Below, piece after piece: positions 1 through 64,000 of a stretch of DNA of 64,000 nucleotides (its first letter is position 1; every line of letters begins with the position of its first letter). The notes below the pieces were generated by a model. The model was not told where the DNA came from. It worked only from the letters and a program-made list of their open reading frames with translations, and made no database searches. The DNA is from an uncultured Paracoccaceae bacterium (lineage in GTDB: Bacteria; Pseudomonadota; Alphaproteobacteria; Rhodobacterales; Rhodobacteraceae). The position numbers were made by a program, and so were the translations under genes. The DNA is taken from assembly GCA_913043905.1 (NCBI GenBank), contig CAJWNQ010000003.1, positions 1 to 64,000 of the forward strand. The letters run 5' to 3'.

Positions 1-45
1 ATTGATGAAAAGCCAGAGCTTTGGGCAGAAGATATTGCTGAATAA
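1..45 (+). CDS. 3' end of an unidentified gene (partial)
   Basis: Frame 1 is open from the first base to a TAA at 43-45 and reads IDEKPELWAEDIAE. The acidic end followed by an AT-rich stretch and a converging rapZ gene is consistent with the end of a plus-strand gene. Fourteen codons are too few to name a family or even to be sure the frame is coding. Confidence 0.35.
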   Translation: MDEKPELWAEDIAE

Positions 46-134
46 AATAAATATCTTGTTTGTATTAAAAATATTAATTTTTTATAAGTATGTTAAGTTT
101 TATTGAACCAATTTTATAAATATTTTTATAGTAA

Positions 135-989
135 TTATATATCTCGATGGATTGTGGTAACTGAGTTAAAAAGTTTGCCCAAACTGCGTTCTAAAGCCTG
201 AGTGATGGCAACAGATCTATGTTGCCCTCCGGTACACCCTATGGCCAAAGTTAAGTAGGTCTTTCCAGCTGCCGCATGCAAGGGGATCCAGTTCGTCATT
301 AAGTTTAAGATATTTTCTACTGCCTCATGTGCTTTAGGTTGGGAGAAGACATATTCAGAGACAGCCAAATCTAATCCAGTTTTGGAGCGTAGATCTGTTT
401 CATAATAAGGGTTATCTAGAAAACGAACGTCGAACATAAAATCGGCATCCAAAGGAACTCCATTTTTGAATCCAAAGCTCATAATGTTCACAATAATATC
501 AAGGCTAACATCACGATGTAAAACCATTTGCCCTATACGTTTTCTTAGCTCATGTGTTTTCATTAATGAAGTGTCTAATATGAAACTAGCTCGAGCCCTA
601 ATCTCTGCTAAAAGAATACGTTCGGCATCTATGCATTCATATAGACTATCGCTTTTTTGTATGGGATGACGTCGGCGGGTTTCAGAATAGCGGCGAACCA
701 AAACGTCATCATCACAGTCAAGAAATAGAATGTTGTGTGATGCACCTTCATTTTGCAAGTTATCAATGGTTGTTAAAAAATTTGAAAAAAAGTCATGCCC
801 CCGTACGTCTACAGCTATTGCAAGGCGTTGTTTGTATTTAGTTGATAGGGAAGTAAGTTGTGTCAAATTTTGTAGAAATACTAATGGCATATTGTCTATG
901 CAAAAAAAATCAAGATCCTCCAAAACTTTCATAACCTCTGCTCTTCCTGCGCCTGATATACCAGTAACAAACAAGATCGATTCATTCAT
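135..989 (-). CDS. rapZ: RapZ-type RNase adapter / nucleotide-binding protein
   Basis: A 284-residue protein with the two-part RapZ layout: an N-terminal P-loop domain and a C-terminal domain with the conserved block GCTGGQHRSVAI near residue 255 and FGFKNGVPLDADFMFDVRF near residue 172. In enterobacteria RapZ binds GlmZ sRNA and steers RNase E to control amino-sugar synthesis. In alphaproteobacteria the family usually sits near PTS and ChvG/ChvI genes; its exact role here is inferred. The P-loop reads GISGAGRAE: the usual Lys is Arg (common in relatives, as I recall) and the following Ser/Thr is Ala, so nucleotide binding may be weakened. Start chosen at the ATG with GGAG upstream. It lies 63 bp behind the HAD gene on the same strand and is probably co-transcribed. 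Confidence 0.9.
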   Translation of the reverse strand: MNESILFVTGISGAGRAEVMKVLEDLDFFCIDNMPLVFLQNLTQLTSLSTKYKQRLAIAVDVRGHDFFSNFLTTIDNLQNEGASHNILFLDCDDDVLVRRYSETRRRHPIQKSDSLYECIDAERILLAEIRARASFILDTSLMKTHELRKRIGQMVLHRDVSLDIIVNIMSFGFKNGVPLDADFMFDVRFLDNPYYETDLRSKTGLDLAVSEYVFSQPKAHEAVENILNLMTNWIPLHAAAGKTYLTLAIGCTGGQHRSVAITQALERSLGKLFNSVTTIHRDI

Positions 990-1052
990 TTTTTGGGTCT
1001 CCTTTTTATTATAATCAAATTATTTTGATAGCCCTAAAGTTAAGTATATTGC

Positions 1053-1892
1053 TCATTTTAGGCTCTCTATAAAATATGTAGGTGACTTGCAGCCATTATT
1101 AGCAATTAATCTATTAAGTACTTCGTCATGATTGTTATTTATAAAATCAGACGCATATATTCCACTTTGTATTAGTAACGTATCCCAACCGGCAGTGTGT
1201 CCTCCAACTATGTCATGATCTAAACTATCTCCAACCATTAGAAGTCGATTTGCATTAAGCTCTTTTTTTAATCCATCAAAAATAGGTTTATGTGGCTTAC
1301 CATAAAATATTACTTTGCCACCACGCTTGCGATATAAGTGCGCCAAAGTTCCTGGTGAAACTACTATCTGGCCTCCTGCGCGCGGACTAAATAGGTCAGG
1401 ATTTGAACAATATATTGGCAAATTTTTAGTAAATGCTTGATCTAAGATATCCTGTAACTGGAGGGTGCTATGGTCATCAGGTATACCCATTAGTAAAATT
1501 GCTTGAGCAGTTTTTACCGAATTTTCAAACTTTATATTAAGACCTTTAGCCCAATTAATAGCATCGCCAGAATTACTTTCTATTGAAAAAAAATGTTGCT
1601 CAACAATTGTACTGTTTAAAATATCTTGCCACATTGCTTCCCCACTGGTCATCACAAACTCGAACAAAGATGGTGCAAAACCCATGCTTACCATGCGCGC
1701 AGTATTTGTGTCACTTCGTTTTCCTGAATTTGATAACACAGCTAAGCGTGTGCCATTTTTGGTAAGATTATTAAGACATTCTATAGCATTAGCATATGGA
1801 GCTTTACCATCATGCAGCACTCCGTATTGGTCTAAAACTATAACATCATAGTTTGAAGCTATCGTTGATATATTATCTATTATTTGTGCCAT
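1053..1892 (-). CDS. HAD-superfamily class IIA hydrolase (TIGR01459-like)
   Basis: A 279-residue NagD/class-IIA HAD protein. Motif I is LDQYGVLHDG near residue 20, motif II VLSNSGKRS near residue 53, the lysine region FYGKPHKPIFDG near residue 195 and motif III/IV MVGDSLDHDIVGG near residue 220. The cap lies between motifs II and III. In this subfamily the second Asp of DxD is replaced by an aromatic residue (Tyr here), so the acid/base role must differ from ordinary HAD phosphatases. The substrate is unknown; sugar phosphates are a plausible guess. It is upstream of rapZ on the same strand. Confidence 0.85.
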   Translation of the reverse strand: MAQIIDNISTIASNYDVIVLDQYGVLHDGKAPYANAIECLNNLTKNGTRLAVLSNSGKRSDTNTARMVSMGFAPSLFEFVMTSGEAMWQDILNSTIVEQHFFSIESNSGDAINWAKGLNIKFENSVKTAQAILLMGIPDDHSTLQLQDILDQAFTKNLPIYCSNPDLFSPRAGGQIVVSPGTLAHLYRKRGGKVIFYGKPHKPIFDGLKKELNANRLLMVGDSLDHDIVGGHTAGWDTLLIQSGIYASDFINNNHDEVLNRLIANNGCKSPTYFIESLK

Positions 1893-2207
1893 CTTAACTT
1901 ACTGGTAGCCATAATTTATTATAATTATGCACATTGTTCCTTCATCTGTATGATATTTAAAATTTTTAATTGTGGTGATTTGCAAAATGACACTGAGTGA
2001 AAATAAATACTAAATTATTCTGCAACCTCTATGGCAAAGTTAATCCTTTTGTTTAATAATCTTATTATAAAATCATTTATCTGTCACTAGATAAACTTTG
2101 AATTAGCACTGGAACGATATAAAACGAACATTCGTTGTTGATATTTGATATCTTTTAGTGTTCCATATACTCACATAAAATTTATTTAATCTAGGGAGAG
2201 TTAAATT
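1893..2207. other. Divergent intergenic region
   Basis: A 315-bp AT-rich gap between the minus-strand HAD gene and the plus-strand ABC operon. It contains the palindromic operator-like element annotated separately, followed by TTGATA-type promoter-like sequence. A ribosome site AGGGAGAG lies 6-13 bp before the ATG at 2208. No RNA gene or further ORF was seen. Confidence 0.5.
2123..2143. promoter_or_regulatory. Palindromic DeoR/GlpR-type operator candidate
   Basis: AACGAA-CA-TTCGTT is a perfect 6+6 inverted repeat centred 78 bp before the ABC operon start. The block CGAACATTCGTTGTTGATAT differs by one base from the block upstream of glpD at 63655-63674, and the two have nearly equal distance to their start codons (72 and 70 bp from palindrome end to ATG). 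The half-site CGAACAT also occurs in the known E. coli GlpR operator consensus. Confidence 0.6.
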
Positions 2208-3461
2208 ATGAAGTTAACAAAACGATATCTTTTAAAAACACTTTCAAAAGCTGCTGCAATTGCGTTGTTTTCAACAACGGCAACATTTTCTGTAGCTGAT
2301 GGAATATCAGCAAAGCTTGATGCATGGTTGATGGAGAATTCACTAGGATCGCACGCAACTGGCCAAGAAAACTGGGATGAAATTGTTGCTGCAGCCAAAG
2401 AAGAAGGTGAGGTATCTGTTTACACAGCTTCTGGTAGAATTGCAAAATTAGTTGATCATTTTGAAGCTCTTTACCCTGGAATTAAACTTACCGTTTATGA
2501 TTTAGGCTCAGTTAAGACGATTGAAAAAACGGTACGTGAACAAGATGCAGGTATTTTTACAACTGATGTTATTACAACAGGTAATTCAGGACAGGTGATA
2601 TATGAGCTTTTAGGAAAAAACCGTATTTTTAATTATGTGCCTTCGCATTATGTAGACCGAATTCCTTCGGAAAATCGCGATCCATTACTTGTTCGTGTAA
2701 ATGAAGCTATGGTTTTTTTCTATAATACGGAAGTACATCCAGATGGTGCGCCAATAAGCAATGTTTGGGAATTAACACAAGAAAAATATCGTGGTCGTGT
2801 AGGAATAAAAAACCCAATGTCATCAGGATCTTCACTTATGGGGCTAGCAACGTTAGTTCAAAATCCTGAAGAAATGGCTGCAGCATATAAACGTTTAACT
2901 GGAGAAGATATTATTCTTGGTGATGGCGTGCCTGATGCTGGTTATGAGTTTGTACGCAGAATGTTAGCTAATGATATAGTAATTTATAAGTCAGGATCAA
3001 AATTAGTAGATGCTTCTGGCAAAGCTGGCCAAGATGATGCGCTAATTGTTATGGGAAGTATGACATACATTTCTCGTAATGAATCTAAAGGTAATGTGAA
3101 TGCAATCTTGTCAGACTTAGATCCTGTCTCACGTTTAGTTTTTCCTACCTTTATGTCAATTGGTGCACATGCCCCAAATCCGAACGCAGCAAAGGTTCTG
3201 ATTGCATATCTATTAGGAAGTACAGACATAAATCTAGATACCAAACTTGAGAAACCATACATCGAGGGAGCAAGCTTTGATTTACTTCAGGGATTGGCAC
3301 CATATCACGATGCAGGCTCAGTAAGTCCTCGTAGTGATGTTCCATTGCCTCAAGGTGGAGAAATCTGGGATGAAATGAAGGGTTGGAATGTTTCTGCTAA
3401 ATTTATGTGGGAGCAAGGGCCTAAACTGCGTGATTTTTGGAATATACACGCAAGCCAATAA
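2208..3461 (+). CDS. ABC transporter periplasmic substrate-binding protein (Fbp/AfuA-type)
   Basis: A 417-residue extracellular solute-binding protein with a signal peptide (KAAAIALFSTTATFSVADG, about residues 14-32). The body is of the type often annotated as ferric-iron binding: VSVYTASGRIAKLVDHFEALYPG near residue 68, a Gly/Ser-rich SSGSSLMGLA loop near 205 and YISRNES near 285. Relatives also bind 2-aminoethylphosphonate, polyamines or sugar phosphates (AfuA), so the fold does not fix the substrate. No clear iron-binding Tyr-Tyr pair is evident by eye. First gene of a three-gene importer operon, 12 bp before the ATPase, with a GlpR-like operator upstream. The regulatory link favours a phosphorylated or glycerol-derived substrate; this is inference. 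Confidence 0.85.
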   Translation: MKLTKRYLLKTLSKAAAIALFSTTATFSVADGISAKLDAWLMENSLGSHATGQENWDEIVAAAKEEGEVSVYTASGRIAKLVDHFEALYPGIKLTVYDLGSVKTIEKTVREQDAGIFTTDVITTGNSGQVIYELLGKNRIFNYVPSHYVDRIPSENRDPLLVRVNEAMVFFYNTEVHPDGAPISNVWELTQEKYRGRVGIKNPMSSGSSLMGLATLVQNPEEMAAAYKRLTGEDIILGDGVPDAGYEFVRRMLANDIVIYKSGSKLVDASGKAGQDDALIVMGSMTYISRNESKGNVNAILSDLDPVSRLVFPTFMSIGAHAPNPNAAKVLIAYLLGSTDINLDTKLEKPYIEGASFDLLQGLAPYHDAGSVSPRSDVPLPQGGEIWDEMKGWNVSAKFMWEQGPKLRDFWNIHASQ

Positions 3462-3473
3462 AGGGCGCTTAAA

Positions 3474-4565
3474 ATGGGACAGATACTTCTCGATGGGATC
3501 GTAAAGTCCTATGGTAAAGTGGTCGTGGTGAAAAACCTCGACCTTACCGTCCAGCCGGGTGAATTCCTAACGATACTAGGACCATCCGGATGCGGCAAAA
3601 CTACAACCCTGCGTATGATCGCTGGGTTGGAGGAGCCAGATCAAGGTGCCATTAAACTTAATGATAAAGTGGTTTTTTCGCGTAACAATGGTGTAGTTGT
3701 TCCACCAGAGGCTCGGCATCTTGGGCTGATATTTCAGAGTTATGCTTTGTGGCCACACATGACAGTTGCAAAAAATATTACTCTGGCTTTAAAAGAGCAA
3801 AAAATATCTAAAAGTGAAATTGCCCAGCGATTAGAAAACGCATTGGATATGGTACAGCTCACAGGTTATGCTGAACGATATCCCTCTGAGTTATCAGGTG
3901 GGCAGCAACAAAGGGTTGCGGTAGCTCGATTAATTGCTTTGAGGCCATCCATTTTGCTTATGGATGAACCATTATCTAATCTTGATGCTAAATTACGCAC
4001 AGAGATGCGTGCTAGTTTAAAGCGTTTGCACCGTGATCTTGGAGCCACAACTGTTTATGTTACTCACGACCAAATAGAAGCCTTAACACTTTCTGACCGT
4101 ATTATAATCATGAATGAGGGGCAAATAATGCAAGAAGGATCCCCATATGATATTTATCATCATCCAGCAAATATCTTTGTAGCTGAGTTTATTGGTGATC
4201 CTGGCATCAATTTATTTAAAGGTACTATTTCCAACGGTATGCTTGACTGTGGTGCTATTTCAATTCCTTTACCTACTACTATAGCAAATAGGGGTGGTAA
4301 TTTAATCGCAGGAATAAGACCAGAAAAAATAAAGGTATCTGAAACTGCAAAAAATGGCTGGCAAGAAGTTACAACCGGTATATTACAACCTACTGGTGCT
4401 AATACAATACTTGAGGTTAAAGCGGAAGATATTCCTATAACTTTATTACAAACTGGTTTTATCACATTATCAGAAAATACTCCACTTTGGATTGATTTTG
4501 AGACTGATGCGCTAAGCTTTTTTAATACACAAACGCAAGAAAATTTGCGAAATGAGGTTAGTTAA
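3474..4565 (+). CDS. ABC transporter ATP-binding protein (FbpC/PotA-type)
   Basis: A 363-residue importer ATPase. Walker A is GPSGCGKTT (residue ~36), the signature is LSGGQQQRVAVAR (~140), Walker B is ILLMDEPLSNLD (~160) and the switch histidine sits in VTHDQIEAL (~197). A C-terminal TOBE-like regulatory region (AGIRPEKIKVSE, ~280) follows. It energises import by the adjacent fused permease. It follows the binding protein by 12 bp and overlaps the permease gene by 14 bp, indicating a single operon. Confidence 0.9.
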   Translation: MGQILLDGIVKSYGKVVVVKNLDLTVQPGEFLTILGPSGCGKTTTLRMIAGLEEPDQGAIKLNDKVVFSRNNGVVVPPEARHLGLIFQSYALWPHMTVAKNITLALKEQKISKSEIAQRLENALDMVQLTGYAERYPSELSGGQQQRVAVARLIALRPSILLMDEPLSNLDAKLRTEMRASLKRLHRDLGATTVYVTHDQIEALTLSDRIIIMNEGQIMQEGSPYDIYHHPANIFVAEFIGDPGINLFKGTISNGMLDCGAISIPLPTTIANRGGNLIAGIRPEKIKVSETAKNGWQEVTTGILQPTGANTILEVKAEDIPITLLQTGFITLSENTPLWIDFETDALSFFNTQTQENLRNEVS

Positions 4566-6411
4566 CATAATGATAAAAGCACCTATAGGTAGTGGGAAGC
4601 CTGCATTTTGGTCTGTGCAAAATATTTCTTATCAGGCCTATAGGTTGAAAACTCGACCTGAACTGATTATTGGTGTTTTGGCGCTTTGTTTTCTAAGTTT
4701 TGTGGTGCTGGTACCATTATTGCAAATTATCCAAGATGCATTTACGTTCCAAAGCTATGATCTTTCCTATGAACCTGACGGTGTCGTGGGTAGTTTTACA
4801 TTATTCCATATTGATCGAGTGTTTAATCAACCTATTTCAACAGCACTATTCTATAAACCATTGCTTAACAGTCTTAAGATGGGGTTTGCGGTTACAGCTA
4901 TTGCATTGGTCGTTGGTTTTAGCCTTGCGTGGTTAATGGTTAGAACAAATGTACATTTTAAAGGCGTTTTTGGTGCAATGTTAGTGTTTCCATATATGAT
5001 GCCTTCATGGGTAATGGCTATTGCCTGGCTTAGTTTGTTTAAAAATGACCGCATCGGTGGATCAGAAGGGTTACTTACTTATTTGACCGGTATCCAAGCT
5101 CCAGATTGGGTTGCATACGGAATTTTTCCAATCGTTATTACTCTTGCGTTACATTATTATGCTTATGCATATTTACTGATATCAGGTGCTTTGGCGACAG
5201 TTGATAGTGAGCTTGAGGAGGCTGGAGCCACCAGTGGAATGGGTAAGTGGAAGAGAATTCGCGTTATCACCATGCCTTTGCTGATGCCAGCAATAGGTTC
5301 AGCTATTGTGCTAACATTTATTCGTATTTTGGGAACATTTGGTACACCTGCATTGTTAGGATTACCAGTACGGTTTTTTACTTTTTCTACACAAATTTAT
5401 GCCTCAATAAACGCGCGTAACCAAGGTGATGCATTCGTTCTGGCTTTAGTCTTGATCGTTTTGGCAATTTCTTTTATTTGGATTAATAGTCGCATCATTG
5501 GTGTCCGCAAGAGCTATGTAACTATGACAGGAAAAGGCTTTCGAAAAAGTGAAAGTGATCTTGGAAAAATGCGCTGGCCTATAACAATTTTAGTTATTTT
5601 ATTTTTATGTATGACGGTAGCATTACCACTAATTTTGCTCCTGTGGGAATCTTTAACTCTTATTCCTGGAAATTATAGTATCTCAAATTTAACAACTTAT
5701 TTCTGGAACGGGAAAGGTAATATTAATTTGGCTTATGGGGAACCTGGCATAATTCATAATAAGGGAATTCTTGAAGCATTATTTAATTCAATAAAACTTG
5801 GCTTTGCTGCTGCCTTATTTAATGGAGTACTTGGCCTTTTGGTAGGGTATGCCGTTGTTCGTGGGCGCGGTGCACGTTTGTCCAAATGGTTGGAAGCTAT
5901 TGCTTTTGCGCCATACATATTCCCGTCAATTGCATTAGGAGCAATTTATATTGGCATGTTCTCAACCAATATTGGGCCTGTTCCTGCACTTTATGGCACA
6001 TTTACTATTCTTGTATTGATCACGGTGATCAAAAACTTGCCCTTTACTTCACGTACTGGAATTGCTGCAATTCTGCAAATACACCAATCGCTAGAGGAAG
6101 CTGCTCGTGTACAGGGTATCGGCTGGTTTAGGCGCATGTTTCGTATTATCATTCCTTTGTCTATGAGCGGGCTAGTTGCAGGAATGTTGTTAACGTTTAT
6201 TACCGCAATGCGAGAATTATCTCTAATTATTTTACTTATTTCACCTGGCAACATGGTTTTAACGGGCTTAATATTTAGTTACCAGGAAATGGATATGTCG
6301 CAGCATTCAAGTGCTGTGACCTTAATGCTAGTTCTTCTTATTATTGTAATTAGTGTAATTGTTCGTTTGATTACACGCAGTGCTGGAGTTGGGCGATTAA
6401 ATGTAACGTAG
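4552..6411 (+). CDS. ABC transporter permease, two-domain fused (FbpB/AfuB-type)
   Basis: A 619-residue integral membrane protein containing two tandem BPD_transp_1 domains, about 12 membrane segments. Two EAA loops that contact the ATPase are visible: EEAGATSGMGKWKRIRVITM (~residue 223) and EEAARVQGIGWFRRMFRIII (~515). Fused permeases of this length are typical of Fbp, AfuB and phosphonate (AepW/PhnU-V) systems. It overlaps the ATPase gene by 14 bp; an internal ATG at 4570 (MIKAPIGSG) is an alternative start. It forms the channel for the substrate delivered by the protein encoded at 2208. Confidence 0.9.
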   Translation: MRLVNIMIKAPIGSGKPAFWSVQNISYQAYRLKTRPELIIGVLALCFLSFVVLVPLLQIIQDAFTFQSYDLSYEPDGVVGSFTLFHIDRVFNQPISTALFYKPLLNSLKMGFAVTAIALVVGFSLAWLMVRTNVHFKGVFGAMLVFPYMMPSWVMAIAWLSLFKNDRIGGSEGLLTYLTGIQAPDWVAYGIFPIVITLALHYYAYAYLLISGALATVDSELEEAGATSGMGKWKRIRVITMPLLMPAIGSAIVLTFIRILGTFGTPALLGLPVRFFTFSTQIYASINARNQGDAFVLALVLIVLAISFIWINSRIIGVRKSYVTMTGKGFRKSESDLGKMRWPITILVILFLCMTVALPLILLLWESLTLIPGNYSISNLTTYFWNGKGNINLAYGEPGIIHNKGILEALFNSIKLGFAAALFNGVLGLLVGYAVVRGRGARLSKWLEAIAFAPYIFPSIALGAIYIGMFSTNIGPVPALYGTFTILVLITVIKNLPFTSRTGIAAILQIHQSLEEAARVQGIGWFRRMFRIIIPLSMSGLVAGMLLTFITAMRELSLIILLISPGNMVLTGLIFSYQEMDMSQHSSAVTLMLVLLIIVISVIVRLITRSAGVGRLNVT

Positions 6412-6713
6412 TTTTAATATATAACAGGTTTTTAAATATACTTAATAGCTGACAATAAAGTATTGTAAGATTTTTGGTGTGTTTATTACTCTAGCTAAAA
6501 CTCTTACGGTTGGGCGTAGTCCAAAACATTCCACGTAGCTGAACATGTTAATGACTCAAATATCTACTTTAAAATTAATTAAATTTTTAATAACTTCATA
6601 AAACGCTGAAAAGGTTAGTTATGATTTAAATTTTTTTTACAAAAGTCGCCATTTTTATGTTTATGGTTAGATAAAAGAGTTTAATAAGATTTATTAATAA
6701 AAAGGGTTAAAAA
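6412..6713. other. Intergenic gap, nothing recognised
   Basis: About 300 bp of AT-rich sequence between the ABC operon and the hypothetical gene. There is no convincing terminator hairpin, RNA gene or conserved ORF. An AAAAAGGG ribosome site directly precedes the next gene. Confidence 0.4.
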
Positions 6714-7238
6714 ATGCGTAATATAATACAATTTTGTTTAGAGGGCATGAGCTTTAAATACATACTTATAAAAACCCTAATAGGAATAACCTGTCTTAGT
6801 GTATGTGGATCAATAAGTGCTGGTAATTTTGATGAACTGAGAAAGAAAAGTAATTTAGAACTGATAACAGAGCTTAATTACCTAAAGAAACTACGCCCTT
6901 CACAAGAAAAATTAATAACCGACAAATTTATTAAAAATATTAGACTTGAGCTAGCTATGGGGTCCGTTTGTGAAGGATCTAGTTATAAATCATGGAAAAA
7001 TAAGATGGACATTTTTGTTGAATTAATGCGTGATTTTGCAATTGAAACAAAAACAAAAGCATTGATTATTCCAACGATAAATACTGATGAAGTCTTTTTT
7101 AATAGGACTGTTTCTAAAACTGATTGTACAAAACATACTGGAGAAAAGTTAGAGGCACTATTTTATGAGATTAGGCTTATTGCCACTATTGAAGGATACA
7201 AAGCTACATTAAGTGATAGATTGATATTAGGGGACTAA
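6714..7238 (+). CDS. Hypothetical secreted protein
   Basis: A 174-residue protein not assigned to a family. It has a probable signal peptide (ILIKTLIGITCLSVCGSISAG, ~residues 17-37), so an internal Met12 start (MSFKYILIK) is also possible. AAAAAGGG a few bases before the first ATG supports the annotated start. The mature part is charged, predicted mostly helical, and has two Cys (GSVCEGSS and KTDCTKH) that could form a disulfide in the periplasm. It stands alone between an ABC operon and a converging permease gene. No function is proposed. Confidence 0.6.
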   Translation: MRNIIQFCLEGMSFKYILIKTLIGITCLSVCGSISAGNFDELRKKSNLELITELNYLKKLRPSQEKLITDKFIKNIRLELAMGSVCEGSSYKSWKNKMDIFVELMRDFAIETKTKALIIPTINTDEVFFNRTVSKTDCTKHTGEKLEALFYEIRLIATIEGYKATLSDRLILGD

Positions 7239-7400
7239 AGTTGAATTAATTAATGGAACCTGACATAACTAGTTCTATTATAAACTTAAAAGTTTTAGAC
7301 CGATTACGTTTTACTTCACTGTCTATAATACTAGTAAACTGATTATACCAATTATCTTAAGATTTTACTTAGAGTTTAAACTATTAGTATAAAGTTTTTA

Positions 7401-8153
7401 TTAATTACTCATCAAATAAAAAATAAAAGTCATTATGCTTCCTATTGCAACAATAATAGTTTTTATGACTTTTGCAGAAAGTTTGCGCGCTACGATTGCA
7501 CCGCAATACCCACCTATTGTAGCTCCTACCATCATAAGAATGGCTTGAGGCCAGTATATTATACCAGCTAATCCAAATGTTATGACTGAAGCAAAAGATA
7601 ATGCAAAAGACATTCCATTTTTCAAACCGTTCATTAGATTAATGTCACGCATTCCCAGAGTTGAAAATAAAGCTAAGAGAACTATCCCTAATCCACCATT
7701 AAAATATCCACCATAAATACAAACAAATAATGTTGCTAAATTCCCTTTAATGCTAGTTTTTCCGGTAGTATTTTTTGCCCATTTTGATATTAAATTCCCA
7801 AAGGCAAACATGACTGTCGCAAATCCAAGCAACCATGGTATTACAAAAGAAAATAAAGCTGTTGGCGTTCTTAATAGCAGTAATGATCCCAAAACACCGC
7901 CTAATGCTGATATGAAGATTAATAAAGAAAATTGGCCTTTTGGGTATGTTTTCAGCTCTTTCATAAAGCCTAGTGCGCCACTTAGATATCCAGGAAAAAC
8001 AGCTAATGCACTGGTTGCGTTAGCTGCAATTATAGGCACTCCAGCAAAGACTAGTGCTGGAAACGTTAAGAAGCTACCGCCGCCTGCGATCGAGTTTGCA
8101 ATACCTGCAAAAAATGCAGATACAAAAAGTATTATGGCCTCTATAGCTGTCAT
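7401..8153 (-). CDS. TauE/SafE family membrane permease
   Basis: A 250-residue polytopic protein with 7-8 hydrophobic segments and the TauE/SafE signatures GIANSIAGGGSFLTFPAL (~17-34), ANATSALAVFPGYLSGALG (~44-62) and a repeated half YFNGGLGIVLLALFSTLG (~150). The family exports sulfite or sulfoacetate, or transports other organic anions; the substrate here is not indicated by neighbours. It is a single gene convergent with the secreted hypothetical protein. Confidence 0.88.
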   Translation of the reverse strand: MTAIEAIILFVSAFFAGIANSIAGGGSFLTFPALVFAGVPIIAANATSALAVFPGYLSGALGFMKELKTYPKGQFSLLIFISALGGVLGSLLLLRTPTALFSFVIPWLLGFATVMFAFGNLISKWAKNTTGKTSIKGNLATLFVCIYGGYFNGGLGIVLLALFSTLGMRDINLMNGLKNGMSFALSFASVITFGLAGIIYWPQAILMMVGATIGGYCGAIVARKLSAKVIKTIIVAIGSIMTFIFYLMSN

Positions 8154-8541
8154 AAGATAATTCCTGTAATTCTAATTAATTTGAATAGTTTTATTAGTTT
8201 AGACCTGCAATTATTCCATTAATATTTTGGGCAGAACTAACAGTATTAATAACAAATGCAACTATGTTGAGGCCATGTCTTCTATGGAAACGCCATCGTT
8301 TATGAAAGCCTTAATTCTAATTATTAATATAGAATTACTTATAGCTGATTTGTTGCGAGTAATTGATTTTTTAAAAAATAGAGTTACTTAAATCATTCCT
8401 ATTAAATACTTCCCCCCAAAAATCACTTTATGTATTTAAGTATCCTTAATAAAAAATCTAAGAAACTACACATACCTATAAAATAATACGATAATTCCAA
8501 TGTCTTATTTTTTAGCTATTATCTCAAAAAAGGCATTAATT
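8154..8541. other. Intergenic gap between divergent genes
   Basis: About 390 bp between the TauE-like gene and the likely start of the HAD-like gene. It is AT-rich, with a C-tract (ttcccccca) near 8411. A stop-free minus-strand stretch at about 8194-8322 lacks a start codon and was not called. No RNA gene or palindrome stands out. Confidence 0.35.
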
Positions 8542-9204
8542 ATGACTGTCAAAGCAATTATCTTTGGATCTATTGGTACCCTAGTTGAAACATCTGAGCT
8601 TCAACATCAGGCGTTTAACGACACATTTATTGAAGCTGGCCTTGACTGGAATTGGAGCACAAATACTTATAAGAGCTTTTTAAAGAATTCAGGTGGGCGT
8701 CAAAGAATTCAAAATTATGCAACTAAATTAGGTGTTAAAATAGATGCAAAAAGATTACATTTACGAAAGACAGAAATTTTTGATGCTTTAATGGCTAAAA
8801 AAAGAATGCTTCTTCGGCCTGGTGTTTTTAATGTCATTAATTACGCTTTGAGTTCTGATATAAAGCTAGGTTTTGCAACTTCAACATCTGAATCAAACAT
8901 TAATACTGTTTTTTCTGCTGTTAGTAATCAATTAAAATACTCTGACTTTGATTTTGTTGGTAACGACGCAATGGTATCCAACCCTAAACCTAGTCCAGAT
9001 ATCTACGAAAAAGCTATGTCCTGTCTGCAACTAGATGCACAAGACTGTATTGCAATAGAGGATACGGCTATTAGCATGAAGGCTGCATTGGCCGCTAATC
9101 TCCAATGCGTTGCATTTCCTGGCGCGTTTGCACTGAAAAGTGATTTTTCTGGTGCCACAACCGTCACTGAGCATTTATCTTCTGATTATTTTAAAAACTA
9201 CTAA
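8542..9204 (+). CDS. CbbY/PGMB-like HAD protein with altered motif I
   Basis: A HAD subfamily IA protein of 220 residues if started at the internal ATG at 8542 (MTVKAIIFGSIGTL), which matches the usual family N-terminus; the ORF track start at 8500 adds 14 unlikely residues. The cap is helical. Motif II is FATSTSESN (~115), the lysine motif NPKPSPDIYEKAM (~150) and motif III AIEDTAISMKAA (~175). Motif I, normally FDxDGTL, is FGSIGTL: both the nucleophile Asp and the acid/base Asp are missing. I recall similar FGSIGTL proteins in Rhodobacterales, so this looks family-wide rather than a local mutation. Likely a non-phosphatase or binding role; single gene. Confidence 0.8.
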   Translation: MTVKAIIFGSIGTLVETSELQHQAFNDTFIEAGLDWNWSTNTYKSFLKNSGGRQRIQNYATKLGVKIDAKRLHLRKTEIFDALMAKKRMLLRPGVFNVINYALSSDIKLGFATSTSESNINTVFSAVSNQLKYSDFDFVGNDAMVSNPKPSPDIYEKAMSCLQLDAQDCIAIEDTAISMKAALAANLQCVAFPGAFALKSDFSGATTVTEHLSSDYFKNY

Positions 9205-9283
9205 AGCTAATTTTTATGTTTAATTTTGAGACTATTTATTTAATATTCAATATCTGTGTTGTTAGCTACAGCTGAAACTAAAT

Positions 9284-10003
9284 CTATACTAATTTAATTT
9301 TTTTCATCATTATTCGTATGGCATTTGCGCAAGCCGTTGGATCTTCAAGTAGAGCGTAATGGCCTAAGCCAGGCAGAAGGATCGACTGTCCATTTGGGGC
9401 CATTTTCTCTACGATTGCCGCCATCTGGGGTTTTACTTGATCATCATTTGTCCCACAAAGTGCAAGTATGGGAATATTTGAAGCACTTAGTGGATTGGCT
9501 GCGCCCGGTCGTGACATTGCAAGAGTAGTTTGGGCTTTAATATCCAGAGAGCTTTTTTCTGCCATCTCTAATATTTTATTTCGGACCTTCTCAGGATTAA
9601 TCCCGCGTATATTTGACAAACGATTTGTCATTGCTGCCCGTCCACCCTGATTTTCAACATCTGTTTGAAGTGCGTAACGTGCTTTGGCTTTTTCTTTGTC
9701 ATCTGGTAGGGGGTTAATACCAAACAAAACTATTGCTTTTGCATTGTGAACTATATCAGCGTGGTGTGCTGCAACAATCGCTCCCAATGAAAAGCCACAG
9801 ATGATATCTCCATTGTAAACATCATTTTTAAAAAAAGAATGATAGTCTTCTATCTTTGGTGAAGCTAACTTTTTTGTATATTGCTGATTAGTGGGGACAC
9901 CCAATTCATCCAGAAAACCATCAAATACTGCACTTGTACAAAGAGTTCCAGGTAACAGTATCCAGCGAGATGTTTGTAAACTATTAATATCCATGCTCAA
10001 CAC
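9284..10003 (-). CDS. Alpha/beta-fold hydrolase
   Basis: A 239-residue hydrolase. The nucleophile elbow is CGFSLGAIVAA (Ser near residue 72), the probable acid lies in LALCGTNDDQV (~185) and the catalytic His in LPGLGHYALLEDP (~215). It lacks a signal peptide, so it acts in the cytoplasm on an ester, thioester, lactone or C-C bond. It lies 141 bp downstream of the SnoaL-like gene on the same strand and may belong to the neighbouring catabolic island; that link is inference. Start could also be Met4 (MDINSL). Confidence 0.8.
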   Translation of the reverse strand: MLSMDINSLQTSRWILLPGTLCTSAVFDGFLDELGVPTNQQYTKKLASPKIEDYHSFFKNDVYNGDIICGFSLGAIVAAHHADIVHNAKAIVLFGINPLPDDKEKAKARYALQTDVENQGGRAAMTNRLSNIRGINPEKVRNKILEMAEKSSLDIKAQTTLAMSRPGAANPLSASNIPILALCGTNDDQVKPQMAAIVEKMAPNGQSILLPGLGHYALLEDPTACANAIRIMMKKIKLV

Positions 10004-10144
10004 ATTTAAATAATTTAGCTATTTTTCTTAATTTCTGAATTATTTGCTCAAATGTGTTTACATCATTTACGCGCCTTTGTTCCATTTGAGAGTGGGCAAT
10101 GTACATATTAATAGTTGTAAATGGTTTGAGTATAGAAAAAGTAT

Positions 10145-11146
10145 TCATTCAATGCCTTTTTGAATTTCACCAAGCAAATCAACGCCTTGCTGGTTAAAGA
10201 AATGGAGCAGGTCTATAAATATCCAGTTTTCTTTTAATTTGTTATCTTCCCGGCGATATATATCGATGACCCTAAACTCGCTAGAAATATCGCTGGGTGG
10301 TAATCCCAAATATCCACCTGTAGGTTTTGCACTAAAGTTTGGCCAACCAAAGAAACCACTGTAATGGCCTTCTGCAATGCGAGCTATGTGGCCTGTTCCT
10401 GATCTATCACTAAACGCTGCCCGGAAGGGGCCAGAATGTTGTTCTGCATATCGTGCTATGGTGTATGTCGCGCCAATACCGGCGGGTCCCCACCATATCA
10501 TGTCATCGTGCCAGCTGCGGGCTAACTCATCTACCAGTGGTAATCCACTTTTCCACTCACCAAGGTCATTAATCATAAAATTCATTGCGTCCATGGTGCT
10601 TTGGCCTTGGTTCGGATTTGCATCTTCAAATAGTAATGCATCGTGCGGTGCAGGGCCTGGCTGTACCATATGTGCTGCTTTTTGTTCAGGAAATGGTGAG
10701 TAACCCGCTTGCATCATTAAGTGAGGAATATCAAAATAAAATGCTGTTTCAGCAATTTTGCCATTTTCAATTTTGTGAAATTCTGCATAGCGTAACATTA
10801 TCATTTTTTTTGTTGCCTGAATCCCCAGCCACGGGGCATCAAACAATCCCATTAAGTGCCCCATTGAGCAAACCCAAACAGAATTTCCGTCATCAATAAA
10901 GTTTTTTCCAGCAAAAAAAACATCCATTCGCCTTTGCATGTGCGTTATTGCATTCCTAAAAGGTTTCCAGAATAACTCGGATACTTTATTTACATCTGTT
11001 TGAAGGTGAAAGGGATGAAATCCACGCCAAATATATTCAGGTGTTGTGTGGTTTTGTAGGACTTGAGTGATTCCTGATGCCGGAGCAGTATCTAATTCTT
11101 TATAATACTCTAAAACTATACGTTTTTCATCATGGAAGCCCGTCAT
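10145..11146 (-). CDS. SnoaL/NTF2-like double-domain protein (copy 1)
   Basis: A 333-residue protein built from two SnoaL-like (NTF2-fold) domains. The second half carries WWGPAGIGATYTIARY and ends NKLKENWIFIDLLHFFNQQGVDLL, closely matching the C-terminus of the protein encoded at 17500. SnoaL-type proteins are small polyketide cyclases, isomerases or hydratases, and often annotated 'ester cyclase' or NTF2 family. It is divergent from the ABC importer operon at 11302, with a LacI-type palindrome in the shared promoter region. One of four SnoaL-like genes in this 14-kb island; the reaction is unknown. Confidence 0.8.
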   Translation of the reverse strand: MTGFHDEKRIVLEYYKELDTAPASGITQVLQNHTTPEYIWRGFHPFHLQTDVNKVSELFWKPFRNAITHMQRRMDVFFAGKNFIDDGNSVWVCSMGHLMGLFDAPWLGIQATKKMIMLRYAEFHKIENGKIAETAFYFDIPHLMMQAGYSPFPEQKAAHMVQPGPAPHDALLFEDANPNQGQSTMDAMNFMINDLGEWKSGLPLVDELARSWHDDMIWWGPAGIGATYTIARYAEQHSGPFRAAFSDRSGTGHIARIAEGHYSGFFGWPNFSAKPTGGYLGLPPSDISSEFRVIDIYRREDNKLKENWIFIDLLHFFNQQGVDLLGEIQKGIE

Positions 11147-11254
11147 ATGATATCTCTTTTTGGTTTATAAATAGTATATTCGCTCTAGAATATAATACAT
11201 AATTGAATTATTCAAAATTATTCTTGCAGAAACAGTTATTGGAGTCTATCTTTT

Positions 11255-11272
11255 TTTGCAAACGTATGCAAA
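11255..11272. promoter_or_regulatory. LacI-family operator candidate
   Basis: TTTGCAAACGTATGCAAA is an 18-bp palindrome with a central CG and only one mismatched pair, the usual form of LacI/GalR-family operators. It sits 30 bp before the ABC ATPase start (11302) in the divergent region between a SnoaL-like gene and the importer operon, which itself encodes a LacI-type regulator at 19301. Confidence 0.7.
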
Positions 11273-11301
11273 AGATGACCAATAATCACTTGGAGGACTG
11301 C

Positions 11302-12351
11302 ATGGCTGAAATCGAATTGCGTAATCTCTCAAAGCGTTGGGGCACATTTGTTGGTGTGGAAGATTTTAATCTGACCATTAGGGACCAAGAATTTCTTGTG
11401 TTACTTGGCCCATCCGGCTGTGGTAAAACAACAACTATGCGTATGATTGCAGGTTTAGAGGATGCCACTGATGGAGATATTCTGATTGATGGTAAACGTG
11501 TTAACGACCTCGACCCTAAAGATCGTGATGTAGCCATGGTCTTTCAATCTTACGCGCTTTATCCAAACATGAACGTTTATGAAAATATTAGATTTCCTTT
11601 AAAAGTCCGTAAAATACCAGAAGTAGAACACAACGAACGTGTTATGCGTGCGTCCGCAATGGTTGAGCTTGATGATTTCCTTCACCGTAAACCTGCTGAA
11701 TTGTCAGGGGGGCAACGCCAACGTGTTGCGCTTGCTCGCGCTATTGTCCGAGAGCCAAATGTGTTTTTGATGGATGAGCCGCTTTCTAACTTAGATGCTA
11801 AATTACGCGTTTCAACTCGTGCACAAATAAAAAATTTAAGCCATGAGCTGAAGGTAACAACTATTTACGTCACACACGATCAAATTGAAGCCATGACTTT
11901 AGCTGATCGCGTTGTTGTTATGAAGGGTGGAATCGTTCAGCAGGTTGGTAGCCCTACAGATATTTATGATCGACCCGCTAATGCATTTGTAGCAAGTTTT
12001 ATTGGCTCTCCTGCTATGAATTTAATTACTGGTGTAATTAAGGGAGGTGTGTTTGCTGGAGACCTTATTAAATTAGTCGGTCTAGATATGGACGACGGTT
12101 TAATTCAATTAGGATTTCGTGCAGAAGATGCATCCATTGTTGAGGTGGGTGGTGAAATTCACGCTCCTGTATACACTATGGAATTACTTGGAGATGCTAC
12201 AATGATTACTGTTCGTGTGAATGGTGAATTAGTTTCAGTAAAAGCAGCAAAAGATTATCGGGTAAAGATTGGCGACATGGTTCGTATTTCTGTACCTAAC
12301 GAAATTTGCCATTTGTTTGACAGTCAAACTGGTGCGCGAATTGGGGGATAA
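11302..12351 (+). CDS. ABC transporter ATP-binding protein (UgpC/MsmK-type, sugar class)
   Basis: A 349-residue CUT1-type ATPase: Walker A GPSGCGKTT (~38), signature LSGGQRQRVALAR (~134), Walker B FLMDEPLSNLD (~155), switch VTHDQIEAMTLADR (~190), then a TOBE/OB regulatory domain with GFRAEDASI (~277). The start is set at the ATG at 11302 because GGAGG lies 5 bp upstream. The longer ORF start at 11203 would run the coding region through the LacI-type palindrome. First gene of the catabolic operon. Such ATPases sometimes serve several sugar importers. Confidence 0.92.
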   Translation: MAEIELRNLSKRWGTFVGVEDFNLTIRDQEFLVLLGPSGCGKTTTMRMIAGLEDATDGDILIDGKRVNDLDPKDRDVAMVFQSYALYPNMNVYENIRFPLKVRKIPEVEHNERVMRASAMVELDDFLHRKPAELSGGQRQRVALARAIVREPNVFLMDEPLSNLDAKLRVSTRAQIKNLSHELKVTTIYVTHDQIEAMTLADRVVVMKGGIVQQVGSPTDIYDRPANAFVASFIGSPAMNLITGVIKGGVFAGDLIKLVGLDMDDGLIQLGFRAEDASIVEVGGEIHAPVYTMELLGDATMITVRVNGELVSVKAAKDYRVKIGDMVRISVPNEICHLFDSQTGARIGG

Positions 12352-12384
12352 GCCCCAACAATAATCCCCAAAAAAGGGGGCTAC
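12352..12384 (+). terminator. Hairpin between ATPase and binding-protein genes
   Basis: AGCCCC directly after the ATPase stop can pair with GGGGCT around 12377, and an inner CCCC-AAAAAA-GGGG hairpin lies within. There is no clear T-tract, so it may act as an RNA stabiliser or processing hairpin rather than a terminator. Confidence 0.45.
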
Positions 12385-12435
12385 ATAAAGGTATATTTTT
12401 CAAGATAATACCTGCAACAAAATAGGGAGTAACTT

Positions 12436-13671
12436 ATGTTTCTAAAGACAATTACATTCGCAGGGGCGTTCGCGCTTTTGGGAAGCACAGCTATTGCTAA
12501 TTGTGGAATTTCCAGTGGCAATGTCAGCATTCTTTCAAATGATTTTCCTGCGATCCAAGCTGTAACAGCTGAAGCAGCAAAATGCGCTGGAAATGGTGTA
12601 ACAGTAGAAAGCAATCTTACTAAAGATCACAAAGACATTATGGTTGCTGCACTTACAGCCAATCCGTCTCAGTATTCTTCGGTAATTGTGTCCAACTCTA
12701 CATTAGTAACGCTAATGAATGATGGATTGGTTCAATCATTAGATGATCTAGTGGCTAAGCATGGAGCTGGTTTGAATAAAAGTCAGCTTATTACAGTTGA
12801 TGGTAAAGTAATGGCAGTTGCCTTCATGGCAAATGCACAGCACTTGTTTACTCGTACTGACATTCTTGAAAAAGCTGGAATTAAAGAAATTCCTGGTACA
12901 TACGAAGACGTGCTAGCTGCAGCTGAAGCTATTCGATCAGCTGGATTAATGGAATACCCAGTTGCATTAAATACTAAGGCAGGCTGGAACTTGGGGGAAG
13001 AGTTTGTAAACATGTACATGGGTACTGGTGCTGAATTGTTCACATCTGGTACAGCTGAGGTTTCCATAAATAACGATCATGGTGTTGCTACTTTGAATAT
13101 GCTCAAAAAACTTGTTGCTTATTCAAATCCTGATTTTCTTACTTATGACTCAAATGCGACACAAGCAGAATGGGAAGCTGGTAATTTAGCCCTAGCTGCA
13201 ATGTGGGGCTCTCGCGGTGGTGCGGTTCTTGACGGTGAAGGTTCAGCAGATGGAGTTTCATCTAACACAGTTCTAACTGCAGCTCCAACTTGGGGTAATG
13301 ATGCACGACCAGCATCCACACTCTGGTGGGATGGTATTGGCATTTCGACCAATGTTTCTGATGCAGACGCAGAAGCAACATTTATTGCTATGATGAATGG
13401 TATCTCATCTGACATGGTTAAAGCCAATAATGATGCAGCTGTGTGGCTTATTGAAGGCTACGAAGCAAGTGCGGCTTCTGCTGGTGTTGCTGGTACTGCT
13501 GCTAACGGTGCTGCGCCTTATCCAATGTTGCCATTTATGGGAACTTTGCACGGCGCGCTTGGTGGAGAAATTTCTGATTTCTTACAAGGCACTGAGAGTG
13601 CAGAGCAAGCTTTAGCAGATGTTGAAGCTGCTTATACTACAGCAGCTAAAGAAAAAGGTTTCTTAAAGTAA
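12436..13671 (+). CDS. Sugar-type ABC transporter substrate-binding protein
   Basis: A 411-residue family-1 solute-binding protein (MalE/UgpB-like). The signal peptide is MFLKTITFAGAFALLGSTAIA; the mature protein begins with a Cys-containing NCGISSG segment, and a second Cys (AAKCAGNG) could pair with it. Typical features include the hinge LFTRTDILEKAGIKEIPGTYED (~135-156) and a ligand-lining WWDGIGIS (~295). GGGAG lies 7 bp before the ATG. It delivers a sugar or polyol-like ligand to the permeases encoded at 13729 and 14760. A strong hairpin follows, as expected for higher binding-protein expression. The ligand is unknown. Confidence 0.9.
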   Translation: MFLKTITFAGAFALLGSTAIANCGISSGNVSILSNDFPAIQAVTAEAAKCAGNGVTVESNLTKDHKDIMVAALTANPSQYSSVIVSNSTLVTLMNDGLVQSLDDLVAKHGAGLNKSQLITVDGKVMAVAFMANAQHLFTRTDILEKAGIKEIPGTYEDVLAAAEAIRSAGLMEYPVALNTKAGWNLGEEFVNMYMGTGAELFTSGTAEVSINNDHGVATLNMLKKLVAYSNPDFLTYDSNATQAEWEAGNLALAAMWGSRGGAVLDGEGSADGVSSNTVLTAAPTWGNDARPASTLWWDGIGISTNVSDADAEATFIAMMNGISSDMVKANNDAAVWLIEGYEASAASAGVAGTAANGAAPYPMLPFMGTLHGALGGEISDFLQGTESAEQALADVEAAYTTAAKEKGFLK

Positions 13672-13678
13672 AACTCAA

Positions 13679-13712
13679 AGGAGGAAGTGTAACGCTTCCT
13701 CCTATTTTAACT
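13679..13712 (+). terminator. Intra-operon attenuator/terminator hairpin
   Basis: A perfect 9-bp stem, AGGAGGAAG / CTTCCTCCT, with a 7-base loop and followed by TATTTTAACTATTTTT. It lies between the binding-protein and permease genes, where partial termination or 3'-end protection sets binding-protein excess. Confidence 0.75.
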
Positions 13713-13728
13713 ATTTTTGGCGATCAAG

Positions 13729-14760
13729 ATGAAAAACCGTACTTTTTTTTGGTTTATATTACCTTCATTAATAACAATGTTATTATTCATTGCGTTGCCT
13801 ATTGTTTCAGTAGTCGTGCAGTCACTTCATATAGAACATGAAGCAGTTTTGAATGAAGTTGAAAATTGTGGCCCTTTTGGCTGTAAGAAAGAATTGGTTA
13901 TAGATGTTGAAGAAACTGCAAAGCTTAAAGATGATCGCCCACTAGGGAAGTTTAACGGTTTGGGGACATATACCAACCGAAATCATTTGGCTTTCACTGA
14001 AATTAGGCAGGCTTGGCAATTAAGTGATGGGGTAGCTGATTTTGTGTCTAAATCCTTAAATTTGCCATTTTATCGTGCGCTTGCCTTTACCCTTACTTAT
14101 ACATTTGTAGTAACTCCTTTAGTATTAATGTTTGGGTTTTTAATTGCGTTGGGTGTGAATAGCCTTCCAAAATATATTAAGGGACCTACAATATTTGTTT
14201 CGCTATTACCTATGATAGTCACACCACTCATAGGATCTTTAATTCTTTTTTGGATGATTGATGCGCAAGGTATTATAGGCTCAATTTTGCAGCAAATTTT
14301 TGATGATCCAAATCTCTCCTTAAAAGCTTCACCATTGCTTACTTGGATAATGCTTATGGTCTATGGAGTGTGGCACTCATCTCCATTTGCCTTCATTGTA
14401 TTTTATGCAGGACTACAGACGGTTCCTAGTGATACCATTGAAGCAGCAATGATAGATGGTGCATCACGCTGGGAGCGCACAAAATATGTTGTTCTTCCTC
14501 ACTTAATGCCATTGACTATGTTTATTTTATTAATCCAGTTAATGGATAATTTCCGAGTATTTGAACCAATAGTAGGCTTTTCTGCTCAAGCAAATGCAAC
14601 TTCACTTTCATGGATTATTTATAATGATATCTCTAACAACGAGGATCAGTTTTTTGGATCTGCAGGTGCAACGTCTGTACTGACAATAATTGGTGTAAGT
14701 ATTTTGTTAATTCCAGTGCTGATCCGTACATGGCGTGACTTTAACCGGAAGGTAGTTTAA
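13729..14760 (+). CDS. ABC transporter permease, MalF/UgpA-type
   Basis: A 343-residue CUT1 permease, starting at the ATG at 13729 (MKNRTFFWFILP); the track start at 13717 uses a TTG four codons earlier, and neither has a strong ribosome site. There are six or more membrane segments, a periplasmic insertion between TM1 and TM2 with two Cys (NCGPFGCKK), and the EAA loop EAAMIDGASRWERTKYVVLPHL (~235). It pairs with the permease at 14760; the stop and next start overlap as TAATG. Confidence 0.9.
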   Translation: MKNRTFFWFILPSLITMLLFIALPIVSVVVQSLHIEHEAVLNEVENCGPFGCKKELVIDVEETAKLKDDRPLGKFNGLGTYTNRNHLAFTEIRQAWQLSDGVADFVSKSLNLPFYRALAFTLTYTFVVTPLVLMFGFLIALGVNSLPKYIKGPTIFVSLLPMIVTPLIGSLILFWMIDAQGIIGSILQQIFDDPNLSLKASPLLTWIMLMVYGVWHSSPFAFIVFYAGLQTVPSDTIEAAMIDGASRWERTKYVVLPHLMPLTMFILLIQLMDNFRVFEPIVGFSAQANATSLSWIIYNDISNNEDQFFGSAGATSVLTIIGVSILLIPVLIRTWRDFNRKVV

Positions 14761-15641
14761 TGTCAGATATAGCTTATCGACGCGCTCCCGTTTTAAATAT
14801 GATCATTTGGAGCCTTGTTATGGTTTGGGTGGTTGCAGCAAGCTTTCCCTTTCTTTGGACATTTTGGGGCTCATTTAAAGTGCAGGGTGATTTTTTTTCA
14901 AAAGCGGATTGGACTAACGCTATTACCGGAGTGAGAACACAAGCTGAAACTGGTGGTACTTTTACAGGGAATGGCTATTTTGGTGCTTGGGTTACAAAAA
15001 GTTTTTGGGTAGCAGCAATTAACACAGGAATTATTGTATTTTCTGTAGTTATTATTTCTCTTACGCTTGGAACTCTAGGTGGATATGCATTGGCGAGATC
15101 GGGAAAAAGATACGCATTTTATCTATTAATGCTAGCACTAGTTTTTAGAGCAATGCCGCATATAACTTTGGTTTCAGGATATTTGCTTCCATTTTTTGAA
15201 TGGAACCTTTGGGGTCATATTCCTACTGGGATAATTGTCATGGTAGCAATTAATCAACCTTTTACATTATGGATGTTACATAGTTTTTTCCTTAATATTC
15301 CAAAGGATTTAGATGAGAGTGCCATGGTTGATGGTTGCACTCGGTTTCAAGCTTTCCGCCATGTTATAGTCCCAGTGATGTGGCCTGGGGTAGTTACAAC
15401 TGGACTATTTTCTTTTCTTTTAGCTTATAATGACTTCACGGTGACGGCTACTTTACTGAGCCAAGCTAATCAAACTATGGTGCCTAAAATTGCAAGTTTT
15501 CTGGGGACAACTCAAACTGAGGGTAATGTTATGTTTGCTGTTGCCGCAGTTGTTTCAGCCACAGCACCACTGTTTATATTAATTCTTTTCTTTCAACGCC
15601 AAATTGTAAGTGGCCTAACAGCGGGAGCCGTCAAAGGATGA
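14760..15641 (+). CDS. ABC transporter permease, MalG/UgpE-type
   Basis: A 293-residue CUT1 permease with six membrane segments. The EAA-type loop is DESAMVDGCTRFQAFRHVIVPVMWPG (~180-205) and the C-terminus is short and hydrophobic. GGAAGG precedes the start, which overlaps the previous stop (TAATG). The end overlaps the next SnoaL-like gene by ATGA, so import and metabolism genes are translationally coupled. Confidence 0.9.
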   Translation: MSDIAYRRAPVLNMIIWSLVMVWVVAASFPFLWTFWGSFKVQGDFFSKADWTNAITGVRTQAETGGTFTGNGYFGAWVTKSFWVAAINTGIIVFSVVIISLTLGTLGGYALARSGKRYAFYLLMLALVFRAMPHITLVSGYLLPFFEWNLWGHIPTGIIVMVAINQPFTLWMLHSFFLNIPKDLDESAMVDGCTRFQAFRHVIVPVMWPGVVTTGLFSFLLAYNDFTVTATLLSQANQTMVPKIASFLGTTQTEGNVMFAVAAVVSATAPLFILILFFQRQIVSGLTAGAVKG

Positions 15642-16174
15642 GCGGAGCACGACCAAAACAGGCAGCTCTTAGTTGCAATACGGATATGTCTAAAACAAAT
15701 GAAACTCGTGCAGTGATTGAAGGTATGGTTGATGGATTAAATGATCACCGCATTGCTGATATTGGAGACTTTTTTAGTCAAGGCTTTAGTTGGATGGGTA
15801 ATACTGGCTGTGGTACTAAAAAGGGACTGAAAGAGTTTCAAGATAATTGGCAAAAGCCTTTTCAAGCTGCTTTTTCTAATAAAGTTTGTATTGATGAAGC
15901 TCGTCTTTACATGGGTGAGTGGGCTGCGGCTTTTGGTAAGCAAGAGGCTATTCATTCTGGTACTTTTATGGGTGTAGAGCCTACCGGTAAAAAAATACAA
16001 ATTCGTTATATGGATTTTTGGAAAGTTGAAGATAGCAAGATCACTGACAACTGGGTCATGGTTGATTTTCCTCATGTGCTCTCACAATTGGGCATAGATG
16101 TTTTTAATGGAAACGGCTGGGAAGCCTTTGACCGCGGTGAAAAAAAACCGCCTGAACCAGGGAATGAAGAATGA
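15638..16174 (+). CDS. SnoaL/NTF2-like single-domain protein (copy 2)
   Basis: A 178-residue protein with one SnoaL-like domain: [19 protein letters not shown] near the N-terminus and the C-terminal strand block [20 protein letters not shown] (~125). This block recurs in the proteins at 10145 and 17500. The family catalyses cyclisation, isomerisation or hydration by acid/base chemistry in a cone-shaped pocket. The start overlaps the permease stop (ATGA); an internal ATG at 15687 ([10 protein letters not shown]) is an alternative. The end overlaps the HisD-like gene by ATGA. Confidence 0.82.
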
Positions 16175-17499
16175 CTGTAGAATATCTTAAACGTGGTAAG
16201 CCTGATGCAGAGCGTGCAGAAGATGACGCCAAGACAAAAGCTGTTGTTGAAGCGACGCTGAAAGATATTGAAATTCGTGGGGATGCTGCGGTAAGGGATC
16301 TTTCTGAGAAATTTGATAATTATACGCCCCCCTCTTTTAAATTATCGGAACAAGAAATTTCTGATTTAATTGAATCGCTTTCACACCGTGAGCTTGCGGA
16401 TATTAAATTTGCCCAAACGCAAGTTCGCAATTTTGCACAGGCGCAGCGTAATAGTATGTTGGATATCGAAATTGAAACTATGCCTGGTGTTATATTGGGT
16501 CACAAAAATATTCCAGTTCAATCTGTTGGTTGCTATGTGCCAGGCGGTAAGTTTCCAATGGTTGCATCTGCTCATATGTCTGTGGCTACGGCAACTGTTG
16601 CAGGTGTGCCGCGCATAGTGGCTTGCACTCCACCATTTAAAGGTAAGCCAAATGCAGCAGTGATCGCTGCTATGCATCTAGGTGGCGCTCATGAAATTTA
16701 TGTTATGGGCGGTATTCAAGCTGTTGGTGCAATGGCAATTGGCACGGAAACAATTGATCCAGTGCATATGCTGGTTGGCCCTGGAAATGCATATGTTGCT
16801 GAGGCTAAACGTCAGTTATTTGGTCGTGTGGGGATTGATTTGTTTGCAGGCCCAACTGAAACGATGGTTATTGCGGACAATACAGTAGACGGTGAACTTT
16901 GTGCCACTGATTTGCTGGGGCAGGCGGAACATGGGTACAACAGCCCTGCAGTATTACTCACTAATTCGCGAAAATTGGCTGAAGATACTCTTCGTGAAAT
17001 TGATCGTATACTTATGATTTTGCCGACTGCTGATACTGCTTCAGTTAGTTGGGCGGATTATGGTGAGGTTATTTTGTGTGACACATACGATGAGATGTTA
17101 GCAGTAGCTGATGACATTGCTTCTGAACATGTCCAAGTTATGACGGATCGTGATGACTGGTTTCTTGATAAGATGACGTGTTATGGTGCTCTGTTCCTTG
17201 GGGCGCGTACAAATGTTTCCAATGGTGATAAAGTAATTGGAACAAACCATACACTTCCAACAAAAAAGGCTGGACGATATACTGGTGGATTGTGGGTTGG
17301 TAAATTTCTTAAAACCCATTCATATCAAAAGATAACAACAGATGAGGCAGCAACGTTAGTGGGCGAATATGGTAGTCGATTATGCATGCTTGAAGGGTTT
17401 GTAGGGCATGCAGAGCAATGTAATATTCGTGTGCGACGCTATGGAGGAATTAATGTACCTTATGGTACTGGTGCAGTTTATCGAGAGCCAAAAGAATAA
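16171..17499 (+). CDS. HisD-family NAD-dependent alcohol dehydrogenase (HpsN-like), not biosynthetic HisD
   Basis: A 442-residue protein of the histidinol dehydrogenase fold. The Zn-site and catalytic elements are kept: [11 protein letters not shown] (~250), ASEHVQVM (Glu-His, ~310), [14 protein letters not shown] (~350) and EGFVGHAEQ (~410). The catabolic context (importer, SDR, LacI) and resemblance to 2,3-dihydroxypropane-1-sulfonate 3-dehydrogenase HpsN suggest oxidation of a primary alcohol to a carboxylate in two NAD-dependent steps. No sulfolyase is present nearby, so a sulfonate substrate is not shown. It overlaps the previous gene by ATGA. Confidence 0.85.
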
Positions 17500-18546
17500 A
17501 TGAATATTGCAGGGCAAAATTATAAAATAATGCAGCCATTTTTGGCTAGTTTACGCGATTTTAAGGAGTTTGAAGTACGTTCGGCATTGAACTCTTTGAT
17601 GTCTCGTGATGCAATAATTCATATGTGTCATCCGTTTGGTGATCTTTTTTCAGATACATTTTATGATAAATGCTTTGCCCCTCTGATCGTTGCAATGCCT
17701 GATATTGAACGTCGTGATACAATTTTTATTAGTGGCCAAACACCTGAAGGAGACTACTGGGTTGGATGCTGTGGTTCATATATAGGTACATTTGTGATGC
17801 CTTTTTTAGATATACCTCCAACTGGTCATTTGGCTCACATGCGCTTTCATGAATTTTACCGTTTTTCTGGAAATAAAGTAGTTGAAGTTCAAGCTATTTG
17901 GGATATTCCAGAATTGATGATGCAAGCCAACGCTTGGCCAATGGCACCTAGTTTGGGCCGCGAATGGCATATTCCAGGGCCAATTACTCAAGATGGTATG
18001 AGTGATTATACTGATCAGGTGGAAAGAAGTTTGCAAAGCCAAGCACACGTTTTGGATATGCTAACTGCGTTGAGCCGGCATCCAGTTGAGCCAGTTGAAG
18101 CTATGGAACTTGAACATTTCTGGCATCCTAAGATGACATGGTATGGGCCCTCAGGTATAGGCACAGCACGTGGAATATCTGGATTTAGACATTGGCACCA
18201 AATTCCTTTTCTTAATGCTATGCCTGACCGAGGTCAGTTTCCTGATGAAGTAACACCTCACTTTTTCGCAGAAGGCGACTATGTTGCAGTCACTGGGTGG
18301 CCAGACATGGTTCAAACTGTGACTGGATCTGGATGGATGGGTATTGTTCCAAATGGGAAAAAAATTTCCATTCGTTCTTTAGATTTTTGGCGTCTAGAAA
18401 GTAACAAAATTCGTGAGAATTGGGTGTTGTTAGATTTACTGGATATATACAAACAGCTAGATGTTGATGTGCTCGCTCGTTTGCGAGAATTTAATAAAGC
18501 ACGTAATATAAATCGTTTAAGTCTTACGCTAGGAGAAGACGAATGA
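17500..18546 (+). CDS. SnoaL/NTF2-like double-domain protein (copy 3)
   Basis: A 348-residue protein with two SnoaL-like domains. The first contains FMPFLDIPPTGHLAHMRFHEFYRF-type core strands (~95-125); the second starts MTWYGPSGIGTARGI (~208) and ends SLDFWRLESNKIRENWVLLD (~295-315). It is the closest relative in this window of the minus-strand copy at 10145 (WWGPAGIG, NKLKENWIFIDLL). It begins immediately after the HisD-like stop and overlaps the SDR gene by ATGA. Enzyme class is inferred; the substrate is unknown. Confidence 0.82.
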   Translation: MNIAGQNYKIMQPFLASLRDFKEFEVRSALNSLMSRDAIIHMCHPFGDLFSDTFYDKCFAPLIVAMPDIERRDTIFISGQTPEGDYWVGCCGSYIGTFVMPFLDIPPTGHLAHMRFHEFYRFSGNKVVEVQAIWDIPELMMQANAWPMAPSLGREWHIPGPITQDGMSDYTDQVERSLQSQAHVLDMLTALSRHPVEPVEAMELEHFWHPKMTWYGPSGIGTARGISGFRHWHQIPFLNAMPDRGQFPDEVTPHFFAEGDYVAVTGWPDMVQTVTGSGWMGIVPNGKKISIRSLDFWRLESNKIRENWVLLDLLDIYKQLDVDVLARLREFNKARNINRLSLTLGEDE

Positions 18547-19301
18547 TCTTGCCATCGACGCCATCATTTTCATTAGAAGGTAAACGGGCTTTGGTCACCG
18601 GTGCATCATCTGGTATTGGCCAAGCTTGTGCTGTAGCTATGGCTGAAGCAGGAGCGAAGGTTGTTTGCGCGGCACGTGGTTCTGATCGTTTAAATCAAAC
18701 AGTTACTGCAATGGTAAACAAAGGCTTGGATGTAGAAGCGTTAGTCTTGGACCAAACAGATTTAAACGCACTCAAATCTGCGTTGAACAATCCATATGAT
18801 ATTGTAATAAATTCGGCAGGAATGGCTCGTCATAATCCAGCACTGGATACACTGCCTGAAGACTTTGACGCGGTAATGAATTTAAACTTGCGATCAGCTT
18901 ATTTTTTATCTTCTTATGCAGCAACGGCTATGAATGCGGCTAATATTAGTGGATCTATAATTCATATTTCATCACAAATGGGTCATGTTGGTGGCATTGA
19001 TCGTACGGTTTATTCTGCTTCCAAACATGCACTTGAAGGTATGGTTAAAAGCATGGCTATTGAATGGGGTAAATTAAACATTCGTATCAACACGATTTGT
19101 CCAACATTTATTCGAACACCATTAACCCAATCAACGTTTGATAATCCAGAGCGCGCAGCGTTTATTTTGGGAAAAATCAAACTTGGCCGTGTTGGTGAGG
19201 TTCATGACATTATGGGTGCGGCTGTTTATTTAGCCTCTGATGCCTCATCTCTGGTTACTGGAACACACCTGATTGTGGATGGGGGTTGGACAGCTGAGTA
19301 A
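18543..19301 (+). CDS. Short-chain dehydrogenase/reductase
   Basis: A 252-residue classical SDR. The NAD(P) site is TGASSGIGQA (~18-27), NSAGMA is the NNAG equivalent (~90), and the catalytic triad is Ser in IHISSQMG (~141), Tyr in VYSASKHA (~156) and Lys four residues later. The C-terminus GTHLIVDGGWTAE is typical. It probably oxidises or reduces a hydroxyl/keto group of the imported compound. AGGAGAAGACGA gives a good ribosome site; the next gene's ATG overlaps its TAA. Confidence 0.9.
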   Translation: MILPSTPSFSLEGKRALVTGASSGIGQACAVAMAEAGAKVVCAARGSDRLNQTVTAMVNKGLDVEALVLDQTDLNALKSALNNPYDIVINSAGMARHNPALDTLPEDFDAVMNLNLRSAYFLSSYAATAMNAANISGSIIHISSQMGHVGGIDRTVYSASKHALEGMVKSMAIEWGKLNIRINTICPTFIRTPLTQSTFDNPERAAFILGKIKLGRVGEVHDIMGAAVYLASDASSLVTGTHLIVDGGWTAE

Positions 19302-20320
19302 TGGTTGAACGGGTCACTTCATTTCAAGTAGCTAAATTAGCTGGGGTAAGCCAATCAGCTGTTAGTAGAGTATTTACGCCTGGGGCATCAGCAAGTTCAA
19401 AAACCATGCAGAAGGTTCGCACCGCTGCTGATGAATTAGGCTATAGGCCAAACATTTTAGCCCGGTCCCTAATTACTGGGAAAAGTCGCATTATTGGGCT
19501 TGTCGTAGCTTATTTAGATAATTATTTTTATCCAATTGCATTAGAAAAGCTTTCTAATGCATTGCAAGCAGTTGGCTATCACGTATTAGTCTTCATGGAA
19601 TCTAACGATAGTGAGTCTACAGATCATGTAATTGATGGACTGTTAGATTATCAAGTTGATGGAATTATTGCGGCAAGTGTCAGTATATCAAGTGATCTTA
19701 CTGCAAGATGTGAATCAGCCGGTGTCCCAGTTGTCCTATTTAACCGTGCACAAGAATTAAATGATCATTCAGCTGTAACTTCAGATAACTTTGAAGGTGG
19801 GAAAACTGTATCAAGGTTCTTTTTAGCTGCGGGTCATGAACGAATTGCCTACATTGGTGGTTGGGAGGGTGCATCTACGCATCGTGATCGTGAAGCAGGA
19901 TTTTGTGCAGGTCTTAAAGAAGGAAGTAAACAACTAACAGCCTACGCATTAGCTGATTTCTCTGTTGAGCGTGCAAAAGAGGTTGCACGTGAAATGTTTG
20001 ACAAGCCAAATTATCCCGACGCGGTTTTTGTGGTGCAGGATTTAATGGCATTTGCTGTAATGGATGTATTGCGTGATGAGCTTGGGATTAAAATTCCTGA
20101 TGAAGTTAGTATTGTTGGTTATGATGATGTACCACCTGCTGCATTAGCAGCATATGATCTGACGACTATGCGCCAACGTGCCAATATAATGGTCGATAAA
20201 ACTGTTTCTCTTTTGCTAAATAAAATTGATAATCCAGCATTAGTTCCACAGCATATAAAGGTCAAAAGCCCTTTAATTATTCGTAGTTCTGCAAAAATAC
20301 CGAAAGGATGGACCTCATGA
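19301..20320 (+). CDS. LacI-family transcriptional regulator
   Basis: A 339-residue LacI/GalR repressor. The N-terminal HTH reads VTSFQVAKLAGVSQSAVSRVF with the hinge ELGYRPNILARSLITGKSRIIG (~45-66), followed by the periplasmic-binding-like effector domain (ending around QHIKVKSPLIIRSS). It lies within the operon and probably controls it through the palindrome at 11255-11272. The inducer is presumably the imported compound or an intermediate. The start codon overlaps the SDR stop (TAATG). Confidence 0.92.
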   Translation: MVERVTSFQVAKLAGVSQSAVSRVFTPGASASSKTMQKVRTAADELGYRPNILARSLITGKSRIIGLVVAYLDNYFYPIALEKLSNALQAVGYHVLVFMESNDSESTDHVIDGLLDYQVDGIIAASVSISSDLTARCESAGVPVVLFNRAQELNDHSAVTSDNFEGGKTVSRFFLAAGHERIAYIGGWEGASTHRDREAGFCAGLKEGSKQLTAYALADFSVERAKEVAREMFDKPNYPDAVFVVQDLMAFAVMDVLRDELGIKIPDEVSIVGYDDVPPAALAAYDLTTMRQRANIMVDKTVSLLLNKIDNPALVPQHIKVKSPLIIRSSAKIPKGWTS

Positions 20321-21285
20321 AAGGTTTCTCAGATCGCTTTAGCGATTTCCCAGATTATATTTTAGGCATCACCAAAGAAATTTGGGAAAATCGAGGTTTG
20401 GCCACCCTTAATCATTACTACTCTAAAGATATCCCAGTAAGATCTCCTGGCTCTATAGTATTTGGGAATGAGGGAGTAATTGGAGCAACTATGTCAACTC
20501 TTGCAGAATTTCCTGATCGTAGGCTTTTGGGCGAAGATGTAATTTGGTCAGGTTCGCCAGAAAAGGGCATGTTATCTTCTCATCGAATTTTGACAACAGC
20601 AACTCATCTGGGTGATGGGGTATATGGAAAAGCAACAGGAACAAAACTAAGATATCGAGTTATAGCTGATTGTCATGCAATCAATAATCAAATTAATGAT
20701 GAGTGGCTTATCCGTGATCAAGGTGCTGTTGTACGTCAGTTGGGTTGGGATCCACAAAAATATGCAATTGATCTTATCGAGCGTGAGGGCGGGAGAGATA
20801 TTTGTATAAAGCCTTTTCATCCATCAATCGATAAAGTTGGTCCATATACTGGTCGTGGAAATGATAATGAATGGGGCTCAAAATACGCAAATATTTTAAA
20901 TAAGATTATGAGTGCTGATTTAAGTGTTATTCCCAAAGAATATGATCGAGCAGTAACAGGATTTTACCCTGGAGGAATGGAGTTATATTCGACAGATGGT
21001 GTTGATGGCTTTTGGGCTAAATTACGTGCCGCATTTCCATCTGCAATTTTCTCAATCGATCATCAAATTGGGAGAGAAGACCCAATGATGTCTCCACGTG
21101 CCGCAATACGTTGGAGTTTAACTGGCAAACATGATGGTTGGGGTGCTTTTGGAAAACCATCAGGTGCAGAGGTCCATGTTATGGGTGCCAGCCATGTTGA
21201 ATTTGGGCCGTGGGGTATCCGCCGTGAATATACATTATATGATGAAACCTCGATTTGGAAACAGATCATGATGAAGACAGGATAA
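20317..21285 (+). CDS. SnoaL/NTF2-like double-domain protein (copy 4)
   Basis: A 322-residue protein, most diverged of the four. An NTF2-like N-terminal half (YSKDIPVRSPGSIVFGNEGVIG, ~25-45) is followed by a second related half ending FGPWGIRREYTLYDETSIWKQI. I chose the ATG at 20317, which overlaps the LacI stop (ATGA) with AAAGGA upstream; the track start at 20308 adds MDL. Family membership rests on fold-like patterns and context, so it is less certain than for copies 1-3. Confidence 0.7.
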   Translation: MKGFSDRFSDFPDYILGITKEIWENRGLATLNHYYSKDIPVRSPGSIVFGNEGVIGATMSTLAEFPDRRLLGEDVIWSGSPEKGMLSSHRILTTATHLGDGVYGKATGTKLRYRVIADCHAINNQINDEWLIRDQGAVVRQLGWDPQKYAIDLIEREGGRDICIKPFHPSIDKVGPYTGRGNDNEWGSKYANILNKIMSADLSVIPKEYDRAVTGFYPGGMELYSTDGVDGFWAKLRAAFPSAIFSIDHQIGREDPMMSPRAAIRWSLTGKHDGWGAFGKPSGAEVHVMGASHVEFGPWGIRREYTLYDETSIWKQIMMKTG

Positions 21286-21289
21286 GCAG

Positions 21290-22258
21290 ATGACACCGAT
21301 AGAAATGGAAATGCGGATTGTACGATATGGTAATTTAATACCATGTAAGACAGCATTTATTGATGCACATACTCCTGGTAGTGATCAAAAAGAAAACTTT
21401 ACGATTATTGGTGGTGGGGTCTCTGAAAGTCCTGACCAACATGTTCATATCAATGATACCCCTGGGTTTAATATTGGTGCAGCAGGCCAGCCGCCAAAAT
21501 GCCGAAATTCATTACATAGCCACACCACAGCAGAAGTATTTTTCGTTCTTAAAGGCCGCTGGCGTTTCTTTTGGGGGCGTTGGGGTGATGCTGGTGAAGT
21601 CACTTTGGAAGAAGGTGATATTATCAATATTCCAACAGGTATATTCCGTGGGTTTGAAAATATTGGTACTGACTATGGAATGATAATGGCAGTTCTTGGT
21701 GGGGATGATGCAGGAGGCGGGGTAACGTGGGCACCGCAAGTAATCGAAGATGCAGCAAAACATGGATTAATCTTAGGTGACAATGGTAAACTCTACGATA
21801 GTAAAAAGAGCCAAGCTCTTCCTAATGGTGTTGCCCCAATGCCTGTTCTTACAGACGAAGTATTAAAGGAAATTCCTGAACCTCTGGCTATCAATGTCAT
21901 CCCGCGCCATGTGGCAAGGTATCTTGACCTAATGGGACTAGCCGAAAAATTACCGATTAAAGTTATTGGTGAAAGTGCAATTTTACCAGACAAGCCGGGC
22001 TTTGATATTGATTTCATAACACGAGGATCATTAAGTGGTGAGGCATTAACATTTGATAATTCTGTTGTACTAATGCCTATGCGGGGCCATTGGTCGCTGA
22101 AATGGGATAGTGGGAGTGTTGTTTTAAACCCAGGCGATACTTGTTTGTTGCCTATAGGTTTTACACACACACTTGAGCCGTCTATGGCTGGTGAAGTCAG
22201 TCTATATCGAGTGGTTTCAAACGATGATCCTGCAGGCTCAACTTGGGTAGGCTCTTAA
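21290..22258 (+). CDS. Two-cupin-domain protein
   Basis: A 322-residue bicupin. The N-terminal cupin has CRNSLHSHTTAEVFFVLKGRW (~68-88) and LEEGDIINIPTGIFRGFEN (~103), giving a His-X-His...Glu metal-binding set. The C-terminal cupin has MRGHWSLKW and LNPGDTCLLPIGFTHTLEP (~280) but few metal ligands. The layout resembles gentisate-1,2-dioxygenase-type and regulatory bicupins, so a metal-dependent dioxygenase or isomerase acting on an island intermediate is plausible. The gene starts 4 bp after the preceding stop. Confidence 0.78.
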   Translation: MTPIEMEMRIVRYGNLIPCKTAFIDAHTPGSDQKENFTIIGGGVSESPDQHVHINDTPGFNIGAAGQPPKCRNSLHSHTTAEVFFVLKGRWRFFWGRWGDAGEVTLEEGDIINIPTGIFRGFENIGTDYGMIMAVLGGDDAGGGVTWAPQVIEDAAKHGLILGDNGKLYDSKKSQALPNGVAPMPVLTDEVLKEIPEPLAINVIPRHVARYLDLMGLAEKLPIKVIGESAILPDKPGFDIDFITRGSLSGEALTFDNSVVLMPMRGHWSLKWDSGSVVLNPGDTCLLPIGFTHTLEPSMAGEVSLYRVVSNDDPAGSTWVGS

Positions 22259-22279
22259 ATTTAAATGAAAGAAATACTT

Positions 22280-23407
22280 ATGTCTAAAATTCTTACTTCG
22301 CATGTTGGCAGTCTCCCACGAACACAGACGGTTGTGGATTTTATATTTGCACGCGAAAATGAAACTTTATTTGATGTACCAGAATTTGATGCTGCGATGA
22401 CTGTGGCTGTTGATGAAACTGTTGGTAAACAAGCGAAAGCTGGTATTGATATCGTAAGTGATGGTGAAACATCAAAAATTTCTTATGCGACATATGTAAA
22501 AGACCGCTACACCGGATTTTCTGGTGACAGCCCACGTAATGCACCTGCTGACCTTAAAATGTTCCCAACCTTTTTAGAACGCCTTGCTGATGATGGTGGT
22601 ACTCCACAATATGCTCGCCCTATGTGTACGAGTGAAGTAAAGTCTAAAGGTCAGGGTGAGCTTCAGAAAGATATTCATAATTTAAAATCTGCAATGGCAA
22701 ATCATGATAAGACACGTGGTTTTATGAATGCTGCATCACCCGGCGTTATTTCACTATTTTTACAAAATGATTTTTATAAAACACGTGAAGAATATTTGGG
22801 AGCATTAGCCGATGCTATGCGTGAAGAATATGAGACCATTGTTGCTTCTGGACTTGATTTGCAATTAGATTGTCCTGACTTGGCACTATCTCGCCATATG
22901 CTTTTCAATGACTTAACTGACAAAGAATTTATTAAAGTGGCTGCCTCTCATGTTGAGGCGCTAAATTATGCATTACAAAATGTACCAGAAGATAAAGTAA
23001 GAATTCATATTTGTTGGGGCAATTATGAGGGTCCACATTGCTGTGATATCCCAATGGATACTGTTTTTTCAACTTTAATGTCTGCAAAAGCGCAATATTT
23101 GTTATTTGAAACATCAAACCCTCGTCATGCTCACGAATGGACAGTTTTCCGAGATCGTAAATCTGAAATTCCTGATAATAAAGTACTGGTGCCAGGTGTT
23201 GTTGATACAACAACAAACTTTATTGAACATCCTGAATTAGTTGCACAACGTATTGAGCGATTTACTAACATTGTAGGTTCAGAACGTGTTATTGCTGGAT
23301 CTGATTGTGGCTTTGGCACTTTCGCGGGATTTGGGGCTGTAGATCCTGAGATTGCATATGCAAAACTAGCCAGTCTTTCTGCTGGGGCCGCGATGGTGGA
23401 AAAATAA
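22280..23407 (+). CDS. MetE C-terminal-like protein (cobalamin-independent methionine synthase II family)
   Basis: A roughly 375-residue stand-alone TIM-barrel protein homologous to the C-terminal half of MetE (MetE itself is about 750 residues). TSHVGSLPR at the N-terminus and the Zn ligands IHICWGN (~245) and AGSDCGFGTF (~345) are present, so thiol activation by Zn is expected. Family members include methyltransferases and epoxyalkane:CoM transferase. Here it may transfer or remove a methyl or thiol group on the imported substrate. Start set at MSKILTSHVG (22280); the ORF track starts five codons earlier. Its TAA overlaps the next ATG. Confidence 0.82.
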   Translation: MSKILTSHVGSLPRTQTVVDFIFARENETLFDVPEFDAAMTVAVDETVGKQAKAGIDIVSDGETSKISYATYVKDRYTGFSGDSPRNAPADLKMFPTFLERLADDGGTPQYARPMCTSEVKSKGQGELQKDIHNLKSAMANHDKTRGFMNAASPGVISLFLQNDFYKTREEYLGALADAMREEYETIVASGLDLQLDCPDLALSRHMLFNDLTDKEFIKVAASHVEALNYALQNVPEDKVRIHICWGNYEGPHCCDIPMDTVFSTLMSAKAQYLLFETSNPRHAHEWTVFRDRKSEIPDNKVLVPGVVDTTTNFIEHPELVAQRIERFTNIVGSERVIAGSDCGFGTFAGFGAVDPEIAYAKLASLSAGAAMVEK

Positions 23408-24108
23408 TGAAAATGAATTCTTCCTTACTAAAGATATTACAATCAGTAGACACTCCTACGGTATGTAACGCTATAGAAGTTGCTCAAGGTAAACGTGGAT
23501 TCGATGCTTTTACAAGAGGTACAATGCACTGTAGTGCACCTCATGAGCCAGCAATTGTAGGATATGCCCGAACAGCTAAAATTGCTGCAATTAATCCGCC
23601 AACTGAAACCTCTGAGGTTATTAAAAAGCGTAGGATGGCCTATTATAAATATATGGCTGATGCTACAACCCCATCTGTTGCCGTCGTGGAAGATTTGGAT
23701 TTTCCTGATTGTATTGGAGCATTTTGGGGTGAGATTAACACAACTGTTCACAAAGGATTTGGGCTGTCCGGTACTTTAACTAACGGTGTTATGCGTGACC
23801 TTGGTGATAACCCAGAAGGTTATCCTGTAATTGCGGGATCAATAGGTCCAAGCCATGGCTTCGTCCACGTTAAGGAGATTGGCACGCCTGTTGAAATCTT
23901 TGGCATTATGGTAGCTGAAGGTGATCTTATTCATGCTGATCGACATGGAGCTGTCATCATTCCTGAGGACGTGATTGATATTTTAGAGCCTGCGATTAAA
24001 AATTTATTATTGACTGAACAGCTTATATTGGAACCAGCACGCCAACCTGGTTTTGATTTTGATGCATTTGAAGCTGCTTGGTCTGAATTTGAAAAAAATA
24101 GAACTTGA
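23407..24108 (+). CDS. RraA-like aldolase/decarboxylase family protein
   Basis: A 233-residue RraA/HMG-aldolase-fold protein. The diagnostic region is GLSGTLTNGVMRDLGD (~116-131) with the Arg-Asp pair that coordinates divalent metal in 4-hydroxy-4-methyl-2-oxoglutarate aldolases, followed by HADRHGAVIIPED (~178). It could split a 2-oxo-4-hydroxy acid or decarboxylate oxaloacetate, a sensible last step for the island. Last gene of the operon, overlapping the MetE-like gene by one base. The RNase E-inhibitor role of E. coli RraA is unlikely here. Confidence 0.82.
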   Translation: MKMNSSLLKILQSVDTPTVCNAIEVAQGKRGFDAFTRGTMHCSAPHEPAIVGYARTAKIAAINPPTETSEVIKKRRMAYYKYMADATTPSVAVVEDLDFPDCIGAFWGEINTTVHKGFGLSGTLTNGVMRDLGDNPEGYPVIAGSIGPSHGFVHVKEIGTPVEIFGIMVAEGDLIHADRHGAVIIPEDVIDILEPAIKNLLLTEQLILEPARQPGFDFDAFEAAWSEFEKNRT

Positions 24109-24245
24109 TCAATACGTAACATTTAAAGTTATAAAAAAGTAAATTGGTAAAATTCCAAGGTATTTATTTAGTTATATATTATCAAAATAATTTTATTTTA
24201 TATGGTTGTTGCCCTCAATTAGGCTTAGTTTAATTCATCTCAATA

Positions 24246-24668
24246 TCAATCAAGGTTGGGATCCATAGGCAGAGAATTTTTTATTAAACTTATCCATCTT
24301 AAGGCTCGCGCACGATTAACGCCAAAATCAAACCGACCAAATACTGAAGTTGCATAAATAATTAAAGTTTTATCTTGTATGACTATGGCAGTGATATCGG
24401 GAAATCCTAATAATTTTGAACGAGTTACGAACTGTAACGGGTCATTAGAAAGTAATAATGTGCGTGGTGTTGCTAATGCTATATTTGTTATTATTTTATA
24501 AAGTTCATCTGTGCTTCCTGAATAGGTTTTTATAAATACAAACCCATTGCTTGATAGTTGGTTAGAATTAGAATCTGGGATATTAAAAAGTGGATGAACA
24601 TGAGCAAGGCGCACATAGGATGCAATTGTAAAAATTATTATTATTATTATAACAATCAAATATTTCAT
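24246..24668 (-). CDS. DUF1499-like membrane-anchored protein
   Basis: A 140-residue protein with an N-terminal membrane segment rich in Ile (LIVIIIIIIFTIASYVRL) and a short soluble domain ending SVFGRFDFGVNRARALRWISLI. That ending fits the DUF1499 signature (S.xG.sDlGvNR.R). The function is unknown. It stands alone, convergent with the catabolic operon. Confidence 0.65.
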   Translation of the reverse strand: MKYLIVIIIIIIFTIASYVRLAHVHPLFNIPDSNSNQLSSNGFVFIKTYSGSTDELYKIITNIALATPRTLLLSNDPLQFVTRSKLLGFPDITAIVIQDKTLIIYATSVFGRFDFGVNRARALRWISLIKNSLPMDPNLD

Positions 24669-24942
24669 AGTGTTCTCTAATTTTTTTTGAGTAGCATTAT
24701 AGCGCTATTTAGGCATTAGTTTGGTACAATAAAAATATAGTATTGTCATTAAAGTTATCTGTTGGTCAAAGCACATCTACATTTTAGTATAAGATATATA
24801 ACTTATTAAAATTAAAGGTTTCAGTTTTATATAAAAAATATTAATTTTTATATAGTTTATATATGTAAATTTTCATTTTGATAATATATCTAGTCTTTTC
24901 TTTAGTCGGGCTGTTATAGAAGCTTTAAATGAAAGAGCATTT

Positions 24943-27159
24943 ATGCTCTGCACCGAAATCCTCAGTGCTTATAACAAAAAGAAGAAAAATCCTGTGCTAA
25001 AAACTGTGCCCTTTACTCGTGATTTAGTTTTGGTGGGTGGTGGCCATGCCCATGCTTTAGTACTCAAAGCATGGGGAATGAATCCACTGCCTGGTGCTCG
25101 ATTGACAGTTATTAACCCTGGGCCGACAGCACCTTATACTGGAATGTTGCCAGGTTATGTGGCCGGGCACTATGCCAGCAGTGATCTGGAGATTGATTTG
25201 GTGAAGTTGTGCCGTCATGCCGGTGCGCGTTTAATTTTAGATAAAGTAGTAAATATTGATCAATTACAAAATAAAGTGATGCTAGCCGAACGAAATCCAG
25301 TTGCTTATGATGTTGCATCTTTTGATGTAGGTATTACGGCAAAAATAGATCTACCAGGTTTTGATGTATATGGGATTGGCGCTAAACCCTTAGGTGTATA
25401 TGCACAGCAATGGAATGATTTTGTTGAAAACGTAAAACAAGGGAAAATTCCTCCCAATGTAGCTGTCATTGGTGGTGGTATTGCTGGCTGTGAATTGGCT
25501 ATGGCTATGGCTTATGCTCTTCATGCTCTTGGTATTTCTCCACAGGTTACTGTTATTGAAGTTGGGGTGCAGATTTCTGGTGTTGGGGGCAAAGTTCGTC
25601 AAAAGATGCTAATGGCCATGGATGCTCTTGGAGTAGTGATAAAAACTAATGCTAGGGTTTTGAAGGTTTGTATTGATCAGGTGCTATTAGATGGGCAAGA
25701 TCCTATCGCCGCTTCGTTTTGTGTTGGAGCTGCAGGTGGTAAAGCACATAAGTGGATTTCTCAAACTAATTTACCACAGAAAAATGGATTTATTAAGATA
25801 AATGCAGATCTAGGTGTGGTTGGTGATAGTGCACTTTTTGCTGTTGGTGATTGCGCTGTTATGGTGAATGTGATGCTACCAAAAGCTGGCGTATTTGCCG
25901 TGCGGGCAGCACCAATATTGCATCGCAATATACGCGCTGCGCTGAATGGTGGAATACGTAAAAAATGGCGCCCGCAAAAGAATTTTTTAAAACTTATTTC
26001 TTTGGGGGGCCAATCAGCTGTAGCTGAGAAATTTGGGATTACCCTAATGGGACCGTTTATGTGGCGTTGGAAGAACCATATAGATCGTAGATTTATGAAT
26101 CGATTGGTAGATCTCCCAAAAATGCTATCGCCTAAAATATCAGGTGAAATTGCTATTGGAGCTGCAGAGATGCTGCGAGCTAACCCACTTTGTGGAGGTT
26201 GTGGAGCTAAGGTTGGCCGAGGTATTTTATCAGGTGCTTTAAAAAGTGTTAAGAAGCCAAGTGATAATGTTGTGACAGGTATAGGAGATGACGCTGCAGT
26301 GTTGCGCCATTCTGGCGGTGGGTTTCAGGTTATTAGTACTGATCATTTACGTAGTTTAATTCATGATCCTGGGCTTATGACTCGAATAGCTGTTGTGCAT
26401 TCTTTAGGAGATATTTGGGCTATGGGTGCACAACCCCAAGTTGGGTTAGCGTCAATTATTGTTCCTCAAATGTCTGAAGAATTACAGGCACGAACGTTAT
26501 TAGAAATTACGGAGGTTGCAACTGAGGTTTTAACCGCATCAGGTGCGCAACTTGTGGGTGGCCATACAACTATGGGTGCTGAGTTAACAATTGGTTTTAC
26601 AGTGACTGGAACCAAACAATCCATGCCTTTAACTGTTGCAGGTGCAAAGGCTGGTGACTTGTTAATTCTGACCCGACCTATTGGATCAGGTGTTATTTTA
26701 GCGGCAGATATGCTGGGCCAAGCTAAAGGTTGCGATGTTGCGGCTGCTCTTGCAATTATGGGAAAAATTCAGAATCGTGAAGCAATAGTTTTGACAAAAA
26801 CTGCTCATGCGATGACTGATGTGACCGGATTTGGACTGGCTGGACATGTGCAAGAAATTTGCAAAGCCTCAGGCTTGGAAGCTGAGCTTTGGAAAGAATC
26901 CATTCCTACTTTTAGTGGTGCACGGGCTTTATCTGATGCAGGTGTATCATCAACATTAATGCCTTCTAACCGTGCAGATGCGCCAGTTAAAGGTATCGAA
27001 GATGCATTACTTTATGATCCGCAAACTGCAGGTGGATTGCTAGCTGCGGTACCTGAAGGACAGAGTAAAGCCATAATTAAAGCGTTAGCTGTAAAAGGGT
27101 GTTCTGGTCATATTATTGGTAAGTTGACAAGAGGTACTGGGCACATTCGTCTTAGCTAA
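24943..27159 (+). CDS. selD: Flavoprotein (NADH dehydrogenase-like)-selenide, water dikinase fusion
   Basis: A 738-residue fusion. Residues ~25-395 are an FAD/NAD(P) disulfide-oxidoreductase-type module (VLVGGGHAHALVL, AVIGGGIAGCELAMAMAYA, ALFAVGDCAVM). Residues ~405-738 are SelD, with the catalytic Cys/Lys region LCGGCGAKVGRG, GIGDDAAVL and ATP/metal motifs QLVGGHTTMGAEL and TDVTGFGLAGH. SelD makes selenophosphate from selenide and ATP; the flavin module may reduce a selenium compound or deliver selenide. Catalytic Cys rather than Sec is used. A GTG at 24994 (VLKTVPFTRD) is a plausible alternative start. Convergent with selU, ends overlapping by 8 bp. Confidence 0.93.
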   Translation: MLCTEILSAYNKKKKNPVLKTVPFTRDLVLVGGGHAHALVLKAWGMNPLPGARLTVINPGPTAPYTGMLPGYVAGHYASSDLEIDLVKLCRHAGARLILDKVVNIDQLQNKVMLAERNPVAYDVASFDVGITAKIDLPGFDVYGIGAKPLGVYAQQWNDFVENVKQGKIPPNVAVIGGGIAGCELAMAMAYALHALGISPQVTVIEVGVQISGVGGKVRQKMLMAMDALGVVIKTNARVLKVCIDQVLLDGQDPIAASFCVGAAGGKAHKWISQTNLPQKNGFIKINADLGVVGDSALFAVGDCAVMVNVMLPKAGVFAVRAAPILHRNIRAALNGGIRKKWRPQKNFLKLISLGGQSAVAEKFGITLMGPFMWRWKNHIDRRFMNRLVDLPKMLSPKISGEIAIGAAEMLRANPLCGGCGAKVGRGILSGALKSVKKPSDNVVTGIGDDAAVLRHSGGGFQVISTDHLRSLIHDPGLMTRIAVVHSLGDIWAMGAQPQVGLASIIVPQMSEELQARTLLEITEVATEVLTASGAQLVGGHTTMGAELTIGFTVTGTKQSMPLTVAGAKAGDLLILTRPIGSGVILAADMLGQAKGCDVAAALAIMGKIQNREAIVLTKTAHAMTDVTGFGLAGHVQEICKASGLEAELWKESIPTFSGARALSDAGVSSTLMPSNRADAPVKGIEDALLYDPQTAGGLLAAVPEGQSKAIIKALAVKGCSGHIIGKLTRGTGHIRLS

Positions 27160-28198
27160 ACTTTGCGTGCAATGCTTCAGCTGTATTGGCTAGTGTGCTG
27201 TCCTTAAGATTTGATAGTTCGATATAGTAAACTGCATCATCTTTTGTATTAGAAGATTTAGTGTATCTTGGATCATAGTGGTATAAAATAAGGCTTGTTG
27301 CCAGTGTTTGCCAATCATTTATTTTTGCTTGTGCATGCCATTTATCTATTCGATCAGCTGAATGATAGGGCCGAAGTTTATCTATGAGTTTTTTCAATTC
27401 CTCTTTATCGTGAGTAATGTCTTCGTATGCTCTGCATAGAAAATGGCTACGAGCTTCAATTGGTGCATTAATCTGTATCCGTGCGGCATTGGTCATAAGA
27501 GCCCAAACTGATGGTGGAATTGAACGGTCCCCAACCTTACTACTCTCGGCTTCAACAAAAGTAGTTACAGTAGGATCGAGTGTAGCTAATTTTGCAGCAA
27601 GGTTAGTTTCAAACATTTTTTGCGATGGTTGTGGCTTATCAATCTTTCCAAAAAGAGAGCCTCGGTGGGCGGCTATTCCTTCAATATCAAGGATTTGAGC
27701 ACCCTTTGCCGAAAGTTGATGCAATAGTGCGGTTTTTGCGGTTCCAGTGCCACCACCGATTAGAATTAATTTGTGTGTTAATGGTGTTTCGTAAAGTGTT
27801 TTTACTATTTCTCGCCTATAGCTTTGGTAACCACCTTTAAGTAGGTGTACTCGCCAGCCGACTTGATCAAGTATTGTGGCAAATGCGCCAGAACGCTGGC
27901 CGCCACGCCAGCAATAGATCAGTGGCTGCCATCCGCCACTTTTTTCAGCAAGGGGACCCTGAAGGTGATTAGCTGTGTTATTAGCTACTAATGCTCCACC
28001 AATTTTGCGTGCATTAAATGGATTGACTTGTTTATATATAGTGCCAACTTCTTCTCGTTGATCATTGCTAAGTACGGGCAAATTTACAGCACCAGGTATA
28101 TGGTCCTCTGCATACTCAGCCGGAGTTCTCACATCTATGATAGTGTCCACTGATAGGTTGTGAAGGTCTGATAGTGAGGCGAGTATTAGTGGTGTCAC
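27152..28198 (-). CDS. selU: tRNA 2-selenouridine synthase
   Basis: A 348-residue SelU/MnmH: an N-terminal rhodanese domain with the active Cys in IYCWRGGQRSG (~residue 95) and DVRTPAEYAEDHIPGA (~22-37), then a P-loop domain with LIGGGTGTAKTALL (~147). It converts 2-thiouridine (via geranylated 2-thiouridine) at the tRNA wobble position to 2-selenouridine, using selenophosphate from SelD. The convergent selD neighbour supplies that donor. No Sec-insertion genes (selA/selB) are visible in this window. Confidence 0.93.
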   Translation of the reverse strand: MTPLILASLSDLHNLSVDTIIDVRTPAEYAEDHIPGAVNLPVLSNDQREEVGTIYKQVNPFNARKIGGALVANNTANHLQGPLAEKSGGWQPLIYCWRGGQRSGAFATILDQVGWRVHLLKGGYQSYRREIVKTLYETPLTHKLILIGGGTGTAKTALLHQLSAKGAQILDIEGIAAHRGSLFGKIDKPQPSQKMFETNLAAKLATLDPTVTTFVEAESSKVGDRSIPPSVWALMTNAARIQINAPIEARSHFLCRAYEDITHDKEELKKLIDKLRPYHSADRIDKWHAQAKINDWQTLATSLILYHYDPRYTKSSNTKDDAVYYIELSNLKDSTLANTAEALHAKFS

Positions 28199-28480
28199 AT
28201 TATGCCTTTATATATAAAGAAATTTTAAGGTTTTTTAATAGAGCTTAACAAAGACGTTTCAAAAGTTGCATAACAACAAAGGAGGCTTTACGAAATAGCT
28301 AAACGGTACCTATGAGAAATTTCATATTTTTTTACTGTGGTCTGTTTTAATGAAAAAAACTTTGCCTTTACGATAAATTTAATAGAAAAATATTTGGTAT
28401 ACAGACACTATACGAAATTATATTTTCAATATTAAATAGAACCCTTTAGGCTAATTAACTATTCTTTACATTATCATTTA

Positions 28481-31129
28481 TTAAAAGTTTAAAGATACAT
28501 CCCGGTATCCAGATTGGCATTTAGCCACAAATAATGCCTGTTTTTTAGTTAATTTTGCTTGATCACGTATTCCAATAGTTTTTCGCATAGTGCTCTCATA
28601 CTTTGATAAATTTGGTAATATATAAGTTTCCCCTCTTGTTCGCCATTCTTCTTGTTTCTGATAGGCTGAAATCGCTTTATCTAATTCTTTTTGAGCTTTT
28701 TCTTTATTTGGTGTTCGTGATTTAAGAGCACGGCGAGCTTTGGAGATTGCTGATTTAATATTATTCGCCCCTGCGACTTTACTAAAGCGTTTTCCAAGTT
28801 CATTTAATGGATCTACCATGTCTGCAGGTTCATTATTTGTTACTTGAGCTTTGCTAGACATCAAATCATCTCGCAGCATATTAAAATCTGTAGTTGCTTC
28901 TAAAATAAGATTAATTTCTGCAATTGGCTGATATGCCGATTGCGCATACTTTGTGTACTGTTGATAAGCTGACTTTTCTTTTGCCTGAAGGGCACGAAAA
29001 TCAGCAAGTTTATCAGACCATTCTACGGGGATAGATTTTATTAATAACTTTTTTTCTTTTTCTAGTTCAGTAATCTTTTCTTTATAGTAACTTGGAGACA
29101 TGCCTTCTTCTAGGTCTTCGATATCTGCATTTAGATTTTTGATCTCAGCATCATGGCGACGAATATTTCGCTCAGTTGAGCGGACTGATTTATGAATAGG
29201 ACGAAACAGTTCAGATGCTTCTTTTAATTTTACACTTATCATCTCGGCACTACGCAATTGTTCTATAGCCATGCTTACATTATCAAAGCTTTTCGCTGTA
29301 TTTTTGGCTATTTTATTGGGGAGTATCGATAAGTCGATTGAACGAGCTGCTTCTACACCAGAAATAATAATATCACCGTTAGCTTTAATCTCATTTGAAA
29401 CATACTGATCAACACAATAAGCAAGCTGTGGATTACGAGGGGGTGGTGAGTTTTCTGATAACAAAGCTACACGGTTAGGAAGGTAATTAACTAAACTTGG
29501 TGAGGTTGCCACAATTACCATTGCAAATATTTGCAAACCAATAAAAGGAATAACCCCTTTATACATGTTTATTGTTTTAACTGCTGCGGGAGCGATACCT
29601 CGTAAATAGAATAGTGCAAAGCCAAATGGTGGTGTTAGAAAAGAAGTCTGAATATTTAAGCCAATCATTACACCTAACCAAACTGCGGTAACGTTTGCAC
29701 CCGGATCAGCTAACAAGATAGGTGCAACAATTGGGACAACAACAACCGCAATTTCAATAAAGTCCAAGAAAAATCCTAAAACAAAAATTACTGCCATGAC
29801 AATAATAAATTTTGACCAAAATCCACCCGCTAAACCGTCTAAAAATTCTTTGACTAAGTGTTCGCCACCAAAGGCTCTAAATGCAGCTGTTAAGATTGCG
29901 GCTCCTAAGAGGATGATAAACACCAAAGAGGTTGTTTTCGCAGTTTCCATCATCACACCATTTAATGTGTTTTCGATTTTGAATGCGCGGTAACCACTCC
30001 AAATTAAACTTATAACCAAACCAATAGTGGAGATTACAGCTAAGGCGACACCTAGTTGGTCACGATTAGTATCCATTCCTTTTATATTTGTATCAAAGTT
30101 TGCCAAAATAAAACCAATGGAAAATAAACTAACCAATGCCAAAATTGCAGGGTAATAACTATTTTTTTGTCCTTCAGTTAATCGATAGCCTGACATAACT
30201 AAAGCTCCAGCAGCACCAATCGCTCCTGCTTGATTTACAGTGGCAATACCTGACATAATTGAACCAAGTACAAGAAATATCAATAAAAGTGGTGGAACAA
30301 GGGATAAAAATACTTTTCTAGCAAATGCACGATTGTACTTACCTGTGTATGGGACAGCTGGTGCAGCAGAAGGTTTTAAAAATGCAAAAACCAGAATGTA
30401 CAACATATATAAACCAACTAAAACTATTCCAGGAATAAAAGCTCCAAGAAACATCTCACCTGCCGATGTTGATGTGACATCGAATGCAGATGGCATTGAA
30501 ATTTCACCAGTAGTTTGTTTATGCAAAGCTTTACGAATGCTAGAGCCTTGATCAGCAGCAGAGGCTAACTGGTCTGCTAAAATAATTAGAACAATAGATG
30601 GAGGTATTATTTGCCCAAGCGTTCCAGATGCAGCAATTGTCCCAGTTGCTAAAGATTGTGAATAATTATTACGTAACATAGCTGGCAGAGAAATTAATCC
30701 CATTGCCACAACTGTTGCTCCTACGATGCCTGTTGTAGCTGCTAATAAAGCACCAACGAATACAACAGAAATGCCTAAGCCACCTCGGACAGGTCCAAAT
30801 AGGTTGGCCATTGTTAATAATAAGTCTTCTGCAATTTTTGAGCGCTGCAACATAATACCCATAAAAATAAACAATGGAATTGCAATTAACGTATCTCTTT
30901 CTGGTTCCCAATAGGTTCCGCGTAGGTTGGCATTCCCTGAACTTAACCACGTCCATGCGGTTCCCTGACTAAAGAAAGCACCTTGGTCACCAGTTAATAA
31001 ATAACCTGAAACACCAGCTAGAACTAAAGTAATAATTGATGCACCTGGCAAAGCAAATGCAACGGGATATCCAAACCCCAGTGCCGTAGCCATTAAAACA
31101 ATAAGGAGAAAGAGAAAAAATAGTTCCAT
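28481..31129 (-). CDS. TRAP transporter large permease DctM with long C-terminal coiled-coil extension
   Basis: An 882-residue protein, about twice the usual DctM (~430). Residues ~1-565 form the multi-span DctM core (FLLIVLMATALGFGYPVAFALPG; WLGVMIGLNIQTSFLTPPFGFALFYL), itself enlarged by an internal loop. Residues ~570-882 are soluble and strongly charged, with predicted coiled coils (NIRRHDAEIKNLNADIEDLE; KITELEKEKKLL). It carries out Na+-dependent uptake with the DctQ and DctP partners. The start overlaps the dctQ stop (TAATG). The substrate is likely an organic acid, judged from the DctP type. Confidence 0.9.
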   Translation of the reverse strand: MELFFLFLLIVLMATALGFGYPVAFALPGASIITLVLAGVSGYLLTGDQGAFFSQGTAWTWLSSGNANLRGTYWEPERDTLIAIPLFIFMGIMLQRSKIAEDLLLTMANLFGPVRGGLGISVVFVGALLAATTGIVGATVVAMGLISLPAMLRNNYSQSLATGTIAASGTLGQIIPPSIVLIILADQLASAADQGSSIRKALHKQTTGEISMPSAFDVTSTSAGEMFLGAFIPGIVLVGLYMLYILVFAFLKPSAAPAVPYTGKYNRAFARKVFLSLVPPLLLIFLVLGSIMSGIATVNQAGAIGAAGALVMSGYRLTEGQKNSYYPAILALVSLFSIGFILANFDTNIKGMDTNRDQLGVALAVISTIGLVISLIWSGYRAFKIENTLNGVMMETAKTTSLVFIILLGAAILTAAFRAFGGEHLVKEFLDGLAGGFWSKFIIVMAVIFVLGFFLDFIEIAVVVVPIVAPILLADPGANVTAVWLGVMIGLNIQTSFLTPPFGFALFYLRGIAPAAVKTINMYKGVIPFIGLQIFAMVIVATSPSLVNYLPNRVALLSENSPPPRNPQLAYCVDQYVSNEIKANGDIIISGVEAARSIDLSILPNKIAKNTAKSFDNVSMAIEQLRSAEMISVKLKEASELFRPIHKSVRSTERNIRRHDAEIKNLNADIEDLEEGMSPSYYKEKITELEKEKKLLIKSIPVEWSDKLADFRALQAKEKSAYQQYTKYAQSAYQPIAEINLILEATTDFNMLRDDLMSSKAQVTNNEPADMVDPLNELGKRFSKVAGANNIKSAISKARRALKSRTPNKEKAQKELDKAISAYQKQEEWRTRGETYILPNLSKYESTMRKTIGIRDQAKLTKKQALFVAKCQSGYRDVSLNF

Positions 31130-32112
31130 TAATGAGCTCCTGAGCCAGTCGGTATGTACTTACCACCCTCACCACGGTAATCTGCTACAGCAGCCATGAG
31201 GTAGCTTACAAATTGAATCATCATTGATACTGCAAAGATACCTAAAAAGCCTGCCATCATATATTTTAAATATAAACCAAATCCTGATTGTGTAGTTTCA
31301 AAGTTTAAGATTGGACTATTAATAATGGACGTCTTCTGTGCCATTCCAGTTAAAATAATCATCCAACATAATGTTATTCCTAAAGAAATGGTTCCAATTG
31401 CATTCACCCTTCCTTTAGATTTTTCTTTAAGACCTGCATAGACGATATCAACTCGGACATGGCCTTCTTCTAATAATGTATGGGCAGAAGCAAATAAAAA
31501 TAGTGCTCCATACCAGAAGCGAACAAGGTCTGACATGAATGCTTGTTCGTAAGAAAAAATAAAGCGAAAAATTACGATCAACAATTCACCAATAAGAATA
31601 AGTAGTGCTAACCAATGAAAGCCTAGGGTTTTCGTTCGAGTTGCTAATAAAACTCCAATTATCATTAATGGAAAGTGTACATAGGGCCCGCGAAATTGTG
31701 ATCTCCCAAGGTTCTTACCCATGGTTTCGCCTATAATATTATTCAACATATCTTCTACTCGAAGAAAGGCAATAATACTATCAACACAGCCTAGCAACAC
31801 AACCATCCAAAAAGCTGCACGTATTACAAAGGCATTCATATTGGAAATACGCTTGCTGTCTTGGCGTAGTGTTGTTTTGGGGCTATTAAATGTAAGTGTT
31901 ACTGCAAGAAAAACTGCTGCCGGATATAACATCATTTGCAGCACGCCAATGGTGCCACTTTGAAAAGATGCTCCTGGCAAGCCTCCCCAAAACGTAGCAA
32001 AGTTATTAAATAAATATGCGAACATAACCCATAAATTTGACCAACCAAGTGATCTTATGAACAACGGATTTGAAAACAAACCATTTTCACTTTGGACTGT
32101 TGTCGAAGCCAT
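31129..32112 (-). CDS. TRAP transporter small permease DctQ
   Basis: A 327-residue membrane protein, longer than typical four-helix DctQ (~160-200). It has extra N-terminal segments (GWSNLWVMFAYLFNNFATFWGG) and the DctQ core near the C-terminal half (FLFASAHTLLEEGHVRVDIVYAGL, ~205-230), which is the family signature. It scaffolds the DctM channel. AAGGA lies 6 bp before the ATG. An intra-operon hairpin separates it from dctP. Confidence 0.88.
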   Translation of the reverse strand: MASTTVQSENGLFSNPLFIRSLGWSNLWVMFAYLFNNFATFWGGLPGASFQSGTIGVLQMMLYPAAVFLAVTLTFNSPKTTLRQDSKRISNMNAFVIRAAFWMVVLLGCVDSIIAFLRVEDMLNNIIGETMGKNLGRSQFRGPYVHFPLMIIGVLLATRTKTLGFHWLALLILIGELLIVIFRFIFSYEQAFMSDLVRFWYGALFLFASAHTLLEEGHVRVDIVYAGLKEKSKGRVNAIGTISLGITLCWMIILTGMAQKTSIINSPILNFETTQSGFGLYLKYMMAGFLGIFAVSMMIQFVSYLMAAVADYRGEGGKYIPTGSGAH

Positions 32113-32136
32113 TGTTATTCCTTTGGGATAAAAATA

Positions 32137-32162
32137 GGCTAAGGCAGTTTTCTGCCTTAGCC
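32137..32162 (-). terminator. Intra-operon hairpin after dctP
   Basis: GGCTAAGGCAG / CTGCCTTAGCC is a perfect 11-bp stem with a 4-base loop. On the minus strand it is followed by TATTTTTATCC. It lies between dctP and dctQ and probably attenuates the permease genes relative to the binding protein. Confidence 0.8.
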
Positions 32163-32178
32163 AATGATAAAATCTAAA

Positions 32179-33261
32179 TCAACGATTCAATACGTTGTTA
32201 CGTTTATTTACGTAAGCTGTATCAGATAATGCAGTCCACGCTCCGATCTCTTCACGCGCTTTTAGAGTACTATCATAAATACGTGCTGAAAGTTCTGAAT
32301 GATCGCGGGCTTCTTCGATCACTTCTGATGCGGCTTCGCCGAAGCTATCATAAATGTCATCGTTAAATTCACGCAACTGAACGCCATGGTCGTTAACTAG
32401 TTTATTCAAATATTCACCATTGTTAGCATTTGTTTCGGCTAATGTACGAGAATTTTCTTCGTTACATGCAGCTTCGATTATTGCTTGATGCGTTGAAGAC
32501 AGGCTGCTCCACCAAGATGCATTCATGCCTAGCGCTAGCATTGAACCAGGCTCATGCATGCCAGGATAATAGTAATATTTGGCTGCTTCATAAAATTTCA
32601 TAAAGTAGTCATTGTAAGGGCCAACCCACTCTGTAGCATCAATCGCGCCAGAAACAAGATTTTCATAGATTTGGCCTCCAGGTACTGAGATTGGTGAGCC
32701 ACCCAATTTAGCCAAGACGTCACCACCCAAACCTGGGATCCGCATCTTTAAACCTTGTAGGTCTTCTGCTGAGTTAATCTCTTTGTTGAACCAGCCACCC
32801 ATTTGGACGCCGGTATTACCCATGGCAAAGTTTTTTAGACCAAAGCTGCCAGCTAGCTCATCCCAAAGTTCCTGACCACCTGCATATTTTACCCATGCAT
32901 CTATTTCACCAGCTGTTAGGCCGAATGGTATTGCAGTAAACGGTGCCCAGCCTGGGTGCTTACCTTTCCAGTAATAATCAGCACCGATGTATGCCTGAGA
33001 GTTACCAGAAGCTACCTCATCAAATGAGTCAAATGCACCAACCTTCTCACCAGCGGCAAAATAAGTTACTTGGATCTCACCTTCTGTGAGTTCTTGAATA
33101 CGAGCTGCCATGCGTTGAGCTGGCAGGCCCAATCCTGGAAAGTCTCGTGGCCATGTGGCAACAATAGCCATTTCGATTTTACTTTGTGCTACAGACGGAG
33201 CTGCCAAAGATGTACTAGCACCAGCAATTGCTGCACCTGTTAAAAAATTACGACGTTTCAT
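32179..33261 (-). CDS. TRAP transporter substrate-binding protein DctP (TakP-like)
   Basis: A 360-residue binding protein with an N-terminal twin-Arg-like leader MKRRNFLTGAAIAGASTSLA, suggesting Tat export. The body matches the 2-oxo acid/lactate (TakP) group: AIVATWPRDFPGLGLPAQRMA (~32-52), MGGWFNKEINSAEDLQGLKMRIPGLGG (~153-178, with the carboxylate-binding Arg) and ATEWVGPYNDYFMKF (~215). It probably binds a small monocarboxylate or 2-oxo acid in the periplasm. GGGAGAAATAA gives a good ribosome site. Confidence 0.92.
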   Translation of the reverse strand: MKRRNFLTGAAIAGASTSLAAPSVAQSKIEMAIVATWPRDFPGLGLPAQRMAARIQELTEGEIQVTYFAAGEKVGAFDSFDEVASGNSQAYIGADYYWKGKHPGWAPFTAIPFGLTAGEIDAWVKYAGGQELWDELAGSFGLKNFAMGNTGVQMGGWFNKEINSAEDLQGLKMRIPGLGGDVLAKLGGSPISVPGGQIYENLVSGAIDATEWVGPYNDYFMKFYEAAKYYYYPGMHEPGSMLALGMNASWWSSLSSTHQAIIEAACNEENSRTLAETNANNGEYLNKLVNDHGVQLREFNDDIYDSFGEAASEVIEEARDHSELSARIYDSTLKAREEIGAWTALSDTAYVNKRNNVLNR

Positions 33262-33377
33262 TTATTTCTCCCTAAAAGATTATCAGATGCCATTATGCGG
33301 CTTATGTCAATTATTACTTATATAATAAGGGCGATATTGTGAAATAATTAACTTTTTTAATCGATTAAAAATACGTA

Positions 33378-33404
33378 GAATATCGAATATCGAATATCAA
33401 TATC
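33378..33404. repeat. Short GAATATC tandem repeat upstream of dctP
   Basis: Three head-to-tail copies of GAATATC followed by a partial copy (AATATC), about 120-140 bp upstream of dctP. It could be a regulator binding array or simply low-complexity AT-rich DNA. Confidence 0.4.
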
Positions 33405-33453
33405 AAAAATGTCATGATTTTTAGTATAAATTTACAAAAAAATTTAAATTAGT

Positions 33454-33705
33454 TTAGTAGTAAAAAAGCATTATTTGCAAAGCTACATATGGCACTAAAT
33501 TAAATATTATAATCAGTATTTTATAATAGACTAATGCCCTAGGTATTTCTGAATAAAGCTTATTGGATTGGTCACTTATTAATGTATTCAAGATTTTTTT
33601 TACAATTTTTTTGAATATTGTAATCTTTAGGAACCCAATGGTTAAAAGTAGAATATTTAGTAAAAGCATCCAGCCAATAAAACTAACTAATTGTTCTAAT
33701 GTCAT
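33454..33705 (-). CDS. Small two-helix membrane protein (DUF6868-like)
   Basis: An 83-residue protein, MTLEQLVSFIGWMLLLNILLL at the N-terminus and YKILIIIFNLVPYVALQIMLFYY at the C-terminus, with a charged central helix. The pattern LEQL..F.GW...N..LL....NLVPY.AL resembles the DUF6868 small membrane family as I recall it; no function is known. A GGAAAA-type ribosome site precedes the ATG. It is the last member of a run of tiny minus-strand genes starting at 34202. Confidence 0.65.
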   Translation of the reverse strand: MTLEQLVSFIGWMLLLNILLLTIGFLKITIFKKIVKKILNTLISDQSNKLYSEIPRALVYYKILIIIFNLVPYVALQIMLFYY

Positions 33706-33751
33706 AATATTTTTCCTAATGAGTTCTGCGTATACCGTAACACATAAACAA

Positions 33752-33901
33752 TCATATTTCTGGAGAATTTTTCTTTATCAAATGGCTATGTTTATGCATT
33801 AAATGTTCTGATCTGTTAGGTATTATAATTTCAAAAATAATAGCAGCTAAAATGGAAGCCCAAAGAATACCGATTATAACGATTGTAACGAGTTGTTCCA
33901 T
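33752..33901 (-). CDS. Tiny single-helix membrane protein (49 aa)
   Basis: Not in the ORF track. MEQLVTIVIIGILWASILAA begins a 49-residue protein with one transmembrane helix and a basic, His-rich tail (HLMHKHSHLIKKN). Its ATG overlaps the TAA of the upstream 75-codon ORF (TAATG), arguing for translational coupling. Function unknown. Confidence 0.55.
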   Translation of the reverse strand: MEQLVTIVIIGILWASILAAIIFEIIIPNRSEHLMHKHSHLIKKNSPEI

Positions 33902-34128
33902 TAAATGGCATTACAGTAAATTTTATTAGATAATATTGTTCTCTTTTTTATATTTATAATATGTTTTTCAATCGACTGATCAAATAGTTTTTTTTGTTTT
34001 AGATTAGTAATTATAGGTCTATTTTCCCGAGGCCAGTAACCCGCATCATCAAAATTAATATTAATTTTTAAAAAATTTGGGTATTTCAAAAATGAATATA
34101 TTAATAGTTTTTTTATGTAAGTGTTCAT
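33901..34128 (-). CDS. Small basic protein (75 aa), unknown
   Basis: A 75-residue Lys/Ile-rich protein containing DDAGYWPRENRP in its middle. No family recognised. Its ATG overlaps the TGA of the upstream 25-codon ORF (ATGA) and its TAA overlaps the next ATG (TAATG). This arrangement is hard to explain unless all three are translated. The amino-acid content follows the AT bias, so chance cannot be excluded. Confidence 0.5.
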   Translation of the reverse strand: MNTYIKKLLIYSFLKYPNFLKININFDDAGYWPRENRPIITNLKQKKLFDQSIEKHIINIKKRTILSNKIYCNAI

Positions 34129-34202
34129 CTGGTTAAAAACACTGATAATATAAAAATAATAGTGTAAATCGCAATTGGTATAACATAATTTATTCCAGAC
34201 AT
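34125..34202 (-). CDS. Tiny hydrophobic peptide (25 aa)
   Basis: Too short for the ORF track. MSGINYVIPIAIYTIIFILS and five more residues (VFLTR) give a single membrane helix. AAAAGGAT lies 7 bp before the ATG, a better ribosome site than most genes in this window. The stop overlaps the next start (ATGA). Similar tiny helices serve as small subunits of transporters, but no partner is identified here. Confidence 0.5.
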   Translation of the reverse strand: MSGINYVIPIAIYTIIFILSVFLTR

Positions 34203-34217
34203 TTATTTATCCTTTTA

Positions 34218-34295
34218 TATGACCCTAACAGTGCCAGGAGGTAACACTGCTAGGGGAGCCACGAGGGGGCGCTCTTCAGGTATTTCCAACCTGTA
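34218..34295 (-). ncRNA. GC-rich structured leader, three tandem hairpins
   Basis: In an AT-rich gap, about 75 bp are strongly GC-rich and can form three consecutive hairpins. They are CCCTA-a-CAGTG/CACTG-c-TAGGG (11-base-pair arms with one mismatch), GAGC(C)/(GGC)GCTC with a small loop, and CAGGT/ACCTG with a 7-base loop. Read on the minus strand they precede the AAAAGGA ribosome site and ATG of the 25-aa peptide by only a few bases, as a riboswitch or attenuator-like leader would. The strand is not proven; on the plus strand the element would lie 150 bp upstream of the response regulator. Confidence 0.45.
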
Positions 34296-34440
34296 TTGTA
34301 TTAGTAATTGATGAATATGCAGTAATAACTAGGAAAATTTGCAAACAGTATGAATATATGTGAATATTTTGTGCAGGCTCTTCAAATATCCTTGTTCCAT
34401 TAAAAATTATATGTGAAGGCTCGTTTTAAAGGTATTTTTA

Positions 34441-35124
34441 ATGACACATGTTATAATAGTTGATGATGAAAAAGAAATATTGGATCCACTTGAGGAAATG
34501 CTCTCAAGTGAAGGCTACCGTGTTTCAGCATTTTCTGATCCTAAAATAGCACTTGATTTCATAAGAAAAACAAATGTTGAGATTGCGATTTTTGATATTA
34601 AAATGCCTGAAATGAATGGATATGAATTGCTCACCCAAGCACGTAATATTCATCAAAACCTTCCTGTTATTTTTCTTTCGTCAAAGTCAGATGAACAAGA
34701 TCAAATTATTGGTTTTACTTTAGGTGCAGATGACTTTGTTGCAAAACCATTTAGTAAACATTTGTTATTATTTCGAATTAAATCAGTTTTAAAGCGCCAT
34801 ACTCCAGAAATAATAGCTATTCACAAACCTATAGTGTTTAATGAACTCTCGATTGATATAGACCGCCATCTAGTAACTTGGAAAAATGAAATTGTTAATC
34901 TTACTGTTACTGAATGTATGCTCTTAATTAGTTTAGCCCAAAGGCCAGGTGCTGTTAAAAAGCGTGAACAACTTATGGATGCAGCATACCAAGATAATAT
35001 TTATGTAAGTGATCGAACAATTGATAGTCACATTCGAAATATACGTCGAAAATTTGAAAGTATTGATAAGTTGTGTAATATTATTTCGACAGTCCATGGT
35101 CTGGGCTATAAGCTAAAGGCCTGA
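34441..35124 (+). CDS. chvI: OmpR-family response regulator (ChvI-like)
   Basis: A 227-residue two-domain regulator. The receiver has the acidic pocket VDDEKEI, phospho-Asp in AIFDIKMPEMNGYELL (Asp ~54) and Lys in FVAKPFS (~102). The winged-helix C-terminus contains KKREQLMDAAYQDNIYVSDRTIDSHIRNIRRKF, very like ChvI/ExoI of alphaproteobacteria. ChvI responds to acid or envelope signals in rhizobia. It is followed after 4 bp by its kinase gene. AAAGG lies 9 bp before the ATG. Confidence 0.85.
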   Translation: MTHVIIVDDEKEILDPLEEMLSSEGYRVSAFSDPKIALDFIRKTNVEIAIFDIKMPEMNGYELLTQARNIHQNLPVIFLSSKSDEQDQIIGFTLGADDFVAKPFSKHLLLFRIKSVLKRHTPEIIAIHKPIVFNELSIDIDRHLVTWKNEIVNLTVTECMLLISLAQRPGAVKKREQLMDAAYQDNIYVSDRTIDSHIRNIRRKFESIDKLCNIISTVHGLGYKLKA

Positions 35125-35128
35125 GCTA

Positions 35129-36673
35129 TTGCATAGTATATTAACAAAAATATTTGGCCTTTTGTTAATGTTTCTCATAGCTCTGTGGCTTTTCTTTTTT
35201 AGCTCAGACGACTTTGTTAAGAACGATATTTCAAATACAATAAAAAGGATAGAATCTTCGGCATCCTTCATGGGTAAAATTGCAAAACCACTATTAAAAA
35301 ATGATGAGACAGATGACTTTCAGATAATGTTAGCAATGTTTAATACTTTCAATGATGCTCAACTTTTACCAATTCATAAAGTCAAAGTTTATCGCTTTGA
35401 AAGGCAAACAAAGCTTGGTGATGGCTATGTTTATTATAATGGGACCCGACCTATTCTTAGATCGGCCATATCAGTTTCACCGTTAGATGCTATTGGAAAT
35501 CAGGGTAAGAAAACCAAATGGTATGCTTGGGATATTATTGGTACATTGTTTTCTTATTATAGAATTCTGACTGATGCGCAGGTATTAACAGATCCAATAG
35601 TTGCTAAAAGATCAAAATTTAATCCTCAATATCATGTAATTAAAACTGGAGAAAATACATATGACATTAGAGTATTAGCTCCGATTAAAATTAACCGTAA
35701 AACTGTAGCACTTGTTGAAGTTTGGGAGGATTATGACTTAAGGGATGCATACTTTAGTAGGAACGCGCTCAGAGTTCAGTTTTTGATTGGTATAAGTATA
35801 ATTACTTTAGTCTTTGGGCTTATACTTGCATTTTCCATAGCATTCCCACTAAGAAGGCTATCAAAACGTTTAAATCAAAGGTTAACACCAGATGATTTAG
35901 CAGAACAAATGGCTAATTTGTCTGTATCTAAATTTGCGTCTCGAAAAGATGAAATTGGACTTTTGCATAATAATCTTGTCGAATTAACAGGACAAATCAC
36001 AAGACTTTTCCAAGATAAAGAGCAATTTGCAGCGGACGTCTCACATGAGTTAAAGAATCCTATAGCTTCTATAATAGCTCATGTTGAGAATAACTTAGAA
36101 GCTGAAGATGATCATAAAATAAAAGCACTTTTAAAAATTAAAAATCAAGCAATTAGAATGAACAAACTTGTATCTGACATTTCGGAAGCAGCAATAGTTG
36201 ATCATGAAATTGTAGCAAAAAAACGAGTAAAATTTAATATAAGTAATGTAATTGATGATATTACTAATCACTATATTGATGAATTGAGAAAATCTCAGAT
36301 TACTTTGGAAGTGGATTTACAAAAAAATATTTATTTTAATGGATTGCCAGATAGAATAGCTCAAATTTTAATTAATCTCATTGAAAATGCAATTAGTTTT
36401 ACAAAGCCTGTAGGGTCAATACGTGTATCTCTACGAAAGAGATGGGGAAGGCCTTTGATGCTAATCGTTGAAGACAGTGGGCCTGGGGTAAAGGTTGAAA
36501 TGAGAGATCTAATTTTTGATAGATTTTTTTCATCGCGGACTGGACATACTGTAGTTAAAAATAGTTCAGGCCTGGGTCTATTTATGTGCCGTGAGATTGC
36601 TGAAGCTCATGAGGGCAAAGTTGATATTGAAACATCTTATTTGGGTGGTGCTAAGTTTACTGTAACTCTATAA
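35129..36673 (+). CDS. chvG: Sensor histidine kinase (ChvG-like)
   Basis: A 514-residue kinase: TM1 at ~6-24, a periplasmic sensor of ~190 residues, TM2 at ~215-235, HAMP (PLRRLSKRLNQRL), H-box FAADVSHELKNPIASI (His ~303), N-box INLIENAIS, G1 VEDSGPGV and G2 SSGLGLFMCREIAEAH. The layout and H-box match ChvG/ExoS. The start is TTG at 35129, which follows the response-regulator stop by 4 bp with AAAGG upstream. Unlike many alphaproteobacteria, no hprK/PTS genes follow it here. Confidence 0.85.
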   Translation: MHSILTKIFGLLLMFLIALWLFFFSSDDFVKNDISNTIKRIESSASFMGKIAKPLLKNDETDDFQIMLAMFNTFNDAQLLPIHKVKVYRFERQTKLGDGYVYYNGTRPILRSAISVSPLDAIGNQGKKTKWYAWDIIGTLFSYYRILTDAQVLTDPIVAKRSKFNPQYHVIKTGENTYDIRVLAPIKINRKTVALVEVWEDYDLRDAYFSRNALRVQFLIGISIITLVFGLILAFSIAFPLRRLSKRLNQRLTPDDLAEQMANLSVSKFASRKDEIGLLHNNLVELTGQITRLFQDKEQFAADVSHELKNPIASIIAHVENNLEAEDDHKIKALLKIKNQAIRMNKLVSDISEAAIVDHEIVAKKRVKFNISNVIDDITNHYIDELRKSQITLEVDLQKNIYFNGLPDRIAQILINLIENAISFTKPVGSIRVSLRKRWGRPLMLIVEDSGPGVKVEMRDLIFDRFFSSRTGHTVVKNSSGLGLFMCREIAEAHEGKVDIETSYLGGAKFTVTL

Positions 36674-36741
36674 TTTTTCACGAAAAATAATATTAATGAG
36701 ATTTTAAGATTAGATCTGATAATAATTTTGATTTAATAAAA

Positions 36742-36757
36742 TTTACCATTTGATAAA
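36742..36757. promoter_or_regulatory. Weak RutR-box-like palindrome upstream of preT
   Basis: TTTACCATTTGATAAA shares the TT.ACCA..TG.T.AA skeleton of the RutR box (TTGACCAnnTGGTCAA) and lies about 55 bp before preT. It is AT-rich and imperfect, so it is only a candidate. Confidence 0.3.
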
Positions 36758-36810
36758 TTTTATTAATAAATGTATCCTATGATCAGTTGTGATAATTTTG
36801 GGGGACAAAA

Positions 36811-38145
36811 ATGAATCATTCAACGTCAACGGCAGGTATAGTTTCTGGTCGTCTTAATGCTAACGCGTTAGTGGAAAATTTTGACGATCTACATGCGCCA
36901 CTTTCAAAGCATGAAGCATTAGTTGCTTCAGATCGTTGTTATTTTTGTCACGATGCGCCTTGTATGACTGCATGCCCTACGTCTATTGATATTCCATTAT
37001 TTATTCGCCAGATATCTACAGGAACGGCTGAAGCTTCAGCGAAGACTATTTTTTCTCAAAATATATTAGGTGGCATGTGTGCGCGTGTTTGCCCAACAGA
37101 AACATTATGTGAAGAAGTTTGTGTTCGTGAGGTTTCTGAAGGTAAACCTGTCGAAATTGGCCGGTTACAAAGGTTTGCAACAGACCGACTAATGTCACAA
37201 AATATTCATCCATTTGTACGCGCTAATAATACAGATAAAAAAATAGCTATAATTGGCTCTGGCCCAGCTGGATTGGCATGTGCACACAAACTGGCGACTT
37301 ATGGCCATGACGTGACAATTTTTGAAGCACGCAAAAAAGGTGGAGGTTTAAATGAATTTGGAATTGCTACTTACAAGTCAATAAATGATTTTGCGCAAAA
37401 AGAACTTGATTGGCTTTTATCTATTGGCGGTATTAAAGTTGAGTATGATAAAGCAATTGGAAAAGATATCAGTCTAAGTCAAGTGCAGTCTGATTATGAT
37501 GCAGTCTTCATTGGCATGGGCTTATCTGGAGTTAATGCACTACGTTGTGAAGGTGAAAATATGGCTAACGTGGATGACGCGGTCACCTTCATATCAGACC
37601 TACGCCAAACAGAAAATTTATCTAAAGTTCAAGTGGGACGTAATATTGTAGTTATTGGGGGTGGAATGACTGCTGTGGATGCTGCTGTACAATCTAAACT
37701 TCTGGGTGCGCAGAATGTATCGTTAGTTTATCGCCGTGGAAAAGAAAATATGAGTGCGTCAGTTTATGAGCAAGAACTGGCAACATCCAAGGGTGTCCGT
37801 ATAATTTATAACGCACAACCACTAAAGGTTTTGGTAAACGGATCTGGTCTGGATGTTGAGTTTGGATATACGGAAACAATTAATGGGAAATTAGAACAAA
37901 CAGGTGAAAAGTTTAATATAAATGCTGATCAAGTATTTAAGGCTATTGGACAAAATTTAAGTGGTGCATCTGAAATTTTAACTTTGTCAGGTGGAAAAAT
38001 TCAAATCGATGAAAATGGGTGTACAAGTGTACCAAATGTTTGGGCTGGTGGTGATTGTGCAACGGGAGGTGATGATCTTACCGTTACTGCCGTAGCTGAA
38101 GGTCGCGATGCGGCAATTAACATTAACACAATGCTTTTGAGCTAG
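36811..38145 (+). CDS. preT: NAD-dependent dihydropyrimidine dehydrogenase, flavin subunit PreT
   Basis: A 444-residue GltD-like subunit. The N-terminal Fe-S region has CYFCHDAPCMTACPTSIDIP (~46-65) and CARVCPTETLCEEVC (~91-105). The FAD site is IIGSGPAGLACAHKLA (~150) and the NAD site is VIGGGMTAVDAAVQSKLLGA (~282). With PreA it reduces uracil and thymine to dihydropyrimidines using NADH, the first step of reductive pyrimidine catabolism. GGGGGAC lies 5 bp before the ATG. preA follows after 22 bp. Confidence 0.92.
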   Translation: MNHSTSTAGIVSGRLNANALVENFDDLHAPLSKHEALVASDRCYFCHDAPCMTACPTSIDIPLFIRQISTGTAEASAKTIFSQNILGGMCARVCPTETLCEEVCVREVSEGKPVEIGRLQRFATDRLMSQNIHPFVRANNTDKKIAIIGSGPAGLACAHKLATYGHDVTIFEARKKGGGLNEFGIATYKSINDFAQKELDWLLSIGGIKVEYDKAIGKDISLSQVQSDYDAVFIGMGLSGVNALRCEGENMANVDDAVTFISDLRQTENLSKVQVGRNIVVIGGGMTAVDAAVQSKLLGAQNVSLVYRRGKENMSASVYEQELATSKGVRIIYNAQPLKVLVNGSGLDVEFGYTETINGKLEQTGEKFNINADQVFKAIGQNLSGASEILTLSGGKIQIDENGCTSVPNVWAGGDCATGGDDLTVTAVAEGRDAAININTMLLS

Positions 38146-38167
38146 AATAGGAAAGAAGGTTAATACT

Positions 38168-39472
38168 ATGGCAGATCTTACAAGTAATTTTGTTGGCATA
38201 AAATCACCCAATCCGTTCTGGTTGGCATCAGCGCCACCAACGGATAAAGAATATAATGTTCGGCGTGCATTTGAAGCTGGGTGGGGTGGTGTTGTTTGGA
38301 AAACCCTCGGGTCAGAAGGTCCTCCTGTCGTTAATGTAAATGGCCCACGCTATGGAGTTGTGCATGGTGCTGATCGTCGTGTCTTAGGCTTAAACAACAT
38401 TGAACTTATTACAGATCGTGATTTATATAAAAATCTTGATGAAATTAAACGTGTCAAAATAGATTACCCTGATAGAGCAATTATTGTTTCTCTTATGGTA
38501 CCTTGTGAGGAAGAGGCATGGAAGGCTATATTGCCTCTTGTTGAAGAAACGGGCGCAGATGGAATTGAATTAAACTTTGGTTGTCCACATGGGATGGCTG
38601 AGCGTGGCATGGGTGCTGCTGTTGGTCAGGTCCCCGAATACATAGAAATGGTTACACGTTGGTGCAAACAATATTACTCAAAGCCAGTTATAGTAAAACT
38701 GACACCTAATATTACAGATGTTCGTCAGCCTGCTGCGGCTGCGCAAGCGGGTGGTGCAGATGCTGTTTCACTCATTAATACGATAAATTCAATTATATCA
38801 GTTGATCTGGATGTTATGGCACCAAATCCAACAATTGATGGTAAAGGAACCCATGGGGGATATTGTGGTCCTGCAGTTAAACCAATAGCAATGAACATGG
38901 TTGCCGAAATTGCCCGTGACCCAGAGACTTCTGGTCTGCCAATTTCAGGGATTGGCGGCATCACCAATTGGCGTGATGCAGCTGAATATATGGTTTTGGG
39001 ATGTGGAAATGTACAGGTTTGTACTGCAGCAATGACTTATGGCTTTAAAATTGTTGAAGAAATGATCAGTGGGTTATCTCAATGGATGGATGAAAAGGGA
39101 CACACATCAATTGATGATTTTGTTGGAAGAGCAGTTCCAAATGTGACTGACTGGCAATACTTAAACCTAAACTACGTATCCAAAGCATCTATTAATCAAG
39201 ATGATTGCATTAATTGTGGGCGCTGTTATGCGGCATGTGAAGATACCTCTCACCAAGCTATTGCGATGACTAAGGATCGTGAATTTAGTGTTATCGATTC
39301 AGAATGTGTTGCATGTAATTTATGTGTAGAGGTCTGTCCTGTAGAAAATTGCATTACTATGGTTCAACAAGAGCCAGGCATGGTTGATGCTCGTACGAAT
39401 AAAGTTGTGGAAAAAGAACATGGAGATTGGACAACGCATCCTAATAATCCAAGTGTTTTTGCTGCAGAATAA
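38168..39472 (+). CDS. preA: NAD-dependent dihydropyrimidine dehydrogenase, catalytic subunit PreA
   Basis: A 434-residue subunit. The FMN-binding TIM barrel includes the catalytic Cys loop LNFGCPHGMAERGMGAAVG (~137-155) and GIGGITNWRDAAEYMVLG. The C-terminal ferredoxin domain binds two 4Fe-4S clusters (CINCGRCYAACE and CVACNLCVEVCPVENC). It catalyses C5-C6 reduction of pyrimidines with electrons from PreT. AGGAAAGAAGG precedes the start. It sits in one operon with preT and probably the EamA gene. Confidence 0.93.
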   Translation: MADLTSNFVGIKSPNPFWLASAPPTDKEYNVRRAFEAGWGGVVWKTLGSEGPPVVNVNGPRYGVVHGADRRVLGLNNIELITDRDLYKNLDEIKRVKIDYPDRAIIVSLMVPCEEEAWKAILPLVEETGADGIELNFGCPHGMAERGMGAAVGQVPEYIEMVTRWCKQYYSKPVIVKLTPNITDVRQPAAAAQAGGADAVSLINTINSIISVDLDVMAPNPTIDGKGTHGGYCGPAVKPIAMNMVAEIARDPETSGLPISGIGGITNWRDAAEYMVLGCGNVQVCTAAMTYGFKIVEEMISGLSQWMDEKGHTSIDDFVGRAVPNVTDWQYLNLNYVSKASINQDDCINCGRCYAACEDTSHQAIAMTKDREFSVIDSECVACNLCVEVCPVENCITMVQQEPGMVDARTNKVVEKEHGDWTTHPNNPSVFAAE

Positions 39473-39481
39473 TATCCTTAG

Positions 39482-40384
39482 ATGACCCAAGAGTTTAAGG
39501 GTCATCTTGCTATGTTGTGCTTTTCGGCACTTATTGCCGGATCATTTGCACTAGGCAGTTTAATTATTAACAGTTTGTCGCCTATCGTTGTAACTGTAAT
39601 TAGGTTTGCAATTACTGCTCTTATTCTAGGTGGATTAATTATAGTAACTCAACCTTTAAGTAGATTGTCTTTTAAAACACCACTACGTTATATTATTTTA
39701 GGTTCTTGCTTAGTCTTATATTTTGTTTTGATGTTTGAAGCTTTGAAAACGGCATCACCTATATCTTTGTCTGTAGAGTTTACCATGGCACCATTTATCA
39801 GTGGTTTATTTGGTTATCTAATTTTACGACAGAAAATTACATTAAGAATTTTAATTGCTTTATTTATTGGATCTATAGGTGCGCTTTGGGTCATATTTAA
39901 TGGAGATTTAAGTCGTTTTTTAGAATTTCAAGTTGGGCGAGGCGAAATACTTTTCTTTATTGGGATGTCATTTTACGCTCTATATGTGCCACTGGTTCGA
40001 AAATTTAATTATGATGAACCACCTATTATTTTTACATTTGCAATAACTATAGGGGCATTACTGATTTCGCTACCTTTTGCATTTAAAGAAATAATCAGTA
40101 CTAACTTCGCAGTCATTAGAAGTCTTGATGTATTTATTATTTTATATTTAGCAATTTTTGCAAGTGCAGCCACATTTTTATTAATTCAATATGCTGCGCT
40201 AAGACTGCCATCTGTAAAAGTAATGGCTCATACATATTTAACGCCGAGCTGGGTAATTGTTTGGCATTTATTATTAGGGATAGAAGGACCTTCATCTTCA
40301 GATTTTGCAGGTATTTTTTTTACAATTGTTGCTTTAGTTATTCTTCTTAAGGAGCAAACTAAAGATAAAGTTTCAAGGAGTTAA
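39482..40384 (+). CDS. DMT-superfamily transporter (EamA domains)
   Basis: A 300-residue protein with ten predicted membrane segments in two EamA repeats: FSALIAGSFALGSLIINSLSP at the start and LIQYAALRLPSVKVMAHTYLTPSWVIVWHLLLG in the second half. The family exports or exchanges small metabolites. Beginning 9 bp after preA, it may export a pyrimidine breakdown product such as beta-alanine-type compounds; this is inference. Its 3' end overlaps the convergent TetR gene by 12 bp. Confidence 0.88.
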   Translation: MTQEFKGHLAMLCFSALIAGSFALGSLIINSLSPIVVTVIRFAITALILGGLIIVTQPLSRLSFKTPLRYIILGSCLVLYFVLMFEALKTASPISLSVEFTMAPFISGLFGYLILRQKITLRILIALFIGSIGALWVIFNGDLSRFLEFQVGRGEILFFIGMSFYALYVPLVRKFNYDEPPIIFTFAITIGALLISLPFAFKEIISTNFAVIRSLDVFIILYLAIFASAATFLLIQYAALRLPSVKVMAHTYLTPSWVIVWHLLLGIEGPSSSDFAGIFFTIVALVILLKEQTKDKVSRS

Positions 40385-40996
40385 CATTGTGCTGAACATT
40401 GTCTTTAAAAAAGGGCCCGCTGTGTCAAAGGGATCTTTAGTATTGTTATCTAATACAGACCGAACTTGAATGTCGAAGTCCGCGTAATGTTGTGTAGTTG
40501 CCCAAATTGAAAAGAATAAATGATGTGGATCAACTTGAGCAATTTTTCCATCTTTCGACCATGCTTCTAAAATCTCTACTTTTTGAGCCACTAGGTCTTT
40601 TAGTGTGCCTTGTAATTCAGGCAATACATGTGGAGCACCCTGCAAGATTTCATTAGCAAAAAGTTTGCTTTCACGTGGAAAATCACGAGCCATATTAAGT
40701 TTTTGCTCAATATATTTACAAATTTCGTCTATAGGATCGTTGTCTTCGTTGATAGCATGCAGTGGAGCTAACCAAGTTTCTAACAGTTTTGCGAGAACTG
40801 TAACGTGAATGGCTTCTTTGTTGTCAAAGTAATATAAAATATTTGGTTTAGATAGTTTTGCTCGCTTGGCTATCATATCAATAGTAGAGCCCCGAAAGCC
40901 AAAATCTGAAAATACATCTAACGCAGCTTCTAAAATTATATCTGTTCGTTGACGCTGTATCCGCGTGAGTTTTTTTGTAGTTTGTGATCTAGCCAT
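40373..40996 (-). CDS. TetR-family repressor, RutR-like (copy A)
   Basis: A 207-residue regulator. The HTH is GFRGSTIDMIAKRAKLSKPNILYYFDNKEAIHVTVL (~33-68), and the C-terminal YcdC/RutR-type ligand domain contains FFSIWATTQHYADFDIQVRSVL (~165-185). RutR in E. coli senses uracil/thymine and controls pyrimidine use. Its position between preTA and the hydantoinase operon supports the same role. It forms a tandem pair with the gene at 41020. Confidence 0.88.
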   Translation of the reverse strand: MARSQTTKKLTRIQRQRTDIILEAALDVFSDFGFRGSTIDMIAKRAKLSKPNILYYFDNKEAIHVTVLAKLLETWLAPLHAINEDNDPIDEICKYIEQKLNMARDFPRESKLFANEILQGAPHVLPELQGTLKDLVAQKVEILEAWSKDGKIAQVDPHHLFFSIWATTQHYADFDIQVRSVLDNNTKDPFDTAGPFLKTMFSTMLTP

Positions 40997-41019
40997 TTAA
41001 TATTTTACCTAGCTTCAGT

Positions 41020-41661
41020 TTAACTTGGAGTAAGGCCAATTCCTTTTAATATAATTGTTTTAACCGATAATTTAGCAATCTGCCACTGTGCATCACTATA
41101 TGGCTTGCCTGCATTTAAAGTTTCAATCTGATGGCCGAAATCTGCATAGTGCTGTGTGGTTGACCAAATCATATATAACAAATGAGCAGGGTCGATTGAA
41201 TCCATTTCACCATCTTCGATCCATCTTTGAATGTGTTTGCTGCGATCTTGTGACCATTCAAGTAATTGCCCTTCTAGATAATCTTGTATTATTGGTGCAC
41301 CGTGAATAATTTCAGTAGCCCATACTTTTGAGCCATATGGATGAGTGCGCGCTAGGTCCATTTTTTTATCGATGTACCGACTAAGTGCTTCGCGTGGACC
41401 AAGTTCTGTATCAAAAGCAGAGGCAGCTTCCATCCATATATCAAAAATATTATAAACTACCTGACGATAAAGATCCTCTTTAGTTTTAAAATAATAATGT
41501 ATGTTTGCTTTAGGTAAATTTGCTACATCTGCAATTAGCTGTGTGGTTGCGCCAGCATAGCCAGCTTCAGCAAATACTTTTTCAGCAGCAGCTAAAATAT
41601 TTGTTTTATTTTGAGATCGTTTTGCGAATTTTTGAAATGAAACAGTATTGCTTGCGATTAT
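41020..41661 (-). CDS. TetR-family repressor, RutR-like (copy B), non-canonical start codon
   Basis: The ORF track shows only 137 residues from an internal Met, but the same frame stays open upstream and encodes a complete HTH: VFAEAGYAGATTQLIADVAN followed by LPKANIHYYFKTKEDLYRQV. The full protein is about 213 residues with the RutR-like C-terminus (MIWSTTQHYADFGHQIETL). A strong GGGAGG lies just upstream, but the codons at proper spacing are ATC-ATA-ATC; no ATG, GTG or TTG is available. Either an ATA/ATC start is used, the start codon has mutated, or one base is misread. Probably a uracil-type sensor acting at the two adjacent palindromes. Confidence 0.75.
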   Translation of the reverse strand: MIASNTVSFQKFAKRSQNKTNILAAAEKVFAEAGYAGATTQLIADVANLPKANIHYYFKTKEDLYRQVVYNIFDIWMEAASAFDTELGPREALSRYIDKKMDLARTHPYGSKVWATEIIHGAPIIQDYLEGQLLEWSQDRSKHIQRWIEDGEMDSIDPAHLLYMIWSTTQHYADFGHQIETLNAGKPYSDAQWQIAKLSVKTIILKGIGLTPS

Positions 41662-41682
41662 GATCTTCCTCCCAAAAAAAAC

Positions 41683-41698
41683 TTGACCGTATGGTCAG
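41683..41698. promoter_or_regulatory. RutR-box-like operator 1
   Basis: TTGACCGTATGGTCAG keeps 15 of 16 palindromic positions of TTGACC-N4-GGTCAA, the RutR box form known from E. coli (TTGACCAnnTGGTCAA). It lies in the divergent promoter between the RutR-like gene and the amidohydrolase operon. Confidence 0.75.
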
Positions 41699-41711
41699 AT
41701 ATGTACAATAG

Positions 41712-41727
41712 TTGACCATACAGTCAA
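41712..41727. promoter_or_regulatory. RutR-box-like operator 2
   Basis: TTGACCATACAGTCAA is a second RutR-box-like palindrome (one mismatch in the right arm), 29 bp from the first, so the two sites lie close to three helical turns apart. It sits 38 bp before the ATG at 41765. Confidence 0.75.
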
Positions 41728-41764
41728 AAAAATATCAGTCAAGAAAACTTCAAGGGGGACCAAA

Positions 41765-43015
41765 ATGTCTAAATTAAATTCTAATTTACGTATTAATGGT
41801 GACAGACTCTGGGATAGTCTTATGCAAATGGCCGAAATAGGCCCTGGTATTGCGGGTGGAAACAATCGCCAAACACTCACAGATGAAGACAGTAAGGGCC
41901 GCACTCTGTTCCAAAAATGGTGTGAAATAGCTGGATGCTCCATGGGCCTTGATCAAATGGGAAATATGTTTGCTACGTGGGGTGGAACTGATCCTGATGC
42001 TTTACCAGTATATGTTGGGTCACATTTAGATACGCAGCCCACTGGTGGTAAATATGATGGAATTTTAGGGGTATTAGGTGGTTTGGAAATATTACGTACC
42101 TTGAATGATTTAAATATCAAAACAAAGCATGCTATTGTTGTAACAAACTGGACCAATGAGGAGGGGACGCGTTTTGCGCCTCCGATGCTTGCCTCAGGAG
42201 TTTTTGGTGGTGTTCATACGCAAGATTGGGCTTATGCACGTGCAGATTCTGATGGGAAAACGTTTGGTGATGAACTTAATCGAATTGGCTGGCGTGGTGA
42301 AGAAGAAGTAGGAATGCGGAAAATGCATGCATTTTTTGAATTGCATATTGAACAAGGGCCAATTCTTGAAGCCGAAAGTAAAGAAATAGGTGTTGTGACC
42401 CATGGGCAAGGGTTGTCTTGGACTGAAATTACTATTGTAGGTAAAGATAGTCACACGGGCTCTACGCCAATGCCCATGCGTAAAAACGCTGGACTAGCCA
42501 TGGCTCGCGTATTGGAATTAGTAGATGAAATAGCTTTATCTCATGCGCCATATGCTGTTGGTGCGGCAGGGCATATTGATGTCTATCCCAATTCTAGAAA
42601 CGTTATTCCAGGAAAAGTTGTCTTTACTGTAGATCTTCGCTCTCCAGAGTTATCCGTTATTAACGATATGGAGCAACGTTTGGAGGTTGGTGCCAAGAAA
42701 ATATGTAGTGATATGGGGCTAACCGTAACGTTCGAAAAAGTTGGTGGGTTTGATCCTGTTACATTTGATGAAAAATGTGTAACTGCCGTTCGTAATGCAG
42801 CTGAACGATTAGGTTACAGTCATATGAATATTATATCAGGCGCAGGTCATGATGCATGTTGGATAAATGGTGTAGCCCCAACAGCGATGGTTATGTGCCC
42901 TTGTGTAGATGGACTTAGTCATAATGAAGCAGAAGAAATTTCAAAAGAATGGGCCGTAGCTGGAGCCGATGTATTGATGCAAGCAGTTATTGAAACTGCG
43001 GAGATTATAACATAA
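41765..43015 (+). CDS. pydC: Zn-dependent amidohydrolase, N-carbamoyl-beta-alanine/amino-acid type (M20 family)
   Basis: A 416-residue hydantoinase/carbamoylase-family enzyme. Metal-binding residues appear in VGSHLDTQPTGGKYDG (~83-98), NWTNEEGTRFAP (~130) and FFELHIEQGP (~190), with the dimer-contact Asn/Arg in NSRNVIPGKV and a final His in GAGHDACW. It removes the carbamoyl group from N-carbamoyl-beta-alanine (or similar), releasing CO2 and ammonia: the last step of reductive pyrimidine degradation. GGGGGACC lies 5 bp before the ATG. First gene of a six-gene operon. Allantoate amidohydrolase is an alternative, less likely given the neighbours. Confidence 0.88.
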   Translation: MSKLNSNLRINGDRLWDSLMQMAEIGPGIAGGNNRQTLTDEDSKGRTLFQKWCEIAGCSMGLDQMGNMFATWGGTDPDALPVYVGSHLDTQPTGGKYDGILGVLGGLEILRTLNDLNIKTKHAIVVTNWTNEEGTRFAPPMLASGVFGGVHTQDWAYARADSDGKTFGDELNRIGWRGEEEVGMRKMHAFFELHIEQGPILEAESKEIGVVTHGQGLSWTEITIVGKDSHTGSTPMPMRKNAGLAMARVLELVDEIALSHAPYAVGAAGHIDVYPNSRNVIPGKVVFTVDLRSPELSVINDMEQRLEVGAKKICSDMGLTVTFEKVGGFDPVTFDEKCVTAVRNAAERLGYSHMNIISGAGHDACWINGVAPTAMVMCPCVDGLSHNEAEEISKEWAVAGADVLMQAVIETAEIIT

Positions 43016-43062
43016 TTTAATACAGATAAATAAATTCTGAATGTTTGAGGGGAAACGACATA

Positions 43063-44523
43063 ATGACCAAAGTCATCAAGGGCGGCACTGTATGTACTGC
43101 AGATCGTAGTTACAAAGCTGATGTACTAATCGAAGGTGAGGTAATTAAGCAAATTGGTCAAAACCTTATAGGTGACGAATATATAGATGCTGAAGGTGCG
43201 TATGTTATTCCTGGAGGTATTGATCCGCATACGCATTTAGAAATGCCTTTTATGGGAACTACAGCTGCAGAAACTTTTGAATCCGGTACATGGGCGGCAG
43301 CCTGTGGCGGTACAACAATGGTTGTTGATTTCTGTTTACCTGGAGCTGATGGTAGTATTAAAAATGCTATAAATGAATGGCATAGAAAATCTGCGCCCCA
43401 AATTTGTTCTGATATAGGCTATCATATGGCCATTACTGGTTGGAATGAAAATGTTTTCAATGAAATGAAAGACGCAGTAGATATGGGCGTCAACAGCTTC
43501 AAGCATTTTATGGCCTATAAAGGTGCATTAATGATTGAAGATGACGAGATGTTTGCAAGTTTTAAGCGATGTGGTGAACTAGGTGCCTTACCAATGGTTC
43601 ATGCAGAAAATGGTGACTTGGTAGCCGAACTTCAACAAAAATATTTTGACCAAGGCATTACTGGACCTGAAGGTCATGCTTATTCCCGACCGCCAGAATT
43701 GGAAGGCGAAGCAGCTAACCGCGCTATTACGATTGCGGATACTGCAGGTGTGCCTTTATATATTGTTCATGTCTCGTGTGAACAATCGCACGAAGCAATT
43801 CGGCGAGCGCGCCAAAAAGGAATGCGTGTTTATGGTGAGCCATTAATTCAGTTTCTGACGTTGGATGAATCTGAGTATTTCAATAAAGATTGGGACCATG
43901 CTGCGAGACGTGTTATGAGTCCGCCTTTTAGATCAAAAAGCCACCAAGATAGTTTATGGGCTGGTTTGCAATCGGGTTCTTTGCAAGTTGTTGCTACTGA
44001 CCACGCTGCATTTAACACAGAACAAAAACGCGCTGGGCGCGATGATTTTAGAATTATTCCTAATGGATCAAATGGCTTAGAAGAGCGGCTTGCTGTGTTA
44101 TGGACAGAAGGTGTTGAAACTGGTCGCTTAACTCCTGAAGAGTTTGTTGCCGCTACCTCGACTAATATTGCTAAAATCCTTAATATTTATCCAAAAAAAG
44201 GTGCTATCGTAGAAGGTGCCGATGCAGATATTGTTGTCTGGGATCCTAAAATCACAAAAACGATAAGTCCAAGCAATCACCATTCAGTTCTTGATTACAA
44301 TGTTTTTGAGGGTTTTGTAGTTAAAGCACAATCACGTTTTACCCTCAGCAGGGGCGATGTTATTTGGGCTTGGGGGCAAAATAGTCAACCTCAACCTGGT
44401 CGTGGCAGGTTCATACCTCGACCAGCATTTCAATCAGCTCAAATAGCGCTGAGTAAATGGAAATCTTTAAATTCTCCACGACAAATTATTCGTGATCCAT
44501 TGAATATTCCGGCGGGTATCTAA
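43063..44523 (+). CDS. pydB: Dihydropyrimidinase (D-hydantoinase)
   Basis: A 486-residue cyclic amidohydrolase. The binuclear metal site is visible: DPHTHLEMPF (~59), carboxylated Lys in FKHFMAYKG (~152), MVHAENGD (~185), YIVHVSCEQ (~240) and ATDHAAF (~315). It hydrolyses dihydrouracil/dihydrothymine to N-carbamoyl-beta-amino acids. The start is the ATG at 43063 with GAGGGGAAA upstream; the ORF track start (TTG at 43045) adds six residues. It lies between the carbamoylase gene and the ABC importer genes. Confidence 0.94.
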   Translation: MTKVIKGGTVCTADRSYKADVLIEGEVIKQIGQNLIGDEYIDAEGAYVIPGGIDPHTHLEMPFMGTTAAETFESGTWAAACGGTTMVVDFCLPGADGSIKNAINEWHRKSAPQICSDIGYHMAITGWNENVFNEMKDAVDMGVNSFKHFMAYKGALMIEDDEMFASFKRCGELGALPMVHAENGDLVAELQQKYFDQGITGPEGHAYSRPPELEGEAANRAITIADTAGVPLYIVHVSCEQSHEAIRRARQKGMRVYGEPLIQFLTLDESEYFNKDWDHAARRVMSPPFRSKSHQDSLWAGLQSGSLQVVATDHAAFNTEQKRAGRDDFRIIPNGSNGLEERLAVLWTEGVETGRLTPEEFVAATSTNIAKILNIYPKKGAIVEGADADIVVWDPKITKTISPSNHHSVLDYNVFEGFVVKAQSRFTLSRGDVIWAWGQNSQPQPGRGRFIPRPAFQSAQIALSKWKSLNSPRQIIRDPLNIPAGI

Positions 44524-45303
44524 ATGAATAATCCCGTTATTTCGGCGAATGAGCTTTCGCTAACATATCAAACGAATGATGGACCTGTGCACGCCCTTCA
44601 AGATATTAATCTTGACATTAAAAAGGGAGAATTTGTATCATTTATTGGTCCATCTGGTTGTGGAAAAACAACACTCTTACGTGTTATTGCTGAATTAGAG
44701 ACACCTACTAGTGGAACGATTCAAGTTAATGGAATGAGCGCATCCGAGGCTCGTATGCAACGTGCTTATGGTTATGTTTTTCAAGCGGCAGGTCTATATC
44801 CTTGGCGCACAATTGGTGGTAACATTAAGTTACCACTTGAAATTATGGGTTATAGTAAAGAACAACGAGAAGAACGTGTTGCGCATGTTTTGGAACTGGT
44901 AGAGCTTTCTGGATTTGATAAGAAATTTCCTTGGCAGTTATCTGGAGGAATGCAACAACGTGCTAGTATTGCTCGTGCACTTGCATTTGATGCTGATATT
45001 TTATTAATGGACGAACCATTTGGTGCCTTAGATGAAATTGTTCGTGATCATTTAAATGAACAATTATTAAAACTTTGGGCCCGTACCCAGAAAACAATTG
45101 GGTTTGTAACACATTCAATCCCCGAAGCAGTATTTTTATCAACTAAGATTGTAGTTATGTCCCCCCGTCCAGGTCGAATAGCAAATATAATTGAAAGTAC
45201 TTTGCCTCGTGATCGATCATTAGATATTCGTGAAAGCCAAGAATTTTTAGATATTGCTGCTGAAGTTCGTGATGGGTTGCGGACAGGTCATGCTGATGAA
45301 TAA
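44524..45303 (+). CDS. ABC transporter ATP-binding protein (SsuB/TauB-type, pyrimidine-related)
   Basis: A 259-residue ATPase with Walker A GPSGCGKTTLL (~40), signature LSGGMQQRASIARALA (~140), Walker B ILLMDEPFGALDE (~160) and VTHSIPEAVFLS (~195). It is of the nitrate/sulfonate/taurine class, which also serves pyrimidine and thiamin-precursor importers. It directly follows the dihydropyrimidinase stop and overlaps the next permease gene by 8 bp. Confidence 0.9.
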   Translation: MNNPVISANELSLTYQTNDGPVHALQDINLDIKKGEFVSFIGPSGCGKTTLLRVIAELETPTSGTIQVNGMSASEARMQRAYGYVFQAAGLYPWRTIGGNIKLPLEIMGYSKEQREERVAHVLELVELSGFDKKFPWQLSGGMQQRASIARALAFDADILLMDEPFGALDEIVRDHLNEQLLKLWARTQKTIGFVTHSIPEAVFLSTKIVVMSPRPGRIANIIESTLPRDRSLDIRESQEFLDIAAEVRDGLRTGHADE

Positions 45304-46180
45304 ATTTCGTTTTTTCTGGCACAAAGTGGGGCCAGTTTTGACCGTTCTATTAGTGATAATTGCAATTTGGTATGCGGCTACTATTTGGCTTAATTCATCA
45401 TGGGCCTATGACAAAGCAAAACGTGCGGACACTACAATCTCATTTTCGCAGATGGTATCAGATACTATGATCCAAGATAAGCCTTTGTTGCCTGCACCTC
45501 ATCAAGTAGTGAAAGAAATTTATAAAACAACAGTATTAAAAAAGATAACCTCAAAACGATCACTAATCTGGCATGGTTGGATTACACTTTCTGCTACGTT
45601 GCTTGGTTTTGCTTTTGGCACGACCTTTGGTATTTTGTTAGCAATTGGTATTGTCTATAGTCGTGCGATGGATATGTCTGTTATGCCGTGGGTAATCACG
45701 AGCCAAACTATTCCGATCCTGGCGGTTGCACCTATGATAATCGTGGTCCTTAACGCAGTTGGTATTTCAGGGTTATTACCAAAAGCCATCATATCAATGT
45801 ATTTATCGTTTTTTCCTGTGGTGGTTGGTATGGTCAAAGGCTTGCGTTCGCCAGACCAGATGCAAATAGATCAAATGCGGACATGGAGTGCTTCTAAAAG
45901 CTCATCATTTTGGAAGTTACGACTGCCAAGTTCCATGCCTTATTTGTTTGCATCACTTAAAATAGGCATTGCGGCATCATTAGTCGGTGCAATTGTTGGC
46001 GAACTACCAACTGGTGCTGTTGCTGGATTGGGTGCGCGGTTGCTAGCTGGCAGCTACTATGGTCAAACTATCCAGATATGGAGTGCTCTAATTTGTGCAG
46101 CAATTCTTGCAGCCAGTTTAGTGGCAATTATAGGTATTATTGAAAAGCACACATTAAGGCGGATGGGAATTCAATTATGA
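45296..46180 (+). CDS. ABC transporter permease (SsuC/TauC-type)
   Basis: A 294-residue permease, using the ATG at 45296 (MNKFRFFWHKVGPV) that overlaps the ATPase stop; the ORF track start at 45254 lies deeper inside the ATPase gene. TM1 is followed by a longer periplasmic stretch than usual (SWAYDKAKRADTTISFSQM). The permease loop IDQMRTWSASKSSSFWKLRLPSSMPYL (~200) contacts the ATPase. It pairs with the second permease, joined by ATGA. Confidence 0.9.
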   Translation: MNKFRFFWHKVGPVLTVLLVIIAIWYAATIWLNSSWAYDKAKRADTTISFSQMVSDTMIQDKPLLPAPHQVVKEIYKTTVLKKITSKRSLIWHGWITLSATLLGFAFGTTFGILLAIGIVYSRAMDMSVMPWVITSQTIPILAVAPMIIVVLNAVGISGLLPKAIISMYLSFFPVVVGMVKGLRSPDQMQIDQMRTWSASKSSSFWKLRLPSSMPYLFASLKIGIAASLVGAIVGELPTGAVAGLGARLLAGSYYGQTIQIWSALICAAILAASLVAIIGIIEKHTLRRMGIQL

Positions 46181-47016
46181 CTTGGATAGTATTTGCCTTG
46201 CTTTTTTGGATTACTATGTGGATTTTAAATGTCCGTTTAGCCAATGCTGAGCGTAACCGCATTACAAATTGGATAGTCCCTGCTTTATTTGGCATCTCAC
46301 TATTAGTGCTTTGGGAAGGGTTTGTAAGGGGGTTAGATATTAGTCCAATTTTACTTCCTACTCCATCAGCAATTGCTATACGTTTTTCAACAAGTATTCC
46401 AATCCTATGGGTTGATTTCGTTCAAACCTTTGTTAAGGGAGCGCTGTCTGGATATGTAATCGGCTGTTCGGCAGCATTTTTAACTGCTATTGCTGTCGAT
46501 AAATCAAGTTTCTTAAAACGTGGTCTTTTGCCTGTTGGTAATTTTGTGGCAGCTTTACCTATCATTGGTATGGCACCTATTTTGGTTATGTGGTTTGGTT
46601 TCGATTGGCATTCAAAGTCTGCAGTTGTAGTGGTAATGGTGTTTTTCCCTATGTTAATTAATACTGTTGCTGGCCTTAGTGCCAAAGACACTATTCAAAA
46701 CGATCTTATGCAAACCTACGGTGCTAGCTATTGGCAAAGCCTTTTCAAGCTTAGCTTACCTGCTGCAATGCCATTTATTTTTAATGGATTAAAAATTTGT
46801 ACAACGTTGGCCCTTATTGGTGCGATTGTTTCTGAATTTTTTGGATCGCCAACCCGAGGGATGGGATTTCGTATTTCGACTGAAGTTGGGCGTTTGTCGC
46901 TTGATATGGTTTGGGCGGAAATAACTGTGGCGGCCCTTGCAGGGTCGGCATTTTATGGGATGATGGCCCTAATCGAGAAGGGTATAACCTTCTGGCATCC
47001 ATCACAAAGGAGTTAA
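46177..47016 (+). CDS. ABC transporter permease (SsuC/TauC-type), second subunit
   Basis: A 279-residue permease with an extra N-terminal helix and six core segments. The coupling loop is NDLMQTYGASYWQSLFKLSLPAAMPFIF (~168-195) followed by GLKICTTLALIGAIVSEFFG. The start overlaps the previous stop (ATGA). Two distinct permeases of this class forming a heterodimer is typical of pyrimidine/hydroxymethylpyrimidine-type systems in alphaproteobacteria. Confidence 0.9.
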   Translation: MTWIVFALLFWITMWILNVRLANAERNRITNWIVPALFGISLLVLWEGFVRGLDISPILLPTPSAIAIRFSTSIPILWVDFVQTFVKGALSGYVIGCSAAFLTAIAVDKSSFLKRGLLPVGNFVAALPIIGMAPILVMWFGFDWHSKSAVVVVMVFFPMLINTVAGLSAKDTIQNDLMQTYGASYWQSLFKLSLPAAMPFIFNGLKICTTLALIGAIVSEFFGSPTRGMGFRISTEVGRLSLDMVWAEITVAALAGSAFYGMMALIEKGITFWHPSQRS

Positions 47017-47041
47017 AGTAATAATAACAAGGAGAAATACT

Positions 47042-48031
47042 ATGAAGAATATGATTAAAGGTGCGCTAGCAGGTGCATTAATGTTAAGTGCGTCAATTGC
47101 GTATGCAGATGATGATGTAACACTTCAACTTAAGTGGGTAACACAAGCACAATTTGCTGGTTACTATGTAGCATTAGATAAAGGATTTTATAAAGAAGAA
47201 GGATTAAATGTAACCATCAAACCAGGTGGGCCAGATATTGCTCCCGCACAAGTTATTGCTGGTGGTGGAGCTGATGTAGTTCTAGATTGGCTACCATCTG
47301 CATTAGCATCTCGGGAAAAAGGTCTTGATTTAGTAAATATTGCTCAACCCTTTAAGTCATCTGGTATGATGCTAACTTGCCGAAAAGATGCGGGAATTTC
47401 ATCACCTGCTGATTTTGCTGATAAAACATTAGGCGTTTGGTTTTATGGTAATGAATATCCATTTCTTAGTTGGATGAGTAAACTAGGGTTAAAAACTGAT
47501 GGCTCAGCGGGCGGAGTAACCGTTCTGAAGCAAGGCTTTAATGTTGATCCAATTTTACAAGGTCAAGCAGCTTGTGTTTCAACAATGTCTTACAATGAAT
47601 ATTGGCAGGTAATTGATGCTGGTTTAACAGAAGATGACTTGATTGTTTTCAAATATGAAGACGAAGGTGTATCAACCTTGGAAGATGGAATGTACGTACT
47701 GGGAGAGAATTTAAAAGACGATGCATTTAAAGAAAAAATGGTTCGTTTTGTACGTGCTTCTATGAAGGGCTGGAAATATGCTGAAGACAATGTAAATGAA
47801 GCAGCTGATATAGTTTTGGACAACGATGCCTCTGGTGCACAAACTGAGAAGCATCAACGTCGTATGATGTCAGAAATTGCAAAGCTAACTGCAGGATCAA
47901 ATGGTGCGTTAGATGCTAATGATTATGAGCGGACTGTTCAATCTTTATTGAATGGTGGTTCTGATCCAGTAATTACCAAAGCTCCAGAAGGTGCTTGGAC
48001 ATCTGAAATTACAGATATTGCATTAAACTAA
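47042..48031 (+). CDS. ABC transporter substrate-binding protein (NMT1/THI5-like)
   Basis: A 329-residue periplasmic protein with signal peptide (MIKGALAGALMLSASIAYA). NMT1/ThiY-type features are LKWVTQAQFAGYYVALDKGFYKEEGL (~29-54) and PGGPDIAPAQVIAGGGADVVLDWLPSAL. Members bind pyrimidine-like ligands (thiamin precursors, cytosine, uracil analogues), which matches the dihydropyrimidinase operon it closes. AAGGAGAAATAC is a strong ribosome site. A terminator follows. Confidence 0.9.
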   Translation: MKNMIKGALAGALMLSASIAYADDDVTLQLKWVTQAQFAGYYVALDKGFYKEEGLNVTIKPGGPDIAPAQVIAGGGADVVLDWLPSALASREKGLDLVNIAQPFKSSGMMLTCRKDAGISSPADFADKTLGVWFYGNEYPFLSWMSKLGLKTDGSAGGVTVLKQGFNVDPILQGQAACVSTMSYNEYWQVIDAGLTEDDLIVFKYEDEGVSTLEDGMYVLGENLKDDAFKEKMVRFVRASMKGWKYAEDNVNEAADIVLDNDASGAQTEKHQRRMMSEIAKLTAGSNGALDANDYERTVQSLLNGGSDPVITKAPEGAWTSEITDIALN

Positions 48032-48039
48032 AAAAAATT

Positions 48040-48067
48040 ACGGAAAGTAGGGTAAACTACTTTCCGT
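48040..48067 (+). terminator. Terminator of the pyrimidine-use operon
   Basis: ACGGAAAGTAG-GGTAAA-CTACTTTCCGT is a perfect 11-bp stem with a 6-base loop beginning 9 bp after the binding-protein stop. A-rich sequence precedes it, but the T-run after it is short (TTCAAAT), so it may also protect the 3' end. Confidence 0.8.
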
Positions 48068-48210
48068 TCAAATAAATTATTATCGTAACTTATTATTTTA
48101 TGCTGTTTTAACATCATTTTAGCCCGAACGGCTTACATTCTATGTTTGGTTAAACTATGATTTATAATATGATAACGAATTCAATAAGTTTTTATAATGG
48201 GATTATTTTA

Positions 48211-48984
48211 ATGTTAAATTTATATAGCTTAAAAAAAGCCTTGGTTATATTGACCATTTTCTGTGGACTACTCAACATTATTAATAATACTGCAAATGCT
48301 AAAGAGCTTCTTATTGAAACTATAGTTCAAGGAAGTGGTGAGCTTGCTAAGTCTGGAATGCGTGTTTCGGTTCATTATACAGGGAAATTATCTGATGGCA
48401 CAGTATTTGATAGTTCTGTAGAGCGAGATCAGCCATTTGTATTTACTTTGGGTCAGGGCGAAGTGATTAAAGGTTGGGATTTAGGTGTCGAAGGTATGAA
48501 TATAGGCGAAAGCCGCCAACTTACTATTCCACCAGAACTTGGGTATGGGGCTTCAGGAGCTGGAGATATTATTCCCCCCAACTCCATACTTATTTTTGAT
48601 GTAAAACTACTATCAGTTAGTTGGCCCCCTAAGCTTAAAAATGCATCACCAAAACAGTTTTCAAACGCTCAAAAAGATGGTGCAATAATCATAGATATTC
48701 GTCGTAATGAAGAATGGATAGAAACTGGTATTATTGAAGGTGCTGTTACTATTACAGCATTTACAAGAAAAAGTCAGCTTCACAAAGACTTTCAAGCCCA
48801 GTTTATGCCACTTTTCATTGATAAAGATGCACCAGTCTTTATCTATTGCCGTACTGGAAACCGTACAAGTATGTTAGGGAATGCTCTCATTGATCAAGCT
48901 GGTTTTACTAATGTTACACACCTTGATGAAGGAATTGTTGGTTGGAAGAAAAATGGCTTTGCTATTTCCCCATATGTTGAATGA
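48211..48984 (+). CDS. FKBP-type peptidyl-prolyl isomerase fused to a rhodanese domain
   Basis: About 257 residues from the ATG at 48211 (MLNLYSLKKALVIL), which gives a good signal peptide ending near NNTANAKEL; the track start at 48157 adds 18 residues. Residues ~35-135 are FKBP (VHYTGKLSDGTVFDSS, FTLGQGEVIKGWDLGVEGM, IPPELGYGASGAG). Residues ~145-257 are a rhodanese domain with active-site loop YCRTGNRTS (Cys ~211). Likely periplasmic, combining protein folding with sulfur or thiol chemistry. This domain pairing is unusual. Single gene after the operon terminator. Confidence 0.88.
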   Translation: MLNLYSLKKALVILTIFCGLLNIINNTANAKELLIETIVQGSGELAKSGMRVSVHYTGKLSDGTVFDSSVERDQPFVFTLGQGEVIKGWDLGVEGMNIGESRQLTIPPELGYGASGAGDIIPPNSILIFDVKLLSVSWPPKLKNASPKQFSNAQKDGAIIIDIRRNEEWIETGIIEGAVTITAFTRKSQLHKDFQAQFMPLFIDKDAPVFIYCRTGNRTSMLGNALIDQAGFTNVTHLDEGIVGWKKNGFAISPYVE

Positions 48985-49166
48985 AGTAAATATTTTGATT
49001 AAATCTACTAGATGATATTAGTTTTTTACTTATTAAAGTAAGACTTTCACTAAATTTATTCTTTGTAATAATAAATTGTCCTTGAGTAGTAAATAATTAA
49101 GTTTAATATTTTTTATTATTAGAAGTTATAATGGCTAGTTTATTCTAGTGCGAGTTAGGATGCAGA

Positions 49167-49805
49167 ATGATCGACTTATATACATGGACTACTCCTAATG
49201 GTCGTAAAATATCAATATTACTTGAAGAGTTAGGAGTACCTTACACGTCTCATGCAATTGATATATCTAAAGATGAACAATTTGATCCTGCCTTTATAAA
49301 AATATCACCAAACAATCGTATACCAGCAATTGTAGATCAGGATAGTGGAATACATATAATGGAATCTGGAGCAATTATGTTATACCTCGCTAATAAATAT
49401 AAACGGTTTCAGTGCGAGGGAACAGAATACTGGCGCATGGTTGAATGGCTAATGTGGCAAATGAGTGGGTTTGGACCAATGTTGGGTCAAGTTCATCACT
49501 TTGTTAAATATAATAAAGGTAAATCTGAGTATGGCGAAAATCGTTTTACAAAAGAAGCACATCGACTTTACGGCGTATTAAATACACATCTAGAGGAACG
49601 TGATTACATAGCAGGTGATAATCGGGGAATGTATTCAATTGCAGATATGGCTTGTTGGCCTTGGGTCTCAAGGTTTGAGTGGCAAGAGATTAATTTAAAA
49701 GATTACCCAAATGTCCTAAAATGGTACTTACTCGTTGCGAAGCGGCCAGCAGTGCAGAAAGGGTATTCTATACCTAAATTTACGGCAGATATTCCATTAC
49801 TTTAG
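49167..49805 (+). CDS. Glutathione S-transferase family protein (YfcG/YghU-like)
   Basis: A 212-residue cytosolic GST. The thioredoxin-like half has YTWTTPNGRKISILLEELGVPY (~5-26) and the cis-Pro glutathione-binding segment NNRIPAIVD plus ESGAIMLYLANKY (~66-78). The helical half includes WLMWQMSGFGPMLGQVHHF, characteristic of the nu/YfcG group, which have disulfide-reductase activity on GSH. It is followed 33 bp later by an ArsC/Spx-like gene, suggesting a thiol-redox pair. Confidence 0.88.
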   Translation: MIDLYTWTTPNGRKISILLEELGVPYTSHAIDISKDEQFDPAFIKISPNNRIPAIVDQDSGIHIMESGAIMLYLANKYKRFQCEGTEYWRMVEWLMWQMSGFGPMLGQVHHFVKYNKGKSEYGENRFTKEAHRLYGVLNTHLEERDYIAGDNRGMYSIADMACWPWVSRFEWQEINLKDYPNVLKWYLLVAKRPAVQKGYSIPKFTADIPLL

Positions 49806-49838
49806 TTTCATATAATAATCATAAAAGGAGATTATGAA

Positions 49839-50168
49839 GTGGTAATCTATGGATTAAACACATGTGTAGTTTGCCAGAGGGCTTTAAAAACTTTGGAAGC
49901 AGATGGTAGAAAAGCCAGCTTTCGCGATATAAGATCAGATCCATTAAGTGAAATTGAATTAGCTGAACTTATTGCAGAATTTGGGGATCGTCTTGTAGAC
50001 CAAAAATCTAATGATTATCGTAGTCTAAACATTTGGCTTAAAAATTCTGAAGCAGATGCACAGATAGCTGCTCAGCCTAAAGTCATGGTTCGCCCAATAA
50101 TACTTGATAAGGGTAACTTTTACCTAGGATGGAATGATACAGTTCAAGAAGCTTTAGATCTAAAATAA
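49839..50168 (+). CDS. ArsC/Spx-family thioredoxin-fold protein
   Basis: A 109-residue protein starting at GTG (49839) with AAAAGGAG about 8 bp upstream; the nearby ATG at 49834 hits a stop after three codons. The redox motif is NTCVVCQRALKTL (Cys 9 and 12) and the end of the fold has VMVRPIIL, as in ArsC/YffB proteins. Glutathione-dependent reductase activity is likelier than arsenate reduction because no ars genes are nearby. Probably co-transcribed with the GST gene. Confidence 0.8.
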   Translation: MVIYGLNTCVVCQRALKTLEADGRKASFRDIRSDPLSEIELAELIAEFGDRLVDQKSNDYRSLNIWLKNSEADAQIAAQPKVMVRPIILDKGNFYLGWNDTVQEALDLK

Positions 50169-50244
50169 TATTTTTAAATTTGATATGGAGTTAATTAAAT
50201 AGTTATTAGAATTACCAATCAAACAATATTTGAAAGGAAATTAA

Positions 50245-51696
50245 ATGTCATTTCTGGGTATTGATCTTGGAACATCTGGATTGCGTGCACTCCTAATAAG
50301 TGCACAAGGCACACCAATTGGTTCTAGTGAGAGCCACTATAATGTATCGCAGCCAAATTCAGGGTGGTCTGAGCAAGATCCAGCAGATTGGATTGCTGCA
50401 TTAGAAAGTGTAATCAGTGAACTTAAAAACACCTACTCTGAATTTAATAATCTTATAGGAATAGGAGTTGCAGGCCATATGCATGGCGCAACACTTTTGG
50501 ATTCATCTGGATCAGTTTTAAGACCTTGCATCTTATGGAATGATATTCGCGCCAAATCTCAAGCAAAGCACCTTGATGAGACTGAACGAGTGCGTTCTTT
50601 ATCTGGTAATATTGTTTTTCCTGGATTTACTGCGCCAAAATTAGAATGGGTTCGTCAAAATGAACCTGATATATTCAATAAAATTTCCAAGGTTCTATTA
50701 CCTGCTTCCTATTTGAATTTTTATCTTACAGGAGATTATGTTGCTGACATGTCAGATAGTGCAGGAACATCTTGGTTAGATGTTGGTAAACGTAATTGGT
50801 CAGATTACCTTCTGGATGTAAGTAATATGAGGTGTGATCAGATGCCAAGACTAGTTGAAGGCTCTGAAGCCGCGGGTGAGTTACGATTGGAAATTAAGTC
50901 AAAATGGGGGCTTTCAGGAAAAATTATTGTTGCAGGTGGGGCAGGTGACAACGCGGCAGCTGCTTGTGGTATAGGCGCATTAAGAGAAGGTCAGGGTTTT
51001 GTATCAATTGGTACATCTGGTGTTATTCTCTCGTCGAGAGATGGATATAAACCAGCGCCCGAAACTGCCGTCCATACATTTTGTCACGCTGTTCCAGGGC
51101 GTTGGTATCAAATGGGTGTTATGCTTTCTGCAACGGATAGTCTTAATTGGTTAGCGGGCATTACATCTAAAAGCCCTTCTGAATTAACTTCTTCTATTGG
51201 TGATAAACTGCTTAAGCCTGGAAATGTGAGATTTTTGCCTTATCTTTCTGGAGAGAGAACGCCCCACAATGATGCTGATATTCAAGGAAGTATAACCGGT
51301 ATATTTGCAAATACCTCGGTTGATGATTTAACACGTGGAGTGCTTGAAGGTGTAGCATTTGGCTTAAAAGACTGTTTTGATGCTTTATCTGCTACTAATA
51401 CCAAGATGGACCAGTTAACTGCAATTGGCGGCGGGACAGCTTCACGCTATTGGATGCGGCTCTTGGCAACTATTCTTGGAACGCCACTTAACTTGCCCGA
51501 AGGTGGCGAGTTTGGAGCAGCGCTTGGTGCTGCTAGGCTTGGCATGGCGGCTTCAATAGACGAACCACTTGAGAAGATTATTATTCCACCAATTATTCGT
51601 GAAACAATTGATCCAGATACATCTATGCAATCAGTTTTTTATGAAGCTCACATGAAGTATAAAGCAGCCTATCCTGCTATAAAAAGTATCCAATAA
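50245..51696 (+). CDS. xylB: Xylulokinase
   Basis: A 483-residue FGGY kinase. The N-terminal phosphate motif is GIDLGTSGLRALLI (~5-18). VAGHMHGATLLD (~74), WNDIRA (~100) and SGERTPHNDADIQGS (~332) carry the substrate and FGGY signature residues typical of XylB. The C-terminal adenosine loop is AIGGGTASRYWMRLLATILG (~393). It phosphorylates D-xylulose to enter the pentose phosphate pathway. It lacks xylose isomerase or transporter neighbours here, so it may act on xylulose from polyol oxidation. AAAGGAAATTAA precedes the ATG. Confidence 0.93.
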   Translation: MSFLGIDLGTSGLRALLISAQGTPIGSSESHYNVSQPNSGWSEQDPADWIAALESVISELKNTYSEFNNLIGIGVAGHMHGATLLDSSGSVLRPCILWNDIRAKSQAKHLDETERVRSLSGNIVFPGFTAPKLEWVRQNEPDIFNKISKVLLPASYLNFYLTGDYVADMSDSAGTSWLDVGKRNWSDYLLDVSNMRCDQMPRLVEGSEAAGELRLEIKSKWGLSGKIIVAGGAGDNAAAACGIGALREGQGFVSIGTSGVILSSRDGYKPAPETAVHTFCHAVPGRWYQMGVMLSATDSLNWLAGITSKSPSELTSSIGDKLLKPGNVRFLPYLSGERTPHNDADIQGSITGIFANTSVDDLTRGVLEGVAFGLKDCFDALSATNTKMDQLTAIGGGTASRYWMRLLATILGTPLNLPEGGEFGAALGAARLGMAASIDEPLEKIIIPPIIRETIDPDTSMQSVFYEAHMKYKAAYPAIKSIQ

Positions 51697-51733
51697 TTAG
51701 TTTTAGTAGCCAATTATACAATAAATAATTTTT

Positions 51734-51922
51734 CTACAATTTTTTATTGCATAATTGAGCGTTCCCACACCTTGATAAATGTTTGCCGCTTAATTTATCT
51801 AAATATGCCATCAAGGCAGGTTCTAGTATAATTGTTTGTTGCTCTGGCTTTAATAGTAAAGGTGGAAGTGTATAATCATTTTGGTTGGTAGGTTCTAATT
51901 GCGTTTTTAACAGATGTAACAT
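51734..51922 (-). CDS. Possible small protein (62 aa)
   Basis: A 62-residue ORF convergent with xylB: a Pro/Leu-rich first half (YTLPPLLLKPEQQTIILEP) and a helical end with HLSRCGNAQLC. The composition is more protein-like than a random AT-rich ORF, but no family is recognised and no strong ribosome site is seen. It occupies part of the ~465-bp gap before the Dpp-type operon, which otherwise shows nothing. Confidence 0.35.
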   Translation of the reverse strand: MLHLLKTQLEPTNQNDYTLPPLLLKPEQQTIILEPALMAYLDKLSGKHLSRCGNAQLCNKKL

Positions 51923-52162
51923 GAAATTTTTTACATTTTCAACAAAGGCATTTAGACTTATATATTAAGACAAAGTGGCCTATTTGTTTGATGAATGATT
52001 ATTTTAGGCTAAATTGTCCCATTATTTATTTGTAACCTATTGATTAGATGTAGAGATATTTTTTTTAGTAAAAATGCATACTTCTATTTGATTTCTACAT
52101 ATTTATTTGCAAGTATGTTTTTTTGTTATGGTATATTTAACGTTTTAAAGGGAGATTATTTT

Positions 52163-53707
52163 ATGTTTCATAAATTACTTTTGACTGCAGCTGCAATAGC
52201 TGCTTCAACAGTCACTGTTTCAGCTGAAACAATCCGATGGGCTCGTGCTGGAGACTCAATCACAATGGATCCACACGCCCAGAATGAGGGTGCTACGCAT
52301 GCTTTAGCTCACCAGATATATGATACGTTACTTCAACGTGATATGTCGGGCTCTATTATCCCATCGTTAGCTCTAAATTGGGAGGCACTTGCAGATAACC
52401 CAAATATATGGAGGTTAAAACTTCGTGAAGGCGTAACATTTCATGATGGTTCAGCATTTGACTCAGAAGATGTTGTTTTTTCATTAAATCGAGCAATGGC
52501 TGATGGTTCTGAAATGAAAGAGTTGTTATCATCTGTTAAAGATGTTCGTGCTTTTGATGCTCTTACCGTAGACATAGAGACCAATGGTGCAAATCCTCTG
52601 TTAGTAAATAATCTGACTAATATGTTTATGATGGACAAGGGATGGGCAACTGCAAATGATGTCTTAACTCCACATGATGTTGCAAAAAATGAAACAAACT
52701 TTGCTACAATGAATACAAATGGCACAGGAGCATTCGTACTTGTAAGCCGTTCTGTAGATGAAAAGACAGTTCTCACTGCAAACCCAAATTATTGGGGTAA
52801 AGATATTTATCCAAATAAAGTAACTGATATTATCTACACACCGATCCAATCTGCTGCGACACGTGTTGCTGCTCTTTTATCAGGAGAGGTTGATATTATC
52901 CAAGATGTTCCGGTTCAGGATCTTAATCGTGTTTCAAGTACAGATGGCTTAGCAGTAGCAACTGCAGCACAAAATCGCGTGGTATTCTTTGGTTTAGACA
53001 CAGTCGAAGGGCCTACAAGTAACTTAAAAGTGCGACAGGCTATGAATATTGCGATTAACCGTGATGCAATTAAAAAGATTGTAATGCGTGAGCAATCTGA
53101 TCCAACTGGAGTTATTATGCCTCCGTTCGTTAATGGTTGGACAGAAGAATTAAATCAGTATCCTGATTACAACGTTGATGCAGCTAAGGCATTGATGTCG
53201 GAGGCAGGTTTTGCAAATGGTTTTGATATTACGCTCAATTGTCCAAATGATCGTTATGTAAATGACGAAGCAATATGTCAGGCCGCAGTTGGTATGATGG
53301 CTCGAATTGGTGTTAATGTAACACTTGACGCAAAGCCAAAGGCACAACATTTTCCAATAGCAAAAGGTGGAGACGCTGATTTCTATATGTTAGGATGGGG
53401 TGTTCCAACTTTTGATTCACATTATATTTTCAACTACTTAGTACATACACAAACTGACAAACGTGGTTCTTGGAATCCAACAGGATATTCAAATGCGGAT
53501 GTGGATGCCATGATAGTAAGTTTAGAGTCAGAAACTAATCTTGCAGCACGTGATGCAACAATTGCAAAAATTTGGGCAGCTGTCCAAGATGCGCAAATGT
53601 ATCTTCCTATTCACAATCAGGTGCTGAATTGGGGTATGAAAAGCAATATTAACTTTGATGTGCAGCCGGAAGATCAGCCGCACTTTCAATTCTTAACCTT
53701 TAACTAA
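52163..53707 (+). CDS. Dpp/Opp-type ABC transporter substrate-binding protein
   Basis: A 514-residue SBP_bac_5 protein, taking the ATG at 52163 (MFHKLLLTAAAIAASTVTVSA signal peptide) with AGGGAGA upstream; the track start at 52040 is 41 codons too early. Typical features are DSITMDPHAQNEGATHALAHQIYDTLLQRD near the N-terminus, KLREGVTFHDGSAFDSEDVVFSLNRAM, and a C-terminal lobe with LGWGVPTFDSHYIFNYLVH. It binds peptides or related oligo-ligands in the periplasm. A strong hairpin separates it from the permease genes. Confidence 0.92.
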   Translation: MFHKLLLTAAAIAASTVTVSAETIRWARAGDSITMDPHAQNEGATHALAHQIYDTLLQRDMSGSIIPSLALNWEALADNPNIWRLKLREGVTFHDGSAFDSEDVVFSLNRAMADGSEMKELLSSVKDVRAFDALTVDIETNGANPLLVNNLTNMFMMDKGWATANDVLTPHDVAKNETNFATMNTNGTGAFVLVSRSVDEKTVLTANPNYWGKDIYPNKVTDIIYTPIQSAATRVAALLSGEVDIIQDVPVQDLNRVSSTDGLAVATAAQNRVVFFGLDTVEGPTSNLKVRQAMNIAINRDAIKKIVMREQSDPTGVIMPPFVNGWTEELNQYPDYNVDAAKALMSEAGFANGFDITLNCPNDRYVNDEAICQAAVGMMARIGVNVTLDAKPKAQHFPIAKGGDADFYMLGWGVPTFDSHYIFNYLVHTQTDKRGSWNPTGYSNADVDAMIVSLESETNLAARDATIAKIWAAVQDAQMYLPIHNQVLNWGMKSNINFDVQPEDQPHFQFLTFN

Positions 53708-53715
53708 GATTTCCA

Positions 53716-53748
53716 AGTACTAGCCCATAAACTTTATGGGCTAGTACT
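53716..53748 (+). terminator. Intra-operon hairpin after the Dpp-type binding protein
   Basis: AGTACTAGCCCATAAA and TTTATGGGCTAGTACT form a perfect 16-bp inverted repeat with a one-base spacer (effective loop a few bases), followed by an A/T-rich tract. It is probably an attenuator that keeps permease expression below the binding protein. Confidence 0.82.
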
Positions 53749-53856
53749 ATATAAATAAATTTATTTTATTATTTAGATCCTGCACTTTGTGATTTTTGAA
53801 CGGAAAATTTTTATTGTGTTATTTTATCCCTAAACCTTATATGTTGAGTTGACCTT

Positions 53857-54840
53857 ATGTTAATTATTATTTTGAGACGTTTGGGGCAATCTATTTTAGT
53901 ATTATTCCTTGTTGCTTTGATTTCCTTCCTTATTTTTCGTTTTGTAGGCAATCCGGTAGATAACCTAATGGGACAAGAGGCTACGCTAGCACAAAGAGCT
54001 GCTCTAGAAGAAGCATTAGGCTTAAATGATGCTTTATATAAACAATATTTTGACTTTGTTTGGCGAGCTATTCACTTTGATTTTGGAAATTCTTACCGTG
54101 GTGCTCTACCAGTTGCTGAACTTATTGCGAGTAGATTGCCAGCAACTTTAGAGTTAGCACTAACCTCTGCATTATTTGCGATGGTTTTTGGCGTAATTAC
54201 TGGCATTTATACTGCCATTAAACGTGGTGGTTTTATTGCGAACCTAATTCTTTCCACTTCATTAATTGGGGTATCTTTGCCAACATTTTTAATTGGTGTT
54301 TTACTAATATGGTTGTTTGCTGTTGAACTAAGATGGCTACCTTCTTTTGGAAGAGGTGAAGTTGTCACTTTAGGTTGGTGGACAACTGGGTTTTTAACGG
54401 TTTCTGGCCTTAAATCTCTTATCTTACCTAGTATTACACTAGGGCTCTATCAACTTACATTGATTATGCGACTAACTCGCTCTGAAATGCTTGAAGTTTT
54501 GCGCCAGGACTATGTCCGCTTTGCTAAAGCCCTAGGATTATCAAATAGGCAGGTGCATTTTAATCATGCTCTTCCAAATACGCTAGTACCGGTTATCACT
54601 ATTGCTGGCTTACAGCTTGGATCAATAGTTGCATTTGCAATTATTACTGAATCTGTTTTTCAATGGCCTGGAGTAGGATTGCTTTTTATTAATGCAGTTT
54701 ACTTTGTCGATATTCCAGTAATGAGTGCTTATCTGCTTTTAGTAGGTGTGTTGTTTGTATTTATCAATTTATTAGTTGACCTATTGTATTTGGCGATTGA
54801 TCCACGATTGCGCGATAGTCAATTGAATGGGGAAGGGTGA
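53857..54840 (+). CDS. ABC transporter permease, DppB family
   Basis: A 327-residue permease. The N-terminal signature is RLGQSILVLFLVALISFLIFRFVG-(N)P with EALGLNDALYKQYFDFVW (~48-65), followed by five more membrane segments and the coupling loop VRFAKALGLSNRQVHFNHALPNTLVP (~222-247). It pairs with the DppC-type subunit; its last bases overlap the upstream frame of that gene. Substrate class: peptides or similar. Confidence 0.92.
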   Translation: MLIIILRRLGQSILVLFLVALISFLIFRFVGNPVDNLMGQEATLAQRAALEEALGLNDALYKQYFDFVWRAIHFDFGNSYRGALPVAELIASRLPATLELALTSALFAMVFGVITGIYTAIKRGGFIANLILSTSLIGVSLPTFLIGVLLIWLFAVELRWLPSFGRGEVVTLGWWTTGFLTVSGLKSLILPSITLGLYQLTLIMRLTRSEMLEVLRQDYVRFAKALGLSNRQVHFNHALPNTLVPVITIAGLQLGSIVAFAIITESVFQWPGVGLLFINAVYFVDIPVMSAYLLLVGVLFVFINLLVDLLYLAIDPRLRDSQLNGEG

Positions 54841-54844
54841 TATT

Positions 54845-55750
54845 ATGAACCGTTTTTTAGATTCTGATTTTTTTCATGATTTTTTACGCGCACCAGTTGC
54901 ACTTATTTCATTTTGTGTTGTTTTAATTTTAATCCTAAGTGCTGTTTTTGCTCAATTTATTGCTCCTACTAACCCCTTTGATCCAGCCAGCTTGGAATTA
55001 ATGAATGGTTTCACGCCACCTTTAGAAGCAAATATGTTTACTGGTGAGGTTTTTTTACTAGGTACCGATGATCAAGGTCGTGATTTATTTTCTGCTATAC
55101 TTTATGGTCTTCGAATATCACTTTTTGTTGGGCTAATGGCAGTCACTTTGGCTATGGTTTTGGGCGTTATGCTTGGTCTTATAGCTGGATATGTTGGAGG
55201 TTGGCTTGATAATTTAATCATGCGGCTTGCTGATATACAAATGACATTTCCATCGATATTAATAGCAATGCTAATTTTTGGTGTTGCCCGAGGGCTATTG
55301 CCTCCTGAATTGCGATACGAAATGGCAATTACAGTACTAATCATATCAATAGGTTTATCTGAGTGGGTACCATTTGCGCGTACTGTACGTGGTTCAACTA
55401 TGGTAGAAAAAGAAAAAGAATATATAGCTGCTGCTAGATTAATTGGTCTAAATCGTTGGCAAATCATGATCCGCCATATTCTTCCAAATGTATTGGGACC
55501 TGTATTAGTAATAGCAACGATCACGTTTGCATTAGCAATCATTGCAGAGGCAACACTATCTTTCCTTGGAGTGGGTGCCCCACGCACTGAACCAAGTTTA
55601 GGAACATTAATCCGTGTTGGTCAGGATTATTTATTTTCAGGTGAGTGGTGGATTTTACTTTTCCCTGCATTAACTTTGTTAGCTTTAGCATTAGCTGTGA
55701 ATCTCCTTGGAGATTGGTTGCGCGATACATTGAATCCGAGGCTTAAATAA
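54845..55750 (+). CDS. ABC transporter permease, DppC family
   Basis: A 301-residue permease from the ATG at 54845 (MNRFLDSDFFHDFL) with GGGGAAGGG upstream; the track's ATG at 54827 lies inside dppB. The DppC features are AQFIAPTNPFDPASL (~35), LGTDDQGRDLFSAILYGLRISLFVG (~72-96) and the coupling loop YIAAARLIGLNRWQIMIRHILPNVLGP (~190). Its stop overlaps the next start (TAATG). Confidence 0.92.
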   Translation: MNRFLDSDFFHDFLRAPVALISFCVVLILILSAVFAQFIAPTNPFDPASLELMNGFTPPLEANMFTGEVFLLGTDDQGRDLFSAILYGLRISLFVGLMAVTLAMVLGVMLGLIAGYVGGWLDNLIMRLADIQMTFPSILIAMLIFGVARGLLPPELRYEMAITVLIISIGLSEWVPFARTVRGSTMVEKEKEYIAAARLIGLNRWQIMIRHILPNVLGPVLVIATITFALAIIAEATLSFLGVGAPRTEPSLGTLIRVGQDYLFSGEWWILLFPALTLLALALAVNLLGDWLRDTLNPRLK

Positions 55751-56709
55751 TGTCAGAAAATTTACTTGAAATTAAAAATATTGATGTCACGTTTAAAACG
55801 CGTCATGGGATCTTAAAAGCCATAGATAATTTGTCTTTAAGTGTAAATAAAGGTGAGATATTAGGTTTGGTTGGAGAATCTGGCGCGGGGAAATCTATGA
55901 CTGGAGCTGCAATATTAGGTCTGATTGATCCACCAGGACGCTTATCTAGTGGTCAGATTTGGTATAAAGGCCAACGCATTGATCAAGCCCCAGAAACTAT
56001 ACGTGGTCATGAAATTTCAATGATTTTTCAAGATCCTTTAGTTAGTCTTAATCCCTTACGTAGGATTGGTGATCAGTTAGTTGAGACGATATTAACTCAC
56101 ATGCCCATCACGAAATATGAAGCTATAGAGCGGGCTCGTAAGGGATTAGAAGAGGTTGGTATTGATCCAGAACGTATTAATGCTTATCCTCATACTTTTT
56201 CTGGCGGTATGCGCCAACGGGTTGTCATTGCCTTAGCCTTGGCACCAGAACCAGCATTGATTATTGCTGATGAACCCACAACTGCTTTGGATGTTTCTGT
56301 TCAAGCGCAAATACTTGATTTATTAAAGCGACTTTGCCGTGAACGTGGAACTTCAATAATTTTGGTTACACATGATATGGGTGTGATTGCTGAGACAACT
56401 GATAGGGTAGGAGTTCTTTATGCGGGAAGGCTAGCTGAAATTGGTGATACACGCGATATATTAACTAATCCTAAACATCCATATACTAAAGGTCTTGTTG
56501 CTTCTACGCCACGTATAGACGCCAGTTCGTTTGATAAAACACTTTATCAAATTTCTGGTTCAATGCCAAAGCTTGATGCCATGCCTTGTGGTTGTGCTTT
56601 TCATCCGCGTTGCGAGTTTGTATTAGATAAATGTCGTTCTGATATCCCATCTATTATTGCTAACCGTGCAGCGTGCTGGCTTTTGGATAAAGAGGAATCT
56701 TTACTATGA
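55750..56709 (+). CDS. ABC transporter ATP-binding protein, DppD family
   Basis: A 319-residue ATPase. Walker A GESGAGKSMTG (~38), Q-loop FQDPLVSLNP, signature FSGGMRQRVVIALALA (~155), Walker B LIIADEPTTALD (~175). The C-terminal oligopeptide-type Cys cluster (CGCAFHPRCEFVLDKC, ~278) is the Fe-S-like motif common in this family. It overlaps the following DppF-type gene by ATGA. Confidence 0.92.
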   Translation: MSENLLEIKNIDVTFKTRHGILKAIDNLSLSVNKGEILGLVGESGAGKSMTGAAILGLIDPPGRLSSGQIWYKGQRIDQAPETIRGHEISMIFQDPLVSLNPLRRIGDQLVETILTHMPITKYEAIERARKGLEEVGIDPERINAYPHTFSGGMRQRVVIALALAPEPALIIADEPTTALDVSVQAQILDLLKRLCRERGTSIILVTHDMGVIAETTDRVGVLYAGRLAEIGDTRDILTNPKHPYTKGLVASTPRIDASSFDKTLYQISGSMPKLDAMPCGCAFHPRCEFVLDKCRSDIPSIIANRAACWLLDKEESLL

Positions 56710-57521
56710 GCTTTGTCGTAGCAAAAAATTTAACACGTAATTACGATTTATCTGATCCATTAATTGTACGTGCATTAACAATGCGCCCAAAACGTATATT
56801 AACTGCAGTAGATGATGTAAATTTTTCGATTGAAAAAGGTACAACATATGCACTTGTTGGCGAGAGTGGCTCGGGAAAATCAACAATAGCGAAAATGGCA
56901 GTTGGATTATTAAAACCTTCTGTTGGAACGCTCATCGTGGATGGTAAAAACTTAAATGACCCAGCATTAGCACGCGAGGACCAATTAGCTCTTAGACGCC
57001 GCATTCAAATGGTTTTTCAGTCTCCATATGCAAGCCTTAATCCGCGCTGGAGAGTTGGTGATATTATAGCTGAACCTATTAAAGCGTTTTGCTTAATAGA
57101 TGGTATTAAAGCTCAATCTATGCGTGTTTCAGAACTTTTAGAGCAGGTTGGTCTTGCTCCAAGTGATGCTACTAAGTATCCGCATGAGTTTTCTGGAGGG
57201 CAACGCCAACGTATTTCTATTGCAAGGGCTTTATCTTCTCAGCCTGAGGTAATTGTTTGTGACGAGCCTACGTCTGCTTTAGATGTTTCAGTTCAGGCAC
57301 AGGTCCTAAACCTTCTCAAAGCGCTTCAAAAAGAGTATGCTCTAACATATTTATTTATAACTCACGATTTGGCTGTAGTTTCAACTATGGCAAATAAAAT
57401 TGGAGTATTAAATAAAGGTAGGCTGGTTGAAGAGCAATCGCCAGCTGGACTGTTTTCCCGACCTCAGCAGGATTACACTAAAATGCTTTTAAACGCAGCC
57501 CCAAGTATAAATTTTGACTAA
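56706..57521 (+). CDS. ABC transporter ATP-binding protein, DppF family
   Basis: A 271-residue ATPase: Walker A GESGSGKSTIAKM (~53), Q-loop FQSPYASLNPRW, signature FSGGQRQRISIARALS (~163), Walker B VIVCDEPTSALDVSVQAQ (~183), switch FITHDLAVV (~218). It lacks the C-terminal Cys-cluster extension of many DppF proteins, giving a short version. Last gene of the importer operon. Confidence 0.92.
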   Translation: MSFVVAKNLTRNYDLSDPLIVRALTMRPKRILTAVDDVNFSIEKGTTYALVGESGSGKSTIAKMAVGLLKPSVGTLIVDGKNLNDPALAREDQLALRRRIQMVFQSPYASLNPRWRVGDIIAEPIKAFCLIDGIKAQSMRVSELLEQVGLAPSDATKYPHEFSGGQRQRISIARALSSQPEVIVCDEPTSALDVSVQAQVLNLLKALQKEYALTYLFITHDLAVVSTMANKIGVLNKGRLVEEQSPAGLFSRPQQDYTKMLLNAAPSINFD

Positions 57522-57545
57522 TTTTTAAGTGTGTATTAATTATAA

Positions 57546-58004
57546 TTAAATTGGTAGTTCGGTTGTATCTTTTATTTCATCCATTACGAAGCTTGCAGAA
57601 ATATATGATAGGGGTACACGTTTTATTAATCGTTTATAAAAAGCATCGTATTCGTTTACGCCTTCAATTCGCACTCGGAGTATATAATCAAGATCACCTG
57701 ACATCCTATAAGCACCAACAATTTCAGGTAATTCGCGTACGGCAGAATCAAATAATTTAAGCCATTCTTCATCATGTTGATTTGTGCGAACAATAACAAA
57801 AACTGTGGTACCTAACCCAACTGCCTTTGGGTCAAGAATTGCTACTCGGCGCGCAATAACTCCACTAGCTTCAAGGTTTTTCATTCGCCTCCAGCACGCA
57901 TTCCGAGATAAATTAACTAAATCTGCTAGAGCATCCACCCCAACACTTGCATTTCGTTGTAGTACTCGTAATATTTTACGATCTATTTCATCAATAATTT
58001 TCAT
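57546..58004 (-). CDS. Lrp/AsnC-family transcriptional regulator
   Basis: A 152-residue regulator: N-terminal HTH (IDRKILRVLQRNASVGVDALADLVNLSRNACWRRMKNLEASGVI, ~6-50) and a C-terminal RAM ligand domain (GAYRMSGDLDYILRVRIEGVNEYDAFYKRLIKR, ~95-128). It probably senses an amino acid and may control the convergent importer operon or the divergent MBL gene. No palindrome was pinned down. Confidence 0.9.
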   Translation of the reverse strand: MKIIDEIDRKILRVLQRNASVGVDALADLVNLSRNACWRRMKNLEASGVIARRVAILDPKAVGLGTTVFVIVRTNQHDEEWLKLFDSAVRELPEIVGAYRMSGDLDYILRVRIEGVNEYDAFYKRLIKRVPLSYISASFVMDEIKDTTELPI

Positions 58005-58227
58005 TATAATATATTTTTTATCTTAAGTATTAGTGCTAATTTATAAACCTTATCATATTATTTTATTAAATATATAAGATAAATACTTTATGAAAATGAA
58101 TGATTATGTTTATGTGTCATTTAATGAAAATTGCTATTAAATGCTGAGTATCAGATTTTTTAAAATTAAATTTTTATATTTGATATTAATGTAATAAATT
58201 TGGTATATTATTATTAAGGAAACTTGA

Positions 58228-59112
58228 ATGATGAATTACTCTATTGATCTATCAATCAAACCAGAAATAAAAGCATTTTTTGATCCGATTACCAATACTA
58301 TAAGTTATGTGATTGCAGACTTATTAAGCAATGCATGTGCAATCATAGATTCGGTCTTGGATATTGATTATGCTGCCGGGCGTATTTCCTACCAACATGC
58401 TAATCTAATTATTGATTATATTACTTCCAAAAAGTTGAATGTTGAATGGATTATTGAGACGCATGTTCATGCTGATCATCTTTCTGCAGCGCCATACTTA
58501 CAGGAAAAGCTTGGTGGAAAAATTGGCATTAGTGCAAAAATTATTGAGGTTCAGGATGTCTTTGGAAAGATATTCAATGAAGGCACTGATTTCCAACGTG
58601 ATGGCTCTCAATTTGATGCTTTGTTTGAAGATAATGATCAATATAGAATTGGAACATTAGAAGCATTTGTAATTGCAACTCCTGGTCATACACCGGCTTG
58701 CATGGTTCACGTGATTGGGAATACGGCATTCGTAGGTGATACTTTGTTTATGCCTGATAGTGGGTCTGCACGAGCTGATTTCCCCGGTGGTGACGCTGGT
58801 GAATTATATGATTCAATTCAAAAAATTCTCAGTTTACCGGAAGAATTAAGATTGTTCATGTGCCATGATTATGGGCCTGGTGGGCGTGATATCAAATGGG
58901 AAACTTCTGTAAAGGATGAAAAAAATTATAATATTCATGTAGGATTTGGGCAAAGTAGAAGTGCATTCATTAAGCTCCGCAGTGAAAGGGATGCCACATT
59001 AAATGTTCCAAAACTCATCATCCCAGCGCTTCAAGTAAATATGCGTGCTGGAGAAATTCCTTCTGATGATGAAGGCCACCCTGTTCTTAAAGTACCAATT
59101 AATGGGCTTTGA
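58228..59112 (+). CDS. MBL-fold persulfide dioxygenase-like protein (ETHE1/Blh type)
   Basis: A 294-residue metallo-beta-lactamase-fold protein: THVHADHLSAAPYLQEKLGG (~77-96) is the metal motif HxHxDH, with further ligands in TPGHTPACM (~153) and FVGDTLFMPDSGSARADFPGGDA (~168-190). This last motif, with MCHDYGPGGR, marks the persulfide dioxygenase/Blh subgroup, which oxidises glutathione persulfide to sulfite. It could detoxify sulfide-derived persulfides. AAGGAAAC lies before the ATG. No BigR-type regulator is adjacent; the divergent neighbour is Lrp-type. Confidence 0.88.
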   Translation: MMNYSIDLSIKPEIKAFFDPITNTISYVIADLLSNACAIIDSVLDIDYAAGRISYQHANLIIDYITSKKLNVEWIIETHVHADHLSAAPYLQEKLGGKIGISAKIIEVQDVFGKIFNEGTDFQRDGSQFDALFEDNDQYRIGTLEAFVIATPGHTPACMVHVIGNTAFVGDTLFMPDSGSARADFPGGDAGELYDSIQKILSLPEELRLFMCHDYGPGGRDIKWETSVKDEKNYNIHVGFGQSRSAFIKLRSERDATLNVPKLIIPALQVNMRAGEIPSDDEGHPVLKVPINGL

Positions 59113-59371
59113 TATAGTTTATTTTTATGTGTTCGCCGTAAATACCATCGATATAAATGCATTTGGAACGCCCAAAATTATTGATAATCGACTAAAGTTG
59201 AGTGGTGTTTAGTTCCAACTTTCAGACGTATAAGATTCAGCAATAGATGGTTTGAAAAATATTAGCTTATTAAAAGATTTAAGTGAGTGTAATTTCATTA
59301 GTCAATATTAAGCAAATCACTTCATAAACTTAACATAAGTTAAGAAAAAAATCTTTAATTAATTTAAGATT

Positions 59372-59407
59372 AAACAAGGAGCTGACATATTATTCAACTC
59401 CTTGTTT
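59372..59407 (-). terminator. htpG terminator
   Basis: AAACAAGGAG / CTCCTTGTTT is a perfect 10-bp stem, extended by TGA/TCA inside, just past the htpG stop on the minus strand. AT-rich sequence and a TTTTTTT run follow on that strand. Confidence 0.78.
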
Positions 59408-59411
59408 GGAT

Positions 59412-61256
59412 TTAGAGTTTTAGAACTAATTGGATAATATCTTGGGAAAACTGGCGTGTGTCTGTGGGCATTTCGCCATCTTGAATTCTTGCCTGTTCAA
59501 ACAACACTCTGCAAGTAGATTTTTGTAATTCAGTACTAAGTGAAGGTAACTTTTTAATAAGTTCATGATTTATGTTTACTTCAAGTACTTTTTTACTTCC
59601 TTCAAACTCTTGACCTTGTGCTTTTAGAATTCTTTCTAGATTGAAATCTAATCCACCTTCGCCTGCAATTAAGCGAACAGGACTATCAACAAGGCTTGAT
59701 GAAGGCTTAGCATCCTCTATCAAATCACCCAAACATTCTTTAATGAGTGATGTATATATCCCTTGATCTTCTAGTGTGTCAGTCTTGTTATCGGGAAGGT
59801 TATCACCGATTGAGGAAATATCGTATTTGTCTCTTGATATAGAAATAAAGTTTTTCTCTTGAAAAGTTCGCATTTGTGATATCCAAAATGCATCAATTGG
59901 GTCAGTCATTAATAAAACATCAATGCCTTTGGCCTTGAAGCCTTCAAGATGGGGACTATTTTTTGCTTGTGAAAGTGTGTCAGCTGTTAAATAGAAAATC
60001 TGTTCCTGACCATTTGCAAAAGTGTCTAAGTAAGATTTTAAAGTTATGAGTTTATCTTCTTTAAATGAGTGAACTTTGATAATTTCAGCTATTTTTTCGC
60101 GGTTTTCGAAATCTTCATAAAGGCCCTCTTTTATAACTTTTCCAAAATTAGACCAAAATGCATCATAAGAAACTTCATCTTTATTTAATTTTTTCTTTAA
60201 TCCTGAAATAATTCGTTTTGTAAGGGCTTTTGAAATCTTTTTTAGAACTGGATTGTTTTGAACCATTTCACGGCTTACGTTTAGATCTAGACTTGATGTG
60301 TCGAGAATACCTTTTACAAAACGTAACCATGAAGGAACTATATCCTGAAGCTCATTACTAATAAATACACGGTTTATGTATAGATTTATGTTTGTTTTCC
60401 TTTCTGGCTCAAATAGGTCAAAAGGCGCTTGTGTTGGAATGAATAATAAGTTTGTAAATTCAAGTGTTCCCTCTGATTTATTATGTAGAGTTAAAAAAGG
60501 GTCATCGAATGATCCAAAGTTTGAGTTATAAAATTCTTTATACTCTTCTTTGCTTATCTCTTGTGGAGCTTTTGTCCATAAAGCTTGTGCTGTATTGACT
60601 TGTTGGCTCTCACCACCCGTATCTTTTATTTTAACAGGAACCTGAATGTGATCAGAGTATTTTTTAATAAGTGTTTGAATTTTTGTACTATTGCTGTACT
60701 CTTTTGCGTCTTTTTTTAGATAAAGCTTAATTGAAGTACCTGTTGCAGCTTCAACTTCAGATTTTGATATTGAATATCCACTTTGGCCATCACTTGCCCA
60801 AATACTTGTTAAATCTGATCCTGCCTTGCGAGTTGTTACTTCCACAAGGTTAGCAACCATAAATGCTGAATAAAATCCAACACCAAATTGACCAATTAAA
60901 GTTTGCTCTAAATCTTTTAGATTTTCTTCGGTATTACTTTCCTTAAGAAAATTTGCAGTTCCTGATTGTGCAATTGTACCTAATGTTTCTGAAAGTTCAC
61001 TTTCAGAAAGACCAATGCCTGTATCAATAATCTCAATTGTTTTCTTTTTGGTGTTTACTATAATTTCAATTTGGTCATCTTCTGGATTTAGAATGCTTGG
61101 CGCAGTCTGTCCAAGAAAACGTCTTTTTTGTATAGCGTCTGAAGCATTTGATAGAAGCTCTCTCAAGAAAATATCTCTATCTGAATATAAAGAGTTAATC
61201 ACTATATTAAGAATCTTACCTGTATCCGCTTCAAAGGATTGCGTGAATTTTTCCAT
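59412..61256 (-). CDS. htpG: Molecular chaperone HtpG (Hsp90)
   Basis: About 614 residues. The GHKL ATPase domain has LRELLSNASDAIQKRRF, IDTGIGLSESELSETLGTIAQSGT and IGQFGVGFYSAFMVA; the middle domain has FVKGILDTSSLDLNVSREMVQ; a dimerisation domain follows. It folds client proteins under stress. The start is set at the ATG 61256 (MEKFTQSFEADTGK) because GGAG lies 6 bp upstream; the track start (TTG, 61268) is four codons earlier and overlaps that ribosome site. Monocistronic with its own terminator. Confidence 0.96.
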   Translation of the reverse strand: MEKFTQSFEADTGKILNIVINSLYSDRDIFLRELLSNASDAIQKRRFLGQTAPSILNPEDDQIEIIVNTKKKTIEIIDTGIGLSESELSETLGTIAQSGTANFLKESNTEENLKDLEQTLIGQFGVGFYSAFMVANLVEVTTRKAGSDLTSIWASDGQSGYSISKSEVEAATGTSIKLYLKKDAKEYSNSTKIQTLIKKYSDHIQVPVKIKDTGGESQQVNTAQALWTKAPQEISKEEYKEFYNSNFGSFDDPFLTLHNKSEGTLEFTNLLFIPTQAPFDLFEPERKTNINLYINRVFISNELQDIVPSWLRFVKGILDTSSLDLNVSREMVQNNPVLKKISKALTKRIISGLKKKLNKDEVSYDAFWSNFGKVIKEGLYEDFENREKIAEIIKVHSFKEDKLITLKSYLDTFANGQEQIFYLTADTLSQAKNSPHLEGFKAKGIDVLLMTDPIDAFWISQMRTFQEKNFISISRDKYDISSIGDNLPDNKTDTLEDQGIYTSLIKECLGDLIEDAKPSSSLVDSPVRLIAGEGGLDFNLERILKAQGQEFEGSKKVLEVNINHELIKKLPSLSTELQKSTCRVLFEQARIQDGEMPTDTRQFSQDIIQLVLKL

Positions 61257-61730
61257 CAATTTCTCCAAGATTTTTGTATGATCTAAGCAAGTTTATATAA
61301 GAGTTCAAGGTACAACTATATTATGGTATTTATTGTTTTTGGTCATCACCTGAACATTCCATCAAATCTATAATACTTGGGATTAAAACCAGTTTGCCTG
61401 TAAAACAAAAACAATTATTAACAAAATAAGCATCTATTTAGTTCGCTAATTTTACACAAAAAATTATATTTTTTTATACAAATTTATAGAGTTAAATAAA
61501 AATGTATATTTTATACTGTTAGTCATTCATACAATATTATCATTAACAATATACAAAATAAGTATATGATCATATAAATTTTAACATATTAGAATTGATA
61601 AATTAATTTTCTAACTTAGACATGATAATCAGCTTTTTAATTTTTATTATAGTGTACATAATATTCGTTCCACACCCTAAAATGGACTTCTTTGGGTGGG
61701 GAAAAGATTTTTTAAAGGTATTTGGTAGTT
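61257..61730. other. Divergent intergenic region htpG-galM, nothing further recognised
   Basis: About 470 bp, very AT-rich in the middle. It must hold the htpG promoter (left) and the epimerase promoter (right). No palindromic heat-shock (CIRCE-like) element, RNA gene or credible ORF was seen. Confidence 0.4.
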
Positions 61731-62723
61731 ATGAAGCATGTCGGCCTAGCCAGTAATGGTTCTAAAATAATGCAAATAAATCTTGAGCGTGCTGGGTTAT
61801 CAGTAAAACTGTTAAGTTTAGGCGCTTGTTTACAAGATTTACGCATAAATTCATACAAGCATTCACTTGTATTAGGATATCCAGATATTAACTCTTATTT
61901 TTCAAATATAAATTATTTTGGGGCTACTATTGGCCCATTTGCTAATAGGTTAGCAAATGGTAGAACAATAGCCTTAGGAAAAACTATTGAATTAGATCGT
62001 AACACCTTAAACGGCGATCACTTACATGGTGGACTAGATGGGGTTCATTCGCAGAACTGGGATGTAGTTGAGAATTCTGATTACCATGTAATTTTTAAAT
62101 TAAATTTACAAAATAGTTATATGGGATCAACGCAAAATATGACTGTTTTAACTACTTATAGATTATTGGATAATCAAACTCTTGAAGTAGATATTGTTGC
62201 TCAAAGTGATATTGCAACTTTATGCAGCTTTTGCCATCATAGTTATTTTAATCTTACCGGCCAATCTGATATTTTTGGACATCAATTGCAGGTGTTTGGT
62301 GATGCGTATTTGCCCGTGAACAAAAACAAAATTCCAACAGGCGAGATCGCGAGTGTAATTGACACTGATTTTGATTTTCGTCAAAAAAAAGTTTTGTCAT
62401 CATATAATCCAATAGATCATAATTTTTGTATTTCAAATAAAAAAGAAAATATGCAAAAAGTGGCAATTTTATCAAGTTTAGATAAAAATTTAGAAATGCA
62501 TGTTTCTAGTACTGAGCCTGGGCTGCAAATATATACTGGCCAAAATATCGATGCTGATGGTCCCGCTGGAAATTTAGGTTCATCGTATGCACCTTTTAGT
62601 GGAGTGGCGTTAGAACCACAATTATGGCCAGATGCGCCCAACCATGATGCATTCCCCTCGGCCCTACTGATGCCAAATGACGTTTACCGCAATATCTCAC
62701 AATTTAGATTTAAACAAAGATAA
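61731..62723 (+). CDS. galM: Aldose 1-epimerase family protein
   Basis: A 330-residue GalM-type mutarotase from the ATG at 61731 (the track adds three residues). Conserved features: GPFANRLANG (~65), GDHLHGGLDGVHSQNWDV (~93-110, first active-site His), CSFCHHSYFNLTG (~165-177, second His), GLQIYTGQN (~264) and the catalytic Glu in GVALEPQLWPDAPNHDAFPS (~288). It interconverts alpha and beta anomers of aldoses. It is convergent with the DeoR regulator; the ends are 4 bp apart. Confidence 0.9.
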   Translation: MKHVGLASNGSKIMQINLERAGLSVKLLSLGACLQDLRINSYKHSLVLGYPDINSYFSNINYFGATIGPFANRLANGRTIALGKTIELDRNTLNGDHLHGGLDGVHSQNWDVVENSDYHVIFKLNLQNSYMGSTQNMTVLTTYRLLDNQTLEVDIVAQSDIATLCSFCHHSYFNLTGQSDIFGHQLQVFGDAYLPVNKNKIPTGEIASVIDTDFDFRQKKVLSSYNPIDHNFCISNKKENMQKVAILSSLDKNLEMHVSSTEPGLQIYTGQNIDADGPAGNLGSSYAPFSGVALEPQLWPDAPNHDAFPSALLMPNDVYRNISQFRFKQR

Positions 62724-62727
62724 TATT

Positions 62728-63486
62728 TTAAATATTAATGATTTCAGTTTTCCAAGTATTACATTTATCTAAAAGTTTATTGGGTAATTTTATATCTGTA
62801 AAAAGATAGTTTACATCGGCAAGAGAGCAAATTGTTAATGGCGCTTTGCGCTTAAACTTATAGAAATCAGCTACTATTATAACTTGTCGAGATCTTTGAA
62901 TTGCGGTGCTGGTTACTATGATTTCCTGTCCATCAAAATCAAGAATATCGCCGTCTGTATCGATTGCTGAGCATCCTAATATTGAGAAATCAAATTTAAA
63001 TTGTTTTACCATGTCGACTGTTAGGCTGCCTAAAATTCCCCCATCAGTACGGCGAAGTACACCTCCTGCTAAAATAATTTCACAACTATGATTGTTTGAT
63101 AAGATATTAGCAATATTGAGGTTATTTGTTACTATTAGAAGATTGTCGTGATCCAATAGCTCTCTGGCAACTGCCTCAGTAGTTGTTCCAATGTTCATAA
63201 AGACTGATGCACCGTTAGGTATTTTTTGAGCACATTTTATTGCGATTGCTTTTTTACCACTTTTATTAAGCTGGCGGCGTTTTTCATATAAAATATTTAT
63301 AACACCTGAAGGAATAACGGCTCCACCATGTACCCGCTCCAATCGGCCCATCTCGGCTAGCTCTGAAAGATCTCGTCTAATTGTTTGAACTGTAACATTA
63401 TATAGATCAGCTAGTGCATCTACTGTTACTTTACCCTCTTTACGAGCAATTTTTAGTATATCTTTATGTCTAAAATTTGAAGCCAT
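62728..63486 (-). CDS. glpR: DeoR-family regulator, GlpR-like
   Basis: A 252-residue repressor: DeoR HTH (FRHKDILKIARKEGKVTVDALADLYNVTVQTIRRDLSELAEMGRLERVHGGAV, ~5-57) and a sugar-phosphate-binding DeoRC domain (MNIGTTTEAVARELLDHDNLLIVTNNLNIANIL, ~96-128; ILAGGVLRRTDGGILG). It is divergent from glpD, the arrangement usual for GlpR, whose inducer is glycerol-3-phosphate. It presumably binds the palindrome at 63653-63666 and may also bind the near-identical site at 2123. Confidence 0.85.
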   Translation of the reverse strand: MASNFRHKDILKIARKEGKVTVDALADLYNVTVQTIRRDLSELAEMGRLERVHGGAVIPSGVINILYEKRRQLNKSGKKAIAIKCAQKIPNGASVFMNIGTTTEAVARELLDHDNLLIVTNNLNIANILSNNHSCEIILAGGVLRRTDGGILGSLTVDMVKQFKFDFSILGCSAIDTDGDILDFDGQEIIVTSTAIQRSRQVIIVADFYKFKRKAPLTICSLADVNYLFTDIKLPNKLLDKCNTWKTEIINI

Positions 63487-63652
63487 ATTTTAATTCCTGA
63501 TGAGCAAATTTTAAATGGTGTAAATGAATTTAACAATTATTTTATTAGTTGTAGCTTCAAATATTTGATATTTTAAACATAAAAAAATAAATGTTAAGTC
63601 TATATTAAATAAAAAAACAATCTATCTAGTAAATTTATTCAAAGCGAAAATA

Positions 63653-63674
63653 ATCGAACATTCGTTATTGATAT
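63653..63674. promoter_or_regulatory. GlpR-type operator candidate upstream of glpD
   Basis: ATCGAA-CA-TTCGTT is a near-perfect inverted repeat ending 70 bp before the glpD ATG. The 20-bp block CGAACATTCGTTATTGATAT is identical at 19 positions to the one upstream of the ABC operon at 2208. It contains CGAACAT, the half-site of the E. coli GlpR operator. Confidence 0.7.
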
Positions 63675-63735
63675 CTATTATTGTTCTATGTTATTTACAA
63701 TAATCATTTTATAAATTTTGGTAGGATATGAATTT

Positions 63736-64000
63736 ATGACAAAATCCGATGACACTAATACTATAGACCTATTCGTTATTGGTGGTGGCATAAATGGATG
63801 TGGAATTGCTCGTGATGCTGCTGGTCGTGGATTAAGTGTAGAACTTGCCGAGATGAACGACTTGGCGTCAGCCACGTCTTCAGCATCCACTAAGCTTTTC
63901 CATGGTGGATTACGTTACCTTGAATATTGGGAAATTCGCCTAGTACGTGAAGCACTTATTGAACGTGAAACACTTTTAAAAGCAATGCCTCATATATCAT
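63736..64000 (+). CDS. glpD: Glycerol-3-phosphate dehydrogenase GlpD (5' part, cut by window end)
   Basis: An open frame from ATG 63736 to the window end gives 88 residues that match the GlpD N-terminus: FVIGGGINGCGIARDAAGRG (FAD-binding, ~13-32), then SSASTKLFHGGLRYLEYW and VREALIERETLLKAMPH. The enzyme oxidises glycerol-3-phosphate to dihydroxyacetone phosphate and feeds electrons to quinone at the inner membrane. GGTAGGAT precedes the ATG. It is divergent from the GlpR-like regulator. Confidence 0.93.
   Translation, partial: MTKSDDTNTIDLFVIGGGINGCGIARDAAGRGLSVELAEMNDLASATSSASTKLFHGGLRYLEYWEIRLVREALIERETLLKAMPHIS

Follow-up and report, generated by a model that had tools for sequence, protein, structure and literature searches.

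A tandem GlpR-type operator shared by glpD and an Fbp-like importer suggests uptake of phosphorylated organic compounds in small-genome marine bacteria

An ABC importer of a family that is usually labelled as iron uptake is encoded at 2208–6411 of the window (the whole stretch of 64 000 nt that we analysed, positions 1–64000 of contig 3 of a draft genome of 2.02 Mb in 83 contigs, about 93% complete). Its hosts are a group of small-genome marine bacteria. The locus raises two questions: why its promoter carries the same sequence block as the promoter of glpD, a gene of glycerol-3-phosphate metabolism, and what the importer carries. The explanation that we favour, at a probability of about 0.78 for the whole, is that a tandem operator of GlpR governs at least three operons and that the importer takes up phosphorylated organic compounds. 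What computation showed directly is an operator that the promoters have in common, conserved in relatives, matching a family-wide GlpR motif and missing where no GlpR was detected, together with phosphatase genes next to the importer.

The block upstream of the importer, CGAACATTCGTTGTTGATAT at 2125–2144, and that upstream of glpD, CGAACATTCGTTATTGATAT at 63655–63674, are identical in 19 of 20 positions. A search of the window with up to three mismatches found the block at these two promoters only; the expectation from shuffled sequence was 0.01, and none of 100 shuffles contained two copies. An earlier, sequence-only reading of the window had pointed out this match, and we confirm it together with its coordinates at glpD; at the importer the reading had given 2123–2143, which needs correction. 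It had also counted 72 and 70 bp to the respective ATG, while from the end of the 20-mer we counted 63 bp (importer) and 61 bp (glpD); the distances from the 10-bp palindrome CGAA-CA-TTCG, 73 and 71 bp, nearly fit. When the search was extended to the whole genome with the same tolerance, a third promoter copy, CGAACATTCGTTCTTGCTAT, with two differences, was seen 44 bp upstream of phnD. A fourth match, with three mismatches, is located inside dxs and is attributed to chance.

In every aligned copy of the 20-mer the tetramer CGAW stands six bases upstream of CGAACATT, thus the upstream flank matters as well. The operator is a direct repeat, CGAW-N6-CGAACATT, with a 10-bp period, and a promoter-like TTGAT element abuts it at fixed spacing; the consensus of sixteen aligned sites from five genomes is cGAAa.aaa.CGAACATTCgTT.TTGaT. 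The palindrome, pointed out in the sequence-only reading for both sites, is indeed present in all three sites of the host genome, but we rejected it as the operator because it is not conserved among the aligned sites, where the direct repeat is: alpha proteobacterium HTCC2255 has CGAACATTCATT instead at phnD and CGAACATTCTTT at a TAXI gene. Scattering of the site over many unrelated promoters was not what we saw. The pattern CGAWN6CGAACATT has exactly three perfect matches in the 2.02 Mb genome, all of them at promoters (importer, glpD and phnD). With one mismatch allowed there were 12 matches, about as many as for a reversed-pattern control (15), and these were discarded as chance. We place the candidate GlpR operator of the importer operon, CGATATAAAACGAACATT, at 2115–2132 (+ strand), a perfect pattern match at a conserved position, and that of glpD, CGAAAATAATCGAACATT, at 63645–63662 (+). 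The E. coli GlpR operator half-site is CGAACAT, and the identical heptamer is found here.

Conservation of the site was followed in related genomes. A scan of the genome collection for the binding protein would place the window near an uncultured Amylibacter MAG (100% identity in this protein) and HTCC2255 (94%). Three importer loci of relatives (L107, L108 and L109) carry the operator with unchanged spacing to the start codon and one mismatch each, and sites at importer, glpD and phnD are all present in HTCC2255 and in the genomes of L107 and L109; in the genome of L111 the glpD and phnD sites are present and the importer promoter falls off the contig. The site between glpR and glpD is conserved in six genomes (G013, G055, G150, G151, G152 and G154), and a family search located the operator in two further genera, in the region from which glpR and glpD diverge; across the family, CGAACATT sites occur at glpR-glpD even in genera without the importer. 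In HTCC2255 and the genome of L109 the same operator precedes a gene for a TAXI-family TRAP binding protein. A TAXI-TRAP gene with a GlpR-type operator is divergent from a GDSL-hydrolase gene in HTCC2255 and Water_Bin34 (L150, L151). Upstream of the importer, conservation of the site is confined to one group of close relatives: no operator was found there in Litoreibacter or in the more distant genomes compared. Two genomes, G137 and G019, have the importer without the operator, and in neither was a GlpR orthologue detected at E ≤ 1e-60. Among the genomes compared, CGAAN6CGAACATT stands before the importer only where GlpR is present.

A motif learned outside this clade led to the same repeat. 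An EM search of the glpR upstream regions of 27 genomes (about 55–62% GlpR identity, the HTCC2255 clade left out) yielded TTTTCGTTTTTGTTCGTTTT, i.e. AAAACGAACAAAAACGAAAA, and 26 of the 27 training regions had a match scoring at least 13.6, some of them weak. Applied to the window, the resulting PWM ranked the glpD site first (23.5) and the importer site third (13.8); a match at 31561 (14.6), which scores above the importer site, is within coding sequence and was set aside. In three relatives the importer site was the best of its own locus (16.8, 19.6 and 18.5), the phnD sites scored from 12.9 to 23.8, and the TAXI-TRAP sites scored 20.0 and 23.1. In Markov-simulated sequence scores of at least 14 arose about 0.4 times per 64 kb, and a score of 18 never arose in 20 trials. 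The score of 13.8 is low; the case for the window's importer site rests on its conservation and on its sharing with glpD and phnD. Strong matches were also seen inside permease coding sequences of two relatives (L111:2956 and L108:9156); they are absent from the window's top sites and are probably due to chance.

The operon under this operator encodes a periplasmic substrate-binding protein of 417 aa (2208–3461, + strand; SBP_bac_8 by Pfam), an ATP-binding subunit similar to UgpC, PotA and PhnT2 (3474–4565, +) and a fused permease with two BPD_transp_1 stretches and the architecture of PhnU2/AepW or FbpB (4552–6411, +), the last two assigned by Pfam and NCBIfam. All NCBIfam matches stay under their cut-offs: 22 of 393 bits for PhnS2, 341 of 458 for PhnT2 and 160 of 593 for PhnU2. 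For the permease and for the binding protein, the latter with a weak match, the curated models that come nearest describe 2-aminoethylphosphonate importers, and at this level another label is therefore closer than iron. The best PDB sequence matches, though weak, are the 7f6e group named ‘iron ABC transporter, periplasmic iron-binding protein’.

Could the importer serve 2-aminoethylphosphonate or another phosphonate, as a relative of AepXVW with a phosphonatase-like HAD enzyme beside it? The sub-threshold matches to all three Phn models speak for it, as does the fact that AepXVW likewise consists of genes for a binding protein, an ATPase and a permease (PMC8316502). Nevertheless we consider a phosphonate cargo unlikely. 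Among phosphonate-degradation genes the search covered PhnJ and PhnW: the C-P lyase gene PhnJ was not detected in the window genome or its clade, and for PhnW only weak aminotransferase matches were seen, none over the cut-off; the adjoining HAD proteins belong to class IIA, control of the glpD type is a poor fit for a phosphonate, and regulation and gene neighbours differ from those of AepXVW.

A ferric-iron importer, with GlpR control incidental or tuning the iron supply of respiratory enzymes, is very unlikely in our view. The names of the low-similarity PDB matches speak for it; the nearest curated models and the phosphatase neighbours speak against it. FbpA binds iron via three tyrosines, two of them adjacent (PMC10182148). 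In an alignment of 15 orthologous binding proteins a Tyr-Tyr pair is absent from 13, including the window protein, and none is conserved across the alignment (the other two rows have a lineage-specific YY); there is no invariant histidine among the 15 either, which argues against iron as the cargo. A conserved iron site, which the sequence-only reading had named as evidence against its view, was not indicated by this alignment. Segments that are invariant are rich in Ser and Gly: S75-G76-R77, T124-G125-N126-S127-G128, S206-G207-S208 and K261-S262-G263-S264-K265. The AlphaFold model of the binding protein, computed with 15 sequences, had a mean pLDDT of 39.9 and was kept out of fold searches.

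The neighbours of the importer also bear on its cargo. Divergent from the operon is a gene for a HAD-IIA phosphatase of the NagD type (1053–1892, − strand; TIGR01459, 155.7 bits, cut-off 103.75), and a divergent HAD-IIA gene accompanies the importer in HTCC2255, Litoreibacter and G137 as well, in G137 along with a NadN-type nucleotidase gene. Elsewhere the neighbour is a HAD-IIB phosphatase (L112), a downstream gene of the histidine phosphatase family (L119, L120 and L121) or a divergent dual-specificity-phosphatase-like gene (L117 and L118), which has the HCxxxxxR motif and scores 32.1 bits in Pfam, just under the cut-off of 33.5. Importer orthologues thus adjoin phosphatases of four unrelated superfamilies. 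This argument is by association; at three loci (L113, L114 and L116) no phosphatase neighbour was found, and one contig (L115) is too short to judge. A HAD-family phosphatase-like ORF is also present at 8500–9204 of the window, a few genes downstream of the importer.

The switch held in common with glpD and the repeated adjacency to phosphatases make it most likely that the importer moves phosphorylated organic compounds rather than iron, and residue pattern, phosphatase neighbours and the lack of a detected PhnJ and of a PhnW match over the cut-off together favour a phosphate ester. We regard an organophosphate cargo as probable; the same suggestion in the sequence-only reading is in this way supported indirectly. 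A narrower assignment, to glycerol-3-phosphate or a glyceryl phosphate, is rather doubtful. Since a UgpBAEC-type system is encoded in the genome as well, uptake of glycerol-3-phosphate need not fall to this importer, and glycerol-3-phosphate is only one candidate ligand.

The best-supported owner of the shared operator is the DeoR-family protein encoded at 62728–63486 (− strand), next to glpD, the aerobic glycerol-3-phosphate dehydrogenase gene (63736–64000, + strand, continuing past the window and followed by glpK). Its Pfam matches are above cut-off (PF08220, HTH_DeoR, 64.8 bits; PF00455, DeoRC, 156.2 bits), and the curated GlpR model PRK10906 is its best NCBIfam match, under the cut-off at 246 of 331 bits; we call it GlpR because its gene adjoins glpD, an arrangement that relatives retain, and because of the operator. 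Orthologues were found in 91 of 150 genomes of the family. The host genome encodes only one other DeoRC protein, DeoR2, which heads a ugpC-ugpB-ugpA-ugpE operon with a calcineurin-type phosphodiesterase gene, and deoR2 lies 2–3 kb from the phnD operon in HTCC2255 and G154. One could therefore suppose that the shared site belongs to DeoR2 and that DeoR-family operators are merely alike. We find this highly improbable, as the region upstream of deoR2 has an operator of its own, AAAACAACAAAACAACAAA with the inverted copy TTTGTTGTTTTGTTGTTTT, invariant in four genomes and without CGAACATT (L186:8200-8560 on contig C12 of the host, L184, L185 and L188), as the glpR-glpD site is family-wide, and as importer orthologues without detected GlpR lack the site. 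The earlier assignment of both promoters to this one regulator therefore gained support from the glpR-glpD site, the motif of the 27 regions and the differing DeoR2 operator.

The 20-mer at 2125–2144 (+), as located by pattern search, combines the second operator repeat with the start of the core promoter (TTGAT). A shared promoter-like stretch with TTGATATTTGATATCTTTTAGTGTTCCATATA lies at 2136–2170 (+), a putative promoter recognised when the 16 sites of the five genomes and the G137 sequence were aligned. The importer of G137 keeps this core, TTATTGAT...TTAGTATTC, and lacks CGAACATTC, which is the reason to read the 20-mer as operator half plus promoter element and TTGAT...TTAGTRTTC as core promoter. 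That the match reflects a shared strong promoter only, with CGAACATT there by coincidence, is scarcely credible in spite of this persistence of TTGAT...TTAGTRTTC in G137, since CGAAN6CGAACATT stands upstream of that promoter, equals the family glpR motif and precedes the importer only in GlpR-bearing genomes among those compared.

GlpR would thus control at least three unlinked operons, glpD, the importer and phnD-phnC-phnE-phnE with a HAD-IIA gene, through CGAW-N6-CGAACATT abutting the −35-like TTGAT of a shared promoter module. By analogy with the GlpR proteins of E. coli and Pseudomonas, it probably binds this operator as a repressor and would be released as glycerol-3-phosphate accumulates; in Pseudomonas GlpR repression is lifted by glycerol-3-phosphate (PMC6922529). 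The cargo, if glycerol-3-phosphate, could enter central metabolism via GlpD; alternatively, the HAD phosphatase encoded next to the importer may remove its phosphate.

As in E. coli and Pseudomonas, GlpR is a DeoR-family protein encoded beside glpD. Unlike in those regulons, the operator here is a direct repeat of 10-bp period, and the putative targets extend to an Fbp-like importer, a PhnCDE-type importer and, in two relatives, a TAXI-TRAP gene. The Ugp-type glycerol-3-phosphate system of the same genome, with its phosphodiesterase, is headed by DeoR2 and has the AACAACAAAACAACAAA operator, not a GlpR-type one. Searches of the open-licence literature turned up no description of such importers under GlpR control.

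AfuABC, an importer of hexose and heptose phosphates, offers a parallel: it too comprises an Fbp-like binding protein, an ATPase and a permease, was first taken as an iron system and carries a phosphate ester, the likely reading here; the likeness is one of description. Sugar binding by AfuA of Actinobacillus and Citrobacter depends on His205-Asp206, and the pocket also includes Glu229, Ser37 and Thr150 (PMC4546632). The importer family here has no invariant histidine among the 15 orthologues; it is under a GlpR-type operator, and the passages of PMC4546632 consulted mention no GlpR control of AfuABC. The pyridoxal-phosphate importer P5PA of Actinobacillus (PMC8427247) is similar, again by description, in being binding-protein-dependent with a phosphate-ester ligand; ligand and context differ.

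Sequence is a poor guide to the function of Fbp/Afu/PhnS-type importers, which annotations list under iron or phosphonate uptake. The present family, near in sequence to both, spans Rhodobacteraceae, SAR324 and MAGs labelled Binatia, Chloroflexi and Deltaproteobacteria, and the conserved regulatory tie to glycerol-3-phosphate metabolism provides a testable assignment for one marine importer family. It is conceivable, and we propose it tentatively, that the family serves, so far unrecognised, to take up glyceryl phosphates or similar phosphate esters, and that GlpR of the HTCC2255 group gathers it with a PhnCDE-type importer (no C-P lyase detected) and, in some members, a TAXI-TRAP importer into one organophosphate-scavenging regulon. 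The analysis also separates two DeoR-family operators, those of GlpR and of the ugp-linked DeoR2, in one small genome.

The regulatory tie to glycerol-3-phosphate metabolism also suggests that the PhnD-type system of the third operon, in which the HAD-IIA gene follows phnD-phnC-phnE-phnE (L006:5608-9949), need not serve phosphonates either; in these genomes, where no PhnJ was found, its binding protein may have another ligand. A paralogous importer operon is present on contig C14 of the host genome (L045:2728-8485). Its binding protein is 36% identical, and genes for an RpiR-family regulator and a HAD-family protein adjoin it, which suggests yet another phosphorylated substrate.

Follow-up and report, generated by a model that had tools for sequence, protein, structure and literature searches.

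RESULTS

Genes and features of the locus

Within the window, the stretch of 64,000 nucleotides that was analyzed, a two-component system on the plus strand is divergent from a structured RNA and a series of short genes on the minus strand. The response regulator (34441..35124, plus strand) was assigned to the OmpR family by Pfam. In a tree, it and its relatives do not group with canonical ChvI but form a separate clade, the sister group of canonical ChvI (100/100). The adjacent gene (35129..36673, plus strand) encodes a ChvG-like sensor histidine kinase, for which ChvG is the best NCBIfam match at 170 bits, below the 740-bit cut-off; among the proteins of the genome, this kinase is the top ChvG-type match (172 bits), the next scoring 104. 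Of the 33 species of the genus, 5 have the regulator/kinase pair. Canonical ChvI in this genus adjoins phosphoenolpyruvate carboxykinase (the carboxykinase gene being recognized from sequence).

Between the regulator gene and the RNA lie TGCAC/TTCACA/TTCATA direct repeats (34339..34377, minus strand) with a period of about 11 bp, and TGCAC-type repeats of this period occupy the same interval in 17 of 17 loci. Direct repeats so spaced are expected of an OmpR-family site. Judged by sequence, the repeats are probably binding sites of the divergent response regulator.

Three tiny genes follow the RNA on the minus strand (33752-34202), each leading straight into the next. ORF1 (34125..34202) encodes a 25-aa peptide with a single transmembrane (TM) segment, MSGINYVIPIAIYTIIFILSVFLTR. 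The start of ORF2 (33901..34128; 75 aa) overlaps the ORF1 stop (ATGA), and ORF3 (33752..33901; 49 aa, one TM segment) comes directly after ORF2. None of the three matched a Pfam family at cut-off, and ORF2 gave no NCBIfam match. Downstream of this operon, positions 33454-33705 (minus strand) encode an 83-aa protein of DUF6868, a family of unassigned function.

Counterparts of ORF1 with 23 to 28 aa are present in five other genera. The ORF1 peptide has 25 aa in each of the five sister species, and the hydropathy is of the TM type in these and in all the other peptides. The pN/pS ratio is 0.12 to 0.20 in the more divergent pairs, with synonymous changes outnumbering replacements, and 0.5 to 0.6 in the nearest pairs (window-G002 and G030-G026), where changes are too few to be informative. 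By this coding signal, the 25-aa peptide is genuine. Downstream of the micropeptide, other genera have an exported protein of roughly 170 aa (in locus L087 from about position 1103, in L089 from about 2498), and thus the operon partner differs between genera; the one such protein tested matched no Pfam family.

Two observations elsewhere in the window were also recorded. Adjacent TetR_C_3 regulators (40373-40996 and 41020-41433, minus strand), the second without the DNA-binding N-terminal domain, represent a tandem copy or a truncated relic and adjoin pyrimidine-degradation genes (preT-like, 36811-38145; preA-like, 38168-39472). At 28481-31129 (minus strand), an 882-aa TRAP large permease (DctM) is about twice the usual length and contains three DctM-matching stretches.

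A structured RNA is encoded on the minus strand

The earlier note had described a GC-rich segment with three hairpins in an AT-rich gap, and this was confirmed: the GC fraction is about 0.50 in 34200-34279 versus 0.16 to 0.35 in the surrounding DNA. The RNA, a leader or leader-derived RNA, spans 34208..34294 (minus strand; covariance model R1/R2 match of 95 to 106 bits, with homologues in relatives). Hairpin H1 (34277..34293) is CAGGU-UGGAAAU-ACCUG, in which 93% of cells are paired across 11 sequences and the letters are nearly invariant. Hairpin H2 (34256..34274), GAGC-...CCCCCUCGUG-GCUC, is mostly invariant and 100% paired in the same sequences. Hairpin H3 (34223..34255) has 11 bp plus 3 inner pairs, and its loop region UUACCUCCUGG (34234..34244), invariant in 5 species, exposes CCUCC. 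As also proposed earlier, the minus-strand hairpins end just before the ribosome site of the membrane peptide. About 10 nt separate them from AGGA (34210..34213), which lies outside the hairpins and is unpaired in the predicted fold; the ATG of the peptide follows at 34202.

Several results assign the structure to the minus strand. The minus-strand fold in the window is better than dinucleotide shuffles (z of -2.65), whereas the plus-strand fold is no better than shuffles in the window (z of 0.0) and in 4 of 5 close species. Species differences within the main stem are G.U compatible only on the minus strand. The mismatch reported in the 11-bp arms of H3 is a C.A on the plus strand and a G.U pair on the minus strand. 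The AGGAGG seen in the loop on the plus strand is the mere complement of the conserved CCUCC.

In the window, no family of Rfam release 15 was matched at the gathering score, and at a permissive threshold neither the window nor the loci from six other genera gave anything relevant. The segment is single copy in its 2.02-Mb genome and is therefore not a scattered repeat, the multicopy origin that had been raised against it. On the minus strand, no intrinsic terminator was seen after H3, and thus a free small RNA would need processing. That the minus-strand structured RNA is itself real is close to certain; it was previously unlisted, and it probably regulates translation.

The RNA is conserved across Rhodobacteraceae genera

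Among 33 species of the genus, the RNA and ORF2 were both found in the same 4 species besides that of the window. The sister species (n = 4) keep the RNA with identical neighbors. In the 5 close species, 65 letters of the aligned RNA segment are identical in 5 of 5, and the entire leader-to-regulator gap is conserved. The first covariance model, R1, was made from these 5 species and found a match in another genus, G740 (40 bits, E value of 1e-7). This match lies at the same locus, where the divergent gene encodes an orthologous regulator of 64% identity and a 28-aa membrane peptide comes directly after the RNA. Tracing of the regulator gene through the family led to five more genera (G461, G750, G637, G550, and G650) and then to sister species.

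Homologues in the six further genera were recognized by model or by synteny. Hairpins, some of them divergent and rewritten, stand at the equivalent place in all six, and a single-TM peptide of 23 to 28 aa is evident in all except G550. Model R2, built without G650 and G750, finds both at the expected place (38 and 22 bits, respectively), and its scan of 23 canonical-chvI loci gave no match. R2 gives no match in G550, where the leader spacing differs and strong hairpins with C/U loops are kept. The G461 genus has a derived layout with one large hairpin, recognized by neither R1 nor R2, and was counted as a member from synteny, loop, and peptide. In G814, one genome of that genus (locus L118), a TAG stop lies inside the regulator frame and the peptide start is changed, which suggests from sequence that the locus is decaying there. 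An exact-core search of all species genomes returned four related Rhodobacteraceae contigs and two unrelated records, which are probably chance matches; the loop core was not found in viral contigs.

In a first model-fitted alignment of 9 sequences, 6 H3 pairs change on both sides. With G650 and G750 added (11 sequences, five genera), 12 of 14 H3 pairs changed on both sides (34 cells, 96% paired), in an alignment that was fitted to the model and leans to its structure, which inflates covariation counts. The H3 covariation score is 0.477, compared with 0.197 ± 0.025 for shuffled alignments (0 of 500 reached it) and at most 0.155 for slid alignments. Long helices are also predicted in each sequence folded alone, in agreement with the covariation, as are the slid controls. 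H1 and H2 are nearly invariant, and covariation therefore neither supports nor contradicts them. Compensatory base changes, the mark of a structured RNA, are thus present in H3, and the homologues carrying them had been the earlier note's own check. These data support the reading of the segment as a minus-strand structured RNA, so far undescribed, that precedes the short membrane peptide.

C/U-rich loops recur while the stems are rewritten

The stems are rewritten between genera, and a C/U-rich loop atop a strong helix recurs in most members. This loop is CCUCC in H3 of the window (ACCUCCU in context), CUCCCC in G637, AAUUCUCCCG in G650, CUCCCCUCCCA in G750, and UUCUCCCUC in G461; G550 has two, AUUCCUCCCUG and UACCCUCCAAAC. 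In G740 the H3 loop is CACAUUUU, and the C/U-rich loop, UCUCCCCCA, is placed in H2 instead. H2 is enlarged, with a C/U-rich loop, in both G740 and G750. Anti-Shine-Dalgarno (anti-SD) forms outside the window include UCUCCC, CUCCCC, and CUCCCCUCCC. One member, G810, fails the formal C/U-loop test because its loop exceeds the cut-off length. Shuffled leaders yield such a loop in 1 to 13% of cases, for a motif that was defined post hoc, after the loops had been seen.

CCUCC is the core of the 16S anti-SD sequence (PMC10783764). In nearly every case, the loops paired more strongly with a consensus Shine-Dalgarno (SD) sequence than with the SD of the RNA itself (-14.3 versus -4.6 kcal/mol in the window). 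A search for trans targets through extended SD complementarity gave no enrichment: CAGGAGGT before ATG was no commoner than a reversed-pattern control, and across five genomes it marked no conserved gene.

DISCUSSION

What was observed at this locus comprises the structure, its strand, covariation, a conserved neighborhood, a coding peptide, and recurring C/U loops. We consider it about an even chance (0.5) that the transcript carries anti-SD loops that pair with the ribosome sites of other mRNAs, probably under the control of the two-component system. The divergent ChvGI-like system would switch on a minus-strand transcript in which the folded RNA comes first and the 25-aa membrane peptide and further short genes follow. 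Stable hairpins would present C/U-rich loops, CCUCC in the window, as single strands complementary to SD sequences. The RNA would act as a leader or, after a presumed processing step, as a small RNA, and its loops may base-pair with the ribosome sites of other mRNAs and so block translation. G550 has the hairpins without an evident peptide gene, which favors a function of the RNA itself.

By analogy with AbcR1, AbcR2, NfeR1, and ChvR, the use of the loops with the best support is pairing with ribosome sites on other mRNAs. AbcR1/AbcR2 and NfeR1 of rhizobia carry the anti-SD motifs CUCCUCCC and UUCCCCUC in hairpin loops or unpaired stretches, and they establish that alphaproteobacterial small RNAs (sRNAs) with such motifs repress translation (PMC8844928). 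The RNA described here likewise exposes an anti-SD motif in a hairpin loop, CCUCC in the window and C/U rich elsewhere. However, CUCCUCCC itself is absent, the window having ACCUCCU and the nearest form being CUCCCCUCCC in G750. AbcR1/2 and NfeR1 are also stand-alone intergenic sRNAs with their own terminators, whereas this RNA has other loop sequences, shows no terminator-like site after H3, and runs on into the gene of a micropeptide, with a two-component system on the opposite side. The SisA-D/alpha-R8 family of Caulobacter uses the short anti-SD-type motif UUUCCUCCCU as a pairing site (PMC12559287); unlike the RNA here, it holds the motif in a single-stranded stretch and has its own terminator.

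ChvR of Caulobacter crescentus is a three-hairpin RNA under ChvI-ChvG that pairs via its hairpin loops (PMC6237742). The three hairpins are shared, and control by a ChvI-like regulator and loop pairing would be. Yet ChvR is found upstream of recF/gyrB and in C. crescentus alone, and an intrinsic terminator may mark its end (PMC6237742), whereas the present RNA is divergent from the ChvI-like regulator gene. Identity with ChvR was rejected, as locus and range do not fit. In Rhodobacter, CcsR1-4 and CcaF1 at the CIN1 locus represent a structured regulatory RNA co-transcribed with a small protein gene (PMC10253847). The combination of regulatory RNA and small protein gene in Rhodobacteraceae is similar, with co-transcription predicted here. 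However, CcsR comes after a DUF1127 gene, behind an RpoHI/HII promoter, whereas here a TM peptide comes after the RNA, and no DUF1127 family is matched by the short ORFs linked to it or by the neighbors tested. By these comparisons, the RNA would work like known anti-SD-loop RNAs but belongs to none of the families tested.

A reading that we hold to be appreciably less probable is that of a cis-acting leader, whose hairpins and loops act on their own transcript only and gate translation or stability of the peptide operon, for instance through pairing of loop and SD or as a stand-by or stability element. In most loci the hairpins do stop a short way ahead of the peptide SD, leader and peptide co-occur in six genera, and UCCU of the loop is able to pair with AGGA of the SD. 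However, most members give -3 to -5 kcal/mol for this pairing, which is weak and lacks conservation. In most members the predicted fold also leaves the SD unpaired, and G550 has the RNA without an evident peptide. That loop composition rather than the exact letters is conserved would also suit an RNA whose C/U loops bind a CcaF1-type DUF1127 protein, Hfq, or a ribosomal or translation protein in control of transcript maturation or turnover. In alphaproteobacteria, CcaF1 and other small DUF1127 proteins are associated with CcsR-like sRNAs (PMC10253847), but no such protein gene was recognized at the locus, and we regard this explanation as rather unlikely.

Palindromic arms and a position between divergent genes might instead point to a DNA element, with the 11-bp inverted repeat as an operator. 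Such an operator is highly improbable, since the arms are rewritten between genera and still pair, in part through G.U pairs that break the DNA symmetry, and since the putative regulator boxes are upstream of the segment. The leader position and a stop-free frame in the window had raised the ideas of a metabolite riboswitch and of an arrest peptide, which together we give very little weight. The riboswitch is unlikely: no conserved pocket-like or ligand-like core exists, no Rfam family matches, and the C/U-rich loop persists amid free rewriting of the stems and of most loop letters. The frame proposed for an arrest peptide has a TTG start in the window only, no relative has a start there, and 1-nt indels between species shift the frame. 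With neither start nor reading frame conserved, a translated arrest-peptide leader or upstream open reading frame was rejected.

Pairing of the loops with other mRNAs could be one half of a broader arrangement, which we propose tentatively. One two-component system would control a dual-function transcript, with an anti-SD regulatory RNA at the 5' end and a coding part for the 25-aa membrane peptide, which possibly feeds back on the kinase; the RNA family would rewrite its stems and keep only its shape and C/U loop. MgrB-type TM feedback proteins are short single-TM proteins encoded beside or under a two-component system. For the 25-aa peptide they offer only an analogy, as another short single-TM protein beside such a system.

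These results add a covariation-supported, unlisted RNA to abundant marine Roseobacter-type bacteria, at a locus common to further Rhodobacteraceae genera. The RNA is linked to a two-component system of the envelope-stress type and to a micropeptide whose length falls below what is usually annotated. Since the chemistry of the loops is maintained through the changes in the stems, the family offers a natural test of whether the conserved function lies in the presentation of anti-SD loops alone. A defined locus is also provided at which micropeptide-plus-RNA regulators of Roseobacters can be sought.
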